Below, one piece after another: positions 1 through 64,000 of a stretch of DNA of 64,000 bases (position 1 is the stretch's first letter; each line of letters starts with the position of its first letter). The translations under genes were made by a program, and so were the position numbers. The notes beneath the pieces are model-generated. The model was not told the origin of the DNA. It did no database searches and saw only the letters and a program-made list of their open reading frames with translations. The DNA comes from Kribbella italica (GTDB taxonomy: Bacteria > Actinomycetota > Actinomycetes > Propionibacteriales > Kribbellaceae): the NCBI RefSeq assembly GCF_014205135.1, contig NZ_JACHMY010000001.1:1798001-1862000 (forward strand). Reading direction: 5' to 3'.

Positions 1-652
1 GGCTGGTGACGTCGAGAATCGGGAGGCTCTGGGCGGCGTACACCGAGCCGTCGGCGCTGACCAGCTCCGCGTCGACGTCGGTGATCCACTGGAAGGTGCC
101 GTCGCGGCGGACGAGTCCGGCGGTGGTCGCGGTCGACCAGCGTTCGAGGTCGGCGGCGCCGGCCGGGCCGCCGATGTCCAGCTCGTCCAGCAGCGCTTGG
201 ACGCGGACGCTGTCGACGCGGGCGAAGTCCTGCGCCACCGCGAGCGTCGCCAGGACGGCGATGCCCGCGCACCAGTGGCTGGCGACCAGGATCGGAGCGG
301 CGGTCGGCCGCTGCGCGGCGGCGACGATCTCCGGCGACGTGTCGACGAGGGCGCTGGAGATGCTGAGGTACGGCACGCCATGGTCCTGCGCGTAGTGCAG
401 GCCGTTGTGGTGGGAGTCCCACAAGGCGGCGACGACGGCCGAGTAGGTGTGGCCGGCGGGCAGGCCGAGGCCACGGCTGCGCAGATCGATCGTCACGGCG
501 GTCGCGCCGCCGAGCTCGTCGGCGACCTTCTGGGCGCGGCCGAGGTCGCGGCCGGCGATGGTGATCGGCAGGTTCGGGTGCTGCCGGCGCAGCTGCCGCG
601 CGGTGTCGGATCCGGCCTGGCCGGTGCCGCCGAGGATGAGGACGGGGTGCAT
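1..652 (-). CDS. NAD(P)-binding saccharopine dehydrogenase-like protein (3' end outside window)
   Basis: The gene runs off the left edge, so only about 217 N-terminal residues are visible. It opens with a Rossmann-type dinucleotide-binding motif GGTGQAG (residues 8-14) after a short beta strand, followed by alternating alpha/beta segments. This pattern is typical of the saccharopine-dehydrogenase-like or NmrA-like NAD(P)-binding families. The substrate cannot be read from the sequence. The gene is divergent from the TetR-type gene at 701, and the 48-bp gap between them holds a tandem palindromic operator, so it is very likely the target of that regulator. The start at 652 is the first ATG before the Rossmann strand. 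Confidence 0.7.
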   Translation of the reverse strand, partial: MHPVLILGGTGQAGSDTARQLRRQHPNLPITIAGRDLGRAQKVADELGGATAVTIDLRSRGLGLPAGHTYSAVVAALWDSHHNGLHYAQDHGVPYLSISSALVDTSPEIVAAAQRPTAAPILVASHWCAGIAVLATLAVAQDFARVDSVRVQALLDELDIGGPAGAADLERWSTATTAGLVRRDGTFQWITDVDAELVSADGSVYAAQSLPILDVTS

Positions 653-664
653 GTGCGCTCCTTG

Positions 665-691
665 CTACATTTTGTAGGTTACATCTTGTAG
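665..691. promoter_or_regulatory. Tandem palindromic operator between divergent genes (probable TetR site)
   Basis: Two 13-bp dyads lie 14 bp apart. CTACA-TTT-TGTAG (665-677) is perfect and TTACA-TCT-TGTAG (679-691) has one arm mismatch. They fill the gap between the NAD(P)-binding gene (minus) and the TetR-type gene (plus) and overlap the latter's -10 box, as expected for autoregulation by a TetR-family dimer pair. Confidence 0.7.
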
Positions 692-694
692 GAT
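689..694 (+). promoter_or_regulatory. -10 box TAGGAT of a probable leaderless promoter
   Basis: TAGGAT ends 6 bases before the ATG at 701, which would place the transcription start at the start codon. No Shine-Dalgarno sequence precedes the ATG. The box overlaps the second operator half. Confidence 0.5.
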
Positions 695-700
695 AGGCAC

Positions 701-1243
701 ATGACAGTGCGGTTGAGCAAACAGGCCAGACGCGAGCAGCTGCTCGAGGCCGCGGTTACCGTGGTCCGGACGCGCGGCGCCGACGGGCTGACGCTGGTCA
801 CGCTGGCGGAGGCCGCCGGGGTGAGCCGGCCGATCGTCTACGACCACTTCGGGACCCGGGCGGGGTTGCTGATCGAGCTGTACCGGCGGCTGGACGAGCG
901 GCACAAGACCGCGATCGAGCGCGCCGTACGGGAGGCGGCGCCGGAGGTCGACGACATCGCGCGGGTGGTCAGCGCGGCGTACTTCGCGTGCGTCCGTGAG
1001 ATGCCGGAGCTGGCCGCGGTCTCGGCCGCGGTGAAGGGGACTCCGGAGATGGAGGCCGTCCAGCGGGAGCTGCTCGACGGGTACGTCGAGCTGATGGCGG
1101 CCGCGCTCGCGCCGTACTCGACGTTGGCGCCCGGCGCGTTGCGGCTGCGCTGCGTCGGCGTACTGGGAGCGGCCGAGGCGCTGGCTCGTGAGGACGGCGG
1201 TGAAGCTGCCCTGACCGCGCTGATCGTCGGTGGGATCCAGTGA
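701..1243 (+). CDS. TetR/AcrR family transcriptional regulator
   Basis: A 180-residue TetR-type repressor. The N-terminal helix-turn-helix spans roughly residues 8-55 (motif LAEAAGVSRPIVYDHFG) and a helical ligand-binding domain follows. Length is normal for the family. It is divergent from the NAD(P)-binding gene, with two palindromes in the gap, so it probably represses both promoters. The inducer cannot be predicted. The start is supported by a -10 box exactly 6 bases upstream (leaderless) and by the HTH beginning shortly after the N-terminus. Confidence 0.88.
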   Translation: MTVRLSKQARREQLLEAAVTVVRTRGADGLTLVTLAEAAGVSRPIVYDHFGTRAGLLIELYRRLDERHKTAIERAVREAAPEVDDIARVVSAAYFACVREMPELAAVSAAVKGTPEMEAVQRELLDGYVELMAAALAPYSTLAPGALRLRCVGVLGAAEALAREDGGEAALTALIVGGIQ

Positions 1244-1299
1244 GCGGTTGGTGAGCTGACTTCCGTAGGTTGGCCGGGACCGACTGACGGGAGAGATCG

Positions 1300-1770
1300 A
1301 TGTACCACCGGTTCGTGGCGGCGCAGGTCCGCAAGGCGTTCGCGGAGATCACCGCCGGCAACTGGGAGGCGATGGTGCGGGGGATGGCGCCGGAGTTCAC
1401 CTACCGGTTCTACGGCGATCACGCGTTGTCGGGGGAGCGGCACACGCACGACGCCTTGCGCGCGTGGTGGCGGCGGGCGTTCCGGTTGATGCCCGAGACC
1501 CGGTTCACGGTGAACGACGTGCTGGTCGCGGGGTGGCCGTGGAACACGCGGGTCGCGACGGCGGTCACCGTCGACGTCGGGCTGGTCGACGGTACGACGT
1601 ACCAGAACGTGGTGCATCAGTTCCTGCGGATGAGGTGGGGCAAGATCACCGAGGTCCGGACGCTGGAGGACACGGCGGTGCTGGAGCGGGCCCTCGACCG
1701 GCTGGCGGTGGCCGGGTACGAGGAGGCGCACGCGGCGCCGATCACCGACGGGGTTCCGGCCGGGCGCTGA
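1300..1770 (+). CDS. SnoaL-like / NTF2-fold protein
   Basis: A 156-residue protein of the SnoaL/NTF2-like cone-barrel superfamily. It has a helix-rich start (VRKAFAEITAGNWEAM), then the FTYRFYGDHALSGERH segment common in SnoaL-like polyketide cyclase-type proteins, then strands with an internal WPWNTRVA motif. Members are small-molecule cyclases, isomerases or ligand binders; the substrate is unknown. It lies 56 bp downstream of the TetR gene on the same strand and may be co-transcribed. A GGGAGAG ribosome-binding site precedes the ATG. Confidence 0.65.
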   Translation: MYHRFVAAQVRKAFAEITAGNWEAMVRGMAPEFTYRFYGDHALSGERHTHDALRAWWRRAFRLMPETRFTVNDVLVAGWPWNTRVATAVTVDVGLVDGTTYQNVVHQFLRMRWGKITEVRTLEDTAVLERALDRLAVAGYEEAHAAPITDGVPAGR

Positions 1771-1857
1771 CGGTGTGGCCGCGACCTCGGAGGGTTTGCG
1801 CGCCCGGCATAGTGTCGGGTCGGAACATCGTCACGGGGATGTGGTCTGGAGGAGTGA

Positions 1858-2673
1858 ATGGATCGGATCGCCGAGCTGATCGAGTCAGCTGAGGCGGAAG
1901 CGGTGTGGGGCTACGAGAGTTCGGCCTCACCTGCGGTGGCAGAGTCGCTAGGGCTCGCGGGCCGCCGGATCGGTGGTGGTGTCGTGCTGGCGGTGCCCGA
2001 CGACGTGACGAACTACTGGAGCAAGGCGCTCGGCTTCGGCTTCGGGGCGCCGGTGACGGTCGACCTGGTCGAGGAGATCATCGAGTTCTACCGCACCCAC
2101 GGCGTCCGGTTCGCGACGCTGCAGTTCGCGCCGTCGGTGCTGCCGCGCGACTGGGACGCGATCGTCGCGAAGACCGGTCTGACCGCCGGCGGGACCTGGC
2201 TGAAGCTGGCGCGGCTGGCTGGGCTGGTGGAGTCTGCCGACACCGACCTGAGGATCGGCGAGGTGCCGGTGGAGCAGGCCGACGAGTGGGCGACGACGTT
2301 GATGCGCGGTTTCGGGATGCCGACCGACAAGCTCGTCCCGATGATCTCGGCCGTGGTCGACCGTCCCGGCTTCACGCCGTACGGCGCCTGGGACGGCGAC
2401 ACGATGGTCGGCGCGGCCTCGCTGGCGATCCACGACCAGGTGGCGACGTTCGCGGGCGCGGCCGTGCTGCCGTCGTACCGGGGACGGGGTGCGCAGTCGG
2501 CGCTGCTCGCGGCCCGTGCGCGGCAGGCGTCGGCCGAAGGCGCGAAATGGTTGAGTGCGGAGACCGGCAAACCGGACGACGGCGAGCAGAACTCCTCGCT
2601 GAACAACATGCTCCGGACCGGCTTCGAGATCCGCTACGCCCGCCAGAACTGGATCTGGCGCGCCGAGGACTAG
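1858..2673 (+). CDS. GNAT family N-acetyltransferase
   Basis: A 271-residue two-part protein. Residues 1-125 look like a degenerate GNAT-type half. Residues 130-270 carry the recognisable acetyl-CoA fold, with the motif A stretch [20 protein letters not shown] near residue 200 matching the R/Q-x-x-G-x-G/A loop that binds the cofactor pyrophosphate. The acceptor is unknown. A strong GGAGG site precedes the ATG. Its TAG stop overlaps the stop codon of glpK on the other strand, so the two transcripts converge with no room for a terminator between them. Confidence 0.8.
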
Positions 2674-4190
2674 CTGTTGTCCTGCTGCTCGGGGCGGATC
2701 CAGCCGAAGGTGCGCTGGACCGCCGCCTGCCAGTTCGCGTACTCGGTGGCGCGCCGGTCCGGGTCCATGTCGGGCAGCCACTGGCCGGCGCGGTGCCAGT
2801 TGCTGCGCAGGCCTTCGAGGTCCGGCCAGTAGCCGACGGCCAGGCCCGCGGCGTACGCGGCACCGAGTGAGACCGTCTCGGTCACCATCGGCCGGACCAC
2901 CCGGACGTCGAGCAGGTCGGCGAGGAACTGCATCAGCAGGTTGTTCGCGGTCATCCCGCCGTCGACCTTGAGCGCCTTCAGCGCGATCCCGGAGTCGGCG
3001 TTCATCGCGTCGACGACCTCGAGGGTCTGGAAGCCGGTCGCCTCCAGGACAGCCCGGGCGAGATGGCCTTTGGTGATGTACGACGTCAGCCCGGCGATCA
3101 CGCCGCGCGCCTCGCTGCGCCAGTGCGGCGCGAACAGGCCGGAGAACGCGGGCACGATGTACGCGCCACCGTTGTCCTCGACGGTCCGGGCCAGCGTCTC
3201 GATCTCGGCGGCGGTGTGGATCAGGCCGAGCCCGTCGCGAAACCACTGCACCAGCGAACCGGTGACGGCCATCGAGCCTTCCAGCGCGTACGCCGCCGGC
3301 TGGTCGCCGATCTGGTACGCGACGGTGGTCAGCATGCCGTGGGTCGACCGGACGATCTCCTTGCCGGTGTTCAGCAGCAGGAACGACCCGGTGCCGTACG
3401 TGCACTTCGCCTCACCCGGGCTGAAGCAGGTCTGGCCGAACAGCGCGGCCTGCTGGTCGCCGAGAGCGGCGCCGATCCGTACGCCGGGGAGCACGGCGGT
3501 CGCCGTACCGAAGACGCCGGAGGACGGACGGATCTCGGGGAGGACCGACCGCGGTACGTTGAACGCGTCGAGGAGTTGGTCGTCCCACTCGAGGGTCTCG
3601 ATGTTCATCAGCATCGTGCGGCTGGCGTTGGTGACGTCGGTGACGTGCAGGCCGCCTTCCGGCCCGCCGGTGAAGTTCCAGATCAGCCAGGACTCCATCG
3701 TGCCGAACAGGACGTCGCCGGCGACGGCGCGGGCGCGCAGGCCGGGGGTGTGGTCGAGCATCCAGCGCAGGCGGGGCGCGGAGAAGTAGGTGGTGAGAGG
3801 GAGACCGCAGAGGTCGACGAAGCGGTCCGGGCCTTCGTCGCCGGCCAGCTCGGTGATCAGGCGGCTGGTACGGGTGTCCTGCCAGACGACGGCGTGACCG
3901 ATCGGCTGACCGGTCCGGCGGTCCCAGAGCAGGCTGGTCTCGCGCTGGTTGGTGATGCCGATGGCAACGATCTGGGACGGTGCCGCGCCGATCTGCCGGA
4001 CGGCGGCGGGGACGACGCGGGTGACGTTGCGCCAGATCTCGGCGGCGTCGTGCTCGACCCAGCCGGGCTTGGGGAAGTACTGCTTGTGCTCGCGCTGGGC
4101 GACCGAGACGAGCCGGCCGCGACGGTCGAAGAGGATGCAGCGCGTGGAGTTGGTGCCCTGGTCGACGGCCGCGACGTACTGCTCAGCCAT
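2670..4190 (-). CDS. glpK: Glycerol kinase
   Basis: This FGGY-family kinase phosphorylates glycerol to glycerol-3-phosphate with ATP in the cytoplasm. Diagnostic segments are [13 protein letters not shown] at the N-terminus, the NQRET substrate loop, WQDTRTS, the catalytic aspartate in [13 protein letters not shown], and the C-terminal ATP-site region VDGGMTANN. At 506 residues it is the usual length. The upstream iclR-type gene overlaps its start codon (TGATG), so the two are translationally coupled. No glpF or glpD is adjacent, unlike the Streptomyces gyl operon. Confidence 0.96.
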
Positions 4191-4948
4191 CAGCCGTCGT
4201 CTCGGAGGTCGCGGCCGATGGCCTCGGCGGTGGCGCGCACCATGGTGACCAGGTCGGTGCGGTGGCGCAGGCGGGTGTCGCAGATCCGCTCGATCCGGCC
4301 GGTGAGGCCGACGGCGCCGACGACGAGACCGCCCAGGCCGCGGATCGGCGCGGCGATGCCGGCCAGTTCGACGGTGTGCTCCTCGAACTCACCGGCCCAG
4401 CCCTTGGCCCGTACGGCGGCCAGTTCGTCGGCCAGCCGGGCGGGCTCGAGGATCGTCCGGGTGGTGAAGGCTTCCAGGGTCTTCGGCTTGGCGGCGCCGC
4501 TGGTGTCGAAGGCGAGCACCGCCTTGCCGAGGGCGGTCGCGTGCGGCGGTAGCGTCGTACCGACGTCCAGGTCCTGGTCGCTGTCGTCGGGCCGGAAGAC
4601 GTGGTGCACGACGACCACCTTGCCCTCGACGAGCCGCCCGACCCGGACCACCTCGCCGCTGCGGGAGGCCAGCGAGTCGGCCCAGTTGATCGCGCGGCTG
4701 CGCAGCTCGTTCGGATCGAGGTAGGTCTCGCCGAGCCGTCCGAAGGCGTCGCTCAGGCGGTAGTGCGCGCCGGACCGGTCCTGCTCGACGAAGCCGACCT
4801 GGTGCAGCGTACGGACGATCCCGTGCACGGTCGCCTTCGCCAGCCCGAGCGCGTTGCCGAGATCCGCGACGCCCAGGCCGTTCGGGGCAGCGGCGAGCAG
4901 GCGCAGCACTGCGGCAGCACGCTCGATCGACTGGACGCTGCCCGGCAC
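4190..4948 (-). CDS. IclR family transcriptional regulator, probably of glycerol kinase
   Basis: A 252-residue IclR-type regulator. The winged helix-turn-helix spans about residues 5-65 ([19 protein letters not shown]) and the IclR effector domain, with the conserved ALGKAVLA segment, follows. Its stop shares a base with the glpK start (TGATG). The analogous GylR/IclR proteins of Streptomyces control glycerol operons, so control of glpK is the obvious inference. The GTG start is supported by a -10 box TAGCCT exactly 6 bases upstream and no Shine-Dalgarno sequence, which suggests a leaderless mRNA. Confidence 0.9.
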
Positions 4949-4954
4949 ACCGGC

Positions 4955-4960
4955 AGGCTA
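4955..4960 (-). promoter_or_regulatory. -10 box TAGCCT, leaderless promoter of the iclR-glpK operon
   Basis: On the minus strand TAGCCT is followed by 6 bases and then the GTG at 4948. This spacing puts the transcription start on the start codon. Confidence 0.5.
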
Positions 4961-4994
4961 CCGGTGAACAACGCTCAGCGGAGCAGTTCGGCTA

Positions 4995-7499
4995 CTACTC
5001 GGTCGCGATCGCTTGCAGGACGTCGAGCCGCGCTGCACGGCGTGACGGCCAGATCGCAGCCAGTACGCCGACAACCGCCGCGACCACGACGGCCGCGACG
5101 AGCTGCAGCACCGGTACGTCGAGCACGCCGAGCCCGTCGTCCGCCATCACGTGCTGCACCGCGGCCCCGGCGAACCCACCGACCAGCAGGCCGAGGACCG
5201 CGCCGAACAACGCGATCGCGACCGCCTCCACCTGCAGCATCCGCCGGACCTGCGGCCGGTCCATCCCGATCGCGCGCAGCAGCCCGAGCTCGCGGGTCCG
5301 CTCGACGACGCCGAGGGCGAGCGTGTTGACCACCCCGAGCAGCGCGATCAGGACGGCGAACCCGAGCAGCGCGCCGACGATGCCGAGGATCCCGTTGATC
5401 GGGGCACGCTCGGCCGCGGCGTACGCCTGCTGGTCGCGGACCGCGACCGAGGGGTAGTCCTGGATCGCCCGGGCGACCGCCGGCCCGACGGTCGCCGGAT
5501 CGGTGCCGTCGGCAACTTCGAGGTAGAGCGTGGCGTCGATCTCGCCGCCTCCGAGCTCGGTGAACTTCGGCAGGCTGGTGAGGACGGCGTCGACCTGGTG
5601 GTTCGGCGCGATGACCGCGCCGACGGTCAGCTGGTGCTTGCCGGTGCTCGTGGTGAGGGTGAACGTCTCGCCGACCGCGAGCTCGAGCTGGTTCGCGAGG
5701 TTGCGGGGGAGCACGACCTGACCCTGCGCGAGGCTTTCGAGCGATCCGGCGGTGGCAGTGGCCGTGATCGGGCCGTCGAGGGTGCCGTCGGAGACGCCGG
5801 CGACGGTGACCGGGCGGTCGTCGACCTCGCCGGCCGACTGGCGGACGCGGTGCACGCCGGAGATGCCCTGCACCGTGGCGAGCTGGTCGCCGACCGCCGT
5901 ACTGAACGGGCGGTCGCTGGTGACGACCAGCTCGGACGTCCCGATCGCGTCGGCGATGCCCTGGTCGACCGAGGCCTTGGCCGACGAGGCGATCACGAAG
6001 AGCCCGCTGACCAGGGCGAGCGAGATCATCAACGCCGACGCCGTGGCCGCCGTACGGCGGGGGTTGCGCTCCGCGTTGCGGCGGCCGAGCACGACGGCGG
6101 CCCGGCGGCCGAGCGGGAGCATCAGCCCGCGCACGGCGTACCGGCTGATCAGGGGGAGCGTCATGACCAGGCCGAGCAGCACCAGGGCGGTGGTGAGGCC
6201 GACCAGGACCGCGCCCGGCAGGCCGTCGGCCGTGAGCGAGATCAGGAGCAGGAGGACTGCCATCAGCAGCAGGAAGCCGCCGATGACGACCCGGACGACC
6301 AGGCTGCGCTCCGGGATCGTCGGGTCGGCGCGCAGAGCGACCACCGGCGAGAGCTTGCCCGCTCTCCGCGCAGCGGGGTAGGCCGCGGCGGTGGTGATGC
6401 CCACGCCGAGGAGGTACGACGCGATGATCGTCGCGGGGCTGACCTGGAGCGCCGCCGACGGGATCGCCAGGTCGAGGCGTTGGTACAGGTACTGGATGGC
6501 GCCTGCGCCCCCCACTCCGAGCAGGAGTCCCAGTGTCGAGCCAATGACGCCGATCACGAGGGCCTCGGCGAGGACCGTGCCGGTGACCTGGCCGCCGGAG
6601 GCGCCGACGGCGCGGAGGAGGGCGAGTTCGCGGCTGCGCTGGGCGACGACCATCGCGAAGGTGTTGACGATCAGGAACGTGCTGACGAACAGGGCCAGAC
6701 CGGCGAACAGCAGCAGTGCCGCGGTAAGGCCGCCGAAGGTGTCGTCCAGGGCGCTTTCGCCGTCGGCCGTGACCTCGGCCGCGGTGCGGACCTCGACGGT
6801 GTCGCCAATGGTTGTCCGGATCGTGCTGCTGACGGCGTCGGGATTCTGGCCGGGCTGCAGCGCGACGCCGATCGAGGTCCAGCCGGGCTTACCGAGGAGC
6901 AGGAGCTGGGCGGTCGCGCTGTCGAAGGCGACGAGAGGTGCGCCGGCCGACGTGCCGGACAGGCCGGGGGTGGTGAGACCGGTCAGCGTGGCCGTGACGG
7001 CGCGGGCGGGGGTGACGACCTTGACCTTCTGGCCGACCTCGAAGCCCTCGCGGTCGGCGGTGTTGCGGTCGAGGGTGAGCTGCTCGGTGCCCCACGGCTG
7101 GGTGCCCTGGAGGAGCTTGAACGGCGCGGTCCGCTCGTCGTGCGGCCAGCTCGTCCCGAAGGTCGCCAGGCTGTAGGTGTCGATCGGTTGGCCGTCCTTG
7201 GCCAGGATCTCGACGTCGGGCACCAGCAGTTGGGCGTCGGCCGCAGCGACCCCTGGTACGGCGGCGATGCGGTCGGCGATCTCGATCGAGAGGGTCGGCG
7301 TACCGGCGGACAGCGGGGAGGCCGGGGTGACGGTGAGGTCGGCGGTGGCGCCGGCGAAGTTCTTCTTCAGGGCGGCGGAGAGGGTGTCGCTGAAGACCAT
7401 CGCGCCGCTGACGAAACCGATGCCGAGCAGGACGGCGACCGTGCACAGGACGAACCGCAGCCGGTGCGCGAGCACCGACCGGAGGCCGAGCTTGAGCAT
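4995..7499 (-). CDS. ABC transporter permease, FtsX/MacB type with two FtsX domains
   Basis: An 834-residue membrane permease. A single N-terminal membrane helix (residues about 15-38) is followed by a large extracytoplasmic MacB-like region. The first FtsX domain is at about 255-375 (RSRELALLRAVGAS), further helices lie near 400-450, a second extracytoplasmic domain follows, and the C-terminal FtsX domain is at about 705-830 (RTRELGLLRAIGM). This duplicated layout is typical of actinobacterial lipid or antimicrobial-peptide exporters. Its ATG overlaps the stop of the ATPase gene (TGATG), so the pair forms one operon. The substrate is unknown. Confidence 0.9.
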   Translation of the reverse strand: MLKLGLRSVLAHRLRFVLCTVAVLLGIGFVSGAMVFSDTLSAALKKNFAGATADLTVTPASPLSAGTPTLSIEIADRIAAVPGVAAADAQLLVPDVEILAKDGQPIDTYSLATFGTSWPHDERTAPFKLLQGTQPWGTEQLTLDRNTADREGFEVGQKVKVVTPARAVTATLTGLTTPGLSGTSAGAPLVAFDSATAQLLLLGKPGWTSIGVALQPGQNPDAVSSTIRTTIGDTVEVRTAAEVTADGESALDDTFGGLTAALLLFAGLALFVSTFLIVNTFAMVVAQRSRELALLRAVGASGGQVTGTVLAEALVIGVIGSTLGLLLGVGGAGAIQYLYQRLDLAIPSAALQVSPATIIASYLLGVGITTAAAYPAARRAGKLSPVVALRADPTIPERSLVVRVVIGGFLLLMAVLLLLISLTADGLPGAVLVGLTTALVLLGLVMTLPLISRYAVRGLMLPLGRRAAVVLGRRNAERNPRRTAATASALMISLALVSGLFVIASSAKASVDQGIADAIGTSELVVTSDRPFSTAVGDQLATVQGISGVHRVRQSAGEVDDRPVTVAGVSDGTLDGPITATATAGSLESLAQGQVVLPRNLANQLELAVGETFTLTTSTGKHQLTVGAVIAPNHQVDAVLTSLPKFTELGGGEIDATLYLEVADGTDPATVGPAVARAIQDYPSVAVRDQQAYAAAERAPINGILGIVGALLGFAVLIALLGVVNTLALGVVERTRELGLLRAIGMDRPQVRRMLQVEAVAIALFGAVLGLLVGGFAGAAVQHVMADDGLGVLDVPVLQLVAAVVVAAVVGVLAAIWPSRRAARLDVLQAIATE

Positions 7500-8332
7500 C
7501 AGCCGGCCTGCGCCTGGGGGTCTGGGGTGGTGCCGTCGCTCGCCTGGCTCGGCCTGCCTGCGCTCGCGGTCGCCTGGGCGGTGCCGGGGGTTTCCAGGCG
7601 TTTCATCGTGTCGAGGACGGACTCGGCGGTCGGGTCGACGAGCTCCTCGCGCAGCCGGCCGTCGGCCAGGAACAGCACGCGGTCGGCGTACGCGGCGGCG
7701 GTCGGGTCGTGCGTCACCATCACCACGGTCTGGCCGAACTCACGGACCGAGCGGTGCAGGAACGCGAGGACGTCGGCCGAGGCGCGGGAGTCGAGGTTGC
7801 CGGTCGGTTCGTCGGCGAAGACCACGTGCGGGCGGGAAGCCAGCGCACGGGCACAGGCGACGCGCTGCTGCTGCCCGCCGGACAGCTCACTGGGCTTGTG
7901 GTGCAGGCGGTCCTTCAGCCCGACCGTCTCGACGATCAGGTCGAGCCAGGCCTGGTCCGGCTTGCGGTTGGCCAGGGTGAGCGGGAGCGTGATGTTCTCG
8001 AGCGCGGTCAGCGTCGGGACCAGGTTGAACGCCTGAAAGACGAACCCGACGCGGTCTCTCCTGAGGTGGGTGAGGGCCTTCTCGGTGAGCCTGGTCAGGT
8101 CGACGTCACCCAGGAAGACCTGCCCGCTGGTCGGCCGATCGAGCCCCGCCAGGCAGTGCAGGAGCGTGGACTTGCCCGACCCCGACGGTCCCATGATCGC
8201 GGTGAACCGGCCCTGCCCGAACTGCACGCTGACGTCGGCCAGCGCGTCGATCCGGGTCTCACCGGCGCCGTAGCTCCTGCCGAGCCCGAAGGTGGCGATC
8301 GCAACGGCCGGCTGAACGGGTTCCGCGGTCAT
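7499..8332 (-). CDS. ABC transporter ATP-binding protein (MacB/LolD type)
   Basis: A 277-residue ATPase partner of the adjacent permease. It has Walker A GPSGSGKST (about residue 48), Q-loop FQAFNLVPTLT, signature LSGGQQQR, Walker B VVFADEPTGNLDS and the switch histidine in VTHD. The C-terminal 25 residues are a Thr/Ala/Gln-rich tail outside the fold. The ATG has no Shine-Dalgarno sequence but sits 6 bases after a TAGCGT -10 box, suggesting a leaderless transcript covering both transporter genes. Confidence 0.93.
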   Translation of the reverse strand: MTAEPVQPAVAIATFGLGRSYGAGETRIDALADVSVQFGQGRFTAIMGPSGSGKSTLLHCLAGLDRPTSGQVFLGDVDLTRLTEKALTHLRRDRVGFVFQAFNLVPTLTALENITLPLTLANRKPDQAWLDLIVETVGLKDRLHHKPSELSGGQQQRVACARALASRPHVVFADEPTGNLDSRASADVLAFLHRSVREFGQTVVMVTHDPTAAAYADRVLFLADGRLREELVDPTAESVLDTMKRLETPGTAQATASAGRPSQASDGTTPDPQAQAG

Positions 8333-8338
8333 GGGGGA

Positions 8339-8344
8339 ACGCTA
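8339..8344 (-). promoter_or_regulatory. -10 box TAGCGT, leaderless promoter of the ABC exporter operon
   Basis: The minus strand reads TAGCGT, six bases, then the ATG at 8332. The spacing is the same as at the other leaderless candidates in the window. Confidence 0.5.
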
Positions 8345-8447
8345 ACGTGCGAAGGTTCCTCGGCACCGGACAACCCCGGCCCGGCGCACCCGCCCTCGTG
8401 CGGGCCCCGCGGGCGCGCACCTCGGCGTACCGCCTTCTTCCCCCCCA

Positions 8448-8488
8448 CCCAGCGCGCCCCGCACTCGGAGAGTGCGGGGCGCGCTGGG
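8448..8488 (-). terminator. 19-bp perfect hairpin after rnj
   Basis: Bases 8448-8466 and 8470-8488 are perfect inverted repeats around a 3-base loop, lying just after the rnj stop. There is no clear U-run, as is usual for actinobacterial intrinsic terminators. Symmetry would let it act in both directions. Confidence 0.75.
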
Positions 8489-8500
8489 ACGTTCTTCCGA

Positions 8501-10186
8501 TCAGGCGTCGATGACCACCGGGATGACGACCGGACGGCGGCGCCAGTGGCGGTAGGTCCAGTTGCCAACGGCGCGGCCGACCAGCTGCTCCAGCTGGCTC
8601 GCGTCGCCGATCGCCTCGGAGGCGGCCCGGGCGAGCGCCTCCTCGATCACCGGGATGACCGGCTTGAACGTCGTGTCGTCGTGGACGAATCCACGCGCCA
8701 GGAAGTCCGGTGGCTCGGCCAGCTTGCCGGTGTGGGCGTCGACCAGCAGGACGACGGTGACGACGCCCTCCTCGCCGAGCGTGCGCCGGTCCTTCAGGTT
8801 CGCCTCGGTCACCCCACCGACGGTCATCGCGTCGACGTACACGTACCCGGCCTCGACCTTGCCGGTGATCCTCGCCCGGCCCTTGTGCAGGTCGACGACC
8901 ACGCCGTCCTCGGCGATGATCACGCGATCGGCCGGTACGCCGGTACTGACCGCGAGCGCCGCGTTCGCCTTCAGGTGCCGGAACTCGCCGTGCACCGGCA
9001 GCACGTTGCGCGGCTCGACCAGGTTGTAGCAGTAGACCAGCTCGCCGGCGCTGGCGTGCCCGGACACGTGCACCTTCGCGTTGCCCTTGTGCACGACGTT
9101 CGCGCCCCAGCGGATCAGGCCGTTGATCACCGCGTAGATCGCGTTCTCGTTGCCGGGGATCAGCGAGCTGGCCATCAGCACCGTGTCGCCCTCGCCGATC
9201 CGGATCATGTGGTCGCGGTTCGCCATCCGCGACAGCGCCGCCATCGGCTCACCCTGCGACCCGGTGCAGACCAGCGTGACCTTGCGGTCCGGCAGCTGCT
9301 CGAGCTCCTTCAGGTCGACGATCAGGCCCTTCGGCACGTTCAGGTAGCCCAGGTCGCGGGCGATCCCCATGTTGCGCACCATCGAGCGCCCGACGAACGC
9401 GACCTTGCGGCCGCCCGCCTTCGCGGCGTCCAGCACCTGCTGGATCCGGTGCACGTGGCTGGCGAAGCTGGACACGATGATGCGGCCGGGCGCCGTACGG
9501 AAGACGGCGTCGATCGCCGGACCGAGGTCCTTCTCGGCGGTGGTGAAGCCCGGGACGTCGGCGTTCGTCGAGTCGGTCATGAACAGGTCGACGCCCTCCT
9601 CACCGAGCCGGGCGAACCCGCGCAGGTCGGTGAGCCGGCGGTCGAGCGGGAACTGGTCCATCTTGAAGTCGCCGGTGTGCAGGACCAGGCCGGCCTTGGT
9701 CCGGATCGCGACCGCGAGGCCGTCCGGGATCGAGTGGTTGACCGCGAGGAACTCGCACTCGAACGGCCCGAACTGCCGCTTCTCGTCCTCCTTCACCTCC
9801 ACCGTCACCGGCTTGATCCGGTGCTCCTTGAGCTTGGAGGTGATGAACGCCAGCGTCAGCTTCGAGCCGACCACCGGGATGTCGCCGCGTTCCTTCAGCA
9901 GGTACGGCACCCCACCGATGTGGTCCTCGTGCCCGTGGGTGAGAACGATCGCCTCGATCTTGTCCAGGCGGTCCCGGATCCAGCCGAAATCAGGCAGGAT
10001 CACGTCGACGCCGGGCTGGTGCTCCTCGGGGAACAGCACACCGCAGTCGACCACCAGCAACTTGCCCCGGTGCTCGAACACGGTCATGTTCCGGCCGATC
10101 TCACCCAGACCGCCGAGAGCGACCACGCGCAGGGCGTCGTCGGGAAGGCGGGGCGGCTGACCGAGATCGGGATGCGGATGACTCAT
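8501..10186 (-). CDS. rnj: Ribonuclease J
   Basis: A 561-residue metallo-beta-lactamase/beta-CASP nuclease that acts as a 5'-3' exoribonuclease and endonuclease in RNA maturation and decay. The zinc motif HGHEDHIGG lies near residue 80. Further conserved segments are HTGDFKMDQ, SDSTNADVPG-type, SFASHVHRIQQ, GSQGEP and the HVSGHASAGEL beta-CASP histidine. A 10-codon longer reading is possible, but ATG 10186 gives the Streptomyces-like N-terminus MSHPHPDLG, and a TACCGT -10 box lies 7 bases upstream. A strong hairpin terminator follows. Confidence 0.96.
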   Translation of the reverse strand: MSHPHPDLGQPPRLPDDALRVVALGGLGEIGRNMTVFEHRGKLLVVDCGVLFPEEHQPGVDVILPDFGWIRDRLDKIEAIVLTHGHEDHIGGVPYLLKERGDIPVVGSKLTLAFITSKLKEHRIKPVTVEVKEDEKRQFGPFECEFLAVNHSIPDGLAVAIRTKAGLVLHTGDFKMDQFPLDRRLTDLRGFARLGEEGVDLFMTDSTNADVPGFTTAEKDLGPAIDAVFRTAPGRIIVSSFASHVHRIQQVLDAAKAGGRKVAFVGRSMVRNMGIARDLGYLNVPKGLIVDLKELEQLPDRKVTLVCTGSQGEPMAALSRMANRDHMIRIGEGDTVLMASSLIPGNENAIYAVINGLIRWGANVVHKGNAKVHVSGHASAGELVYCYNLVEPRNVLPVHGEFRHLKANAALAVSTGVPADRVIIAEDGVVVDLHKGRARITGKVEAGYVYVDAMTVGGVTEANLKDRRTLGEEGVVTVVLLVDAHTGKLAEPPDFLARGFVHDDTTFKPVIPVIEEALARAASEAIGDASQLEQLVGRAVGNWTYRHWRRRPVVIPVVIDA

Positions 10187-10193
10187 AGCCCGG

Positions 10194-10199
10194 ACGGTA
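10194..10199 (-). promoter_or_regulatory. -10 box TACCGT, leaderless promoter of rnj
   Basis: The minus strand reads TACCGT, seven bases, then the ATG at 10186 with no Shine-Dalgarno sequence. This spacing decides between the two candidate starts. Confidence 0.5.
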
Positions 10200-10334
10200 T
10201 CCGAGCCCCCCGTCACACCGTGGCACCGACCTCACTTCCACCGGTGTGACCAGCACCTCAGAACAAACTTCCGCGGGTCCGCCGGCGAGGTGGCGAAGGG
10301 TAATCCGACGTCTTCGCGGACCCGCTCGGACCGG

Positions 10335-10913
10335 TCAACGGCGTACCCGGTAGCGCAGGTGGAGCACCCGGTCACCCTGGATCACGTCGGGGTCCTCCAG
10401 CAGGTGCTGGGCGTCGACCGAGCCGAAGTACCGCTTACCGGAGCCGAGCACGGCCGGTACGACGTCCATCCGCACCTCGTCGACCAGCCCCGCGGCGAGC
10501 GCCTGCCCACCGACGTCGCCGGCGGCGATCTCGACGATGCGGTCACCCGCGAGCTCCTGCGCCTTGGCCACGGCCGCCTCGACCCCGTCGACGAAGTGGA
10601 ACGGCGCCTCCGGGTCCCAGCCCTCGGGCGCAGGCCGGTGGGTCACGACGACCACGTGGTCGATCCCGGCCGGGGGCTTCCCGTCCCAGCCGTCGGTCAG
10701 GTCGAAGACACGGCGGCCGGCGACGGTCACCCCGATCTGGTCCCAGTACGCCCGGGTGTAGTCGTAGGAGACCTGCGACACCTTGACCACGCCGCTCTCG
10801 TCCAGCGGGACGTCGCCACTGGTCAGCCAGTCGAAGAGCGGTCCGGGCTGGTCGTTCTCGTCCGCGACGAAACCGTCCACCGACACCGAGCTGTACATGA
10901 CCACCGTGCCCAC
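10335..10913 (-). CDS. Dihydrofolate reductase-like (RibD C-terminal) family protein
   Basis: A 192-residue protein of the RibD-C/DHFR-like fold. It shows MYSSVSVDGFVADE at the start, AGRRVFDLTDGW, and the nucleotide-binding stretch EIAAGDVGGQALAAGLVDE near residue 140. Such proteins are NADPH-dependent reductases of unknown physiological substrate. The start is the GTG at 10913 because AAGGAGA stands 7 bases before it; the internal ATG at 10898 has none. It lies 67 bp downstream of the AraC-type gene on the same strand, so the regulator may control it. Confidence 0.8.
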   Translation of the reverse strand: MGTVVMYSSVSVDGFVADENDQPGPLFDWLTSGDVPLDESGVVKVSQVSYDYTRAYWDQIGVTVAGRRVFDLTDGWDGKPPAGIDHVVVVTHRPAPEGWDPEAPFHFVDGVEAAVAKAQELAGDRIVEIAAGDVGGQALAAGLVDEVRMDVVPAVLGSGKRYFGSVDAQHLLEDPDVIQGDRVLHLRYRVRR

Positions 10914-10980
10914 GGGAGTCTCCTTCTGTTCGAGGTGGCCCGAATGTAGCGGCGCACGACCCCGTCCTTCTTGTAAGAAA

Positions 10981-11820
10981 TCAATCGGCCGGCAGCGGCC
11001 AGCTGTCCAGCGTGTGGCCCGGGTGCTCGCGCAGGAACCGCCGCCGCACTTCGACGTACCGGGTCGGCGTGAGCCCGGTGAACGCCCGGAACTCGTGACC
11101 GAAGTGGGCCTGGTCGAAGTAGCCCGCCCGAGCGGCGACGTCGCTCCAGTCGACCGGTTCGGCCGGGTCGATCGCGAGCACGGTGGTGGTGAAGCGGTAA
11201 CTGCGGGCCAGCCGCTTCGGCGTGACGCCGACGAGCTCCTTGAACCGCTGCGCCAGATGAGTCGTGCTGACACCGGCCGCCACGCTCAGGTCGCCGATCG
11301 ACACCGCACCGCCGGTCGCCGCGATGACACCGCCCGTACGCCGGACAAGCTCCATCCCGGCGGTCTCACGCAGCCGTCGTACCAGCTCCTCCTCGAGCAG
11401 CGTCAGCATCTCGTGCGGTCCGCCCGCCGTCGCCAGCCGGTCGCGCAACTCGGCCACGGCCGGCCGCCCCCAAACCTGCTCGATCGTCACCGGCCGATTA
11501 CACAGCTCCGCCGCAGGCATCGGCAGAAACGCCGCCGGCCCCCACGGCTTGAAGTGCACCCCGACGGACCGGGTCCGGAACGGATAACTGAACTCCACCG
11601 CGCGGGTCGGCGTCGTGAGCACGCAGCCGTCGGCGTACTCGGCCATCTCGAGCTCGGTCCCACCCCGAATCCGGAACGGTTCCCCCAGATTGACGATGAG
11701 CAACGCCGAAGGACTCGGCGGCAGCATCAGCCGGGCGTACGGCGGCGTCCCTTCCAGGTAGTAGAGATCGTCGATCACCCCGTCCAGCGGCGACCGCGGC
11801 ACTCTGGACACGTACTCCAT
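10981..11820 (-). CDS. AraC family transcriptional regulator
   Basis: A regulator of about 279 residues. The N-terminal sensor half contains VGVHFKPWGPAAFLP, seen in AraC proteins that have a DUF6597-like sensor. The C-terminal double helix-turn-helix carries VAAGVSTTHLAQRFKELVG and the family signature ARAGYFDQAHFGHEFRAFTG. The ATG at 11820 follows a G-run with almost no spacing, and a GTG 12 codons upstream is an alternative start. The RibD-like gene downstream is its likeliest partner. Confidence 0.85.
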   Translation of the reverse strand: MEYVSRVPRSPLDGVIDDLYYLEGTPPYARLMLPPSPSALLIVNLGEPFRIRGGTELEMAEYADGCVLTTPTRAVEFSYPFRTRSVGVHFKPWGPAAFLPMPAAELCNRPVTIEQVWGRPAVAELRDRLATAGGPHEMLTLLEEELVRRLRETAGMELVRRTGGVIAATGGAVSIGDLSVAAGVSTTHLAQRFKELVGVTPKRLARSYRFTTTVLAIDPAEPVDWSDVAARAGYFDQAHFGHEFRAFTGLTPTRYVEVRRRFLREHPGHTLDSWPLPAD

Positions 11821-11934
11821 CCCCCCAGCATCGCCGACAGCCCGCCTGTGGTGCACGCCTGGATCAGTCGATCGCTCCGGATCGCAACAGAAGTTGCTAC
11901 CGTCATGACTCGGGGGATCGTCAAGGAGGCCGAA

Positions 11935-12072
11935 GTGTTCGAGTTCTCGTGGGTTGACGCGCTCTTGGTCGCTGTCGCGATCTACCTTCTCGGCCTGCTG
12001 ATCCGGCGCCTGTTCAGAGCGTTGTCGTCACGGCGCCGCCCGGTCGAAATTCGGGAATGGGACGACGCGTAG
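11935..12072 (+). CDS. Small single-pass membrane protein (45 residues)
   Basis: The reading frame starts at GTG 11935 behind an excellent AAGGAGG site with a 6-base spacer. It encodes one hydrophobic helix (residues about 8-28, LLVAVAIYLLGLLIRRLF), a basic cytoplasmic-type stretch (RALSSRRRP) and an acidic end. An in-frame ATG at 11905 would lengthen it by 10 residues without an SD. No family is recognised. The clean SD and coherent helix make it credible as a gene, possibly a small membrane regulator. Confidence 0.55.
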   Translation: MFEFSWVDALLVAVAIYLLGLLIRRLFRALSSRRRPVEIREWDDA

Positions 12073-12077
12073 CCGAG

Positions 12078-12350
12078 CCGGTGTTGGGTGGAATCCATCG
12101 GCGGTGATCGCCGCCCCGGCGTCAGCGCGTGCACCACGCTCCACAGAAGTGGGCGGGTGGGCGAGTCCACGCCAACCACCGACCGGGGCTGGGCGGAATC
12201 CGTCGGCCGTGATCACCGCCCCGGGGTCAGCGCATCCACCACGTCCCGCAGCGGTGGGCGGGTGGGCGAGCCCACGCCAACCGCCAACCGGGGTTGGGCG
12301 GGAACCGTCGGCCGTGAACGCCACCACCGACAGGAGTTGGGCGAGATCGG
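12078..12350. repeat. 105-bp imperfect tandem repeat in an intergenic region
   Basis: The motif starting CCGGnGnTGGGnGG occurs at 12078, 12183 and 12288, exactly 105 bases apart. The first two units are about 85-90% alike. The third is cut short and a fragment of a fourth follows near 12325. Inside each unit are GTGGGCGGGTGGGCGAG and CCACGCCAACC. The repeat is open in several frames on both strands because its length is a multiple of three, but none begins with a ribosome-binding site, so it is treated as non-coding. It fills the gap before the convergent RecB-like gene. Confidence 0.75.
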
Positions 12351-13238
12351 TCAGCCGTCGACGTCGACCAAGTCCACGCCTGCAGATTGTTCGGCGACTT
12401 CTTCGACGGTGCGGGTGGGGAGGGGTGGGGGTGTGCCGTCCCAGGCGGGGCAGAAGGGTTTGTAGTCGCACCATGCGCAGAGTGGGCCGGGGCTCGGGCG
12501 CCAGTCGCCGGATTCGAGGGCTCGGGTGATGGCGTCCCACAGGGCGCCGACCTTGCGTTCGCAGGCTCGGAGGTCGGCCTCGTCGGGCTCGTACCGGACG
12601 ATCTCGCCGTTGCCGAGGTACACGAGTTGGAGCATCGACGGGACGACGCCGCGCAGGCGCCACAGGACCAGTGCGTAGAACTTCATCTGGAAGAGGGCCT
12701 TCGCCTCGAAGAACTCCGACGGCGACCGGCCGGTCTTGTAGTCGACGACGCGGATCTCGCCCGTGGGCGCGACGTCCAGGCGGTCGACGTACCCACGCAG
12801 GGTCAGGCCGGAGTCGAGCTCGGTCTCGACGTACAGCTCGCGCTCGGCGGGCTCCAAGGCGTTCGGGTCCTCAAGGGTGAAGTACTTGCCGAGCAGCTTG
12901 TGCGCCTCGGCCAGCCACGCGGCAAGCTCCTCGCCCTCGGCGTCGTCGGCGAACAGCTCGGCGACCTCGGGCTCAGCTTCGAGGACGCGTTGCCACTCGG
13001 GCTCCAGCATGCCGGCGGCTTGCTCCAGCGTGCGCTGACCGCGGGGCAGGTCGTACAAACGCTCCAGTACGGCGTGCACGACCGTCCCGCGGACGGCGGC
13101 GGACGAGGGCTTCTCCGGCAGGCGGTCGACGACGCGGAAGCGGTACTTCAGCGGGCAGCTCATGAAGTCGGCCGCGCGGGAGGGGGACAGCGCACCGTTC
13201 GGGTGGCTGCCTCTGTGCACGACTGCTGCGACGCTCAT
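12351..13238 (-). CDS. RecB-family PD-(D/E)XK nuclease with probable Fe-S cluster
   Basis: A 295-residue nuclease of the Cas4/AddB-like PD-(D/E)XK group. The active-site core is GYVDRLDV followed by IRVVDYKTG (about residues 150-175). An early cysteine (MSCPLKYRF, residue 28) and a C-terminal CAWCDYKPFC triplet together provide four cysteines of the type that hold a 4Fe-4S cluster. The same family sits beside trmI and the proteasome ATPase in mycobacteria (Rv2119), so the placement is conserved. The ATG is 6 bases after a TAGGGT box. Confidence 0.88.
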   Translation of the reverse strand: MSVAAVVHRGSHPNGALSPSRAADFMSCPLKYRFRVVDRLPEKPSSAAVRGTVVHAVLERLYDLPRGQRTLEQAAGMLEPEWQRVLEAEPEVAELFADDAEGEELAAWLAEAHKLLGKYFTLEDPNALEPAERELYVETELDSGLTLRGYVDRLDVAPTGEIRVVDYKTGRSPSEFFEAKALFQMKFYALVLWRLRGVVPSMLQLVYLGNGEIVRYEPDEADLRACERKVGALWDAITRALESGDWRPSPGPLCAWCDYKPFCPAWDGTPPPLPTRTVEEVAEQSAGVDLVDVDG

Positions 13239-13244
13239 GCCAAA

Positions 13245-13250
13245 ACCCTA
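13245..13250 (-). promoter_or_regulatory. -10 box TAGGGT, leaderless promoter of the RecB-like gene
   Basis: The minus strand reads TAGGGT, six bases, then the ATG at 13238, without an SD. Confidence 0.5.
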
Positions 13251-13390
13251 GGCGCTGCCACCGACATCCCGCGCGCGCACCGCGACCAGCTGTGGACAAC
13301 GGGTTCACAGCAAGCTCCCAGCGGACTTTCGGCGAACCATCGGTTCCGCTCGGCACGCTGGAGACCTCAAGCGACGGCAAGGGGCACACG

Positions 13391-14224
13391 ATGACACCGC
13401 ACGAACACGACCTGGGACTGGTCCACGACCTCGGCACACTCCGCCGCCGCAACGTCCTCCGCCTGCTGGCCGGCGCCGGACTCGCCGTCGTCACCGGCTG
13501 CGCGACCGACGACAGCAGCAGCACCGGTACGACGACCACCAGCACCACCCCAACAACCAGCACCCCAACAACCAGCAGCCCGACAACCACAGCAGACTGC
13601 GTCGACGAGATCCCCGAGGAGACAGCCGGCCCCTACCCGGGCGACGGCTCCAACGGCCCCAACGTCCTCACCGAGTCCGGCATCGTCCGCAGCGACCTCA
13701 CCAAGTCGTTCGGCTCCGCATCGGGCGTAGCAACCGGCGTACCGCTGACCGTCGAGCTCACCATCCAAAACGCCGACCAGTGCGCCCCGCTCGCGGGCGC
13801 CGCCGTCTACCTCTGGCACTGCGACGCCCAGGGCCGCTACTCGCTCTACTCCGACGGAGCGGAGAACGAGAACTACCTGCGCGGCGTCCAGGCCGCCGAC
13901 GCCAACGGCAAGGTCACGTTCACCACGATCTTCCCCGCGGCGTACGACGGACGCTGGCCACACATCCACTTCGAGGTCTACGCATCGCTGACCGAGGCGA
14001 CCGCCGCCGGCAAGATCAGCGCGACCTCCCAGCTGGCCCTGCCGGAGGACGCCTGCACCGCGGTCTACGCCACCAGCGGGTACGACGGAAGCACCCAGAA
14101 CATGTCCCGGACCTCGCTCGAGAACGACAACGTGTTCCGCGACGACGGCGCCGAGCACCAGCTCGCCACGGTCAGCGGGAGCGTCGGCGCGGGCTACCGG
14201 GCCCGGCTCACCGTGGGTGTGTAG
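13391..14224 (+). CDS. Intradiol ring-cleavage dioxygenase-like Tat lipoprotein
   Basis: A 277-residue exported protein. The N-terminus has a twin-arginine RRRNVLRLLAGAGLAVVTGC signal ending in a lipobox cysteine, then a Ser/Thr linker of about 30 residues. The body matches the intradiol dioxygenase fold: LWHCDAQGRYSLY and FPAAYDGRWPHIHFEVY supply the two tyrosines and two histidines that bind Fe(III) in protocatechuate 3,4-dioxygenase. So the iron site looks intact in a cell-surface setting. The physiological substrate is unknown. An AAGGGG site precedes ATG 13391; longer readings lack one. Confidence 0.83.
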   Translation: MTPHEHDLGLVHDLGTLRRRNVLRLLAGAGLAVVTGCATDDSSSTGTTTTSTTPTTSTPTTSSPTTTADCVDEIPEETAGPYPGDGSNGPNVLTESGIVRSDLTKSFGSASGVATGVPLTVELTIQNADQCAPLAGAAVYLWHCDAQGRYSLYSDGAENENYLRGVQAADANGKVTFTTIFPAAYDGRWPHIHFEVYASLTEATAAGKISATSQLALPEDACTAVYATSGYDGSTQNMSRTSLENDNVFRDDGAEHQLATVSGSVGAGYRARLTVGV

Positions 14225-14246
14225 CGCGGAGTTACCGGTGGCCCAG

Positions 14247-14252
14247 TAGGTT
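14247..14252 (+). promoter_or_regulatory. -10 box TAGGTT, leaderless promoter of the M50 protease gene
   Basis: TAGGTT is followed by seven bases and then the ATG at 14260; no SD is present. Confidence 0.5.
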
Positions 14253-14259
14253 TGTGCCG

Positions 14260-15414
14260 ATGTCAGAGCCGCGTGAACCTCAGAACCCCGCCCAGCCGGC
14301 CGCGCCGCCGCCCGGTACCTGGGTGCTCGGTCGTGTCCGCGGGATCCAGCTGACCATGCGGTTCACCTGGCTGCCGGTCGCGATCCTGCTGGCGCTGGGC
14401 TTCTCGGCGATCATCGCGCAGCAGTTCCCGTACCTGTCCGGCGGCTGGCGGTACTTCGCGTCGTTCGCGTTCGTGGTCGCGTTCACGCTGTCGGTGCTGC
14501 TGCACGAGCTGGCGCACGCGCTGATGGCGTTGCGGTTCAAGATCTCGGTGACCGAGATCAACCTCGGCTTCTTCGCGGCCGGCACGCACATCGAGGGTGA
14601 GCGCAAGTCGCCGCTGGAGGAGTTCGCGATCTCGGTCGTCGGGCCGATCGCCTCGCTGCTGGTCGGCGGTCTCGCGTACGCCGGTTCGCGCGCGCTCGAC
14701 GAGGGCGTCGCGTACGCCGTGGTGATGCAGCTCGCGGTGGCGAACCTGATCGTCGGGGTGACCAACCTGCTGCCCGGTCTGCCGCTGGACGGTGGCTGGG
14801 TGCTGCGGGCCGCGGTCTGGAAGGCGACCGGCAACATGCACACCGGCACGATCGTGGCGGCGTGGGCCGGCCGGATCATCGCGATCGCGGTCCTGGCCGC
14901 GCCGGTGATCCTGGAAGAGGTGTTCGACCGCGATCCGACGGTGATCGACTTCGTGATCGCGCTGGCGGTCGGGTTCTTCCTGTGGATGGGCTCGACGGCG
15001 TCGCTGATGCAGGCGCGCCTCAAGCAGAAGCTGCCCGCGCTCCAGGTCCGTTCGCTGGCCCGTCGCGCGGTCGCCGTCCATGCCAGTACGCCGATCTCCG
15101 AGGCCGTCCGGCTCGCCGCGCAGGGCCAGGCGGGTGCCGTCGTGGTCATCGACGGCGACGGCAAGCCGCACGCCCTGGTCCAGGAGGCCGCCGTCACCGC
15201 GGTCGCCCCCAACCAGCGCCCGTGGACCACGGTCGGCGAGGTCGCCACCCGGATCGGCGCGGGCCACATCATCGGCGTCAACGACACCGGCGAGGAGATC
15301 CTCGCGACCCTCCGCAAGAACCCCGCGTCGGAGTACCTCGTCCTGGACACCCAGGGCCAGGTGTACGGCGTACTGGCGACCGCGGACGTCGAACGCGCGT
15401 TCCGGAGGCGCTGA
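14260..15414 (+). CDS. Site-2 protease family (M50) membrane metalloprotease with C-terminal CBS-like region
   Basis: A 384-residue intramembrane zinc protease. Membrane helices start near residue 35. The zinc motif HELAHALM is at about residue 85, and the third ligand motif NLLPGLPLDGG is near 170. Additional helices follow to about 260. The C-terminal 130 residues look like CBS-type regulatory repeats (VRSLARRAVAVHASTPISEA and EYLVLDTQGQVYGVLATADVERA). It lies between the RecB-like gene and trmI in the proteasome neighbourhood. The substrate is unknown; relatives cleave anti-sigma factors. Confidence 0.9.
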   Translation: MSEPREPQNPAQPAAPPPGTWVLGRVRGIQLTMRFTWLPVAILLALGFSAIIAQQFPYLSGGWRYFASFAFVVAFTLSVLLHELAHALMALRFKISVTEINLGFFAAGTHIEGERKSPLEEFAISVVGPIASLLVGGLAYAGSRALDEGVAYAVVMQLAVANLIVGVTNLLPGLPLDGGWVLRAAVWKATGNMHTGTIVAAWAGRIIAIAVLAAPVILEEVFDRDPTVIDFVIALAVGFFLWMGSTASLMQARLKQKLPALQVRSLARRAVAVHASTPISEAVRLAAQGQAGAVVVIDGDGKPHALVQEAAVTAVAPNQRPWTTVGEVATRIGAGHIIGVNDTGEEILATLRKNPASEYLVLDTQGQVYGVLATADVERAFRRR

Positions 15415-15439
15415 GCGGCCGCTCCGGACGGGAAAGTAA

Positions 15440-16378
<939 letters not shown>

Positions 16379-16474
16379 CGTCGCGCCAAACTGTCCGTGC
16401 CGTGCTGTATTAAGGCGCAACAGGCTCGACCAGGCAACGGTTCTATCCGCAACCGACACGTGATGGGATTCAGC

Positions 16475-16502
16475 TTGCCCGGCGAGGTTTTCTGGGTAAG
16501 GT
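16475..16502 (+). promoter_or_regulatory. Probable promoter of arc
   Basis: TTGCCC (16475-16480), a 16-base spacer and TAAGGT (16497-16502) lie 37 bases before the preferred arc start. A second TAGGGT at 16506-16511 could also serve as a -10 box. Confidence 0.4.
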
Positions 16503-16526
16503 CCATAGGGTCGAGCCCCACATGGT

Positions 16527-16534
16527 GAGGTGAT
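16527..16534 (+). promoter_or_regulatory. Strong ribosome-binding site that decides the arc start
   Basis: GAGGTGAT matches the 16S anti-SD over 8 bases and stands 4 bases before GTG 16539. Both upstream in-frame starts (GTG 16530, ATG 16533) lie inside it and are therefore unlikely. Confidence 0.55.
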
Positions 16535-16538
16535 GATC

Positions 16539-18275
16539 GTGGCTGGAGACGAGAGTCCTACCGCGGCAGAGCTGCGTAACCAGGTCCGTTACCTGGAGGC
16601 CGAGGTCGCAGCGTTGCGGCGTCGGTTGCTGGAGCACCCGGCTGACAGCCGGTCGCTCGAGAGCAGGCTGTCCGAAACCCAGGCGTCCTTGGCGAGCGTG
16701 ACCGCGCAGAACGAGCGGTTGGCGGACACGCTGCGCGAGGCCCGAGAGAAGATCATCGCTTTGAAGGAGGAGGTCGACCGGCTGGCGCAACCGCCGTCCG
16801 GTTTCGGGACCTTCCTCGGCCGCAACGACGACGACACGCTGGACGTGTTCACCGGAGGCCGCAAGCTCCGGGTCGCGGCGAGCCCGTCAGTCGACCTGGA
16901 CGCGCTCAAGCTCGGCCAGGAACTGATGCTGAACGAGGCGCTGAACGTGGTCGAGGCCTGCGACTTCGAGGTCGTCGGCGACGTGGTGATGCTGAAGGAG
17001 CTGCTGGCCGACGGCGAGCGGGCGCTGGTGATCGCGCAGGCCGACGAGGAACGCATCGTCCGGCTCGCGTCGCCGCTGCTCGACCAGCCGCTGCGCGCCG
17101 GCGACTCGTTGCTGCTGGAGCCGCGCTCCGGCTATGTGTACGAGAAGATCCCGAAGTCCGAGGTCGAGGAGCTGGTGCTCGAAGAGGTCCCGGACATCGA
17201 CTACACGCAGATCGGTGGCCTGTTCGGCCAGATCGAGCAGATCCGGGACGCGGTCGAGATGCCGTACCTGCACAAGGACCTGTTCCTGGAGCACGAGCTG
17301 AAGCCGCCGAAGGGTGTCCTGCTGTACGGGCCGCCCGGCTGCGGCAAGACGCTGATCGCCAAGGCGGTCGCGAACTCGCTGGCCAAGAAGGTGGCCGAGC
17401 GGACCGGTGTCGAGGGCAGGTCGTTCTTCCTCAACATCAAGGGTCCCGAGCTGCTGAACAAGTACGTCGGCGAGACCGAGCGGCACATCCGCCTGGTCTT
17501 CCAGCGGGCTCGTGAGAAGGCCTCCGAGGGCATGCCCGTCATCGTGTTCTTCGACGAGATGGACTCGCTGTTCCGGACCCGTGGGTCGGGGGTGTCCTCC
17601 GACGTGGAGAACACGATCGTCCCGCAGTTGCTGAGCGAGATCGACGGCGTCGAGGGCCTGGAGAACGTGCTGGTCATCGGAGCGTCGAACCGCGAGGACA
17701 TGATCGACCCGGCGATCCTGCGGCCGGGCCGGCTGGACGTGAAGATCAAGATCGAGCGTCCGGACGCCGAGGCGGCGCGGGACATCTTCTCGAAGTACCT
17801 GACCACCACGCTGCCGCTGCACCCCGAGGACCTGAGCGAGTTCGGCGGGGACCGGGGCGAGTGCGTGAGCGGGATGATCCAGCGCACCGTCGAGCGGATG
17901 TACACCGAGGCCGACGAGAACCGGTTCCTCGAGGTCACCTACGCCAACGGTGACAAGGAGGTCCTGTACTTCAAGGACTTCAACTCCGGCGCGATGATCC
18001 AGAACATCGTCGACCGGGCCAAGAAGATGGCCATCAAGGCGTTCCTCGACGACCAGCAGAAGGGTCTGCGGGTGCAGCACCTGCTGCAGGCCTGTGTCGA
18101 CGAGTTCAAGGAGAACGAGGACCTGCCGAACACGACCAACCCGGACGACTGGGCCCGGATCTCCGGCAAGAAGGGCGAGCGGATCGTCTACATCCGCACG
18201 CTCATCTCCGGCAAGCAGGGCACCGAGCCGGGCCGGTCGATCGACACGGCGACCAACACGGGGCAGTACCTGTAG
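16539..18275 (+). CDS. arc: Proteasome-associated ATPase (ARC/Mpa)
   Basis: A 578-residue AAA+ ring ATPase that recognises pupylated proteins, unfolds them and feeds them to the 20S proteasome. The N-terminal coiled coil (about residues 10-75) binds Pup, followed by tandem OB domains. The AAA+ module has Walker A GPPGCGKT, Walker [10 protein letters not shown] and the arginine-rich second region of homology. The last residues, QYL, carry the penultimate tyrosine that docks into the proteasome alpha ring. The family partners dop, pup, prcB and prcA follow about 4 kb downstream. A hairpin terminator follows the stop. Confidence 0.97.
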
Positions 18276-18290
18276 CACGCAGGACCGTTC

Positions 18291-18321
18291 ACCGCCCCGA
18301 TGCCGCCGGCGTCGGGGCGGT
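18291..18321 (+). terminator. Hairpin terminator after arc
   Basis: A 14-base stem (one G-U pair) around a GCC loop, 15 bases after the arc stop. There is no U-run. Confidence 0.65.
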
Positions 18322-18365
18322 GGTGCGTCTGGTGCGGATTTCGCTGGTACGACCGGCACCGGTCT

Positions 18366-18371
18366 TACCAT
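18366..18371 (+). promoter_or_regulatory. -10 box TACCAT, leaderless promoter of the first paralogue
   Basis: TACCAT ends seven bases before ATG 18379. There is no SD. The arrangement is repeated at the second paralogue. Confidence 0.5.
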
Positions 18372-18378
18372 GATCCGT

Positions 18379-18726
18379 ATGGCGACGGATGACATCCGGA
18401 AGGATCTGCGGGCGGCGGCCGCCGCGCGACAGGAACTCGGGCCGGAGTACGAAGACGCGATCATCGACAGCTTCCTGGAACGGCTGGACGCCCGCCACGC
18501 CCAGTTGCGCGGCGGTTTCCCCGAACCGGTCCGGCAACCACCACCGCCTGAGCACCCCAGCCGCGAGCGCGACCCGGGCGGCCTGGCGCTGGCCATCGTG
18601 TCGCTGGGGGTCGCGATCCCGATCACGGCGGTCTCCGCCCAGTTGCTCGGCTTCCCCGGACTCGTGGTGAGCTGGGCCGGCATGGTCGCCATCAACTTCG
18701 CCCGCGTCCTGGGCCGCCGCCGCTAG
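18379..18726 (+). CDS. Small two-helix membrane protein, paralogue 1
   Basis: A 115-residue protein with an acidic helical N-terminus (MATDDIRKDLRAAAAARQEL), a proline-rich linker (about 50-70), then two hydrophobic helices (about 73-92 and 95-110) and a short basic tail. No named family is recognised. The gene at 18877 encodes a homologue of identical length, with matching N-terminal and RDPGGLALAIVS segments, so the two are a tandem duplication. The layout resembles actinobacterial small integral membrane proteins of unknown role. Confidence 0.75.
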   Translation: MATDDIRKDLRAAAAARQELGPEYEDAIIDSFLERLDARHAQLRGGFPEPVRQPPPPEHPSRERDPGGLALAIVSLGVAIPITAVSAQLLGFPGLVVSWAGMVAINFARVLGRRR

Positions 18727-18864
18727 CTCAGCACCCGCCTGCACGTCGGCGATGACGTCCGGGGTGATCGCCGCGGGCAAGGGTGCTGGCACCACCTCGG
18801 TCCCTGGTTGTCGCAAAGGGGTCGGCCGGGGTTTCCCCCGATTCCCGGGCGGGGCCGGTCGCCG

Positions 18865-18870
18865 TACGGT
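18865..18870 (+). promoter_or_regulatory. -10 box TACGGT, leaderless promoter of the second paralogue
   Basis: TACGGT ends six bases before ATG 18877, in the same position as the box before the first paralogue. Confidence 0.5.
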
Positions 18871-18876
18871 CGGCGT

Positions 18877-19224
18877 ATGGCGACGGACGAGATGCGCAAG
18901 GACCTGCGGGCTGCGGTGGCCGCGCGGCAGGACCTGGGGGCGGAGTACGAACCCGAGATCATCGAGGGGTTCCTGGACAAGCTCGACCAGCAGGCCGTCG
19001 CCCGGTACGGGCAGGCGCCGCAGCCGGTTCAGCCGCGGCCCGCTCCCACCAAGGGCGAGAACGATCCCGGCGGGCTCGCCCTGGCGATCGTCTCGGTGGT
19101 CGCCGGGATCCCGATCACCGCGATCGCGGCCAACCAGGAGGGCACGATCGCGGTCATCATCTGCTGGGGCGGGCTGGTCGGGGTGAACCTCGCGCGAGCG
19201 GTTGGTCGCTTCGTCAATCGCTGA
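18877..19224 (+). CDS. Small two-helix membrane protein, paralogue 2
   Basis: This is also 115 residues and clearly homologous to the preceding gene: MATDEMRKDLRAAVAARQDL matches at the N-terminus and NDPGGLALAIVSVVAGIPIT at the first membrane helix. The middle linker (Gln/Pro-rich) has diverged most, and the second helix is more polar-flanked. Each copy has its own leaderless-type promoter, so the two can be regulated separately. Function is unknown. They stand between arc and dop, but nothing in the sequence ties them to the proteasome. Confidence 0.75.
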   Translation: MATDEMRKDLRAAVAARQDLGAEYEPEIIEGFLDKLDQQAVARYGQAPQPVQPRPAPTKGENDPGGLALAIVSVVAGIPITAIAANQEGTIAVIICWGGLVGVNLARAVGRFVNR

Positions 19225-19370
19225 CTCGTACGGCGTCCGCGAAGCCCCGCCGCTCCGGAGGAGGACGGGCTCGGTGTTGACTACTTGGAAGGGCAGCCGG
19301 GCGAGTGCCACGGCGCACGTGCCCGGAGCGCCGCGACGCACGCGCTCGGCGGGCGCCGCGGGGCTGTGGG

Positions 19371-20240
19371 TCAGGGGTTGATCGGGACTGGTTTGCCGGC
19401 TGCGTCGTACGCGCGGTACTGCTGGTGGAGGTCGCTCTTGCCGTCCGGGGTGGGCTGGTACTGGCCGGGCGGGATGAGCGCGGTGCTGTGTGTGTAGGCG
19501 AACCCACCGGCGACAGCGCCCTGGGTCCACTTGCCCTGGCCCTTGGCCCAGACGAAGCGGGACTCGATCCGGGCGATTCGCGGGTCGACCCGGAGGATGT
19601 TCTCGTAGCTCGCGGAGGCCGGCTTGCGGTCCCCGGTGCCGCCGACGTCTCCCATGCCGCTGAGGATGACCGCCGGATTGCCCGGCGACGTCTGCTTCTT
19701 CCACTCCGTGTCGTGAACAGCCGCGCCGGCGCTGCCGGCGAAGCAGGTGAAGATGCCCAGGTCGTACGTTCCGCCGGGCTGGCCGGGTGTGCTCTTCGTC
19801 AGCACCACCACGCCGGACGCGGGTCCGGTGCCGCCTGGGATGGCGACCCGACGACTCCAGAGTGCGTCGACCCGCTGGGCGCCGGGCAGCTTGCAGGCGT
19901 TGGCGGCGCGGGCGGCCTCGGCCGGACTGACCGGGCCCAGGTCGACCTTCGGGAGCCAGGCCGCCCTGGGCGCCGTCGGCGTACTGGCGGACGGCGTGGA
20001 GGCGGGCGTGGACGGTCCGGCGGCCGGCTGGACTCCTGACCCGTCGAACTGGCTGCCGATCACGAGCGTCCCGGCGACGACGGCGCCGACGGCCGCGACG
20101 GCGATCGCCGGAGCTGCCCAGCGGCGCTGACCTGTGCTGCGGGGCATGGGGTCGACGGCCGTCATGACGCGGCGGCGCAGGCCGTCGCGCTGCGACGGGC
20201 TCAGCGGCGGCACGTGCGGGGGATCGAGCTTGGTGGTCAT
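19371..20240 (-). CDS. Membrane protein translationally coupled to an ECF sigma factor
   Basis: A 289-residue protein with a cytoplasmic N-terminus of about 35 residues, one membrane helix (about 41-60, AIAVAAVGAVVAGTLVIG), a Ser/Thr/Pro linker and an extracytoplasmic domain of about 200 residues with two cysteines (NACKLPG, FTCFAG). Its ATG overlaps the sigma-factor stop (TGATG). That topology and coupling fit an anti-sigma or sigma-linked sensor, but the zinc-binding HxxxCxxC motif of classical anti-sigma domains is absent, so the role is inference only. Confidence 0.7.
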   Translation of the reverse strand: MTTKLDPPHVPPLSPSQRDGLRRRVMTAVDPMPRSTGQRRWAAPAIAVAAVGAVVAGTLVIGSQFDGSGVQPAAGPSTPASTPSASTPTAPRAAWLPKVDLGPVSPAEAARAANACKLPGAQRVDALWSRRVAIPGGTGPASGVVVLTKSTPGQPGGTYDLGIFTCFAGSAGAAVHDTEWKKQTSPGNPAVILSGMGDVGGTGDRKPASASYENILRVDPRIARIESRFVWAKGQGKWTQGAVAGGFAYTHSTALIPPGQYQPTPDGKSDLHQQYRAYDAAGKPVPINP

Positions 20241-20824
20241 CACAACTCCTCGGTGAGGGCGACCCGGGACAGCAGGTCGGGGAAACGGCGGCGGGTGCGG
20301 TGGAGGCGAGCCTTGACGGTGCCTTCGGGAACTCCGAGGGCCGCGGCGGTCTCGGCGATGGTGAGGCCGGCCCAGACCACGAGCTCGAGCGTCTCTTGCT
20401 CGTGCCGGGGGAGCTTGGCCAGCGCCCGGCGTACGGCGGACATCTGGCGCTCGTCGTCGAGCCGCTTGGCGACAGCGGCCGCGTGGTCCGGCTGGTTCGA
20501 CGGCTCGGGCAGCCGTTCGACCAGGCCGCGCAACCGGCGGGCCGTGCGGTGCAGCGTCCGGCATTCGTTCGCCGCGACGACCAGCAGCCAGCCACGGGCC
20601 GACGGCGCCGTCAGCGGGCCTGGTGGGTTCCGCTCGAACCGTCGCCAGGTGCTGAGGAACGTCGTCTGCACGACGTCCTCGGCCGCCGCCCACGACGCCG
20701 TACGCCGGAAAGCGAACGCGTGCACGTCGTCGGCGTACCGGTCGAACAGGAGGCCGAGCGCCTCCCGGTCGCCGTCGCGCAGCCGGTCCCAGAGCACGCT
20801 GTCCCCAGGTGGCCCGGCAGCCAT
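20240..20824 (-). CDS. ECF-type RNA polymerase sigma factor
   Basis: A sigma-70 family factor of 194 residues. Region 2 is at about 10-80 (ALGLLFDRYADDVHAFAFRRT, AEDVVQTTFLSTWRRF), followed by a linker and region 4 at about 125-180 (LPRHEQETLELVVWAGLTIAETAAALGVPEGTVKARL). ATG 20824 is preferred because GGAG stands 6 bases before it; a GTG at 20860 would add 12 residues. The downstream membrane gene overlaps its stop and is the likely partner. The signal sensed is unknown. Confidence 0.9.
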   Translation of the reverse strand: MAAGPPGDSVLWDRLRDGDREALGLLFDRYADDVHAFAFRRTASWAAAEDVVQTTFLSTWRRFERNPPGPLTAPSARGWLLVVAANECRTLHRTARRLRGLVERLPEPSNQPDHAAAVAKRLDDERQMSAVRRALAKLPRHEQETLELVVWAGLTIAETAAALGVPEGTVKARLHRTRRRFPDLLSRVALTEEL

Positions 20825-20895
20825 CGGGTACTCCGTCTCGTCGATCACGATGATGTTCACACCGGGTAATGACCGCCCGGCCCCGAAAAGGTTGC

Positions 20896-21393
20896 CTACA
20901 GCGTCCGCAGGTAGTCGCCGAGCAGCGCGGACGAGTCGGGGACGAAGATCCAGGCCGGATCGTCGAGGCGAGCGATCAGCTCAGGCAGCGGCATCCAGGC
21001 TCCCCACTCGACCTCCTCCGGCTGGTGCCGGACCGGTCCGTCCCAGCGGCACGCGTAGAGGTAGGCGTGGTAGTCGGTGGACTCGTCGGCGTAGTCGCCC
21101 TCGGGCAGCTTCTCCAGCGGTACGCCGCTGATCCCGAGCTCCTCGGCCAGCTCGCGCACCACCGCGTCGTACGGGTGCTCGCCGGCCGCGATCACCCCGC
21201 CGGCCATGAAGTCGTAGTGCGCGGGGAAGACGTCCTTGGTCGGCGTCCGGCGGTGGACGTACACGTCACCGGCCGAGTTGCGCACCAGTACGCCGGTCGC
21301 CGAGTGCCGCAGGTTGTCGCGCCGCATCACCGACCGCGGCGCGGAGCCGCAGACCACGCCGTCGGCGTCCACCAGGGCCACGAGTTCGTCCAT
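20896..21393 (-). CDS. NUDIX hydrolase
   Basis: A 165-residue NUDIX protein of the isopentenyl-diphosphate-isomerase/YfcD-like subgroup. It has VHRRTPTKDVFPAHYDFMAGG before the NUDIX box, which reads GGVIAAGEHPYDAVVRELAE and continues ELG with all metal-binding glutamates present. The early SVMRRDNLRHSATGVLV stretch is typical of that subgroup. The substrate is unknown. It is on the same strand as, and 11 bp after, the SDR gene, so the two may be co-transcribed under the MerR-type promoter. Confidence 0.88.
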   Translation of the reverse strand: MDELVALVDADGVVCGSAPRSVMRRDNLRHSATGVLVRNSAGDVYVHRRTPTKDVFPAHYDFMAGGVIAAGEHPYDAVVRELAEELGISGVPLEKLPEGDYADESTDYHAYLYACRWDGPVRHQPEEVEWGAWMPLPELIARLDDPAWIFVPDSSALLGDYLRTL

Positions 21394-21403
21394 GCCCGCA
21401 GTC

Positions 21404-22027
21404 TCACACGGAGCCGGTGTAGTCCAGTTCGTGGATCCACTCGTCCCGCGGCTGCCGGTGCAGCGCCCAGTACTCCTCGGCGATGGCGTCCGGGTCGAAC
21501 GCCGTACCGGGTGCCACCGAGCCGTAGACGGTCACCGTGGCGGCGTGGAGACCGCCTGCGCCGTACGTCTGGTCCAGCAGGCTCACGAGCGCCCTGACGC
21601 CGGCCTTGCCGAGCGAGAGGCTCACGTAGTCCGGCTTGGTCTCGGGCATGCCGCCGGTGATCAGGAACGAGCCACCACCGTTCGTGATCATGGCCGGCGC
21701 GAGATGGGCGGCCGCGGTGATCGCGCCGCCGACGTTGACCGCCCAGGCGTCCTGGTGTTCGCGCAGGGTCAGGTCGCCGATCCGGTCCGCGGCGATCTTC
21801 GCCGCGTTGTAGACCACCACGTCAGGCGTCCCGTGCTCGGCGACGGCCTTGTCCAGCGCGGACGTCAACGCGGCCTCGTCGGTACTGTCGGCGGCCAGCG
21901 CCAGCGTTCCTTCCACGTCAACCAGCCGCCGGGAGATCAACGCCACCGGCAGTCTTTCCCGCGCGAACCGGCGCCCGACCGCCTGCCCGATCCCCGGCCC
22001 CGCACCGATCACCACAACGCCCGGCAT
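21404..22027 (-). CDS. SDR-like NAD(P)-binding protein lacking the catalytic Tyr-xxx-Lys
   Basis: A 207-residue protein with the SDR Rossmann start VVIGAGPGIGQAVGRRFA and a YNAAK segment in place of NNAG. The helix that should hold Tyr-x-x-x-Lys reads YVSLSLGKAG, where the lysine is present but the residue four before it is Leu; a tyrosine lies seven before. It may be catalytically altered. ATG 22027 is preferred because GGGAG stands just upstream. The next ATG (22060) lies 4 bases after the promoter -10 box. Confidence 0.8.
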   Translation of the reverse strand: MPGVVVIGAGPGIGQAVGRRFARERLPVALISRRLVDVEGTLALAADSTDEAALTSALDKAVAEHGTPDVVVYNAAKIAADRIGDLTLREHQDAWAVNVGGAITAAAHLAPAMITNGGGSFLITGGMPETKPDYVSLSLGKAGVRALVSLLDQTYGAGGLHAATVTVYGSVAPGTAFDPDAIAEEYWALHRQPRDEWIHELDYTGSV

Positions 22028-22064
22028 GTCTGCTCCCTCGACCGTGTTGTCATCTGTCATCAGG

Positions 22065-22096
22065 ACCGTAGGCCGTGACACCGGTGTGAAGGTCAA
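22065..22096 (-). promoter_or_regulatory. MerR-type promoter with 20-bp spacer and internal dyad
   Basis: On the minus strand TTGACC (22096-22091) and TACGGT (22070-22065) are separated by 20 bases. A dyad centred between 22082 and 22083 (8 of 10 positions symmetric, core ACACCGGTGT) fills the spacer. Over-long spacers carrying the operator are the hallmark of promoters that MerR-family activators remodel, and a MerR gene begins 17 bases away on the other strand. Confidence 0.65.
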
Positions 22097-22112
22097 GACG
22101 AGAGAGGCCCAG

Positions 22113-22478
22113 ATGCTGATCGGTGAACTGTCGAGCCGGACCGGCGTGAGCCGCAGGATGATCCGGTACTACGAACAGCAGGGCCTGCTCGAGTCGGCCC
22201 GCGGCACCAACGGCTACCGCCAGTACGACGACCAGGCGCCGGCCGTCGTCGGCCACATCAAGAACCTGCTGGCCGCGGGCCTTCCGACCGCGACGATCGC
22301 CGGGCTGTTGCAGTGCGTGCACGGCGATCCGGCCCGGCCGGTCCTGTCCGGCTGCCCTGGCATGGTGGACGGTCTGCAGGCCGAGCGGGCTCGCGTCGCC
22401 GCCGAGATCAGCCGGCTGAACACGTCCCAGGAAGTGCTCGACATCCTGCTGGAAGCGGCCGTCCACGGACCTCGGTGA
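22113..22478 (+). CDS. MerR family transcriptional regulator
   Basis: A 121-residue regulator. The N-terminal winged helix contains IGELSSRTGVSRRMIRYYEQ, with the RYYE signature at about residue 20, followed by a dimerisation coiled coil. Two cysteines, in LLQCVHGD and SGCPGMV, sit where some relatives sense metals or thiols, but this subgroup often does not bind metal. It is divergent from the SDR/NUDIX genes, whose promoter has the long spacer typical of MerR targets. AGAGG stands 5 bases before the ATG. Confidence 0.9.
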   Translation: MLIGELSSRTGVSRRMIRYYEQQGLLESARGTNGYRQYDDQAPAVVGHIKNLLAAGLPTATIAGLLQCVHGDPARPVLSGCPGMVDGLQAERARVAAEISRLNTSQEVLDILLEAAVHGPR

Positions 22479-22522
22479 CGCGGGCACCGGCTCGTACGGC
22501 GGCTTTGGTCGGCCGGACCGCG

Positions 22523-22528
22523 TAGGCT
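22523..22528 (+). promoter_or_regulatory. -10 box TAGGCT, leaderless promoter of dop
   Basis: TAGGCT ends seven bases before ATG 22536; there is no SD. It supports ATG 22536 over the GTG two codons upstream. Confidence 0.5.
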
Positions 22529-22535
22529 CGTGAAC

Positions 22536-24056
22536 ATGAGTGTGCGGCGGATCATGGGGACCGAGACCGAGTTCGGGATCTCGGTGCCCGGCCAGCCCGG
22601 GGCCAACCCGATGCTGACCTCGAGCCAGGTGGTGAACGGCTACGCGCAGACGCAGCCGTTGGCGCGCAAGACCCGGTGGGACTTCGACGAGGAGCACCCG
22701 CTGCGGGACGCGCGCGGCTTCGACCTGAGCCGGGAGGTGGCCGACTCCAGCCAGCTCACCGACGAGGAGACCGGCCTGGCCAACGTCATCCTCACCAACG
22801 GCGCCCGGCTGTACGTCGACCACGCCCACCCGGAGTACTCCGCGCCGGAGTGCACGAACCCGCGCGACGTCGTGGTGTGGGACAAGGCCGGCGAGCTGGT
22901 GATCATGGAGGGCGCGCGGCAGGCCCGCCAGATCCCGGGGGCGCCGCCGCTGAACCTGTACAAGAACAACACCGACAACAAGGGCGCGTCGTACGGGTCG
23001 CACGAGAACTACCTGATGCGCCGGTCGACGCCGTTCGCGTCGATCGTGCGGCACCTGACGCCGTTCTTCGTGAGCCGTCAGGTGGTCACCGGCGCGGGGC
23101 GCGTCGGGATCGGCCAGGACGGCGCCGGGCACGGCTTCCAGATCAGCCAGCGGGCCGACTACTTCGAGGTCGAGGTCGGCCTGGAGACGACGCTCAAGCG
23201 GCCGATCATCAACACCCGCGACGAGCCGCACGCGAACCCGGACCGGTACCGGCGGCTGCACGTGATCATCGGCGACGCGAACCTGTCCGAGATCTCGACG
23301 TACCTGAAGGTCGGGACGACGTCGCTGGTGCTGTCGATGATCGAGGACGGCTGGCTGACCGACGACCTGAGCGTCGACCGGCCGGTGACCGCGCTGCACG
23401 AGATCAGCCACGACCCGACCTGCACGCACCTGATGACGCTCAAGGACGGCCGCAAGCTGACCGCCGTCCAACTGCAGACGGAGTACCTGGAGCAGGCCCG
23501 CAAGTACGTCGAGGACAAGTACGGCGACGACGCGGACCGGCAGACCAAGGACGTGCTGCACCGCTGGGAGCAGGTCCTCGACCAGCTCGCGATCGACCCG
23601 ATGCTGCTGGCCGACCAGCTCGACTGGGTCGCCAAGCTCAAGCTCCTGCAGTCGTACCGCGACCGCGACGACCTGGCCTGGGACGACTCCAAGCTGGCGC
23701 TGGTCGACCTGCAGTACGCCGACCTGCGCCCGGACAAGGGGCTGTACTTCAAGCTCGTCAAGGCCGGCCGGATGCAACGGATCGTCACCGACGAGGAGAT
23801 CCGGATGGCCGTCTCGCACCCGCCGACGGACACCCGCGCCTACTTCCGCGGCCGCTGCATGCAGCAGTACGCCGGGCAGGTCGCGGCCGCGTCCTGGGAC
23901 TCGGTGATCTTCGATCTTCCGGGGCGTGAATCGCTGCAGCGGATCCCGACCCTGGATCCGTTGCGGGGCACGAAAGCGCACGTCGGAGCGCTTCTCGACC
24001 AGTGCGACACCGCGAGTGACCTGGTTCGCACCATTACTGGGGGCGCAGCCGGGTAG
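22536..24056 (+). CDS. dop: Pup deamidase/depupylase
   Basis: A 506-residue enzyme of the Dop/PafA glutamine-synthetase-like fold. It removes Pup from proteins and, where needed, deamidates the Pup C-terminus. The start [20 protein letters not shown], with the acidic Mg/ATP residues in TETEFG, plus [18 protein letters not shown]-like, [18 protein letters not shown] and the loop between them match Dop rather than the ligase PafA. Position directly before pup also fits Dop. Because the Pup here already ends in Glu, the main role should be depupylation. Confidence 0.95.
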
Positions 24057-24130
24057 GGTCTTGCCAAAGAAAGCGCACAGCGGAGGGTCGGTTGGGCGGC
24101 CGCCGCAGGCGGCGTTCTAGGAGGTGTGCC

Positions 24131-24343
24131 ATGGCGAAAGACGGCGGTGGGCAGCAGCACAAGCAGCCCAAGCGTTCGACCACCGAGGAAGAGGTCGAGC
24201 AGGTCGAGGCGTCGGAGGACGTCGCCGAGCGCAAGGAACGGCTCGACGAGGACGTCGACTCGATCCTCGACGAGATCGACGAGGTGCTCGAGGAGAACGC
24301 GGAGGAGTTCGTCCGCGGCTTCGTGCAAAAGGGTGGGGAGTGA
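24131..24343 (+). CDS. pup: Prokaryotic ubiquitin-like protein Pup, ending in Gly-Gly-Glu
   Basis: A 70-residue disordered, acidic modifier that is ligated to lysines of proteasome substrates. The N-terminus is MAKDGGGQQHKQPKR; a helical Pup-ARC binding region (about 25-60) is rich in Glu/Asp/Val; and the end is VQKGGE. The final residue is Glu, not Gln as in mycobacteria, so no deamidation is needed before ligation. A strong AGGAGGTG site precedes the ATG. It lies 74 bp after dop and 8 bp before prcB. Confidence 0.97.
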   Translation: MAKDGGGQQHKQPKRSTTEEEVEQVEASEDVAERKERLDEDVDSILDEIDEVLEENAEEFVRGFVQKGGE

Positions 24344-24351
24344 ACCGCTAG

Positions 24352-25191
24352 ATGACATTCGATGCCTCCGGCCGGTTGCCGGAAGCCTTCCTGACCCCAG
24401 GTGGCTCGTCGTTCATGGACTTCCTGGCCGGGCACGCGCCCGACCTCCTGCCCGGACGGCGGTCCCTGGGGACAGGTGACCTGTCCAAAGACGTCCCGCA
24501 CGGTACGACGATCGTCGCGGCCACCTTCGACGGTGGTGTCGTGATGGCCGGCGACCGGCGCGCCACGATGGGCAACATCATCGCCCAGCGTGACATCGAG
24601 AAGGTGTTCCCCGCCGACGAGTACTCGTGCGTCGGGATCGCCGGCTCGGCGGGCCTCGCGATCGAGATGGTGCGGCTGTTCCAGGTCGAGCTCGAGCACT
24701 ACGAGAAGCTCGAGGGCACCACGCTGTCGCTCGACGGCAAGGCGAACCGGCTCAGCGCGCTGATCCGGGGCAACCTGCCGATGGCGATGCAGGGCCTCGC
24801 GGTCGTGCCGCTGTTCGCGGGCTTCGACCACGACCTGTCCGGTGGCCGGATCTTCTCCTACGACCCGACCGGTGGGCGGTACGAGGAGCAGGCCTTCCAC
24901 AGCGTCGGCTCGGGCTCGCTGTTCGCCCGCGGCTCGCTGAAGAAGCTCTACCGGGAGGGGATGACGGCGACCGAGTGCGTCACGGCGACCATCCAGGCGC
25001 TGTACGACGCGGCCGACGACGACTCCGCGACCGGTGGGCCGGACATGGCCCGGCGGATCTTCCCGGTGATCGGCGTGGTCACGGCCGACGGCTACCAGCG
25101 GCTGCCCGAGGCGGAGGTCGGCGAGATCGTCGACACCGTGGTCGGCGCGCGGCTGCAGCGTCCCGACGGCCCCGCCGCCCCGCTCTCCTGA
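24352..25191 (+). CDS. prcB: 20S proteasome subunit beta
   Basis: A 279-residue catalytic subunit made as a precursor. The propeptide spans residues 1-51 and is cut between Gly51 and Thr52 ([10 protein letters not shown]), leaving the nucleophilic N-terminal threonine. The rest is the Ntn-hydrolase core, with [14 protein letters not shown] carrying the catalytic Asp and a lysine further along (IEKVF). An in-frame stop just upstream makes ATG 24352 the first possible start. It is in the operon with pup and prcA. Confidence 0.97.
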
Positions 25192-25218
25192 GCCCGGTCT
25201 CCCCAGTAGAGGATCACG

Positions 25219-26070
25219 ATGAGCACTCCTTTCTACGTCTCACCCGAGCAGCTGATGCGGGACCGGGCGGACTTCGCCCGGAAGGGCATCGCCAAGGGCC
25301 GCAGCGCGATCGCGCTGCAGTACGCCGACGGCATCCTGTTCGTGGCCGAGAACCGGTCGCCCGCCCTGCACAAGGTGGCCGAGATCTACGACCGGATGGC
25401 CTTCGCGGCCGTCGGGCGGTACAACGAGTTCGAGAACCTGCGGATCGCCGGCGTGCGCCTGGCCGACATGCGCGGGTACTCCTACGACCGTCGCGACGTC
25501 ACCGGCCGTGCCCTGGCCAACGCGTACGCGCAGACGCTCGGCGCGATCTTCTCCTCCGGTGGTGAGAAGCCGCTCGAGGTCGAGATCCTGGTCGCCGAGG
25601 TCGGCAGTACGTCCGCCGAGGACCAGATCTACCGGCTCACCTACGACGGCTCGATCGCCGACGTGCGGGGGTACGCCGTGATGGGCGGCCCGGCCGAGCA
25701 GGTCGCCGAGTACGTCGGGGAGCACTACTCCGACGGCATCTCGCTGGCCGGCGCGCTACGGCTCGCCGTGGACGCGCTCGGGCACGACTCCAGCGACGTC
25801 CGCCAGCTGGAGCCGGACCAGATCGAGGTCGCCATCCTCGACCGGACCCGCACGCAGGTCCGCAAGTTCAAGCGCATCTCGGAAGAGACCCTGGCCCGGA
25901 TCCTGTCGGAGTCGCGACCCGACACCGCACCGTCCGAGCCGTCGGCCCACACCGAGGGCGCCGAGCCGGTCAACGGCGGCTCGTACGAGAGCAGCAGCAC
26001 GGACGACGCCGGCGATGACGACGCTCCGATCGCCCCGCCGGAGGACCCGGAAGACAACAAGCCGCTGTGA
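25219..26070 (+). CDS. prcA: 20S proteasome subunit alpha
   Basis: A 283-residue structural subunit forming the outer rings that gate the proteasome and bind ARC. It has the alpha-type N-terminal gate segment ([20 protein letters not shown]) and the [19 protein letters not shown] core. After about residue 235 comes a long acidic, Ser/Pro-rich disordered tail. AGGA precedes the ATG. Its TGA overlaps the GTG of the following NUDIX gene by 4 bases, which extends the operon. Confidence 0.97.
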
Positions 26071-26681
26071 CGGACGAGAACCTGATGCCGTCCGCCCCCA
26101 CTCCGGGGGTGGACGGCATTGTTCGCCCTGGCGACCCGAAACCCTGGGAACTGCTGGGCGAGAAGAACGTCTACGACGGATTCCTGACCGTGAACCTTCG
26201 GCGGTACCGGTTGCCCGACGGGCGGGAGGCCGACTGGGACGTGTTCGGTCCTCGGCAGACCGCGGGCGTGGCCGGCGGGATCACCGTGCTGCCGTTGACG
26301 CCCGACGGGCGGATCGTTGCCATCCGCCTCTTCCGGGCCGGCCCGGACCAGGTCGTCACGAACCTGCCCGGCGGGTTGATCGACCCAGGCGAGGACCCGG
26401 TCGACGCCGGCCGCCGTGAGCTGCAGGAGGAGACCGGCTACACCTGCGGCTCGATCGAGGTGGTCGGCTGGATGTGGTCCGCCGCCTCCTCGACGTACCC
26501 GAAGTTCGTCGCCGTCGCCCGCGACTGCCGCCCGACCAGCGCGCAGGCACTCGACGACTTCGAGGACATCGTCCCGATCGAGCTCACCGTCGACGAACTC
26601 CGCCGCGAACTCCGCACCCCCGGCGCAATGACCGGCACCGACGCCGCATACCTCGCCCTGGACCACGCCGGCCTGCTCTGA
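26067..26681 (+). CDS. NUDIX hydrolase (ADP-ribose pyrophosphatase-like)
   Basis: A 204-residue enzyme of the ADP-ribose/NDP-sugar pyrophosphatase group. The NUDIX box [20 protein letters not shown], continuing ETGY, is complete and is preceded by the strand pair [20 protein letters not shown]. An upstream proline-rich N-terminus of about 30 residues is outside the fold. Its GTG overlaps the prcA stop (GTGA), so it is translated with the proteasome operon; a functional link is not established. Confidence 0.87.
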
Positions 26682-26824
26682 GCCTCGTGGGCCTGTGGAC
26701 AACTCGGCGCCCCTCGTCCGCGTCGCTTGTACCCTCAACACGGAAGGAACAGGGGGCGGCGGCGGGCATGAGCAGGGACGCCGGGCGGCTAAAAGGTTTG
26801 CGAGCGCGCGGAGATGCGCACAGG

Positions 26825-27478
26825 ATGACGGGCGTGCTGACCACTCACTGGCCCTTGCGGAATCTCCGGCTGACGACCGACCGGCTCGTCCTGCGTCCTC
26901 CGACCGACGAGGAGCTGTCGGACATCGCCGACGTCGCCGCCGCCGGGATCAGCCGGCCGGGGGAGCACCCCTTCCTGAGGGCGTGGCCCGACGAGCCGGC
27001 CGCGCGGGCGCGGGGTGTGGTGCAGCAGCACTGGACCCACCTCGGATCGTGGACCCCGGACGAGTGGGACCTGGAGCTCGGTGTCTTCCGCGACGGCATG
27101 CCGCTGGGTCTGGTCGGCTTGATGGGCAGCGAGTTCCGGGTGCTGCGTGAGGTGAAGACCTGGTCGTGGCTCGGCTTGGCGCATCAGCGACAGGGGTACG
27201 GCACGGAGGCGCGGAGCGCGCTGCTGCACCTGGCCTTCGAGGGGCTGGACGCCGTGGCGGCGCGCACGGAGGTGTTCGAGGACAACTCCGGTTCCCAGGG
27301 CGTCTCCCGCAAACTCGGCTACCGGCCGGACGGGATCTCGCGCGATGTCCTGAACGGCGAGCCCATCGTGTCGGACCGGCTGCGGCTGACCCGCGAGGAC
27401 TGGTTCGCCGTCGAGCGCCCCAAGGTCGAGATCGCCGGGCTCGACGAGTGCCGGGACTGGTTCGTCGACCCGAGCTGA
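26825..27478 (+). CDS. GNAT family N-acetyltransferase (RimJ/RimL-like)
   Basis: A 217-residue acetyltransferase. It has LRLTTDRLVLRPPTDEELSD at the start, typical of the RimJ-like subgroup, and the acetyl-CoA motif WLGLAHQRQGYGTEARSALL near residue 115, followed by RTEVFEDNSGSQGVSRKLGY. The acceptor could be a protein N-terminus or a small molecule. ATG 26825 is preferred, but an in-frame ATG at 26768 would add 19 residues; neither has a convincing ribosome-binding site. Confidence 0.8.
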   Translation: MTGVLTTHWPLRNLRLTTDRLVLRPPTDEELSDIADVAAAGISRPGEHPFLRAWPDEPAARARGVVQQHWTHLGSWTPDEWDLELGVFRDGMPLGLVGLMGSEFRVLREVKTWSWLGLAHQRQGYGTEARSALLHLAFEGLDAVAARTEVFEDNSGSQGVSRKLGYRPDGISRDVLNGEPIVSDRLRLTREDWFAVERPKVEIAGLDECRDWFVDPS

Positions 27479-27565
27479 GGGCCACCGAAGGACCCGGTGG
27501 TAGAGCAGGCTGCACCCCGAAGCCGGGTTCTGGCTGGACTGTGCCCGCGGCCCGATCTTTCTAGC

Positions 27566-27593
27566 GTGAGAGACGTCCTGGTACGTCTCGCAC
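27566..27593. promoter_or_regulatory. Inverted repeat overlapping the promoter of the second ABC exporter
   Basis: Arms of 11 bases (one mismatch), core GAGACGT-CCTGGT-ACGTCTC, start within a TAGCGT -10-like box at 27562-27567. The position just upstream of the ABC ATPase gene suggests a repressor operator. The cognate regulator is not apparent in the window. Confidence 0.5.
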
Positions 27594-27612
27594 GGTTCGG
27601 AAGGTTGGTCAC

Positions 27613-28590
27613 ATGTTCAAGGCACGCAGAGGGCGCGACAAGCAGGCCGGCGGTACCGCCGTGCTGGTCGCGGACGCCCCGGCGGACTCGGCCACGCTGG
27701 ACTCGGTCACGCCGGCGGACACGGTCACGCCGGCGGACTCGGCCACGCTGGACGCGGTCACGCCGGCGGTCGCCCCGGCGGACGCGGTCACGTCGGCGGG
27801 CGCCCCGGCGTACGCGGTCACGTCGGCGGTCGCCCCGGCGGACGCGGTCACGCCGGACGCCCCGGCGTACGCGGTCACGCTGGACTCGGTGACGAAGACC
27901 TACCAGACCGGGACGACTCGGGTGCAGGCGCTTGACGGCGTCTCGCTCGGCCTGCGGCGGGGGAGTTTCACGGCGGTGATGGGACCGTCGGGCTCGGGCA
28001 AGAGCACGTTCCTGCACTGCGCCGCCGGGCTCGACCAGCCGACGTCCGGCACCGTCTGGCTCGGCGACACCGAGCTGACCCGGCTCGACGAGAAGCAGTT
28101 GACCGTGCAGCGCCGGACCCGGATCGGGTTCGTCTTCCAGGCCTACAACCTGATCCCGTCGCTGTCGGTCCGCGACAACCTCACCTTGCCGCTGCGCTTC
28201 TCCGGCGTACCGGTGGACGAGGCGTGGCTGGCCCAGGTCGTGCGGGAGGTCGGCCTGACCGACCGGCTCACGCATCGGCCCAGCGAGCTGTCCGGTGGTC
28301 AGCAGCAACGGGTCGCGATCGCACGGGCGCTGATCACCCGGCCGGAGGCGGTGTTCGCCGACGAGCCGACCGGAGCACTCGACTCGCGGACCGGCAAGCA
28401 GGTGCTGCAGCTGATGCGTTCCTTGGTCGACTCGCTCGGCCAGACGATCCTGATGGTGACGCACGACCCGATCGCCGCGTCGTGGGCCGACCGGGTCGTC
28501 TTCCTGGCCGACGGCAGGCTGGCCGGCGAGCTCACCGAGCCGACCGCCGACACCGTCGCCGCGCACCTGACCCACCTCGGGGAGTGGTGA
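27613..28590 (+). CDS. ABC transporter ATP-binding protein with repetitive N-terminal extension
   Basis: A 325-residue ATPase. The first 88 residues are not part of the ABC fold: after a basic start (MFKARRGRDKQ) comes an Ala/Asp/Val/Thr repeat built from APADAVT-like units. The ABC core then has Walker A GPSGSGKST, Q-loop FQAYNLIPSLS, signature LSGGQQQR, Walker B AVFADEPTGALDS and MVTHD. No other start codon with an SD lies closer to the core. It forms an exporter with the FtsX-type permease immediately downstream. Confidence 0.9.
   Translation: MFKARRGRDKQAGGTAVLVADAPADSATLDSVTPADTVTPADSATLDAVTPAVAPADAVTSAGAPAYAVTSAVAPADAVTPDAPAYAVTLDSVTKTYQTGTTRVQALDGVSLGLRRGSFTAVMGPSGSGKSTFLHCAAGLDQPTSGTVWLGDTELTRLDEKQLTVQRRTRIGFVFQAYNLIPSLSVRDNLTLPLRFSGVPVDEAWLAQVVREVGLTDRLTHRPSELSGGQQQRVAIARALITRPEAVFADEPTGALDSRTGKQVLQLMRSLVDSLGQTILMVTHDPIAASWADRVVFLADGRLAGELTEPTADTVAAHLTHLGEW
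27684..27884 (+). repeat. Low-complexity coding repeat in the ABC ATPase N-terminus
   Basis: Short GC-rich units around GCCCCGGCGGACGCGGTCAC recur in frame with small variations. They encode APADAVT, APAYAVT and ADSATLD. The near-identity at DNA level suggests recent slippage or unequal exchange. Confidence 0.7.
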
Positions 28591-28592
28591 TC

Positions 28593-31163
28593 GTGTTCGC
28601 CTTCGCCTGGAGCACGGTCAAGTCCCGCCGGTCCGGTTTCGCCGGTGCCTTCATCGCCCTGTTCTGCGGTGCCGCGCTGCTGTCCGCGTGCGGCTTCCTG
28701 CTGCAGTCCGGTCTGCTGGCCGGCATCAGCCCCGAGCGGTACGCCGGCGCGTCGGTGGTCGTCGCGGCCGACCAGAAGCTCGCCGTCGCCGAATCGCCCG
28801 ACAGCGACTTCGGCGACCACGTCCCGTTGGACGCGAACCGGCTCGCCGAGATCGCGGCCGTCCCCGGCGTCGCCCGGGCCGTGCCGGACTACTCGTTCCG
28901 TCTCACCCTCGCCGGCAAGTCCGGCGCGCTGGTCCGCGGCGAGGAGGGCGGTACGCCGTCCGGCCACGGCCGCAGTTCCGTTGCCCTCGGCCCCTTGTTC
29001 GTCCGGGACGGCGCGCTGCCCACCGGCCGGTACGACGTCGCGCTCGACCGCGACGCCGCGGCGGCCGGCGGCTACGCGATCGGTGACCAGGTCAGACTCG
29101 CGGTGGGGTCGCGGCCGGCGTCGTACCGGCTGACCGGCATCGTCGACCCGCCGAGCGGATCCTTCCGGGAGCCGGTGGTCCTGTTCACCGACGAGGTGGC
29201 CAGGCAACTGTCCGGCAAACCCAGCCAGCTGTACGCCGTCGGTGTGCTGGCCGCGCCGGGAGTCGACCGGGCGGACCTGGCCGACGCGATCGAGCAGCGC
29301 CTGGGCGACTCGGTGACCACGGCGACCGGCGACGACCGGGGCAAGCTGGAGTTCCAGGACTCCTCGGCCGCTTCCGGCCTGCTGATGGCGGTGGCGGGCT
29401 CGTTCGGTGGCATCGCGGCGATCGTCGCGATGTTCGTGGTGGCCGGCACGCTCGGGTTGTCGATCCAGCAGCGGCGGCGTGAGTTCGCGCTGCTCCGTGC
29501 GGTCGCCGCGACACCGCGACAGGTGCACCGGATGATCGGCGCCGAGATCCTGATCGTGTCGCTCGCCGCCTCGGTGCCTGGCGCGGTGCTCGGCTACGCG
29601 CTCGTGTGGTTGCTGCGCGCGGCCTTTGTCCGGATCGGCGTGATCCCGGCCGACTACGGCCTGTCGCTGCTGCCCGTCCCGATCGTGGTCGCGGTGCTGC
29701 TGTCGGTCCTGACGGCCCGGCTGGCCGGCTGGATGTCGGCTCGCCGCGCGGTCAAGATCCGCCCGGTCGAGGCGCTGGGGGAGTCGAGCGTCGAGACGCC
29801 GCAGCTCGGTCCGGTCCGGACCCTGATCGGGCTCGTCCTGCTGGGCGGCGGCCTGGTGATGTGCGCGGTTCCGGTGTTCGTCGCCGGTGAGGTCGGCACG
29901 ATCGTCGCGGCGACCTCGTCGCTTGTCCTGGTGATCGCCGTGGCGCTGCTCGGGCCGCGGATCGTGCAGGGCGCACTCACGCTCGTCGGTCCGGTCCTGC
30001 GGCGTTCCGGCGGTGCGTCGGGCTACCTGGCCGCGGCCAATCTCACCCAGAACTCGCGGCGGGTGGCCGGCGCCGTCGTACCGCTCGTGCTGGCGATCAC
30101 GATCATGGTGGTCCAGGTCTCGGTCGGTGCCGCGCAGGTGAAGGAGGCCGGCCGGCAGGCCGACCAGGGCGTGGTGGCCGATCTCGTCGTGGCCGGCGCG
30201 GGGGCGGGACTCTCGCCCGGCCTGGTCGACGAGATCCGCGCGGTGCCCGGCGTACAGACCGCGACGGCGGTGACCAGAGGGCCCGCGACGATCAGGTACA
30301 CCGACCTCGGTGACGATGCGGCGCAGTCCGTGCTGGGCTTCCCTGCGCAGGGCGTGGACGCGACGAATCTGGCGAGCACGCTCGACCTGGACGTTCGTCA
30401 CGGCGACCTCGGGCGGCTCGAGGGGCCGGGGACCGTCGCGCTGAGCGAGTCTGCGGCGCAGCAGACCCGGACCGGGCTGGGGCGCCAGGTCGAGCTGTTC
30501 CTCGGGGACGGTACGCGGCTGACACCTGAGGTCGTGGCGATCTACCACAACGGCATGGGCTTCGGTGATGTGACCTTGCCGCGCGACGTACTGCTCGATC
30601 ACCTGTCCACACGGCTGGACGACTCGGTGCTCGTCCGCGCCGGATCCGGCGTCGACGCGGGCGCGCTGGCTTCGGCCCTCACCCAGCGGTTCGCGGGTGA
30701 CGTCGGGGTGGTGCTCGCGGATCGCCGGACGATGGCGGAGGCCCAGCAGGCCGGCCTGGACCTCAACCGGTGGACGAATCTGATCCTGCTCGCCGCGCTC
30801 TTCGGGTACGTCGCGATCAACGTCGCCAACAGCCTGGTGATGAGTACGACGGCCCGGCGGCGTGAGTTCGCGCTGCTCCGGCTGGTCGGCCTCGGCCGGC
30901 GGCAGGTCCGCCGGATGATGCTGGTCGAGGCGGCCGTGGTGATCGGTGTCGCGCTCGTGGTCAGTGCGGTGCTGTGTCTGCCGCCGATGGTGGGCGTCAC
31001 GGTCGGGCTGAGCGAGGGGGCGAAGGTGATCCCGGCGTTCTCGCCGGTCACCACCGCGCTCACCGCGGGTGGAGTGGTGCTGCTCGGGCTGCTCTCGATC
31101 ATGCTGCCCACGCGTCGGGTGCTACGCCATCGACCGGTGGACGCCATCGGCCTCCGCGACTGA
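28593..31163 (+). CDS. ABC transporter permease, FtsX/MacB type
   Basis: A permease of about 856 residues with an N-terminal helix (AFIALFCGAALLSACGFLL), an extracytoplasmic domain, a first FtsX domain near residue 270-390 (RRREFALLRAVAATPRQVHR), a second soluble domain and a C-terminal FtsX domain near 730-850 (RRREFALLRLVGLGRRQVRR). GTG 28593 has GGAG 8 bases upstream; GTG 28587 overlaps the ATPase stop but has no room for a ribosome-binding site. It is the partner of the preceding ATPase. The substrate is unknown. Confidence 0.9.
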   Translation: MFAFAWSTVKSRRSGFAGAFIALFCGAALLSACGFLLQSGLLAGISPERYAGASVVVAADQKLAVAESPDSDFGDHVPLDANRLAEIAAVPGVARAVPDYSFRLTLAGKSGALVRGEEGGTPSGHGRSSVALGPLFVRDGALPTGRYDVALDRDAAAAGGYAIGDQVRLAVGSRPASYRLTGIVDPPSGSFREPVVLFTDEVARQLSGKPSQLYAVGVLAAPGVDRADLADAIEQRLGDSVTTATGDDRGKLEFQDSSAASGLLMAVAGSFGGIAAIVAMFVVAGTLGLSIQQRRREFALLRAVAATPRQVHRMIGAEILIVSLAASVPGAVLGYALVWLLRAAFVRIGVIPADYGLSLLPVPIVVAVLLSVLTARLAGWMSARRAVKIRPVEALGESSVETPQLGPVRTLIGLVLLGGGLVMCAVPVFVAGEVGTIVAATSSLVLVIAVALLGPRIVQGALTLVGPVLRRSGGASGYLAAANLTQNSRRVAGAVVPLVLAITIMVVQVSVGAAQVKEAGRQADQGVVADLVVAGAGAGLSPGLVDEIRAVPGVQTATAVTRGPATIRYTDLGDDAAQSVLGFPAQGVDATNLASTLDLDVRHGDLGRLEGPGTVALSESAAQQTRTGLGRQVELFLGDGTRLTPEVVAIYHNGMGFGDVTLPRDVLLDHLSTRLDDSVLVRAGSGVDAGALASALTQRFAGDVGVVLADRRTMAEAQQAGLDLNRWTNLILLAALFGYVAINVANSLVMSTTARRREFALLRLVGLGRRQVRRMMLVEAAVVIGVALVVSAVLCLPPMVGVTVGLSEGAKVIPAFSPVTTALTAGGVVLLGLLSIMLPTRRVLRHRPVDAIGLRD

Positions 31164-31267
31164 TCGGCCGGTTGAAGTGTCCGGATCTGGGCAGCACGGG
31201 CTCTTGACGAGCACTTGTGCGCAATGAATGACTGAGAGCGCACACCTTCCGCCCCGAGGAGTTGCTC

Positions 31268-34075
31268 ATGCGCCGATTCGGCCCAGCGATGGCAGTTGCC
31301 GCCGCGCTCGCACTCGCCGTCCAGCCCTTCGCTCTGTCCGCCCAAGCCGGCCGGACGCCTCCCGGCCGGACGTCTCCCGGCGCGGTGGCGACCATCAGCT
31401 CCGGCAAGGCGTCGGTGAACCCCGAGCCTCAGCAGACCACCCCGCGCCGGGACGGCTTCGAGCTCGGCCGGACCGTCGGGCTGGTTCGGGGTCCGACCAC
31501 CGACGCCGATGCCGAACGGGTCGTCCGCGCGACGCTCGAGCGTGCGGGCGTCCGCACGATTCGGGTCACCGACGGCGCGGATCCGCGGACCGATGTCACC
31601 GTCTGGCTCGGCGGCAACGACCGTGCGTTGGAGGACCTCGACGTCGCCTCGCCGGCCGGGCTCCCGGCCGAGGGGTATGTCGTTGCTGTGGGCACCCATC
31701 GTGGACGTCACCACGTCGTGCTCGCCGGTGTGGACAAGGACGGGACGTACTATGCCGCACGCGCCCTGGACCAGTTGGTGCCCGGTCAGCGCACGGCAGC
31801 GGACGAGCTCGCCGGCGGTCAGCCCGCGACCGTCGTCGCCGGGCACTCGGCGTACGGACGGCAGCTGGCCGGGATCGAGATCCGGGACTGGCCGACCATG
31901 CGGTACCGCGGGTCGATCGAGGGGTTCTACGGGACGCCGTGGTCGCACGCCGATCGGCTCGACCACCTGGACTACCTCGGGGCGCACCGGATGAACACCT
32001 ACGAGTACGCGCCGAAGGACGACCCGTACCACCGTGAGCAGTGGCGCGATCCGTACCCGGCGGACAAGCTCGCCAAGCTGGGGGAGTTGGTGAACCGGGC
32101 CCGGGGCAACAAGGTCGACTTCACCTTCGCGCTCTCGCCAGGCCTGTCGATCTGCTACACCGCCGACGCCGACTACCAGGCGCTGGTCGCGAAGTTCGAG
32201 GCGCTGTACGCACTGGGGGCGCGGTCGTTCAACGTCCCGCTCGACGACATCGACTACAACACCTGGCACTGCGACGCCGACCGCGCCAAGTACGGCACGG
32301 GTGGCGGCGCGGCGGGTCAGGCGCAGAGTGAGCTGCTGAACCGCATCCAGCGCGAGTGGGTCGCGACGAAGCCGGGAGTCGCCCCGCTGCAGATGGTGCC
32401 GACCGAGTACTACAACGTCTCCGAGACGCCGTACAAGAAGGCGCTGCGCGAGCAGCTGGACGCGGCCGTCGTCGTGCACTGGACGGGGATCGGTGTGGTC
32501 CCGAAGACGATTACCGCCGCGCAGGCCGCCCAGGCGAAGGCGGTGTTCGGCCACGACATCCTGATCTGGGACAACTACCCGGTCAACGACTACGCGGCCG
32601 GGCGGTTGCTGCTGGCCGACTACAGCGGCCGCGAACGAGGCATCGCCGACCATGTCGTCGGCGTGATCTCGAACCCGATGAACCAGGCCGCGGTCAGCAA
32701 GATCGCGCTCTCCGCGTTCGCCGAGCTGGGCTGGAAGCCGTCGACGTACGACGAGCGAGCGGCCTGGGAACGCGCTCTCTCCGAGCGGGCCGGCGGGGAT
32801 CGGCGGACGATCGAGGCGCTGAAGGTGTTCGCGGACCTGAACACGTACGACACGACGCTGCACCCGGAGTCCGCGCCGGAGCTGGCCGCGCGGATCGACG
32901 CGTTCTGGACGGCGTACGGGGACGACGCGAAGGGCGGCGCCACGGCCGGGGAGAGGGCGATCCGGAAGCTGCGGCCTTACTTCCAGGCCGTGACGCGGGC
33001 CCCCGCGCAGATCCGTGCCGGGGTGATCGACCCGGCGTTCGGCGACGAGGCGAAGGCGTGGCTGGATGCGACGGTGCTGTGGGGACAAGCGCTCGAGCAG
33101 TCCCTCGCGCTGCTGGCCGCGATCGACGACGGTGACGGCGCGACGGCCTGGGCGAAGCGTCAGCAAGTCGACAAGTTGACTGGTCAGGCGAAAGCGATCC
33201 GGGACGTCCGGGAGCCGCACTCCGGGACCTACCCGCGGATCGGCGAGGGCGTGGTTGACACGTTCCTGGCGCGGGCCGGGCAGGTGCACGACGAGTGGAT
33301 GGGACTGGTGCCGCGGCGGACGGCGACGGCGAGCATCCCGACGTACGCGGAGAACGGGCCGGCCCGGATGGTCGACGGCGACGAGTCGACGTTCTACTGG
33401 AGCAACCGCGCTCCGGCGGCGAACGACGAGATCCGGGTCGACCTCGGTGCGCCGCGGGAGATCGGCGCGATCGCCGTACTGATGGGCAAGGACGGGAGCC
33501 CGGACGACTTCATCCAGTCCGGGGCGCTGGAGTGGTCGGCGGACGGCGAGACGTGGACCGAGCTGGCCCGCGCGACGTCCGCCGAGGTCCGCGCGACGGC
33601 TCCGGCCGGGACGAAGGCGCGGTACGTGCGCTACCGGGCCTCGGCCGCTAATGCGTCCAACTGGTTGGTTGTTAGAGAGCTATCGGTTCAGGTCACGGAC
33701 GGGTCCGAGCTGGTGCTGACGGCCTCCGGTGGACCAGCGCCTGCCGAGGGATCCGCGTTGGCGCGGGCTGTCGACGGAGATGTCGGTACGGCGTACGTGG
33801 CGGGCGCGGGGCCGGGGGAGGGTGACGCGCTGACCGTGACGGCCTCGGCTGCGGCTGTGGTGGATCGGGTGACCGTGCTGCAGCGGGCCGGTGCGGTCGC
33901 GGCGGGTCGGGTGGACGTCCACACCGCTGCGGGCTGGCGGGAGATTGGTGTGGTGCGTTCGGCGTACACGGCGCTTCGGGTGAGCGGCACGGTCGATGCC
34001 GTGCGAGTGCGGTGGACCGCCGGGGCGACCGCGCCGCAGGTCGCCGAGGTGATCCTGCGCAAGGCGACTGGGTAA
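31268..34075 (+). CDS. Secreted beta-N-acetylglucosaminidase (GH84/hyaluronidase type) with CBM32-like domain
   Basis: A 935-residue exported glycosidase. A Sec signal peptide (residues 1-27) is followed by a GH20-type N-terminal domain (about 60-200) and the GH84 catalytic barrel (about 205-500), which begins RYRGSIEGFYGTPWSH. The catalytic aspartate pair Asp326-Asp327 is in FNVPLDDIDYN. A helical region follows, then an F5/8-type (CBM32-like) domain at about 690-805 (EIRVDLGAPREIGAIAVLMG) and a further beta-rich end. It probably cleaves terminal GlcNAc from glycans. GAGGAG stands 6 bases before ATG 31268. Confidence 0.92.
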   Translation: MRRFGPAMAVAAALALAVQPFALSAQAGRTPPGRTSPGAVATISSGKASVNPEPQQTTPRRDGFELGRTVGLVRGPTTDADAERVVRATLERAGVRTIRVTDGADPRTDVTVWLGGNDRALEDLDVASPAGLPAEGYVVAVGTHRGRHHVVLAGVDKDGTYYAARALDQLVPGQRTAADELAGGQPATVVAGHSAYGRQLAGIEIRDWPTMRYRGSIEGFYGTPWSHADRLDHLDYLGAHRMNTYEYAPKDDPYHREQWRDPYPADKLAKLGELVNRARGNKVDFTFALSPGLSICYTADADYQALVAKFEALYALGARSFNVPLDDIDYNTWHCDADRAKYGTGGGAAGQAQSELLNRIQREWVATKPGVAPLQMVPTEYYNVSETPYKKALREQLDAAVVVHWTGIGVVPKTITAAQAAQAKAVFGHDILIWDNYPVNDYAAGRLLLADYSGRERGIADHVVGVISNPMNQAAVSKIALSAFAELGWKPSTYDERAAWERALSERAGGDRRTIEALKVFADLNTYDTTLHPESAPELAARIDAFWTAYGDDAKGGATAGERAIRKLRPYFQAVTRAPAQIRAGVIDPAFGDEAKAWLDATVLWGQALEQSLALLAAIDDGDGATAWAKRQQVDKLTGQAKAIRDVREPHSGTYPRIGEGVVDTFLARAGQVHDEWMGLVPRRTATASIPTYAENGPARMVDGDESTFYWSNRAPAANDEIRVDLGAPREIGAIAVLMGKDGSPDDFIQSGALEWSADGETWTELARATSAEVRATAPAGTKARYVRYRASAANASNWLVVRELSVQVTDGSELVLTASGGPAPAEGSALARAVDGDVGTAYVAGAGPGEGDALTVTASAAAVVDRVTVLQRAGAVAAGRVDVHTAAGWREIGVVRSAYTALRVSGTVDAVRVRWTAGATAPQVAEVILRKATG

Positions 34076-34078
34076 ACT
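34073..34078 (+). promoter_or_regulatory. Possible -10 box TAAACT for the folD riboswitch transcript
   Basis: TAAACT overlaps the TAA stop of the glycosidase gene. It would start transcription near 34085, at the left edge of the riboswitch. No clear -35 box is seen. Confidence 0.3.
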
Positions 34079-34080
34079 GG

Positions 34081-34170
34081 CCGGCGGGCCGCTACTGGCG
34101 TTCAGGTGGGTCACCACCGGGGAACGGCCCGCCGGATCTTCGGCTGCAGCCGCGCGCCTGGGCAACGACG
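34081..34170 (+). ncRNA. ZTP (pfl) riboswitch upstream of folD
   Basis: Bases 34081-34090 pair perfectly with 34126-34135 (10-bp P1). The enclosed loop holds TACTGGCG and CACCACCGGGGAACGG, and the 3' half holds CGCGCCTGGGCAAC. These are the conserved elements of the pfl motif that senses ZTP/ZMP when 10-formyl-THF is short. folD is one of the best-known targets of this class. The 3' boundary is approximate. Confidence 0.8.
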
Positions 34171-34202
34171 AGTGTTCGCCGACGCCCGAAGGAGCGCGCC
34201 GT

Positions 34203-35066
34203 ATGACTTCAGACAACAACACCGCCCGGCCGATGATCGGTACCGACCTCGCCGCCGACATGGTGGCCCAGGCCGCCGTCCGCGCCAAGAAGCTGCAGGA
34301 CGAGACCGGCGTCCAGCCCTGCCTGGCGGCGGTGCTGGTGGGGGACGACCCCGCGTCGGCGACGTACGTACGGATGAAGCAGAACCGGAGCAAGAAGGCC
34401 GGCATCGGCTCGGTCAGCGTCGTGCTGCCGGCGTCGACCACCACTGAAGAGCTGGTCGCCGAGCTGACGAGGCTGTCCAACGACCCGACCGTGCACGGGA
34501 TCCTGCTGCAGCACCCGGTCCCGGCGCAGATCGACGAGCGCGCCGCGTTCGAGGCGATCGCGCCGGCCAAGGACGTCGACGGCGTCACCATGCACTCGTT
34601 CGCCGCGATGGCCTTCGGCGAGCCGGGCTTCCGCTCGTGCACCCCCGGCGGGATCCTGCGGCTGCTGCAGACGTACGACGTACCGCTGTCCGGTGCGCAC
34701 GCCGTCGTCATCGGCCGCAGCCCGATCCTCGGCAAGCCGGCCGGAATGTTGCTGCTGGCATCTAATGCGACCGTCACCTACACGCACTCGCGGACGAAGG
34801 GCCTGCCGGCACTGGTGCGTCAGGCCGACATCGTGGTCGCTGCGGTCGGCAAGCCGAACTTCGTCCGCGGTGAGTGGCTGAAGCCCGGCGCCGTCGTGGT
34901 CGATGCCGGGTACAACGAAGGCAACGTCGGCGACGTGCACGCGGAGGAGGCCGCGGCGGTCGCGAGCCTGCTCACGCCTGTGCCCGGCGGCGTCGGCCCG
35001 ATGACGATCGCCCTCCTGCTGGAGCAGACCGTCGACGCGGCGGAAGCGCAAAACGCCCGCAGCTGA
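34203..35066 (+). CDS. folD: Bifunctional methylene-THF dehydrogenase / methenyl-THF cyclohydrolase
   Basis: A 287-residue folate enzyme that interconverts 5,10-methylene- and 10-formyl-THF using NADP. Conserved segments are LVGDDPASATYVRMKQNRSKKAGI (with the catalytic Tyr and Lys), LLQHPVPAQID, PAKDVDGVT and the Rossmann VVIGRSPILGKPAGMLL, then TPVPGGVGPMTIALL. Length is standard. AAGGAG precedes the ATG. The ZTP riboswitch in its leader would raise expression when one-carbon units run low. Confidence 0.96.
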   Translation: MTSDNNTARPMIGTDLAADMVAQAAVRAKKLQDETGVQPCLAAVLVGDDPASATYVRMKQNRSKKAGIGSVSVVLPASTTTEELVAELTRLSNDPTVHGILLQHPVPAQIDERAAFEAIAPAKDVDGVTMHSFAAMAFGEPGFRSCTPGGILRLLQTYDVPLSGAHAVVIGRSPILGKPAGMLLLASNATVTYTHSRTKGLPALVRQADIVVAAVGKPNFVRGEWLKPGAVVVDAGYNEGNVGDVHAEEAAAVASLLTPVPGGVGPMTIALLLEQTVDAAEAQNARS

Positions 35067-35074
35067 CGCCGCAA

Positions 35075-35170
35075 CCCCCTTGCGTCCGAAGAACCCGCAT
35101 GCGTCCGAAGAACCCGAGGCTATAGCGCTCGGTACTTCGGACGCAGCGCGGTTCTTCGGACGTAAGGGGG
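35075..35170. repeat. Nested inverted repeat built from a repeated GCGTCCGAAG motif
   Basis: The outer arms (35075-35097 and about 35147-35170) are almost perfect complements, CCCCCTTnCGTCCGAAGAAC on one side. The inner arms repeat the same GCGTCCGAAG core and close on a CCGAG/CTCGG stem around GCTATAGCG. Two direct and two inverted copies of the core thus form one hairpin of about 96 bases. It begins 9 bases after the folD stop, so it could act as a terminator or be a small mobile REP-like element. Confidence 0.75.
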
Positions 35171-35276
35171 CGGTGGCGAGACGGGTGAGCGGCGAGGTGG
35201 CGGTCTGACCTAATGTTGAGACTGGTGTCCAGCGCCGAGGAGCGGTGCGGGACGTGGTGATCTAGGAGGCAGGACA

Positions 35277-35645
35277 GTGGCGGTACGGGCGATCCGGGGT
35301 GCCACCCAGCTGGACGCGGACGAGCGCGAGCACCTGCTCGAGCGGACGGCCGAGCTGGTCCGGGCGGTGCTGGAGGCGAACGATCTCAGCTCCGAGGACC
35401 TGATCAGCATCCTGTTCACCGTCACGCCCGACCTGAGCTCGGAGTTCCCCGCGGTGGCCGGCCGGCAGATCGGCCTGACCGACGTACCGCTGATGTGCAT
35501 GCAGGAGATCGCCGTTCCGCACGCTCTGCCGCGGGTGGTCCGGATGATGCTGCACACCGAGTCGGCGCGGTCGCGGGAAAAGATCCAGCACGTCTACCTG
35601 CACGGCGCCACCGCGCTGCGCCCGGACCTGACGGGCGCCCAGTGA
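35277..35645 (+). CDS. aroH: Chorismate mutase, AroH class
   Basis: A 122-residue trimeric-type chorismate mutase (Bacillus AroH fold) that turns chorismate into prephenate for Tyr/Phe synthesis. It starts VRAIRGATQLDADE, with the active-site arginine in RGAT, and continues with SILFTVTPDLSSEFPA and the C-terminal HVYLHGATALRPDL. GTG 35277 has TAGGAGG 7 bases upstream. Its TGA overlaps the tyrA GTG (GTGA), so product and next enzyme are co-translated. A TAATGT -10 box lies at 35211-35216. Confidence 0.95.
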   Translation: MAVRAIRGATQLDADEREHLLERTAELVRAVLEANDLSSEDLISILFTVTPDLSSEFPAVAGRQIGLTDVPLMCMQEIAVPHALPRVVRMMLHTESARSREKIQHVYLHGATALRPDLTGAQ

Positions 35646-36733
35646 CAGAGACTGCCGCGTTGCGCGGGCCGGTGCGGATCGTCGGCACCGGTTTGATCGG
35701 TACGTCGATCGGTCTGGCCCTCGCGCGCCTCGGCGTGGTCGTCGAGCTGGTCGACGGCGACCCGGACAACGCCCTGATGGCCGAGCGGATCGGCGCCGGC
35801 TCGCGCCTGGTCCAGCTCGAGCCGCAGCTCGTCGTCGTCGCCGTCCCGCCGGACCACGTCGGCACGGTCATCGCCGAGCAGCTGGAGCAGACCGACGCCG
35901 TCGTCACCGACGCGGCCAGCGTGAAGGGCAAACCCCTCGCCGACGCCAAGGCGCTCGCCGAAGCCGCCGGCCGCGGAGGCGACCTCACCCGGTACGTCGG
36001 CAGCCACCCGATGGCCGGCTCGGAGCGCAACGGCCCGCTGGCCGGTCGCGCCGACCTGTTCGAGGGCGCGACCTGGGCGATCACCCCGCACGAGACCAGC
36101 GACCCGGCCGCCGTCGAGCTCGTACGACGGCTCGCCGAGGCGTGTGGCGCGCGGACCGTCGAGCTGTCCGTCCCGGACCACGACCTGGCCGTCGCCCGCG
36201 TCTCGCACCTGCCGCAGCTGATGTCGTCGCTGGCCGCGGGCACGCTGGTCGACGCACCCACCGAGCATCTGGAGCTGTCCGGCCAGGGCGTGCGCGACGT
36301 CACCCGGATCGCCGCCAGCGACCCCGGCATGTGGACCCAGATCGTCGCGGCCAACTCGCCCGCGCTGAGCGGCCTGCTGGAGCAGATCCGCGACGAGCTG
36401 GACCGGCTGTTGATTGCCCTGAGCAAGGAAAAAACCGATGACGAGGTCACGGCGGTACTGCGCCGCGGTGTCTCCGGCGCGGTCCGCGTCCCGGGCAAGC
36501 ACGGTACGCCGCACATCGAGCTCGTCCCCGTCCTCGTCACGATCCCCGACCGCCCCGGCCAGCTGGCCCGGTTGTTCGCCGACGCGGCCGCGTCCGGCGC
36601 CAACGTCGAGGACCTGCGGATCGATCACAGCCCGGGCCGGCCGGTCGGTGAGGTCGAGCTGGCGGTCAAACCGGCGTCGGTGGAGCAGCTGGTCGACGTA
36701 CTGACCGAGCGCGGCTGGTCCGTGCACCGGTAA
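35642..36733 (+). CDS. tyrA: Prephenate dehydrogenase with C-terminal ACT domain
   Basis: A 363-residue enzyme that oxidatively decarboxylates prephenate to 4-hydroxyphenylpyruvate. The Rossmann NAD site IVGTGLIGTSIGLAL is at residue 12 onward, and the TDAASVKGKPL and GSHPMAGSERNG catalytic-region motifs follow. The last 75 residues form an ACT domain (VPVLVTIPDRPGQLARLFADA), probably for feedback by tyrosine. It starts at a GTG overlapping the aroH stop. Confidence 0.95.
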   Translation: MTETAALRGPVRIVGTGLIGTSIGLALARLGVVVELVDGDPDNALMAERIGAGSRLVQLEPQLVVVAVPPDHVGTVIAEQLEQTDAVVTDAASVKGKPLADAKALAEAAGRGGDLTRYVGSHPMAGSERNGPLAGRADLFEGATWAITPHETSDPAAVELVRRLAEACGARTVELSVPDHDLAVARVSHLPQLMSSLAAGTLVDAPTEHLELSGQGVRDVTRIAASDPGMWTQIVAANSPALSGLLEQIRDELDRLLIALSKEKTDDEVTAVLRRGVSGAVRVPGKHGTPHIELVPVLVTIPDRPGQLARLFADAAASGANVEDLRIDHSPGRPVGEVELAVKPASVEQLVDVLTERGWSVHR

Positions 36734-36736
36734 CCT
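36731..36736 (+). promoter_or_regulatory. -10 box TAACCT overlapping the tyrA stop, possible leaderless promoter of cmk
   Basis: TAACCT includes the tyrA TAA and ends seven bases before the cmk ATG at 36744. There is no SD, so cmk may be transcribed independently. Confidence 0.45.
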
Positions 36737-36743
36737 TCCGCCC

Positions 36744-37436
36744 ATGATCATCGCTGTCGACGGCCCGAGCGGTTCCGGTAAATCGAGCACGGCCCGCGGA
36801 GTGGCCACCAGACTGGGGCTGAAGTACCTGGACACCGGTGCGATGTACCGCGCCGTCACCTGGTCGGTGCTGGAGGCCGGGCTCGACCTGACCGACACCG
36901 CCACGGTCGCCGAGCGCGCCCGCGCGGTCGACCTGGGGATCAGCACCGACCCGCAGCTGGCCCACTTCACCGCTGACGGCACCGACGTCACCGAGGCGAT
37001 CCGTGACCCGCGGATCAGCGAGAACGTGTCGAGGATCGCCACCAACCTCGAGGTCCGCAAGGAGCTGATCCGGCGCCAGCGCGAGATCATCGACGACGCC
37101 CAGCCGGGCGGCGGGATCGTGGTCGAGGGACGTGACATCGCGACCGTGGTCGCCACCGACGCCGAGCTCAAGGTGCTGCTGACCGCCGACCAGGACGCCC
37201 GGATGGCCCGCCGCAAGGCCGAGCTGGCCGAGGGGGCGCTGACCGCGGAGCAGCTGCGCGACCAGATCGTCCGCCGGGACGCCGACGACGCCACCGTGTC
37301 GCAGTTCGAGGTCGCCTCGGACGGTGCGGTGACGATCGACTCCACCCACCTGACCCTGGAGGAGGTCATCGACGTGATCAGCCGGCTCGCGAAGGAGGCC
37401 GAGGCCGCGCCGCCACGCGACCCGCGGGAGTCATGA
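36744..37436 (+). CDS. cmk: Cytidylate kinase
   Basis: A 230-residue nucleoside monophosphate kinase that phosphorylates CMP/dCMP. The P-loop is DGPSGSGKSSTARGVA, followed by LDTGAMYRAVTW and VEGRDIATVV. The length is that of the long bacterial Cmk type with an inserted CMP-binding domain. Its stop overlaps the acyltransferase start by 4 bases. The order aroH-tyrA-cmk-plsC-der is common in actinomycetes. Confidence 0.96.
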   Translation: MIIAVDGPSGSGKSSTARGVATRLGLKYLDTGAMYRAVTWSVLEAGLDLTDTATVAERARAVDLGISTDPQLAHFTADGTDVTEAIRDPRISENVSRIATNLEVRKELIRRQREIIDDAQPGGGIVVEGRDIATVVATDAELKVLLTADQDARMARRKAELAEGALTAEQLRDQIVRRDADDATVSQFEVASDGAVTIDSTHLTLEEVIDVISRLAKEAEAAPPRDPRES

Positions 37437-38161
37437 CAGCCGAACTGACGAGGCACCAGGAGCTGCCCCGCACCGACGACCTGCCGACGCTGCCGTACCG
37501 GACGGGCAGTGTGGTCCGGCACATCATCAGGCCGTACCTGCGCTGGCGCTACGCCCTGACCGTCCACCACGAGGACCTGTTCCCGCGGACCGGACCGGTG
37601 CTGCTCGCGCCGAACCACGTCGGCCTGCTGGACGGCCCGCTGCTGGGCGCGACCGCGCCGCGGATGCTGCACCAGCTCGGCAAGATCGAGGCGTTCAACG
37701 GGCTGCAGGGCAAGTTCCTGCACCTGGCCGGGCAGATCGCGGTCGACCGGACGACGTACGACGTGCTGGCGATCCGGAAGGCGATCAAGGTGCTCCGCGA
37801 CGGCAACGTGATGAGCATCTACCCCGAGGGCACCCGTGGCCGCGGCGACTTCCGCAGGATCCGGACCGGAGTGGCCTACCTGGCCATGGTCACCGGGGCC
37901 CCGATCCTGCCCGTAGCCCTGCTCGGCACCCGCCTGCCGGGTGGCAGTGTGGAGCGGTATCCCCCCAGGGGGAGCCGGGTCGACGTCGTGTACGGCGAAC
38001 CTTTCACCGTGGAGCGCGTACCCTTTCCTCGGAGGCACACCGACGTACGGGCGGTGGCCGACCAGATCGGCGACGTCTTGCGGGCGCATGTCCAGGCCGC
38101 CGTCGCAGCCACCGGCCACCCGCTTCCGGGCAAGCCAGACCAGAAGGATCCTGATGAGTGA
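37433..38161 (+). CDS. 1-acyl-glycerol-3-phosphate acyltransferase family (PlsC-like)
   Basis: A 242-residue membrane-associated acyltransferase. The catalytic HX4D motif reads NHVGLLDG (about residue 60), and the acceptor-binding motif [10 protein letters not shown] is near residue 125, with ILPVALLGT further on. It is probably involved in phosphatidic acid synthesis, though the exact acceptor is unproven. It overlaps cmk by 4 bases and der by 8, indicating tight coupling. Confidence 0.88.
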
Positions 38162-39533
38162 CCTGCCCACCGGCTACGAGTACGACGCCGAGCCGTCGCG
38201 CGACGACGACACCGGCCCCGTGCCCGTCCTGGCGATCGTGGGCCGCCCCAACGTCGGCAAGTCGACGCTGGTGAACCGGATCATCGGCCGCCGCGAGGCG
38301 GTCGTGGAGGACACCCCGGGCGTGACCCGGGACCGCGTCTCGTACGACGCGGACTGGGCCGGCCGGTCCTTCACGGTCGTCGACACCGGCGGCTGGGACC
38401 CGGACGCGGTCGGGATGGCCGCGCTGGTCGCCGCCCAGGCCGAGGTCGCGATCCACGCCGCCGACGCGGTGCTGTTCGTGGTCGACGCGACCGTCGGCAT
38501 CACCGACGCCGACGAGGCCGTGGTCCGGGTGCTGCGCAAGTCCGGCAAGCCCGTCGTACTCGCCGCGAACAAGGTCGACGACCAGCGGGTCGAGGCCGAG
38601 GCGATGAACCTGTGGAGTCTCGGGATCGGCGAGCCGTTCCCGATCTCCGCCATGCACGGGCGCGGGACCGGCGACATGCTGGACGCCGTACTGGCCGCCC
38701 TGCCGGAGGCGCCGCCGGAGCGCGACCCCGAGAGCGGGGGACCGCGCCGGGTCGCGGTCGTCGGCAAGCCGAACGTGGGCAAGTCCTCCCTGCTGAACAA
38801 GGTCGCCAAGGAGGACCGGGTCGTCGTCAGCGACGTGTCCGGCACCACGGTGGACCCGGTCGACGAGCTGATCACGCTCGGTGGCAAGCAGTGGCGCTTC
38901 ATCGACACCGCCGGCATCCGGCGCAAGGTGAAGAACGTCCAGGGCCACGAGTACTACGCCAGCCTGCGGACCAACAGCGCGATCGAGCGGGCCGAGGTGG
39001 TCGTCGTCGTGGTCGACGCCTCGGAGCCGATGACCGAGCAGGACCTGCGGATCATGGACATGGTCGAGCAGGCCGGCAAGGCGCTCGTGATCGCCTACAA
39101 CAAGTGGGACATGGTCGACGAGGACCGGCGCTACTACCTGGAGAAGGAGATCGACCGCGATCTCGTTCAGCTGCGCTGGGCCCCCCGGGTGAACATCAGC
39201 GCCCTGACCGGCCGGCACATGGAGAAGCTGGTCCCGGCCATCGAGGCGGCGCTGGACGGCTGGGAGACCCGTGTCCCGACCGGCCAGCTGAACGCGTTCC
39301 TCGGCCGGTTGGTTGCCGCGCACCCCCATCCGGTCCGGTCCGGCAAGCAGCCGAAGATCCTGTTCGGCACCCAGGCCACCACGATGCCGCCGACCTTCGC
39401 GATCTTCACCTCCGGGCAGATCGAGCCGTCGTACCAGCGGTTCATCGAACGCCGCCTGCGCGAGGATTTCGGCTTCGTCGGCAGTCCCGTGCACGTCCAG
39501 ATCCGGGCCCGGCAGAAGAAGGCGAAACGCTGA
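38154..39533 (+). CDS. der: Ribosome biogenesis GTPase Der (EngA)
   Basis: A 459-residue protein with two tandem GTPase domains and a C-terminal KH-like domain, essential for 50S assembly. The first G domain has G1 [14 protein letters not shown] and NKVD; the second has G1 [14 protein letters not shown] and NKWD. AAGGA stands before ATG 38154, which lies inside the 3' end of the acyltransferase gene. The tRNA-Pro gene follows 70 bases on. Confidence 0.97.
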
Positions 39534-39603
39534 TCGGCCCGGTGCGAAAGCACTCCCGGTGATGGGGTAAGGTTTACCCGCTCGCTCTTCGGAGCAGGCG
39601 GTT

Positions 39604-39676
39604 CGGGCTGTGGCGCAGTTGGTAGCGCACCGGTCTGGGGGACCGGGGGTCGCCAGTTCAAGTCTGGCCAGCCCGA
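39604..39676 (+). tRNA. tRNA-Pro (anticodon GGG)
   Basis: The 73-base cloverleaf is complete. The 7-bp acceptor stem CGGGCTG/CAGCCCG is perfect with discriminator A, the D arm is GCGC-AGTTGGTA-GCGC, the anticodon stem is CCGGT/ACCGG with loop CTGGGGG (GGG at positions 34-36), and the T arm holds GTTCAAGTC. CCA is not encoded. A TAAGGT box at 39568-39573 may be its promoter, and a terminator follows. Confidence 0.97.
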
Positions 39677-39681
39677 CGGAC

Positions 39682-39719
39682 AAGCCCTGGTGAGAGGCAC
39701 CTCTCACCAGGGCTTTCGT
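39682..39719 (+). terminator. Intrinsic terminator after tRNA-Pro
   Basis: A 16-base perfect inverted repeat (39682-39697 with 39700-39715) is followed by a short T-rich tail TTTCGTC. It ends the tRNA transcript and also separates it from the convergent TetR gene. Confidence 0.85.
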
Positions 39720-39722
39720 CGT

Positions 39723-40295
39723 TCAGGGCTCGAAGGTCGCTGCCATCCGGGCGAGTGCGTCGAGCGCGCCCTCGAGCTGCGCGGCGTCGAGCGGCCCGAT
39801 CAGCCGTGCCGCCGACAGCAGGCCGATCGTCGCGCTCGACAACGCGAGGGCGACGTGCTCGGGCGCGACGTCGGCGACCAGCATTCCCTGTGCCTGCAGG
39901 GATCGCAGCCACTCGACAACGCCCTGGTGACGTTCGCGGTACCGGCCGTCGGTGACCGTGCCGACATGGCTGCCGAGCACACCCCGGTCGTCGAGGAACG
40001 CCGCAGTCATCAACCGGTCCTCCAGTAGAACCCGTACGGCGGCTCGGTACGCCGCACCGAGCCGCGGCCGCGCGCCGAGATCGGCCGCGGCCTGGAGGCG
40101 TTCGGTACCCCGGCGCAGCAGCGCGTCCAGGATCTCGCGCTTGCCGGCGAACTCGAGGTACACGGCGCCCTTGCCGATCCCCGCCGCGGCAGCGATCGCG
40201 GCGACGCTCATCGCGTCGAAACCGCGGTCGAGCACGAGCGCCTCGGCGGCGTCCAGGAGCCGTTCGCGCCGGTTCGGGACGAGCGGGCGCGGCAT
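39723..40295 (-). CDS. TetR family transcriptional regulator
   Basis: A 190-residue TetR-type regulator. The helix-turn-helix is at about residues 12-55 (AAIAAAAGIGKGAVYLEFAGK), and the helical ligand domain ends in a C-terminal TetR-like dimer helix. Its ATG overlaps the stop of the alpha/beta hydrolase gene (TGATG), so the hydrolase and regulator are translated together. A role in controlling that operon is likely but no operator is obvious. Confidence 0.9.
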   Translation of the reverse strand: MPRPLVPNRRERLLDAAEALVLDRGFDAMSVAAIAAAAGIGKGAVYLEFAGKREILDALLRRGTERLQAAADLGARPRLGAAYRAAVRVLLEDRLMTAAFLDDRGVLGSHVGTVTDGRYRERHQGVVEWLRSLQAQGMLVADVAPEHVALALSSATIGLLSAARLIGPLDAAQLEGALDALARMAATFEP

Positions 40296-41176
40296 CAGCC
40301 GAGCCCTCGGACGAAGTCCAGCAGGGCCGGTACGACCAGGTCCGGCCGATCGCGCTGCACCCAGTGCCCAGCGCCGTCGACCGTCAGCAGTGTCGCGTGG
40401 GGGAGGAGCTCCGCAGCGGCCCGCGCGCGAGCGATCGGTACGCCGCTGTCCCGGTCGCCGTGGACGAGGAGGACAGGGGTCGGGATCCCGGGCAGGCGAT
40501 CGGTGTAGTCGGTGCGGAGTCTGTCCCACAACACCTGATCGCGCTGCCACTCGCCGAAGGTCCGCAGACTCTCGCCCGACGCGGCCTCGTCGACGACGGC
40601 CCGGACCAGCTCCGGCGTCCGCGCCGCCGGGTTGCGGACGATCGCGCGCAGGCCGCGCTCCATCGCGCCGGGGTTGCGTGCGTACCCGCGCGTCATGGCG
40701 GCGAGCAAGCCGGAGCGCAGGAGGGCGTAGGTGGTGAGCTGATTCGCCCGGCTCAACGGGCCGTCGGTCAGTCGCGGCATGATCCCGAACGATCCGAGGA
40801 GCATCGCACCGCGCGCGGCACCCGGCCGGTCGAGGAGATGCCCGAGCGCCAGGCCTCCGCCGAGCGACAGACCGCCGATCACGTAGTCGTCGAGGCCGAG
40901 TACGTCGGCCAGTTCGCCGACGTACTGGATCAGGTGCTGCTGCGTCAGCGGCCAGCTCGCCCGCGGACTCTGCCCGAAGCCGGGGTGGTCAGAGGCGATC
41001 ACGCGGTAGCCCGCGTCCGCGAGCGTGGCGCCGACCTGCGCCCAGGAGAGCTCGGCGTTGTCGGCCCCGCCGCCGTGCAGCAGTAGGACGGCCGGGCCGA
41101 TCGGATCGACCGGTGCCCACTCCAGCAGCGAGACCGTCGCGCCCGTTACGGCGACCGTCGTCCGTCGTACGTCCAT
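40295..41176 (-). CDS. Alpha/beta hydrolase
   Basis: A 293-residue alpha/beta-hydrolase fold enzyme. The oxyanion segment is LLLHGGG (about 32), the nucleophile elbow GGLSLGGGLALG places Ser near residue 104, the acid is in LLVHGDRDSGVP, and the catalytic histidine is in VDGAGHWVQRDRP. It resembles meta-cleavage hydrolases and lactonases; the substrate is unknown. GAGGAG precedes the ATG and a TATTCT -10-like box lies at 41200-41205 on the minus strand. Confidence 0.88.
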   Translation of the reverse strand: MDVRRTTVAVTGATVSLLEWAPVDPIGPAVLLLHGGGADNAELSWAQVGATLADAGYRVIASDHPGFGQSPRASWPLTQQHLIQYVGELADVLGLDDYVIGGLSLGGGLALGHLLDRPGAARGAMLLGSFGIMPRLTDGPLSRANQLTTYALLRSGLLAAMTRGYARNPGAMERGLRAIVRNPAARTPELVRAVVDEAASGESLRTFGEWQRDQVLWDRLRTDYTDRLPGIPTPVLLVHGDRDSGVPIARARAAAELLPHATLLTVDGAGHWVQRDRPDLVVPALLDFVRGLG

Positions 41177-41207
41177 GCCGGCTCCTCATCGTTGTGACCA
41201 GAATAGA

Positions 41208-44200
41208 TCAGTTGGTCACTACGATGTCGGACAGGACTTTCTGGGCGGCCGTCAGGTGCACCAGCGCGCCGGCCTCTTCGTGCAACTCGACTGCGGCCCG
41301 GGCGGCTGCTTCTGCTTCGGTCAGTGCACCGGCTGCGAGTCTTGCCTTGGCCAGTACGGCGAGCACGCGGCCCCTGAGCACCCGCATGTCCAGGTCGGCT
41401 GCTCGGCGGGCAGCCTCCTCGGCCGTCGCCAGCGCGGTGTCGTCGCCAGCAGCAAGCCGCGCCGCGGCGAGTCCGAGCATGCTGCGGACCTGGATCTCGG
41501 CGGACTCCACGCGCTCAGCGATGGCCAGCGCCGCGTCGTACTCCTTGAGTGCGGCCGGGAGTTGGCCGAGGCCGAGCAGTGCGTCGCCGAGCGTCGCCCT
41601 GGCGTGGCACTCGACCAGCTCGTCGTGCACCTCGATGGTGAGGTCCACCGACTCCCGCGCCGTACGCCGGGCAGCCGGGTACTCGCCGCGGTCGCGATAG
41701 ATGGCGGCTAGCCGCTCCAGGGACTCGGCCAGGTCCTGACTCCGGCCGCTGGCCCGCACCCCGGCGACCTCCTCCTGCTGCAGCGCGAGCGCGGTGTCCA
41801 GCTCGCCACGGTCCTGGTGGATGTGCGCGAGCAGGTGCAGGGCGTAGGAGTCGCGGAGGTCCCCGAACTCCTCCAGCCGCCGCCTCGCCTCCAGGGCGGC
41901 GGGGAGAGCCTCGGTGAGTCGACCGGACTGCCGCAGCATCGAGGCGATGTTCAGCCGGGCGGTCGCCCCCGCCTTCCGGTCACCGATCCGGTCCCACAGC
42001 TCGGCGACCTGCCGGAAGAGGGCCAGCGCGGCTGTCGCCGAGGTCAGGTTCGCCTCGAGTACTCCGAGCTGGTTCAGCGACCGTGCTTCGCCTGGCAGGT
42101 CGCCGGCCAGCCGGTACGCCTCCAGCGCCTTCGCGATCGTCGTACGGGACGCCACGAGGTCGCCGGTGTTGGCGAAGAGCCTGCTGAGCGAGCGGAGCAT
42201 CGCTCCTCGTGCGAGGTCGTGGCCGGCCGCCTCGGCCGCCCTGAGCCCTGCCTCGGCTGTGGATCGCCAGTCGTCCGCAAGACCTCGGCCGCCGAAGTAC
42301 AGGATCAGGCGCTCGGCCAGGAGCCACGCGGTCTCGTGTGGTCCGCGGCGTGCGGCGTCGAGAGTGGCGGCGACCAGGTTCGGCCGTTCGGAGTCGAGCC
42401 AGGCCAGCGCTACGTCGTCAGCCGGGGGAGCGCTGGCCGGCAGCGGGCGCAGGAGACCAGCGTTGCTGGTGGCAAAGGCCGCGGCGGCTCTGCCCAGGCC
42501 GTCGAGGTAGTTGTCGAGCAGACGGTGTCGCGCCGCGCTGCTGCCGTCGTACTGGGGTGCCAGCTCCTCCGCGTAGCTCCGGAGGAGGTCGTGCAGCCGG
42601 TAGCGCCCGGTGTGGTGCTCTTCGAGCAAGGACGCTTCGGTGAGCTGCTGCAGGAGCTGCGAAGCGGTTGACTCCGGTACGTCGAGCAGGGCGCCCGCTG
42701 CGGCCGCAGTGAGGTCTGGACCCGTGACGTGACCCAGCAGAGCGAATAGCCGGGCCAGCTGCGGATCCAGCGCCCGCAACGCGGTGCCGAACGTGCTGCG
42801 GACTGCGGCCGAGGTGTCGTCGTGCAGCGTCAGCCCGTCGAGCCGGAGTCCCTCGCGCAGCTCGGTGAGGTAGTGGTCGACATCGGTGCCGTCCATGATC
42901 TGCGCGGCGGCGATCCGGAGCGCCAGCGGCAGGTGACCGCACAGCTCGGCCAGCTCAGCGACCTGCGAGCGAGCAAGCCTGTCCCGACCTGGCAGCGTGG
43001 ACAGGAGGGCCTGGGAGTCGTCGTCCGGCAGCTGCGTGAGGGAGAGCGGCTGCGCACCGATCAGCGCGGTCAGGCTGCTGAGCCGCTGGCGGCTCGTGAC
43101 GATGATGGCGCAGTTCGTCGTACCCGGGAGCAGCGGACGGACCTGCTCGGCGTCGGCGGCGTCGTCGAGCAGGACGAGCACCCGGCGGCCCGCCAGCCGG
43201 GCGCGGAACAGGCCGGACCGCGCCTCCAGCCCGGCCGGTACGTCCTGCGAGCGGACACCGCTGGCCACGAGGAGATCGGCGAGCGCGGCGGCCGGCGTAC
43301 TCGGGGACTGGCTGGCACCGGCCAGCTGGACGAACCACTGGCCGTCGGGGAAGCGGTGCGCGGCGTCGTACGCGACCCGGACGGCCAGAGCCGACTTACC
43401 GACACCGGGTACGCCGGAGATGACGGCGACCGGGATCTCGGTGTCGCTGCCGGCGAGGGCTGCCTGGACCTGTTCGGCTTCCTTGGCGCGTCCGCTGAAG
43501 TGGGACGGCGGCAGCGGGAGCTGGTTGCTCAGCTGCCAGTCGCCGGGCCTGGTGTCGCGTCGTACGGGGTGGCCCAGGAGTACGGCCTGGTGAGCGTCCC
43601 GCAGCTCCTGGCCGGGGCGGATCCCGAGCTGGTCGTCCAGCAACCGGCGTACGTCGTGGAAGGCGGCCAGCGCATCGGACTGCCGACCCGACTGGGCCAG
43701 GGCCTGGATCAGGTAGCTCCACAGCCGTTCACGCAGCGGGTGCTGAGCGACCAACCGACGGAGCTCCGGCACGAGGTCGAACTGCCCGCCCAGTGAGAGG
43801 TCCAGCTCGACCCGGCGCTCCAGGACAGTCAGCCTGAGCTCGTGCAGCTCGGCGAGGTCCTCCCGAGTGAGCTCGTCAGAGTCGAACCCGGTCAGGGCAC
43901 CCTCCCGCCACAGGTCCAGCGCGTCGCGGAGCAGGGGCAGCTCGCGTCGCTGGTCCGGTGCGGTCTCAGCTGCTGCCAGCAACTGCCGGAACCGGAGCAG
44001 GTCGAGCTGGTCGGGGCCTACCTCGACCAGGTAGCCGCTCGACGTGGCCTGGATCAGGTCGCCGCTGTCGCCCAGTGCGGCGCGGAGGCGGGACACGACG
44101 GTGTGGATCGACCCGCGGACGTTGCGCGGCAGGTCGTTGCCCCAGATGATCTCGGCGAGCCGGTCGTGAGGGACCGGCGTACCGGACCGCAGGAGCAGTA

Positions 44201-44300
44201 CCGCGAGCAGCAGGCGCGGCTTCCCGCCCAGCACCAGCGCCCGGCCGTCGCGCTCGATGGACAGCGGCCGCAGGAGGTGGAAACGCACGGCCGCCGTCAT
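41208..44300 (-). CDS. AfsR/SARP-type regulator with NB-ARC and TPR domains
   Basis: A 1030-residue signal-integrating regulator. Residues 1-95 form an OmpR-type winged helix (GGKPRLLLAVLLLRSGTPVP). Residues 100-245 are the bacterial transcriptional activation domain. Residues 270-560 are an NB-ARC ATPase with P-loop GVPGVGKSALA near 300 and LVLLDDA as Walker B. From about 600 to the end there are repeated TPR-like helices. AfsR-type proteins usually control secondary metabolism, yet no biosynthetic cluster is in view. GGGAG stands just before ATG 44300. Confidence 0.92.
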   Translation of the reverse strand: MTAAVRFHLLRPLSIERDGRALVLGGKPRLLLAVLLLRSGTPVPHDRLAEIIWGNDLPRNVRGSIHTVVSRLRAALGDSGDLIQATSSGYLVEVGPDQLDLLRFRQLLAAAETAPDQRRELPLLRDALDLWREGALTGFDSDELTREDLAELHELRLTVLERRVELDLSLGGQFDLVPELRRLVAQHPLRERLWSYLIQALAQSGRQSDALAAFHDVRRLLDDQLGIRPGQELRDAHQAVLLGHPVRRDTRPGDWQLSNQLPLPPSHFSGRAKEAEQVQAALAGSDTEIPVAVISGVPGVGKSALAVRVAYDAAHRFPDGQWFVQLAGASQSPSTPAAALADLLVASGVRSQDVPAGLEARSGLFRARLAGRRVLVLLDDAADAEQVRPLLPGTTNCAIIVTSRQRLSSLTALIGAQPLSLTQLPDDDSQALLSTLPGRDRLARSQVAELAELCGHLPLALRIAAAQIMDGTDVDHYLTELREGLRLDGLTLHDDTSAAVRSTFGTALRALDPQLARLFALLGHVTGPDLTAAAAGALLDVPESTASQLLQQLTEASLLEEHHTGRYRLHDLLRSYAEELAPQYDGSSAARHRLLDNYLDGLGRAAAAFATSNAGLLRPLPASAPPADDVALAWLDSERPNLVAATLDAARRGPHETAWLLAERLILYFGGRGLADDWRSTAEAGLRAAEAAGHDLARGAMLRSLSRLFANTGDLVASRTTIAKALEAYRLAGDLPGEARSLNQLGVLEANLTSATAALALFRQVAELWDRIGDRKAGATARLNIASMLRQSGRLTEALPAALEARRRLEEFGDLRDSYALHLLAHIHQDRGELDTALALQQEEVAGVRASGRSQDLAESLERLAAIYRDRGEYPAARRTARESVDLTIEVHDELVECHARATLGDALLGLGQLPAALKEYDAALAIAERVESAEIQVRSMLGLAAARLAAGDDTALATAEEAARRAADLDMRVLRGRVLAVLAKARLAAGALTEAEAAARAAVELHEEAGALVHLTAAQKVLSDIVVTN

Positions 44301-44357
44301 TGCATCTCCCGCACCGTCCGCTCGGTCCCGTGGCTGGCCGCTCACCCTACCGACGGC

Positions 44358-45017
44358 TCACCAGCCGCGGGCGCGCCACTCCGCCAGGTGGGGGCGTTCG
44401 GTGCCGAGAGTGGTGTCGGCGCCGTGGCCGGGGTAGACCCAGGTCTCGTCGGGGAGCTGGTCGAACAGCTTCGACTCCACGTCGTCGATGAGGGACGCGA
44501 AGCGTTCGGCGTCGCCCTGGGTGTTGCCGACGCCGCCGGGGAACAGCGAGTCGCCGGTGAACAGGTGAGGGGCGCCCTTCGGGTCGTCGTACAGGAGAGC
44601 GATCGAGCCGGGGGTGTGGCCGACCAGGTGGATCACCCGGAGGCCGACGCCGCCGAACGTGATCTCGTCGCCGTCCTCGACCTCGGTGGTGGTCGGTACG
44701 TCGATGCCCTCCGCGTCGTACCGGCCGGCGATCGTGGCCGCCCCGGTCTTCGCGACGACCTCGCCGAGTGCCTGCCAGTGGTCGCCGTGGCGGTGCGTGG
44801 TGATCACCCGGCTGATCCCGCCGGCCCCGATCAGCGTGAGCAGCGTGTGCGCGTCGTTGGCCGCGTCGACCAGCACCTGCTCGTCGGTCTGCCGGCAGCG
44901 CAGCAGGTACGCGTTGTTGTTCATCGGCCCGACCGCGACCTTGGAGATCATCAGCTGGGCCAGCTCGTGCGTCTGCGCGGGCCCGCCCACGTGGACGTTG
45001 CCGTGGTAATCGCTCAT
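44358..45017 (-). CDS. MBL-fold metallohydrolase (glyoxalase II-like)
   Basis: A 219-residue metallo-beta-lactamase-fold hydrolase. The metal motif THRHGDHW lies near residue 75. Further ligands are in HLVGHTPGSIAL, FTGDSLFPGG and the C-terminal YPGHG. The compact size and motifs match glyoxalase II-like and persulfide dioxygenase-like proteins. An MBL gene divergent from uvrA is conserved in mycobacteria (Rv1637c/uvrA). AAGGA precedes the ATG. Confidence 0.9.
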   Translation of the reverse strand: MSDYHGNVHVGGPAQTHELAQLMISKVAVGPMNNNAYLLRCRQTDEQVLVDAANDAHTLLTLIGAGGISRVITTHRHGDHWQALGEVVAKTGAATIAGRYDAEGIDVPTTTEVEDGDEITFGGVGLRVIHLVGHTPGSIALLYDDPKGAPHLFTGDSLFPGGVGNTQGDAERFASLIDDVESKLFDQLPDETWVYPGHGADTTLGTERPHLAEWRARGW

Positions 45018-45113
45018 GGGTCGATCCTTGCACCCTGTCCGCCAGCGGCGGAACGGTTGCCCGTGTCGGAGTAACCAGAGGCGGGTACCGCTCGTTCGTC
45101 GGGTGTGTGGCGA

Positions 45114-45129
45114 TCGAATATACTTTCGA
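45114..45129. promoter_or_regulatory. LexA (SOS) box upstream of uvrA
   Basis: TCGAATATACTTTCGA matches the actinobacterial LexA site TCGAAC-N4-GTTCGA with both TCGAA/TTCGA arms intact. It lies 101 bases before the uvrA start and 96 before the divergent MBL start. Confidence 0.75.
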
Positions 45130-45229
45130 AGACGGCCCCCGGGAGCCGGTCCGGAAGTTTTTGTCGGTGGCCCTCGTTAGCCTTGACCGGGCCCGTCCCT
45201 GAACCCTTCGAACGGCTGAGAGTGAGCTT

Positions 45230-48268
<3,039 letters not shown>

Positions 48269-48283
48269 TCACCGAAGCTGCGT

Positions 48284-48316
48284 AGGTGGGCGGACCGGTT
48301 CGGTCCGCCCACCTTT
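48284..48316 (+). terminator. Intrinsic terminator after uvrA
   Basis: A 14-bp perfect stem (48284-48297 with 48301-48314) has a GTT loop and a TTT tail, starting 16 bases after the stop. Confidence 0.85.
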
Positions 48317-48410
48317 GCGTTCTGCTGGAAGTGTCCGGGGTGGTGGGCAGCGGTAACCCCTCAAGCGTTTAGATTGGGCGCGGACGAGGTAGCGGACCGA
48401 AGGGGTGCAT

Positions 48411-48755
48411 GTGTCGCGGCAGTACGACACCCAGCTGATCGAGTCGGTCGCCGTACGGCGCCGGCGGCTGCGGGAGGCCTGGCTGTTCGGTTCCGCCCGG
48501 TCGCGCAACACGCTCGACGAGGGCGTCACCAAGCTGTTCGCGAGTGCGGCGGTCGCCGCGGTGGTGTGTGCCGGCTGCGTCGGCTACTCGTTCATCCAGG
48601 ACTCCAAGAGCAAGGGGCCGAACGGACCCGTTGCCCCGAGCCCCAGTTCTCCGGCGACTCCCGGGCCGAGCGGTACGCCGTCCGGGACACCGGACTCGAC
48701 CGGGACCCCGCCGCCCAGCGGCACACCGCGGCCGCCTACGCCGCCGCGGACCTGA
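48411..48755 (+). CDS. Single-pass membrane protein at the start of the ESX locus
   Basis: A 114-residue protein with a basic N-terminal cytoplasmic segment (about 1-40, RRRRLREAW), one membrane helix (about 43-60, FASAAVAAVVCAGCVGYSFI) and a Pro/Ser/Thr/Gly-rich outer tail. No family is recognised. AAGGGG precedes GTG 48411, and a TAGATT -10 box lies at 48370-48375. It is the first gene of the same-strand run that leads to the ESX proteins, so a role in the secretion apparatus is plausible. Confidence 0.65.
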   Translation: MSRQYDTQLIESVAVRRRRLREAWLFGSARSRNTLDEGVTKLFASAAVAAVVCAGCVGYSFIQDSKSKGPNGPVAPSPSSPATPGPSGTPSGTPDSTGTPPPSGTPRPPTPPRT

Positions 48756-48868
48756 ACCACCTGCCACAGCAAGGATCCAGGCCTTTGGCAGGGAACCGGA
48801 TGCGACCCCGGCCGCGTCTATGGTGAGCAGGACGGCAGTCGGCGGACCACTTCGGAGGGACAGCAATC

Positions 48869-49207
48869 GTGGGACAGCGTTGGAGCATGGGTAAGGACAC
48901 CCTCGGCACCCTGGCCAAGAAGACGGGTGGCAAGACCCAGGACCTCGGTGGTCTGGTCAAGCGCCTGGCCGCGGCGGCACAGCCGCTGGAGGGCAAGCTG
49001 CAGGGTAGCGGGCATGACGCCTTCATGAGCTTCAAGGGCCGGGTGGACGGTATCGCCGCCGACCTGAACGCGGGCCTCGCCGCGATCAACAAGGGTCAGC
49101 AGGGCATGGACGCCGCGACCCAGACCGGTATGAGCGACATGGCCCAGGCCGCCAAGAAGAGTGAAGGCGCGGCGAACTTCGACGGCGCCAAGTTCAACAA
49201 GCGCTGA
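48869..49207 (+). CDS. WXG100-like ESX protein 1
   Basis: A 112-residue all-helical protein of EsxA/EsxB size. Two amphipathic helices flank a turn where the family Trp-x-Gly would be; here the turn reads GSGHDAF, so the tryptophan is missing while the following F and the small residues are kept. It is rich in Ala, Gly and Lys with no signal peptide. GGAGGG precedes the GTG. The next gene encodes a similar protein 19 bp away, as expected of a heterodimeric ESX pair. Confidence 0.7.
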   Translation: MGQRWSMGKDTLGTLAKKTGGKTQDLGGLVKRLAAAAQPLEGKLQGSGHDAFMSFKGRVDGIAADLNAGLAAINKGQQGMDAATQTGMSDMAQAAKKSEGAANFDGAKFNKR

Positions 49208-49226
49208 GACGGGGAGACACAGGCAG

Positions 49227-49535
49227 ATGACCGGACGCAACAGCTACGACAGCGGCGCCAGCGGCGAGACCCAGGCCGCGATCAAGAGCCTCTCGGCGCA
49301 GATCGAGTCGCTGATCGCGCAGCACCAGGCGAACGTGAAGGCGATGCGCGGCGACGCGACGATGACCAAGGTGATGGACGACTACGGCGCGGTCGAGGAG
49401 AAGTTCAACTCCGCCGCCACCGAGGTCCAGGGCATCATCAAGTCGCTGTCGTCCACGCTGGCCGAGTTCGACACGCACGCGGACACCGCGTTCAAGGCGG
49501 CCTCGAAGGCCGTCACCGACATCGGCAACACCTGA
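49227..49535 (+). CDS. WXG100-like ESX protein 2
   Basis: A 102-residue helical-hairpin protein. The first helix is SLSAQIESLIAQHQANVKAM, the turn is RGDATMTKVMDDY and the second helix is VEEKFNSAATEVQGIIKSLSSTL. There is no tryptophan in the turn. Size, pairing with the previous gene and the ATPase of the EccC family downstream mark it as the second ESX-type substrate or partner. The ATG at 49227 sits 19 bases after the previous stop. Confidence 0.7.
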   Translation: MTGRNSYDSGASGETQAAIKSLSAQIESLIAQHQANVKAMRGDATMTKVMDDYGAVEEKFNSAATEVQGIIKSLSSTLAEFDTHADTAFKAASKAVTDIGNT

Positions 49536-49693
49536 TCCGCGGGGGAGCCGGCTGAGGCTCCCCACCAGGTCGGCGGCCGGCGCGCGGTCTCGCGCGTACG
49601 GCCCCCCGGTGGTGCCGTCGACGACGACGGCCTGGCAGTTCGTACGACGAAGTTCACGGGTGAGCCCTGCGCGGGGCGGCGAGAGGTAGAGGC

Positions 49694-50101
49694 ATGGTCA
49701 ACTGGACTGTCGAGGCGACGGCGGCGATGAACGGGCTGAAGGGCATGCAGACCGATGCGGCCGGCTTCGAGGCGATCGGCACGAAGCTCAGCAACGGGCT
49801 GCAGACCGCCGGCACGCAGGCCTCGCTGAACGGCAAGGGCGGCCCGATCGGGATCGCGATCGGCGAGTTCGTCGAGAAGTGGAAGGACTCGCTGCCCGGC
49901 ATGGTCAAGCACACCGGTGACGTCATGAAGGGCACCGTCAACGCGCTGACCGCCCTGGCCAACGGCCACCAGGAGATGGCCCTGGCCGCCCAGCGGGGCA
50001 TCCAGCTGGCCGAGGGTGTCGACCCGCGCTCGGTGATCCGCAGCGCCGCCTCCGCTGCCCGCGCCGAGCAGCAGCCACCGTCCAGCAACCGCGCCGTCTG
50101 A
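49694..50101 (+). CDS. Helical ESX-associated protein upstream of the giant toxin
   Basis: A 135-residue, Ala/Gly-rich, mostly helical protein. It begins MVNWTVEATAAMNGLKGM and includes a central EFVEKWKDSLPGMVKHTG segment with Trp, then a disordered tail. It looks like the WXG-superfamily partners encoded immediately before LXG/ESX polymorphic toxins, which help dock the toxin to the secretion ATPase. It ends 19 bp before the toxin gene. No named family is recognised with confidence. Confidence 0.65.
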   Translation: MVNWTVEATAAMNGLKGMQTDAAGFEAIGTKLSNGLQTAGTQASLNGKGGPIGIAIGEFVEKWKDSLPGMVKHTGDVMKGTVNALTALANGHQEMALAAQRGIQLAEGVDPRSVIRSAASAARAEQQPPSSNRAV

Positions 50102-50120
50102 CCCCGGGGGAGACGAACAG

Positions 50121-53100
50121 ATGATCAAGCCCGAGGGCATCCCGAAGTTCGAGGGCAACCTCGAAGAGGTCACCAAGGCGGCCAACGATCTCTCCGCGGT
50201 CGGCGAGGAGATCAAGACCATCGGTGTGAATCTGGAGAAGAAGTTCCGGAGCAACATCGAGACGAACTACGCCAAGGGACCCGAGACCCACCTGCTCGCC
50301 GCGGCGATGCTGCCGGTGAAGCAGGAGGGCGAGCTGTTCGGCCCGAACCTCGGCAAGATCGGTTCGGCGCTGCACACCTTCGTGTCCGACGTCTCCGACG
50401 ACAAGTCGGGACTGGCCTCGGTCCGCCAGCGCGCGGACGCCTGGAAGCGCAAGGTCGGCGACACCCCCGAGGACGAGATCGACGACAACGAGGACTGGGT
50501 CAACGAGGAGAACCAGCTCCACAAGGACCTCCAGGGCCACCTCGACGCGGTCAGCGCCGCCGAGCGCAAGTGCGCGAACGCGATCGCCGCGCTGTACGGC
50601 GGCAAGAAGTGGGAGGACAGCGGCCTCCGCGAGGGCGAGAAGCCGCCGGAGGATAAGGGCGAGGAGGAGAAGGACCCGCCGTGGGGCAAGCCGCTGGAGT
50701 ACGACGCGCCCTGGTACGAGGACGCGGTCGACTTCGTCGGTGGCGTGCTCAAGGGTGTGTTCGTCGACGGCCTGCTCGGCACGCTGGACGCCCTCACCAC
50801 GCTGATCCCGATCCAGCCGCTGCTCAAGTCGCTGGGCGTGAACAGCATCTTCGGTCACGAGCTGCAGGGCTGGAGCGACGCCGGTAACGCCTGGAAGGGC
50901 GTCGGCCTGACGCTCGCCTCCGCGGCGATGTACGCGATCCCCGGCGCGGCGGTCTTCATGCACGCGGCCTTCCCGGAGACCGCGGCGTACCTGGACAACG
51001 TCGGCATCACCGTGCTCAAGGGCATGGTCGCCTGGGACATGTGGGGCGAGGACCCCGGGCGCGCGCTCGGCCAGGTCGGCTTCAACGTGATCACCACCAT
51101 CGGTACCGGTGGTGCCGCGGGCGGTGTCCGCGCGGCCGCGATCGGCGGCAAGTACGGCGCCGCCGCGGCGAAGGTGGCCAAGGGCGCCGACGTCGCGGTG
51201 AACATCGCCGGCAAGCTCCGCCCCGGCCAGCTCGCGCTGAACACCGCGCTGAAGCTGCCGAAGGTCTCCGACCTGGTGATCAAGGTCGGCAACGCCCCGG
51301 TGATCGGCGGCCTGGCCAAGTTCAGCGGCCTGGACATCCCGACCTCGCGGGCCGGCGGCATCTCGCACGCCGGCGGCGTCGACGTACCGAACACGCCCGC
51401 CTCGGTCGGCGCGCACAACTCCAGTACGACGTCCGCGCCGAGCCATGTCGACAGTCCCAGCAGCCCGTCGAGTGGCACGGACTTCAACGGCGGACACTCG
51501 GACAGCCCGAGCTCGCCCACCGGCGGCGACAGCCCCGCGTCGCACTCGGATTCGCCGGCTTCGCAGTCGGACGCGCCGGCGTCGCACAACGATGCGCCCG
51601 CCGCACACAACGACGCCCCCGGCCGCCAGGCCGACTCGCCGGCCCACACGGACAACTCGTCCCGCTCCGACAGCCCGTCCTCGGACGCGCCCGCGTCGCA
51701 CTCGGACGGCCCGGCGTCGCACTCGGACGGCCCCGCGCCGCACTCGGACGGACCGGCCTCGCACAGCGACAGCCCGGCCTCGCGCTCCGATGGACCGGCC
51801 TCGCAGTCGGATGGTCCTGCGTCGCACTCGGACAGCCCTGCGTCGCGTGGCGACAGCTCGACCGGTTCGCACAGCGACAGCTCGAGCGGTTCGCACAGCG
51901 ATTCCTCGAGCTCCCACAGCGACAGCTCGAGCACGTCGCACAGCGACTCACCGTCGCGCGCGGACAGCCCGAGCTCGCACAGCGATTCCCCGAGCTCGCA
52001 CGGCGACAGCCCGTCGAGCCATGGCGACTCGTCACCGTCCTCACACGCCGACGGCCAGACCACGCCGGGCAGCCGGACGCCGGACTCCCCGACCCACACC
52101 CCGGACGCGCCGAGCCACCACTCGCCCGACAGCCCGCGGACCAACACTCCCGACGCCCCGGCGGCGCACCACACGCCGGACGCACCCCGTACGCCGGACG
52201 CTCCGGCGACGCATCACACGCCGGACGCACCCCGTACGCCGGACGCACCTCGGACGCACACGCCCGACGCCCCGGCAGCCCGGCACACGCCGGATTCGCC
52301 GAGCACTCACACGCCGGACACTCCGCGGACGCACACGCCCGACAGCCCGCGCACGCCGGACTCGCCGAGCACCCACACCCCGGACACCCCGCGCACCCAC
52401 ACCCCGGATGCTCCGCGGACGCCCGATGCGCCGCGGACGCCGGACTCGCCGAGCACCCACACCCTGGACACCCCGCGCACCCACACCCCGGATGCTCCGC
52501 GGACGCCGGACTCGCCGAGCACCCAGACGCCCGACGTACCGCGGACTCCGGACGCCCCGGCCGCGCACCACGCGCCCGACGCTCCCCGGACCGACGCCCC
52601 GGACGCCCCGCGGACGGACGCTCCGGCCGCGCGGACCGGGGACCCCGTGCAGCCGACGGTGGTTCCGCCGCCGGTGCACGCCCACACCGGTGGACCGCGC
52701 ACGCCGAACACGCCGTCGACCCCCTCGCGCCCGGCCGCCCGGTCGGACGCGCCAAGGAACGGCGCCGACGAGCCGGACTTCGGCAGCACGCCGCCGCCGA
52801 ACAGCCCCGGCGGTGCGCCGGCGCGCGGTGGGGACGACGACTTCGACTGGTTCCGCCGGCCGGAGCGCGACGGCTCGGGTCACCACGACAGCGACTCCGA
52901 CGCACCCGAGTACGACGACACCGGCTGGATACGGGACAGCAATCCCAACAACGCGAACCTGGCTCGCTGGATCAGCGACCAGAACGGCTTGCCCCGCACG
53001 ATGATGGCGAGGCTGACCGAGGTCCATCCCGGCCAGGCTCGCCACGGCACGGAGCAGGATGCCGCACGTGGCCGAGGTGTAACCGGTGACGACGCCGGTC

Positions 53101-56100
53101 ACGGCATCGGGCACCGGTTCTTCGCCGATCAGAAGCGGAACTACATGTTCCCGCAGACGAAGAACTTCAACGTCAGCGCGTGGAAGAAGATGGAGAACGA
53201 GTGGGAGACCTGGATCCAGAAGGGTCATGAGGTCGAGGTCCAGGTGACCCCGCTCCCGGTCGGCAAGCCGCGTCCGGACAACGTCCAGGTCACGTTCGCG
53301 ATCAAGGACAAGCAGGGCAACACGGTCTGGGCGGGTGGCCGCAACTTCGACAACAAGGGTGGCGTGAAGTACGACCGCTACCCGAACAAGAAGATCGACG
53401 TCTTCAAGCACCCGAAGGACGACGTCTTCCAAGGCGCCGACGCGCCCGACCTGAACACCCCGGACGCTCCCCACACCGGAGCCCCGGAGTCCCGAGGCAC
53501 CAGTACGCCGGACAGCCCGCGGACGAACACGCCCGACGCGCCGAACACGCGTGGGGATGCCGACGCGCCGAACACGCGTGGTGAGGCGGATGCGCCGGCC
53601 AACCGTGGTGACGCCGACGCGCCGACCTCGCGTGGTGGCGCGGATGCACCGAGCACCCGCGGGGACGCCGATGCACCGGCCAACCGTGGTGACGCGGATG
53701 CGCCGGCCAACCGTGGTGACGCCGACGCGCCGACCTCGCGTGGTGGCGCGGATGCACCGAGCACCCGCGGGGACGCCGATGCACCGGCCAACCGTGGTGA
53801 CGCGGATGCGCCGGCCAACCGTGGTGACGCCGACGCGCCGACCTCGCGTGGTGGCGCGGATGCACCGAGCACCCGCGGGGACGCCGATGCACCGGCCAAC
53901 CGCGGCGACGCGGATGCGCCGCACTCACGCGGTGACTCCGACGCGCCGAACAACCGTGCTGACGGCGATGGCCCCTCGACGCGAGGCGACGCGGACGCTC
54001 CTCGGACGCGCGGTGACGCGGACGCTCCTCGGACGCGCGGTGACGCGGACGCGCCGCACAACCGTGGTGACGCGGATGGGCCGACGAACCGGGCCGATGC
54101 CGACGCGCCTCGGACGCGTGGGGACTCGGATGCTCCGCACTCGCGCGGCGACTCCGACGCCCCGAACAATCGCGCTGACGGCGATGGCCCGTCGACGCGC
54201 GGCGATGCCGACGCTCCTCGGACCCGCGGCGATGCGGATGCGCCGCACCACCGTGGTGACGCGGATGCGCCGCACCACCGTGGTGACGCGGACGCGCCAC
54301 ACAACCGTGGGGACTCGCACGCGCCGACGAACCGGGCCGATGCCGACGCGCCTCGGACGCGTGGGGACTCGGATGCTCCGCATTCGCGGGGTGACTCCGA
54401 TGCGCCTCACAACCGGGCGGATGGCGAGCGCCCTTCCTCGCGCGGCGACTCGGATGCGCCGAGCACTCGGCGTCCGGACGACGCTCCTAGTACGCGGCAG
54501 CCGGGCGACGCGCCTAGTACTCGGTCGCACGACGGCGCCGACGGGCCTGACGCCCCGCGGACCGACGGCGACGCACCGCGTACCGACAGGGATGCACCGC
54601 GTACCGACAGGGATGCACCGCGTACCGACGCGGATGCTCCGCGGGCGGACGTGGATGCGCCGCGGACCGACGGCGACGCAGCGAGCAACCGGTCCGGGGA
54701 TCAGGATCTGACCTCTCGGCACCCGGATTCGGCCGAGTGGAACGACGCGAACCAGCGGGCTCCTGAGGCGACGGACCCGCCGGTTCACGGGCGGCCGGGG
54801 GAGCAGCGGCATCAGGTCGAGCCGAACCGGTACAACACGTTCGACCCGGACAGCCGGCTGGCGAACCGGTTGCGGCGTGCGCTCGGCGACAACCCGCTGA
54901 AGAACGTCGACAAGTGGATCAAGCGGGGCAACCCGTACTTCAAGTCGAAGCTGGCCGCGTTCCGTAACAACTGCGGTGACTCCAGCCGGGCCTTCGCCGA
55001 CAATCTGCAGGGTCGTGAGCCGCGCCTGGCCAACGGTGATCTGCGCAGGCCGCCGGGTGAGCGGCGGGAGATGTACGAGTACACCGGCATCCGGCCGGGG
55101 CGGATCGACGTCCCGGGCGCGAAACCGGGCCGCGAGTACACCGACGCCGCGATGAAGCAGATCGAGGACAGCCTGAAGGGCAAGCCGCCGGGCACGGTCG
55201 CGATCGTCGGCGGTTCGTGGCATAAGGGTCAACTGCCGGACGGCACCCTGCCGCCTGGTGGTGGGCACTGGTTCAACGCGTTCGTCGACGAGAAGGGCGT
55301 CGTCCGCTGGGCCGACAACCAGAGCGGCAAGACCGGTCCGTGGCCGCCGCAGTACGGCAAGAACGGCACCTTCAACGACCTCGAGGTGATGGTGCGCGAG
55401 CCGGGTGGCGCCTGGACGTCGCCGCTCGCGCCGAGCCAGAAGGTCGACGCGTTCGCGCACACCAACCCGCCGATGCCGACACACGCGCCGCACAACCCGG
55501 CCCAGCCGACCCAGCAGGTGCCGCCGATGCCGACCCATGCGCCGCACCAGCCGCCGCAGCAGGTACCGCCGATGCCGACGCACGCGCCGCAGCAGCCGAC
55601 GCAGCCGCAGTACGCACCGCAGCAGCCGCCTGCGCAGCACCAACAACCGCAGCACCAGCAGCCGAGCCAGCCGCAGCACTACCCGCAGCAGCCGGCCCAG
55701 CCGCACGCGCCCCAGCAGCATCCGGGGCAGCCGACGCAACCCCAGCAGCCGTACAACCCGGCGCAGCACCAGCAGCCGGCTCAGCCGCATGCACCGCAGC
55801 AGCATCCGGGGCAGCCGACGCAGCCGCAGCACCAGCAGCCGCATGCGCCGCATCAGCCTGCTCAGTCGCACCACGCGCCGCAGCAGCCGACGCATGCGCC
55901 GCATGACCCGGCGCAGCACCCGCAGCAGCCGGGTCAGTACGCGCCTGGTCAGCCGGGGCAGCCGATGCCGCCGCACCAGCCTGCTCAGCATGCACCGCAG
56001 CAGCCGCACAACCCGGCTCAGCAGCACACGCCGAGCCAGCACGTGGAGGGTCGGCCGGGAGAGCCGATGCCGCCGCATCAGCCGACGCACACGCCGGAGC

Positions 56101-57926
56101 CACATCCGCATCAGGATGGGAAGGTTCCTGGTGAGGGCGAGATTGGGCGGAGGCTTGATCCCGAGCAGCCGCATCCGCATCAGGATGGGAAGGTGCCCGG
56201 CGAGGGCGAGATCGGGCGGAGGCTTGATCCTGAGGGGCGCGCTGACGTGCCGCGGGCGGAGGGGCCGTCGCGGATTGAGCGGGCGTTGGATCCTGAGGGT
56301 GCTGCTCGGTGGGATCGGGAGCATGCTCAGCCGCATCCTCACCAGGACGGCAACGTGCCCGGCGAGGGCGAGATCGGGCGCAGGCTTGATCCTGAGGGTC
56401 GCGCCGACGTGCCACGGGCCGAGGGGCCGTCGCGGATTGAGCGGGCGTTGGATCCTGAGGGTGCTGCTCGGTGGGATCGGGAGCATGCTCAGCCGCATCC
56501 TCACCAGGACGGCAACGTGCCTGGTGAGGGCGAGATCGGGCGCAGGCTTGATCCTGAGCAGTCGAGCCCGCGTCAGCCGGTTGATCCTCGGGTGGAGTGG
56601 TCGCGGCGCGAGGCCTCGCCGACTCAGCCGCATCGTGTGGACGGGCCGGTGGATCCGCGAGCTGAGTGGTCGCAGGGTCATCGGCAGCCGGGTGGAGAGC
56701 AGACGCCTGCGCCGCACCAGCAAGGGGATCACCGGCAGCTGGGTGGACCCGAGCAGCACGGCACGCGTCAGCAGCCGGGACAGGACCAGCAGCAGGGGAA
56801 CCAGCAGCAGGGGAACCAGCAGCCTGGGAACCACCACCAGCCGGAGAACCACCACCAGCCTGGGAACCACCACCAGCCCGGGAACCAGCACGACCCGGGG
56901 ACGCACAACCCTGGCGACAACCGTCCGGCCGACTTCGGGTCTTCCGACCACGCCGACCTGCCGCCAGGTGAGCGGGAGGTGCTCGACGCGATCGGGCGTG
57001 ATGTCGACAGCACCATGCCGGCGCATCCCGAGGCCTCCTCGGTGGTGAAGAAGCTCGTCGCCGATCCGCACAAGCTGAACGTGACCGACGCTCTGCGGCG
57101 TCCCTGGTCGCGGCAGGGGACGCTCGACACGATCAAGGAGCTGGCCGACGGGCGCGTCCTGAAAGACAAGCCGCTACTGCAGTTCCTCGATGAGAACCCT
57201 GGCCAGGGGACGCTGTTCGAGCCGATCCCTGACGCGGTCAACAAGTTGCCGGACGGGACGACGCGGAAGGACGCGTTCGTGCGGGAGTCTCAGGTGCACG
57301 ACCCGGCGCGGGCCGTCGGGGCAGAGCCGTCGAAGGCGGAGCTGGCGCAGGTGCGGGAGTACCAGCGGCGGTTGATGGCGGCGGACTCGGTCGTGGAGAG
57401 CGAGGTCCGGAGTGTCGTCGAGGGGCTCGACGCGTCCGTCAGCGTGCGGACCAAGGACGCGGCAGGGCTGATCGACAAGGTCCAGCGGATGGTGGCCGGG
57501 AACGACGGGCGCGCGCCGCGGCCGCAGTACAAGGTCGGGGACGTGATCGACGCGATCGGGGCGCGGATCACCGTGGAGGACACCGCGCAGTTGGCCGAGG
57601 TGATCGAGCGGGTGCGTGGGCACTACGGTTTCGGGGACGAGGGCCGCATCCTCGAGGTGGAGAACATGTACGCCCAGCCGAAGGCGCACAACCCGGCGTA
57701 CCGGGTGGTGCCGATGATCGTGAAGGTCGAGCACGGCGGGCAGGTCTACACCTTCGAGCTGCAGCTGACCACCCGGCGCGCCTCGATCGCGGCGGACATC
57801 AACCACAACACGATCTACAAGCCGTACCTCGCGGTGGACGCGGCCGAGCAGGCGAAGGTGGCGCGGATGTTCGAGGAAGCCGCGGCGCTGGAGCAGATCG
57901 AGAACCGAGGGCTGAACCATGGCTGA
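50121..57926 (+). CDS. Giant ESX-type polymorphic toxin with three toxin-like domains
   Basis: 2601 residues. Residues 1-150 are helical and ESX-like, and 200-430 contain hydrophobic Gly/Ala segments. Ser/Asp/His and then Thr-Pro-Asp repeats run to about 860. Residues about 950-1105 resemble a DNA/RNA non-specific endonuclease (DDAGHGIGHRF, His994; NYMFPQTKNFN; WKKMENEW). GDADAP repeats run to about 1530. Residues 1560-1780 look like a papain-fold toxin (Cys1618 in NNCGDSSRAF, His1716 in GGHWFNAF, Asp1732 in WADNQSG). A Pro/Gln/His linker and 54-residue repeats follow. Residues about 2400-2595 resemble a RelA/SpoT synthetase (Asp2477 in DAIGARIT; Glu2546 in ELQLTT). Downstream genes overlap it. 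Confidence 0.85.
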   Translation: MIKPEGIPKFEGNLEEVTKAANDLSAVGEEIKTIGVNLEKKFRSNIETNYAKGPETHLLAAAMLPVKQEGELFGPNLGKIGSALHTFVSDVSDDKSGLASVRQRADAWKRKVGDTPEDEIDDNEDWVNEENQLHKDLQGHLDAVSAAERKCANAIAALYGGKKWEDSGLREGEKPPEDKGEEEKDPPWGKPLEYDAPWYEDAVDFVGGVLKGVFVDGLLGTLDALTTLIPIQPLLKSLGVNSIFGHELQGWSDAGNAWKGVGLTLASAAMYAIPGAAVFMHAAFPETAAYLDNVGITVLKGMVAWDMWGEDPGRALGQVGFNVITTIGTGGAAGGVRAAAIGGKYGAAAAKVAKGADVAVNIAGKLRPGQLALNTALKLPKVSDLVIKVGNAPVIGGLAKFSGLDIPTSRAGGISHAGGVDVPNTPASVGAHNSSTTSAPSHVDSPSSPSSGTDFNGGHSDSPSSPTGGDSPASHSDSPASQSDAPASHNDAPAAHNDAPGRQADSPAHTDNSSRSDSPSSDAPASHSDGPASHSDGPAPHSDGPASHSDSPASRSDGPASQSDGPASHSDSPASRGDSSTGSHSDSSSGSHSDSSSSHSDSSSTSHSDSPSRADSPSSHSDSPSSHGDSPSSHGDSSPSSHADGQTTPGSRTPDSPTHTPDAPSHHSPDSPRTNTPDAPAAHHTPDAPRTPDAPATHHTPDAPRTPDAPRTHTPDAPAARHTPDSPSTHTPDTPRTHTPDSPRTPDSPSTHTPDTPRTHTPDAPRTPDAPRTPDSPSTHTLDTPRTHTPDAPRTPDSPSTQTPDVPRTPDAPAAHHAPDAPRTDAPDAPRTDAPAARTGDPVQPTVVPPPVHAHTGGPRTPNTPSTPSRPAARSDAPRNGADEPDFGSTPPPNSPGGAPARGGDDDFDWFRRPERDGSGHHDSDSDAPEYDDTGWIRDSNPNNANLARWISDQNGLPRTMMARLTEVHPGQARHGTEQDAARGRGVTGDDAGHGIGHRFFADQKRNYMFPQTKNFNVSAWKKMENEWETWIQKGHEVEVQVTPLPVGKPRPDNVQVTFAIKDKQGNTVWAGGRNFDNKGGVKYDRYPNKKIDVFKHPKDDVFQGADAPDLNTPDAPHTGAPESRGTSTPDSPRTNTPDAPNTRGDADAPNTRGEADAPANRGDADAPTSRGGADAPSTRGDADAPANRGDADAPANRGDADAPTSRGGADAPSTRGDADAPANRGDADAPANRGDADAPTSRGGADAPSTRGDADAPANRGDADAPHSRGDSDAPNNRADGDGPSTRGDADAPRTRGDADAPRTRGDADAPHNRGDADGPTNRADADAPRTRGDSDAPHSRGDSDAPNNRADGDGPSTRGDADAPRTRGDADAPHHRGDADAPHHRGDADAPHNRGDSHAPTNRADADAPRTRGDSDAPHSRGDSDAPHNRADGERPSSRGDSDAPSTRRPDDAPSTRQPGDAPSTRSHDGADGPDAPRTDGDAPRTDRDAPRTDRDAPRTDADAPRADVDAPRTDGDAASNRSGDQDLTSRHPDSAEWNDANQRAPEATDPPVHGRPGEQRHQVEPNRYNTFDPDSRLANRLRRALGDNPLKNVDKWIKRGNPYFKSKLAAFRNNCGDSSRAFADNLQGREPRLANGDLRRPPGERREMYEYTGIRPGRIDVPGAKPGREYTDAAMKQIEDSLKGKPPGTVAIVGGSWHKGQLPDGTLPPGGGHWFNAFVDEKGVVRWADNQSGKTGPWPPQYGKNGTFNDLEVMVREPGGAWTSPLAPSQKVDAFAHTNPPMPTHAPHNPAQPTQQVPPMPTHAPHQPPQQVPPMPTHAPQQPTQPQYAPQQPPAQHQQPQHQQPSQPQHYPQQPAQPHAPQQHPGQPTQPQQPYNPAQHQQPAQPHAPQQHPGQPTQPQHQQPHAPHQPAQSHHAPQQPTHAPHDPAQHPQQPGQYAPGQPGQPMPPHQPAQHAPQQPHNPAQQHTPSQHVEGRPGEPMPPHQPTHTPEPHPHQDGKVPGEGEIGRRLDPEQPHPHQDGKVPGEGEIGRRLDPEGRADVPRAEGPSRIERALDPEGAARWDREHAQPHPHQDGNVPGEGEIGRRLDPEGRADVPRAEGPSRIERALDPEGAARWDREHAQPHPHQDGNVPGEGEIGRRLDPEQSSPRQPVDPRVEWSRREASPTQPHRVDGPVDPRAEWSQGHRQPGGEQTPAPHQQGDHRQLGGPEQHGTRQQPGQDQQQGNQQQGNQQPGNHHQPENHHQPGNHHQPGNQHDPGTHNPGDNRPADFGSSDHADLPPGEREVLDAIGRDVDSTMPAHPEASSVVKKLVADPHKLNVTDALRRPWSRQGTLDTIKELADGRVLKDKPLLQFLDENPGQGTLFEPIPDAVNKLPDGTTRKDAFVRESQVHDPARAVGAEPSKAELAQVREYQRRLMAADSVVESEVRSVVEGLDASVSVRTKDAAGLIDKVQRMVAGNDGRAPRPQYKVGDVIDAIGARITVEDTAQLAEVIERVRGHYGFGDEGRILEVENMYAQPKAHNPAYRVVPMIVKVEHGGQVYTFELQLTTRRASIAADINHNTIYKPYLAVDAAEQAKVARMFEEAAALEQIENRGLNHG
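53586..53909 (+). repeat. Three tandem 108-bp repeats inside the toxin gene
   Basis: Units start at 53586, 53694 and 53802. The first two are identical over 108 bases and the third differs at two positions. Each encodes four 9-residue GDADAP-type repeats (36 residues). Degenerate versions of the 27-bp unit continue to about 54440. DNA-level identity points to recent amplification. Confidence 0.9.
56166..56560 (+). repeat. 162-bp repeats in the toxin linker
   Basis: Units start at 56166, 56328 and 56490 (the last is partial), encoding 54 residues each that begin QPHPHQDG and include VPGEGEIGRRLDPE and PSRIERALDPEGAARW. A degenerate partial copy lies upstream from about 56104. Copies differ by a few mostly silent changes. 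Confidence 0.85.
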
Positions 57927-58185
57927 TCCCCTGATGCTGAGCACGGTCCAGGTCCGGCGCAACGACCGGTGGGAGGCGGTGGCCGTGATCGACGGCCGCC
58001 GGTACGCCGACCGCGCCGGGTTCGACGAGGCGGTGCTGGACGCGTTCGACACGCTCGACGACCTGGAGATCCCGGCCCAGCTGGAGCGCGAGGAGATCCG
58101 GCCGGACGAGCCGGCCTCGCGGCTGCCGTTCTGGGAGGACTACAAGGTGATGCTGGCCACGAAAGGAGCTGGGGGTACCGCGTGA
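57919..58185 (+). CDS. Small unknown protein overlapping the toxin gene (candidate immunity protein)
   Basis: An 88-residue acidic protein starting at ATG 57919, which overlaps the toxin stop by 8 bases, and ending in a GTGA overlap with the next gene. It starts with a beta-rich half (STVQVRRNDRWEAVAVIDGR), continues with a helical acidic segment and ends in a short basic stretch. No signal peptide or family is recognised. Tight coupling between toxin and hydrolase genes suggests an immunity or adaptor role; this is inference only. Confidence 0.7.
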   Translation: MADPLMLSTVQVRRNDRWEAVAVIDGRRYADRAGFDEAVLDAFDTLDDLEIPAQLEREEIRPDEPASRLPFWEDYKVMLATKGAGGTA

Positions 58186-58805
58186 AGGTGTTCGACGCGT
58201 GGCGGGTCTGGACGGACGCGGAGCAGCCGCTGCGCGACCGTTTGCCGACCGAGGTCGTCGACCACCTGGCCCTGGTCTACCGGGCCGCGGCGGACTGGCA
58301 CGGTGACCAGGTCCGTCCGGCCGGCGAGCCGTACGTCGAGCACCTGCTGCAGGCGTTGCAGGTCGCGGTCGAGGCCGGCGGTACGACGGATCGCGACGTC
58401 CTGAGCGCTGTGCTGCTGCACGACGTCGCGGAGGACACCTCCGGCACCGTCGGCGAGATCGAGGACCGGTTCGGCCGGCGTACGGCGGAACTCGTCGCGG
58501 CCGTCACGAAACCCGAGCCCGGCCCGGGCGACGACCCCGCCGAGGTCCGCGACGCGTACCTGCGGTCCTTCGAGCAGGCGGAGCCCGATGTCCTGCTGGT
58601 GAAGCTGTCCGACCGCTACAGCAACGTGCAGGCGCTCGACACCCACCCACGGCCCGACAAGCAACGCCGGTACTACGCCGAGACGGTCCGCCGGTTCGTG
58701 CCGTTGACGGCCGGGGCGCCGCAGTTCGTGCCATTGTTCGAGCAGTGGCAGCAGCACTTCAGCCGGCTGGCTGACGACGACCAGGAGGAAACCCGCAATG
58801 CCTGA
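58182..58805 (+). CDS. HD-domain small alarmone hydrolase (MESH1/RelA-hydrolase-like)
   Basis: A 207-residue stand-alone version of the RelA/SpoT hydrolase domain. Metal ligands match the family: His40 in WHGDQ, His80-Asp81 in LLHDVAEDT, and Asp144 in VKLSDRYSNVQAL. Glu84-Asp85 form the catalytic ED pair, and RPAGEPYVEHLLQA corresponds to the nucleotide-binding segment. It lacks the synthetase, TGS and ACT domains. Enzymes of this type remove the 3' pyrophosphate of (p)ppGpp. Being encoded directly after a toxin with a RelA/SpoT-like end, it is a strong candidate immunity enzyme. Confidence 0.88.
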   Translation: MKVFDAWRVWTDAEQPLRDRLPTEVVDHLALVYRAAADWHGDQVRPAGEPYVEHLLQALQVAVEAGGTTDRDVLSAVLLHDVAEDTSGTVGEIEDRFGRRTAELVAAVTKPEPGPGDDPAEVRDAYLRSFEQAEPDVLLVKLSDRYSNVQALDTHPRPDKQRRYYAETVRRFVPLTAGAPQFVPLFEQWQQHFSRLADDDQEETRNA

Positions 58806-59127
58806 GGGCATCGAGCAGGACGTGCTGGAGCGCGCGTGCGCGCGGCTGGCCGAGTACCACAACGAGGACCTGCCGGAAGGAACGCAGCGCTACACAGCGG
58901 CCGACTTCAAGGGTTACCAGATCCACCCGTACGAGGACTGGCTGATCTTCGTGTCGCCGGACGGCTTCACCAACCAGACCTTCCTGGTCAGCGACCCGAT
59001 GGTCTACGAGTCGCCGGGCTGGGAGTCCTACGAGGACGCGCTGACCGAGGCGAAGGCGCTCAAGGCGGCCGGCGCAACCCGTCGCCCGGAAGAGCCGGAC
59101 GACGACGACGACGATGACGACGACTGA
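58798..59127 (+). CDS. Small acidic protein with poly-Asp tail (candidate immunity protein)
   Basis: A 109-residue cytoplasmic-type protein overlapping the hydrolase gene by 8 bases. It has a helix (EQDVLERACARLAEYHNEDL), then a beta-rich part with YQIHPYEDWLIFVSPDGFTNQTF, then a helix, and ends in at least nine consecutive aspartates. Size, acidity and position are typical of immunity proteins of polymorphic toxins, but no Imm family is recognised. It could neutralise the nuclease or the papain-like domain. Confidence 0.7.
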   Translation: MPEGIEQDVLERACARLAEYHNEDLPEGTQRYTAADFKGYQIHPYEDWLIFVSPDGFTNQTFLVSDPMVYESPGWESYEDALTEAKALKAAGATRRPEEPDDDDDDDDD

Positions 59128-59135
59128 GACGGCCT

Positions 59136-60026
59136 TCAGCGGTTGCGGAACCGCCGCCAGGCCGAGGTTTTCAGCGCCTTCGGAAGCGTGACGGCGGGGG
59201 AGCGGTCCAGGTCGACGGGCAGTTCCGCGAGGAGTTCGCCGACCAGCCAGTAGACGCCGGGGGAGCAGGGGTCCGCGGCGTCGGCGTGCTCCTTGGCGAC
59301 CCAGCGGGCGAACTCGTCGAGGCGGGCCTGCATGTCCTGTTTGCGGTCCACCGGGCAGACCACCAGCTGGTTGGTCGACGGCAGTGCCAGCACGGATCCG
59401 CGGCCCTTGCCGCCGCCGGGCAGGAGCTGCTCGTGGTCGACCAAAGCCAAACCAACCGTCTGGTCGCCGGGGCGCACGAACCGCTGGTACGGCGTACCGG
59501 GAACCGCCTGCAGCACCAGGCCGTTCAGCCCGTTCAGCGTGAGTTCGAGCCCGGACGGGCTGCCGGGCAGGTGGAGTCCGTGCATGACGCGGCGGACCTG
59601 CGTGAGCCGGTGCCAGTCGGGGCCGCTCTGGATGCCGAAGACGATCTCGAAGTACCGGCCGAACGGGACGCTGAGGCCGGCCAGCACGCTGTCGTACGAC
59701 GCCGTCCAGCCCTGCGGACGCAGGGTGACGCGCTGACGGTCGGCGACCGCGCCGTACAGGTGCTCGTCGGTGGCGATACCGATCTCGGCGACGACGGCGC
59801 GCAGCCAGTCGTCGACGGTGCGCGGCCACAGGTGGTTCGGTTGCTGACGGCATCGATCGACCAGCTCGGTCAGCCCGACCTCCGCGCTGGAGACCAGGCC
59901 CCCGCGGCTCCAGCGCAGCTTGACGATCGGCCCGGCCGGGTCCAGCTCGGCGTCCGGCAGGAGTACCGGGAGCAGGTCGGCGACCAGGTCCAGCACCTGC
60001 CGCGGGTCGAACGGTGTATCGGTCAT
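59136..60026 (-). CDS. Unknown protein, antisense within the ESX locus
   Basis: A 296-residue soluble protein with no signal peptide or membrane helix. It shows a helical start (FDPRQVLDLVADLLPVLLPD), then mixed segments such as VTLRPQGWTASYDSVLAGLS and QLVVCPVDRKQDMQARLDEF, and a basic end (AWRRFRNR). No family is recognised with confidence. It is divergent from eccC with a 102-bp gap and converges on the acidic small gene, so it is a separate transcript in the locus. Confidence 0.7.
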   Translation of the reverse strand: MTDTPFDPRQVLDLVADLLPVLLPDAELDPAGPIVKLRWSRGGLVSSAEVGLTELVDRCRQQPNHLWPRTVDDWLRAVVAEIGIATDEHLYGAVADRQRVTLRPQGWTASYDSVLAGLSVPFGRYFEIVFGIQSGPDWHRLTQVRRVMHGLHLPGSPSGLELTLNGLNGLVLQAVPGTPYQRFVRPGDQTVGLALVDHEQLLPGGGKGRGSVLALPSTNQLVVCPVDRKQDMQARLDEFARWVAKEHADAADPCSPGVYWLVGELLAELPVDLDRSPAVTLPKALKTSAWRRFRNR

Positions 60027-60128
60027 CGGTAGTGAGCCGCCCCTCCACTAGAGTCCGGTGCAGCATGCCATCTGAGGCGTTCATGTCGTGCAGTCGAGGG
60101 GCCGCTCGGGCCCAGCTGAGGAGAGACA

Positions 60129-63100
60129 GTGTCGACACGACTCGTGCACCGCCCGGCGCGGAGCACCCGGAGTATCGACACCGGGCAGCCGCGGGTCATC
60201 GAGACCCCGCCGCCCGGCGCGCGAGGCAAGGCCGGCGGCAACGCGATGCAGGCCCTGATGCCGGCCGTCGGTGTGCTCGGTTCGGTCGGGATGATGAGCA
60301 CGATGCGGACCGGGATGTCCGCCGTGATCGGCGTCGGCGTGCTCGCGCTGACCGTGGTCGGCACGTTCGGGATGATGTTCTCCCAGCGCGGCCGGTCCGG
60401 CAAGGAGAGCCGCGACCAGCGCAACCGGTACCTGGACTACCTCGAGCGGCTGCGCGAGGACTTCGGCAAGATGGAGCGGCAGAACCGCAAGACCGCGCTC
60501 GCGCTGAACCCGCCGGCCGACGCCCTGGTGGACTGCGTCCGCGACCCGGCCCGGTTGTGGGAACGGCGTCGCGGCGATCCCGACTTCCTGCTGGTCCGCT
60601 GTGCGACCGGGCGGATGCCCGTGGTCCCGGCGACGCTCGCGCAGAGCGGCTCGATGATGGACCCGCCGGACCCGTTCATGATGGCCGAGGCCGAGGCGCT
60701 GGCCCGCCGGTTCGCGCTGATGCCGGATATGCCGCTGACCATCCCGCTGGACCTCGCGGGCAACGTCAGCATCGTCGGCGACCGCGACGGCGTCGTACGG
60801 ATCGCGCGGGCGCTGATGCTGCAGGCGGCGGTGTTCCACGCGCCCGAGGATCTCGAGGTGGCGGCCAGCTTCCCGGCCGCCGCGCTCGCCCAGTGGCAGT
60901 GGGTCGGCTGGCTCCCGCACACCGTCGACCCGGAGCGCCGCGAAGGCCCGCACCCGTTCCGCCGGGTCGCGTCGAAGCCAGGTGACCTGGCCGAGCTGAT
61001 CCGCGACGACGTCGCTTCCCGCGTCACACTGGCCAGCGAGGCCCGCCGCGGCTCGCTCGGCAGCGACAAGCGCCGGATGATCCAGCGCATGCTCGTCCTG
61101 CACGACACGTACGGCGACGTGGCGACCGAGGTCACTCCGGCCGATCCCACGCTGGGCATCGGCGAGCTGGGCGTGACCGTGCTCCACCTGGTCCAGGACC
61201 GGATGCAGGAGCCGAGCAACGTCGCCATCCGGATCACCGTCCAGGAGGCACGTGTCCTGGTCGAGGACCTGCGCGGCGGTGGCTACATGACCGCCGAGGG
61301 CCAGCTCGACGACACCCCGCTCGCGACCGCGGAGGGCCTGGCGCGTTCGCTGGCGCCGCTGCGGCTGTCGGAGGAGTCGCTCGAGGAGGACGCGTCGCTG
61401 AAGACCGTCGACTTCATGGGCCTGCTGCAGATCCAGGACCCGGGTGATCTCGACCTGGAGCGGATGTGGGTGCCGCGGCACGAGCGGGCCTTCCTCCGGG
61501 TGCCGCTGGGCGTCGACAGCCACGGCCAGCCCGTGGTACTGGACCTGAAGGAGTCGGCCCAGCTGGGCATGGGCCCGCACGGTCTGTGCATCGGTGCGAC
61601 CGGTTCCGGCAAGTCCGAGGTACTGCGGACGCTCGTGATGGGCCTGCTCGCGACGCACTCGCCGGAGGACCTGGCGATGGTGCTGATCGACTACAAGGGT
61701 GGTGCGACGTTCGCGCCGTTCGAGGGCATCCCGCACGTGGCCGGCATCATCACCAACCTGGTCGACGACCCGAGCCTGACCGAGCGCGCCTACGCCAGCC
61801 TGGCCGGTGAGGTGCAGCGCCGGCAGCAGATGCTGAAGGACGCCGGCAACGTCGCCAACATCACCGACTACCGCCTGCTGCGCCAGCAGCGGCCGGAGAT
61901 GCCGCCGTACCCGCACCTGTTCGTGCTGATCGACGAGTTCGGCGAGCTGCTCACCGCGCGGCCGGACTTCATCGACCTGTTCCTGTCGATCGGCCGGATC
62001 GGCCGGTCGATCGGTGTGCACCTGCTGCTGGCCAGCCAGCGGGTCGAGGGCGGCAAGCTGCGCGGCCTGGAGACCTACCTGTCGTACCGGCTGGGTCTGC
62101 GGACGTTCTCCGAGGAGGAGAGCCGCACGGTGCTCGACACCGAGGACGCGTTCCACCTGCCGCCGCTGCCCGGCTTCGGGTACCTGAAGGTCGACACGAG
62201 CGTGTACCAGCGCTTCCGCGCGGCCTACGTGTCCGGACCGTACAAGGGCCGCGTGGTGCCGGAGGAGGAGAAGGCCAAGGACGGTCCCGCCGTCCGGCCG
62301 TACCTCGTCACGCCGTACCAGCAGCCCGACCTGGCCAAGCTCGCGGCCGAGGACGAGAAGAAGGACGACAAGGACGACTCGACCGAACGCAGCACCGGGC
62401 CGACCGTGCTCGGGGTGTTCGTCGACCAGGTCAAGCCGGCCGCGACGGCGGTCCCGCAGGTGTGGCTGCCGCCGCTGCCGAAGGTCTGCACGCTGGACCA
62501 GGTCGGTGGCCCGGTCGACATCACTGCCGCGCGCGGCCTGCAGTACGCCGTACCGGCGCCGCCGATGGCGCCCGCGATCGGTGTGATCGACGACCCGCGC
62601 AAGCAGAGCCAGAGCGTGTTCCGGCTAGACCTGACCCACACCGGCGGGCACTGCGCGCTGATCGGCGGGCCGTCGTCGGGCAAGACGACGTTCCTGCGCA
62701 CCCTGGTCACGTCGCTGGCGCACAGCTACACGCCCCAGGAGGTCGCGATCTACGCGATCGACCTGGCCGGTGGTGGCCTGCAGCCGCTGGCCGACCTGCC
62801 GCACGTCGGTGGCGTCGCGATCCGGACCGACCGGGAGAAGATCCGCCGGACGCTGGAGGAGGTCCGCGGCATGCTCGACCAGCGCGAGATCGTCTTCCGC
62901 GACCGGGGGATCGACACGATGGAACGGCTGCGCACGATGCACGCCGCGGGCGAGCTGCCCGAGCTGCCGGTCGCCGACGTCGTCCTGGTACTGGACAACT
63001 ACGGCGCGATCAAGACGACGTTCGACGAGCTGGAGGAGCCGATCGCGGACCTGGTCCAGCGCGGCAGCAGCTACGGGATCCACATGGTCACCGCGATGCT

Positions 63101-64000
63101 GCGCTGGAGCGACGTCCGGATGGCGACCCAGACGCTGTTCGGCACGGTGCTGGAGCTGCGGCTGAACGACCCGTCGGACTCCAACATCGACCGCCGGCTG
63201 CAGGAGACGATGCGCAACGCCGGGCCGGGCCGCGTGCTCACCCCGCGCGGCAAGCTGTTCGGTCAGCTGGCGCTGCCGCGGACGGACAGCCTGTTGCAGG
63301 ACGACGACCTCAGCGAGGCGATCCAGGGCCAGGCGCTGGCACTGGGCTCCGCCTGGCAGGGGCCGACCGCGCCGCGCGTCCGGGTGCTCCCGCACAAGCT
63401 GGAGCGGTCGACCATGCCCGGTCCGCAGCAAGAACCCGTACGGGTGCCGATCGGCCTGGACGAGACGGCGATGGCGCCGGTCCTGCTCGACCTGTTCGAG
63501 CGCGACGGGAACCTGGTGATCTTCGGCGACACCGCGTCCGGCAAGACCAACCTGCTGAAGCTGATCCTGGAGCAGCTCACCGACCGGTACAGCTCGGACG
63601 AGGTCGTGTTCGCGGTGATGGACCCGCGGCGCGGTCTGCGCGGGTTCCTCCCGGACAAGTACCTGGGCGGCTACGCGACCAGTGGCCGGGTCGGGGCCGG
63701 GCTGGCCGCCGGTGTGGCCGGCGAGCTGGAGAAGCGGCTGCCGGACGACCTGAACGACGCGGCCCCGCCGCCGGTCGCCGGTCCGAAGGTGATCGTCGTC
63801 GCCGACGACTACGACCTGCTGACCAGTGGTGGCCAGGCGCCGATGGACCCGTTCCTGCCGTACATCGCCTCCGGCCGCGACATCAGCCTGCACTTCGTGA
63901 TCGCCCGCCGGGCCGCCGGTGCCGGGCGCGCGATGTACGAACCGTTCCTGACCACGGTGATGGAGTCCGGTACCGCCGGTTTGGTGCTGTCGGGCGACAA
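60129..64000 (+). CDS. eccC: Type VII secretion ATPase EccC, FtsK/SpoIIIE family (3' end outside window)
   Basis: About 1290 residues are visible and the gene continues past the right edge. Two membrane helices lie at about 42-80. The first FtsK ATPase has Walker A GATGSGKSEV (residue 489 on), IDYKGGATF and Walker B LFVLIDEFGEL. The second has GGPSSGKTT (about 845) and the third GDTASGKTN (about 1132). This is the fused EccCa-EccCb layout of the ESX motor that engages WXG100 pairs. GAGGAGAG precedes GTG 60129, and a TAGAGT -10 box lies at 60049-60054. Confidence 0.93.
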   Translation, partial: MSTRLVHRPARSTRSIDTGQPRVIETPPPGARGKAGGNAMQALMPAVGVLGSVGMMSTMRTGMSAVIGVGVLALTVVGTFGMMFSQRGRSGKESRDQRNRYLDYLERLREDFGKMERQNRKTALALNPPADALVDCVRDPARLWERRRGDPDFLLVRCATGRMPVVPATLAQSGSMMDPPDPFMMAEAEALARRFALMPDMPLTIPLDLAGNVSIVGDRDGVVRIARALMLQAAVFHAPEDLEVAASFPAAALAQWQWVGWLPHTVDPERREGPHPFRRVASKPGDLAELIRDDVASRVTLASEARRGSLGSDKRRMIQRMLVLHDTYGDVATEVTPADPTLGIGELGVTVLHLVQDRMQEPSNVAIRITVQEARVLVEDLRGGGYMTAEGQLDDTPLATAEGLARSLAPLRLSEESLEEDASLKTVDFMGLLQIQDPGDLDLERMWVPRHERAFLRVPLGVDSHGQPVVLDLKESAQLGMGPHGLCIGATGSGKSEVLRTLVMGLLATHSPEDLAMVLIDYKGGATFAPFEGIPHVAGIITNLVDDPSLTERAYASLAGEVQRRQQMLKDAGNVANITDYRLLRQQRPEMPPYPHLFVLIDEFGELLTARPDFIDLFLSIGRIGRSIGVHLLLASQRVEGGKLRGLETYLSYRLGLRTFSEEESRTVLDTEDAFHLPPLPGFGYLKVDTSVYQRFRAAYVSGPYKGRVVPEEEKAKDGPAVRPYLVTPYQQPDLAKLAAEDEKKDDKDDSTERSTGPTVLGVFVDQVKPAATAVPQVWLPPLPKVCTLDQVGGPVDITAARGLQYAVPAPPMAPAIGVIDDPRKQSQSVFRLDLTHTGGHCALIGGPSSGKTTFLRTLVTSLAHSYTPQEVAIYAIDLAGGGLQPLADLPHVGGVAIRTDREKIRRTLEEVRGMLDQREIVFRDRGIDTMERLRTMHAAGELPELPVADVVLVLDNYGAIKTTFDELEEPIADLVQRGSSYGIHMVTAMLRWSDVRMATQTLFGTVLELRLNDPSDSNIDRRLQETMRNAGPGRVLTPRGKLFGQLALPRTDSLLQDDDLSEAIQGQALALGSAWQGPTAPRVRVLPHKLERSTMPGPQQEPVRVPIGLDETAMAPVLLDLFERDGNLVIFGDTASGKTNLLKLILEQLTDRYSSDEVVFAVMDPRRGLRGFLPDKYLGGYATSGRVGAGLAAGVAGELEKRLPDDLNDAAPPPVAGPKVIVVADDYDLLTSGGQAPMDPFLPYIASGRDISLHFVIARRAAGAGRAMYEPFLTTVMESGTAGLVLSGD

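Follow-up and report, generated by a model that had tools for sequence, protein, structure and literature searches.

A REPIN-like family of extragenic palindromes at gene 3' ends in Kribbella, with doubled arms in one genome

Enterobacterial BIMEs are extragenic inverted units situated near gene 3' ends, some of them in tandem arrays, and have been reported to be bound as double-stranded DNA by proteins. REPINs are doublets of REP sequences that form hairpins and accompany RAYT genes (Bertels and Rainey 2011, PMC3116915). The CGTC-tagged REPs were described as commonly forming inverted dimers, mostly at convergent and unidirectional sites and frequently within less than 20 bp of the 3' end (Di Nocera et al. 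2013, PMC3733652). The BIMEs of enterobacteria are named in that paper, while the words Kribbella, actinobacteria and Streptomyces are absent from its main text. Here, we characterize an inverted repeat found between folD and a chorismate mutase gene of Kribbella italica, within a window of 64,000 nt, and compare it with these systems.

The first-pass annotation had described four boxes of one motif, two direct and two inverted, forming a long hairpin, and this description was confirmed with one mismatch in the fourth copy. GCGTCCGAAG occurs directly at 35082-35091 (+) and 35101-35110 (+) and as an exact inverted copy at 35135-35144 (-), and the fourth copy is ACGTCCGAAG at 35154-35163 (-), identical at 9 of 10 positions; the period inside each arm is 19 nt. 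The hairpin, which had been placed at 35075-35170, is real, and the full inverted repeat is slightly larger (35067-35178), with arms of 48 nt each at 35067-35114 and 35131-35178 that are 81% complementary and separated by 16 nt. The inner palindrome GCTATAGC, also noted previously, is present at 35119-35126 inside the core. No other of the 23 inverted pairs listed in the 64-kb window (distance up to 120) was as long as the element. When folded as RNA, the plus strand of 35060-35190 reached -99.2 kcal/mol compared with -51.2 +- 3.9 for shuffles (z -12.5; 0/200 as good), the minus strand of the element reached -88.3 kcal/mol (z -10.0), and the 44-nt two-box core gave a z of -5.6 (Table 1). An Rfam search of the window matched only one tRNA and one ZTP riboswitch, with no match at the element. 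At 34081-34170 (+), the riboswitch (RF01750, 55 bits) immediately precedes folD and the hairpin element follows the same gene, so that folD is bracketed by two structured elements. Elsewhere in the window, a 19-bp inverted repeat without mismatches, whose loop is 3 nt and whose sequence is unrelated to the element, was noted at 8448-8488; this is perhaps an ordinary terminator.

Table 1. Parts of the inverted repeat and its neighbouring genes, in window positions.
Feature	Position	Strand	Remarks
Whole four-box inverted repeat	35067..35178	.	two 48-nt arms, 16-nt gap; fold z of both strands in text
Outer left box GCGTCCGAAGAA	35082..35093	+	
Left spacer CCCGCAT	35094..35100	+	spacers vary between copies as much as flanks
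Inner left box GCGTCCGAAGAA	35101..35112	+	
Core holding GCTATAGC	35113..35132	+	86% majority identity over 26 copies
Inner right box GCGTCCGAAGTA	35133..35144	-	one mismatch to 12-nt consensus
Right spacer, CCGCGCT on minus strand	35145..35151	-	
Outer right box ACGTCCGAAGAA	35152..35163	-	one mismatch
44-nt two-box core	35101..35144	.	family form in other Kribbella species
folD, upstream gene	34203..35066	+	PF02882, PF00763; stop codon ends directly before element
Type I chorismate mutase gene, downstream	35277..35645	+	PF07736

The genome-wide search for the core that the first-pass annotation had called for uncovered a dispersed family and not a motif unique to this site. Across the whole 8.9-Mb genome, GCGTCCGAAGAACC with up to 1 mismatch gave 67 matches compared with 3 for the reversed control, and these were grouped into about 27 elements by a spaced pattern and by BLAST queried with the element. 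Among the fetched loci, L065, L070 and L081 (single box matches) and L090 were not treated as elements. Two-box cores in the 44-nt layout also numbered 27 with up to 3 mismatches (control 1). We analysed 26 of the copies, leaving out the core at C1:6174474, which lies beside another copy. The usual form elsewhere in Kribbella is GCGTCCGAAGAA, about 20 variable bases and TTCTTCGGACGC, with a total length of 44 nt in 53/62 two-box copies from other species among the matches listed. A pattern two bases longer matched 0 times in this genome and 3 times in the richest genome, compared with 25 and 87 matches of the normal pattern. The 62 copies derive from 80 listed stretches of 89 that matched in other genomes, 18 from other genera (one match each) having been set aside, and four of the 62 carry the name Streptomyces. 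Because all 62 were found via an exact 10-bp arm pattern, box invariance in alignment A1 (53 of these copies, each of 44 nt, and the window element) is a product of its construction, and the conservation figures quoted below are those of this genome's 26 copies, which had in turn been retrieved through a box pattern and BLAST.

When one mismatch was permitted and the outermost base pair was unconstrained, the two-box form was found in 22/38 Kribbella genomes compared with 2/255 other genomes of the order, which had one match each. Copy number with up to 3 mismatches ranged from 0 to 99 across the 38 Kribbella genomes (controls 0 to 5), the highest being the 99 elements of G017 (control 5). The box varies in some species, G001 for instance having ACGTCC, and in that genome several family palindromes were observed in tandem, 62-63 nt apart (e.g. 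C48:12678 and 12740, C176:329 and 392). Streptomyces sp. SID13031 carries four elements (L167, L197, L201, L225), its copies being 45 nt long and not 44; long flanks resembling Kribbella surround three of them, and the record is probably a misnamed Kribbella. The family is one of dispersed, Kribbella-specific short extragenic palindromes, and we found no report of it in a search of a largely open-access library.

In its anatomy the family is REPIN-like, and the earlier guess at a REP element was largely right. Similar to REPINs (PMC3116915), its copies are dispersed and extragenic (1/88 in a called gene, 5 unclassifiable), with a less conserved, hairpin-capable spacer framed by a pair of conserved inverted ends whose distance is constant. 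Unlike the REPINs of that paper, the family in this genome numbers about 27 copies and has tandemly doubled arms, a feature we did not meet there for REPINs, and no RAYT was found in the genome (PF01797, 0 matches). GTAG was recorded at the outer edge of only 10/52 arms, and most other-species copies have TT or another dinucleotide before the box. The CGTC-tagged REPs and the Kribbella family share CGTC inside the box, inverted dimers, a location downstream of genes and the lack of a dedicated transposase (PMC3733652). The CGTC-REP unit, however, is a stem-loop of 8-9 bp (PMC3733652), whereas a single box with its spacer folds poorly here, at -2.6 (4 pairs) and 0 kcal/mol in the two box-plus-spacer stretches of the window that were folded. 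DNA uptake sequences (PMC1590033) likewise consist of a short fixed word with species variants, whose inverted pairs give hairpins close to the ends of genes. They differ in comprising more than 1000 words, many of them single, while nearly all of the 67 matches here fall in about 27 paired elements, and by our reading of the whole genome the few single matches are about equal to the control's 3. The family also resembles BIMEs in consisting of extragenic inverted units near gene 3' ends, and the BIME sequence is unrelated to it. Because a Y1 transposase, a regular GTAG tag and a single-unit stem-loop were all lacking, we use the term REPIN-like and do not file the family as REPIN, GTAG REP or CGTC REP.

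We assessed the position of 88 elements relative to genes, using gene calls from our own ORF caller as compared with the window's ORF list alone. Fifty elements were situated between convergent genes, 32 between tandem genes and none between divergent genes, while one further element fell within a called gene and five lay at locus ends. Element-free gaps of at least 60 nt comprised 22 convergent, 169 tandem and 93 divergent ones. Both the divergent depletion and the convergent enrichment were significant across all elements (Fisher exact test; p = 1.8e-12 and 6.7e-23) and in this genome alone (5e-4 and 2e-6), though these tests overstate independence since some sites are common to several species. 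The distance from the core edge to the nearest facing stop codon had a median of 10 nt in other species. In this genome the nearest stop lay at a median of 49.5 nt, the outer unit accounting for 19 of these. A longest stem of at least 12 was found in 39/62 gaps with an element, compared with 6/20 convergent, 17/150 tandem and 3/73 divergent gaps without one. One copy (L063:2281-3744) was found within a long open frame reading through it, possibly two joined genes or an element within a protein, and a tRNA-Ala gene (anticodon CGC) was noted near another (L075:2838-2911). The 309 proteins encoded beside the 88 elements formed only small clusters, by eye common families such as ABC ATPases, LacI-type regulators and SDRs, with no neighbouring factor gene recognised among them.

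The absence of divergent sites among the 82 classified copies suggests a link with transcript ends. We consider it somewhat probable that this REPIN-like family provides hairpins at gene 3' ends that are of terminator type or protect the 3' end, for transcripts from either strand, its arms having grown in this genome by in-place duplication of 19 bp. The hairpin would end or mark transcripts, on both strands where genes converge, and some factor, a candidate termination helper, may read the box sequence. Despite the strong hairpin, a scan found no T-run terminator pattern at the element, and TTCTTC directly behind the inner core was present on only 27/52 strands (both strands in 8/26 copies). 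This makes the textbook intrinsic mechanism doubtful and a box-reading helper plausible. The first-pass annotation had posed repeat and terminator as alternatives; the dispersed repeat was borne out and the either/or framing was not, because copies sit at gene 3' ends and the element may well be both.

We then consider which part of the element is conserved. Majority-base identity among the 26 copies was 93-96% in the boxes, 86% in the core, 61-64% in the spacers and 57-62% in the flanks. The idea that the element is a fossil fits poorly with boxes at about 95%, while it is the spacers and flanks that have drifted to 57-64%. Spacers paired no better than shuffles (0.571 vs 0.579). Across species, core pairing was 84.2% compared with 81.2 +- 0.6 for shuffles, and core pairs changed on both sides numbered 67 cells compared with 38.9 +- 4.8 (0/500). 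Within species, native core pairing was no better than that of swapped arms in four of five species, with VKM2527, ALI-6-A, K. monticola and this genome having 340, 181, 436 and 495 of 500 swaps as good as native; the exception was VKM2568 (6 copies; 0/500), in which native pairing was favoured. Compensatory pairing as the main constraint was therefore not upheld within species, though it is seen across species. With conserved boxes, spacers that do not pair above shuffles and swapped arms mostly as well folded as the native ones, box sequence is thus kept more than stem stability.

These same observations feed the main rival to the termination reading, a DNA-bound protein: the box duplex would be bound by a nucleoid, supercoiling or other protein, and the 3'-end location would simply be where such a site is tolerated. 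The conserved boxes around spacers that pair no better than shuffles, the swapped arms that match native folding in four of five species and the rigid box-to-box distance (44 nt in 53/62 among the matches listed, with next to no matches two bases longer) would all be expected of it. It has more difficulty with the absence of copies between divergent genes (0/82), with the lack of an excess of lone boxes, with the two-sided core-pair changes that exceed shuffles across species, and with the lack of clustering of the 26 copies along the chromosome (KS p 0.34). We regard this explanation as unlikely, albeit one that deserves weight.

To trace the history of the family, this genome's 26 sites were sought with one joined query in two relatives, G024 (FolD 92% identical) and G009 (91%), which located 20/26 and 16/26 of them, some aligned by one flank only. 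In the sister species G024, 6/20 located sites carry a two-box element without outer boxes, and a seventh shared site (L082) rests on one flank; in G009, 1/16 carries the element, likewise with two boxes. The remaining located sites had no family motif within the fetched stretch. Sixteen of the 29 unoccupied site-genome pairs were folded: 6/16 have an unrelated hairpin (z -2 or below) and 10/16 no better-than-chance hairpin. The folD-chorismate mutase gap contains the element in this genome and G024, while it is absent within 330 nt in 27 others (29/30 fetched Kribbella loci were readable). For K. monticola, 6/7 sites were located in each of two relatives, the element being kept at 2/6 in G037 and 5/6 in G017 with cores mostly altered; at one site lost in G037, an unrelated hairpin with TTTCC behind it is present. 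Sites that are kept, altered in the core or lost across relatives indicate that elements pass down by inheritance while their cores change, and that some are lost or replaced, and we read the family as largely inherited vertically. At the six shared sites, cores were not significantly closer to their counterparts than to non-orthologous ones (84/720 permutations as good), which leaves room for replacement of whole elements.

A third explanation, which we judge improbable, is that the element remains mobile, as a MITE or REPIN moved in trans by a putative transposase. Copies that are dispersed and better conserved at their ends than in between, the range of 0 to 99 copies among 38 genomes and the box that differs between species (ACGTCC in G001) are all as such movement would leave them, yet sites are common to several species, and the copies' spacers are as variable as their flanks, unlike a recent burst. 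RAYT-driven mobility was rejected because this genome has no Y1 transposase, the Y1 family alone being searched; the search was positive in 5/14 control genomes, E. coli among them, and in only 1/38 Kribbella genomes (L151, G008:C7:51482-51820). The MITE part of the first-pass proposal found no support here, nor did the flanking target duplications it had looked to. No duplication was seen by eye in 20 alignments with diverged flanks, 12 alignments with closer relatives showed presence or loss of the element and no clean insertion, and among the neighbours of the 88 elements no recurrent mobile gene was recognised by eye. Finally, a lone ordinary folD terminator with coincidental repeats would be in the right place with a strong hairpin, but it is scarcely credible and, as the sole explanation, refuted by about 27 sequence-related copies in the genome.

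What sets this genome apart is the four-box state, which is almost confined to it. The 19-nt double-box pattern gave 59 matches here. It matched twice in G024, in the two arms of a single element, and once each in G017 and G018, while the remaining 34 genomes had no match; the reversed control matched once in G015 and once in G026. All 52 arms of the 26 copies possess at least 2 boxes, and five arms have 3 to 7. Single arms have grown to 7 (L079 near 3318), 5 (L086 near 3138) and 4 boxes (L072 near 3063) while the opposite arm has 2, and adjacent units in these long arms are almost identical, as after recent slippage. Because the double-box pattern is nearly confined to this genome, two boxes are likely the ancestral state. 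Spacers resemble their own outer flank at 2.73 of 7 positions compared with 2.29 +- 0.14 for the flanks of other arms (p 0.0006, 52 arms), with identity at 7/7 in one arm, a pattern that fits in-place duplication of 19 bp comprising flank and box. The outer boxes would thus have arisen by duplication of a unit of 7-nt flank and 12-nt box, after which spacers may have drifted while boxes were retained.

The novelty lies in this doubling of arms across the set; the two-box family would be a new member of the broad REPIN/REP-like kind. A tentative interpretation, possible in our opinion and no stronger, is that the palindrome set went from two to four boxes in place at separate loci and was remodelled together, co-evolving with one putative box-reading host factor (a termination helper or a DNA-binding protein) whose binding mode changed. 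A host factor, and not a transposase, would then maintain this REPIN-like repeat. The origin and persistence of REP-like repeats without a dedicated transposase has been stated as an open question for the CGTC repeats (PMC3733652). Since related species share sites with two and four boxes, selection, inter-copy conversion and transposition as ways of maintaining the repeats make different predictions here that can be tested. These results suggest that one shared, sequence-specific family marks some of the transcript ends in a GC-rich actinobacterium.
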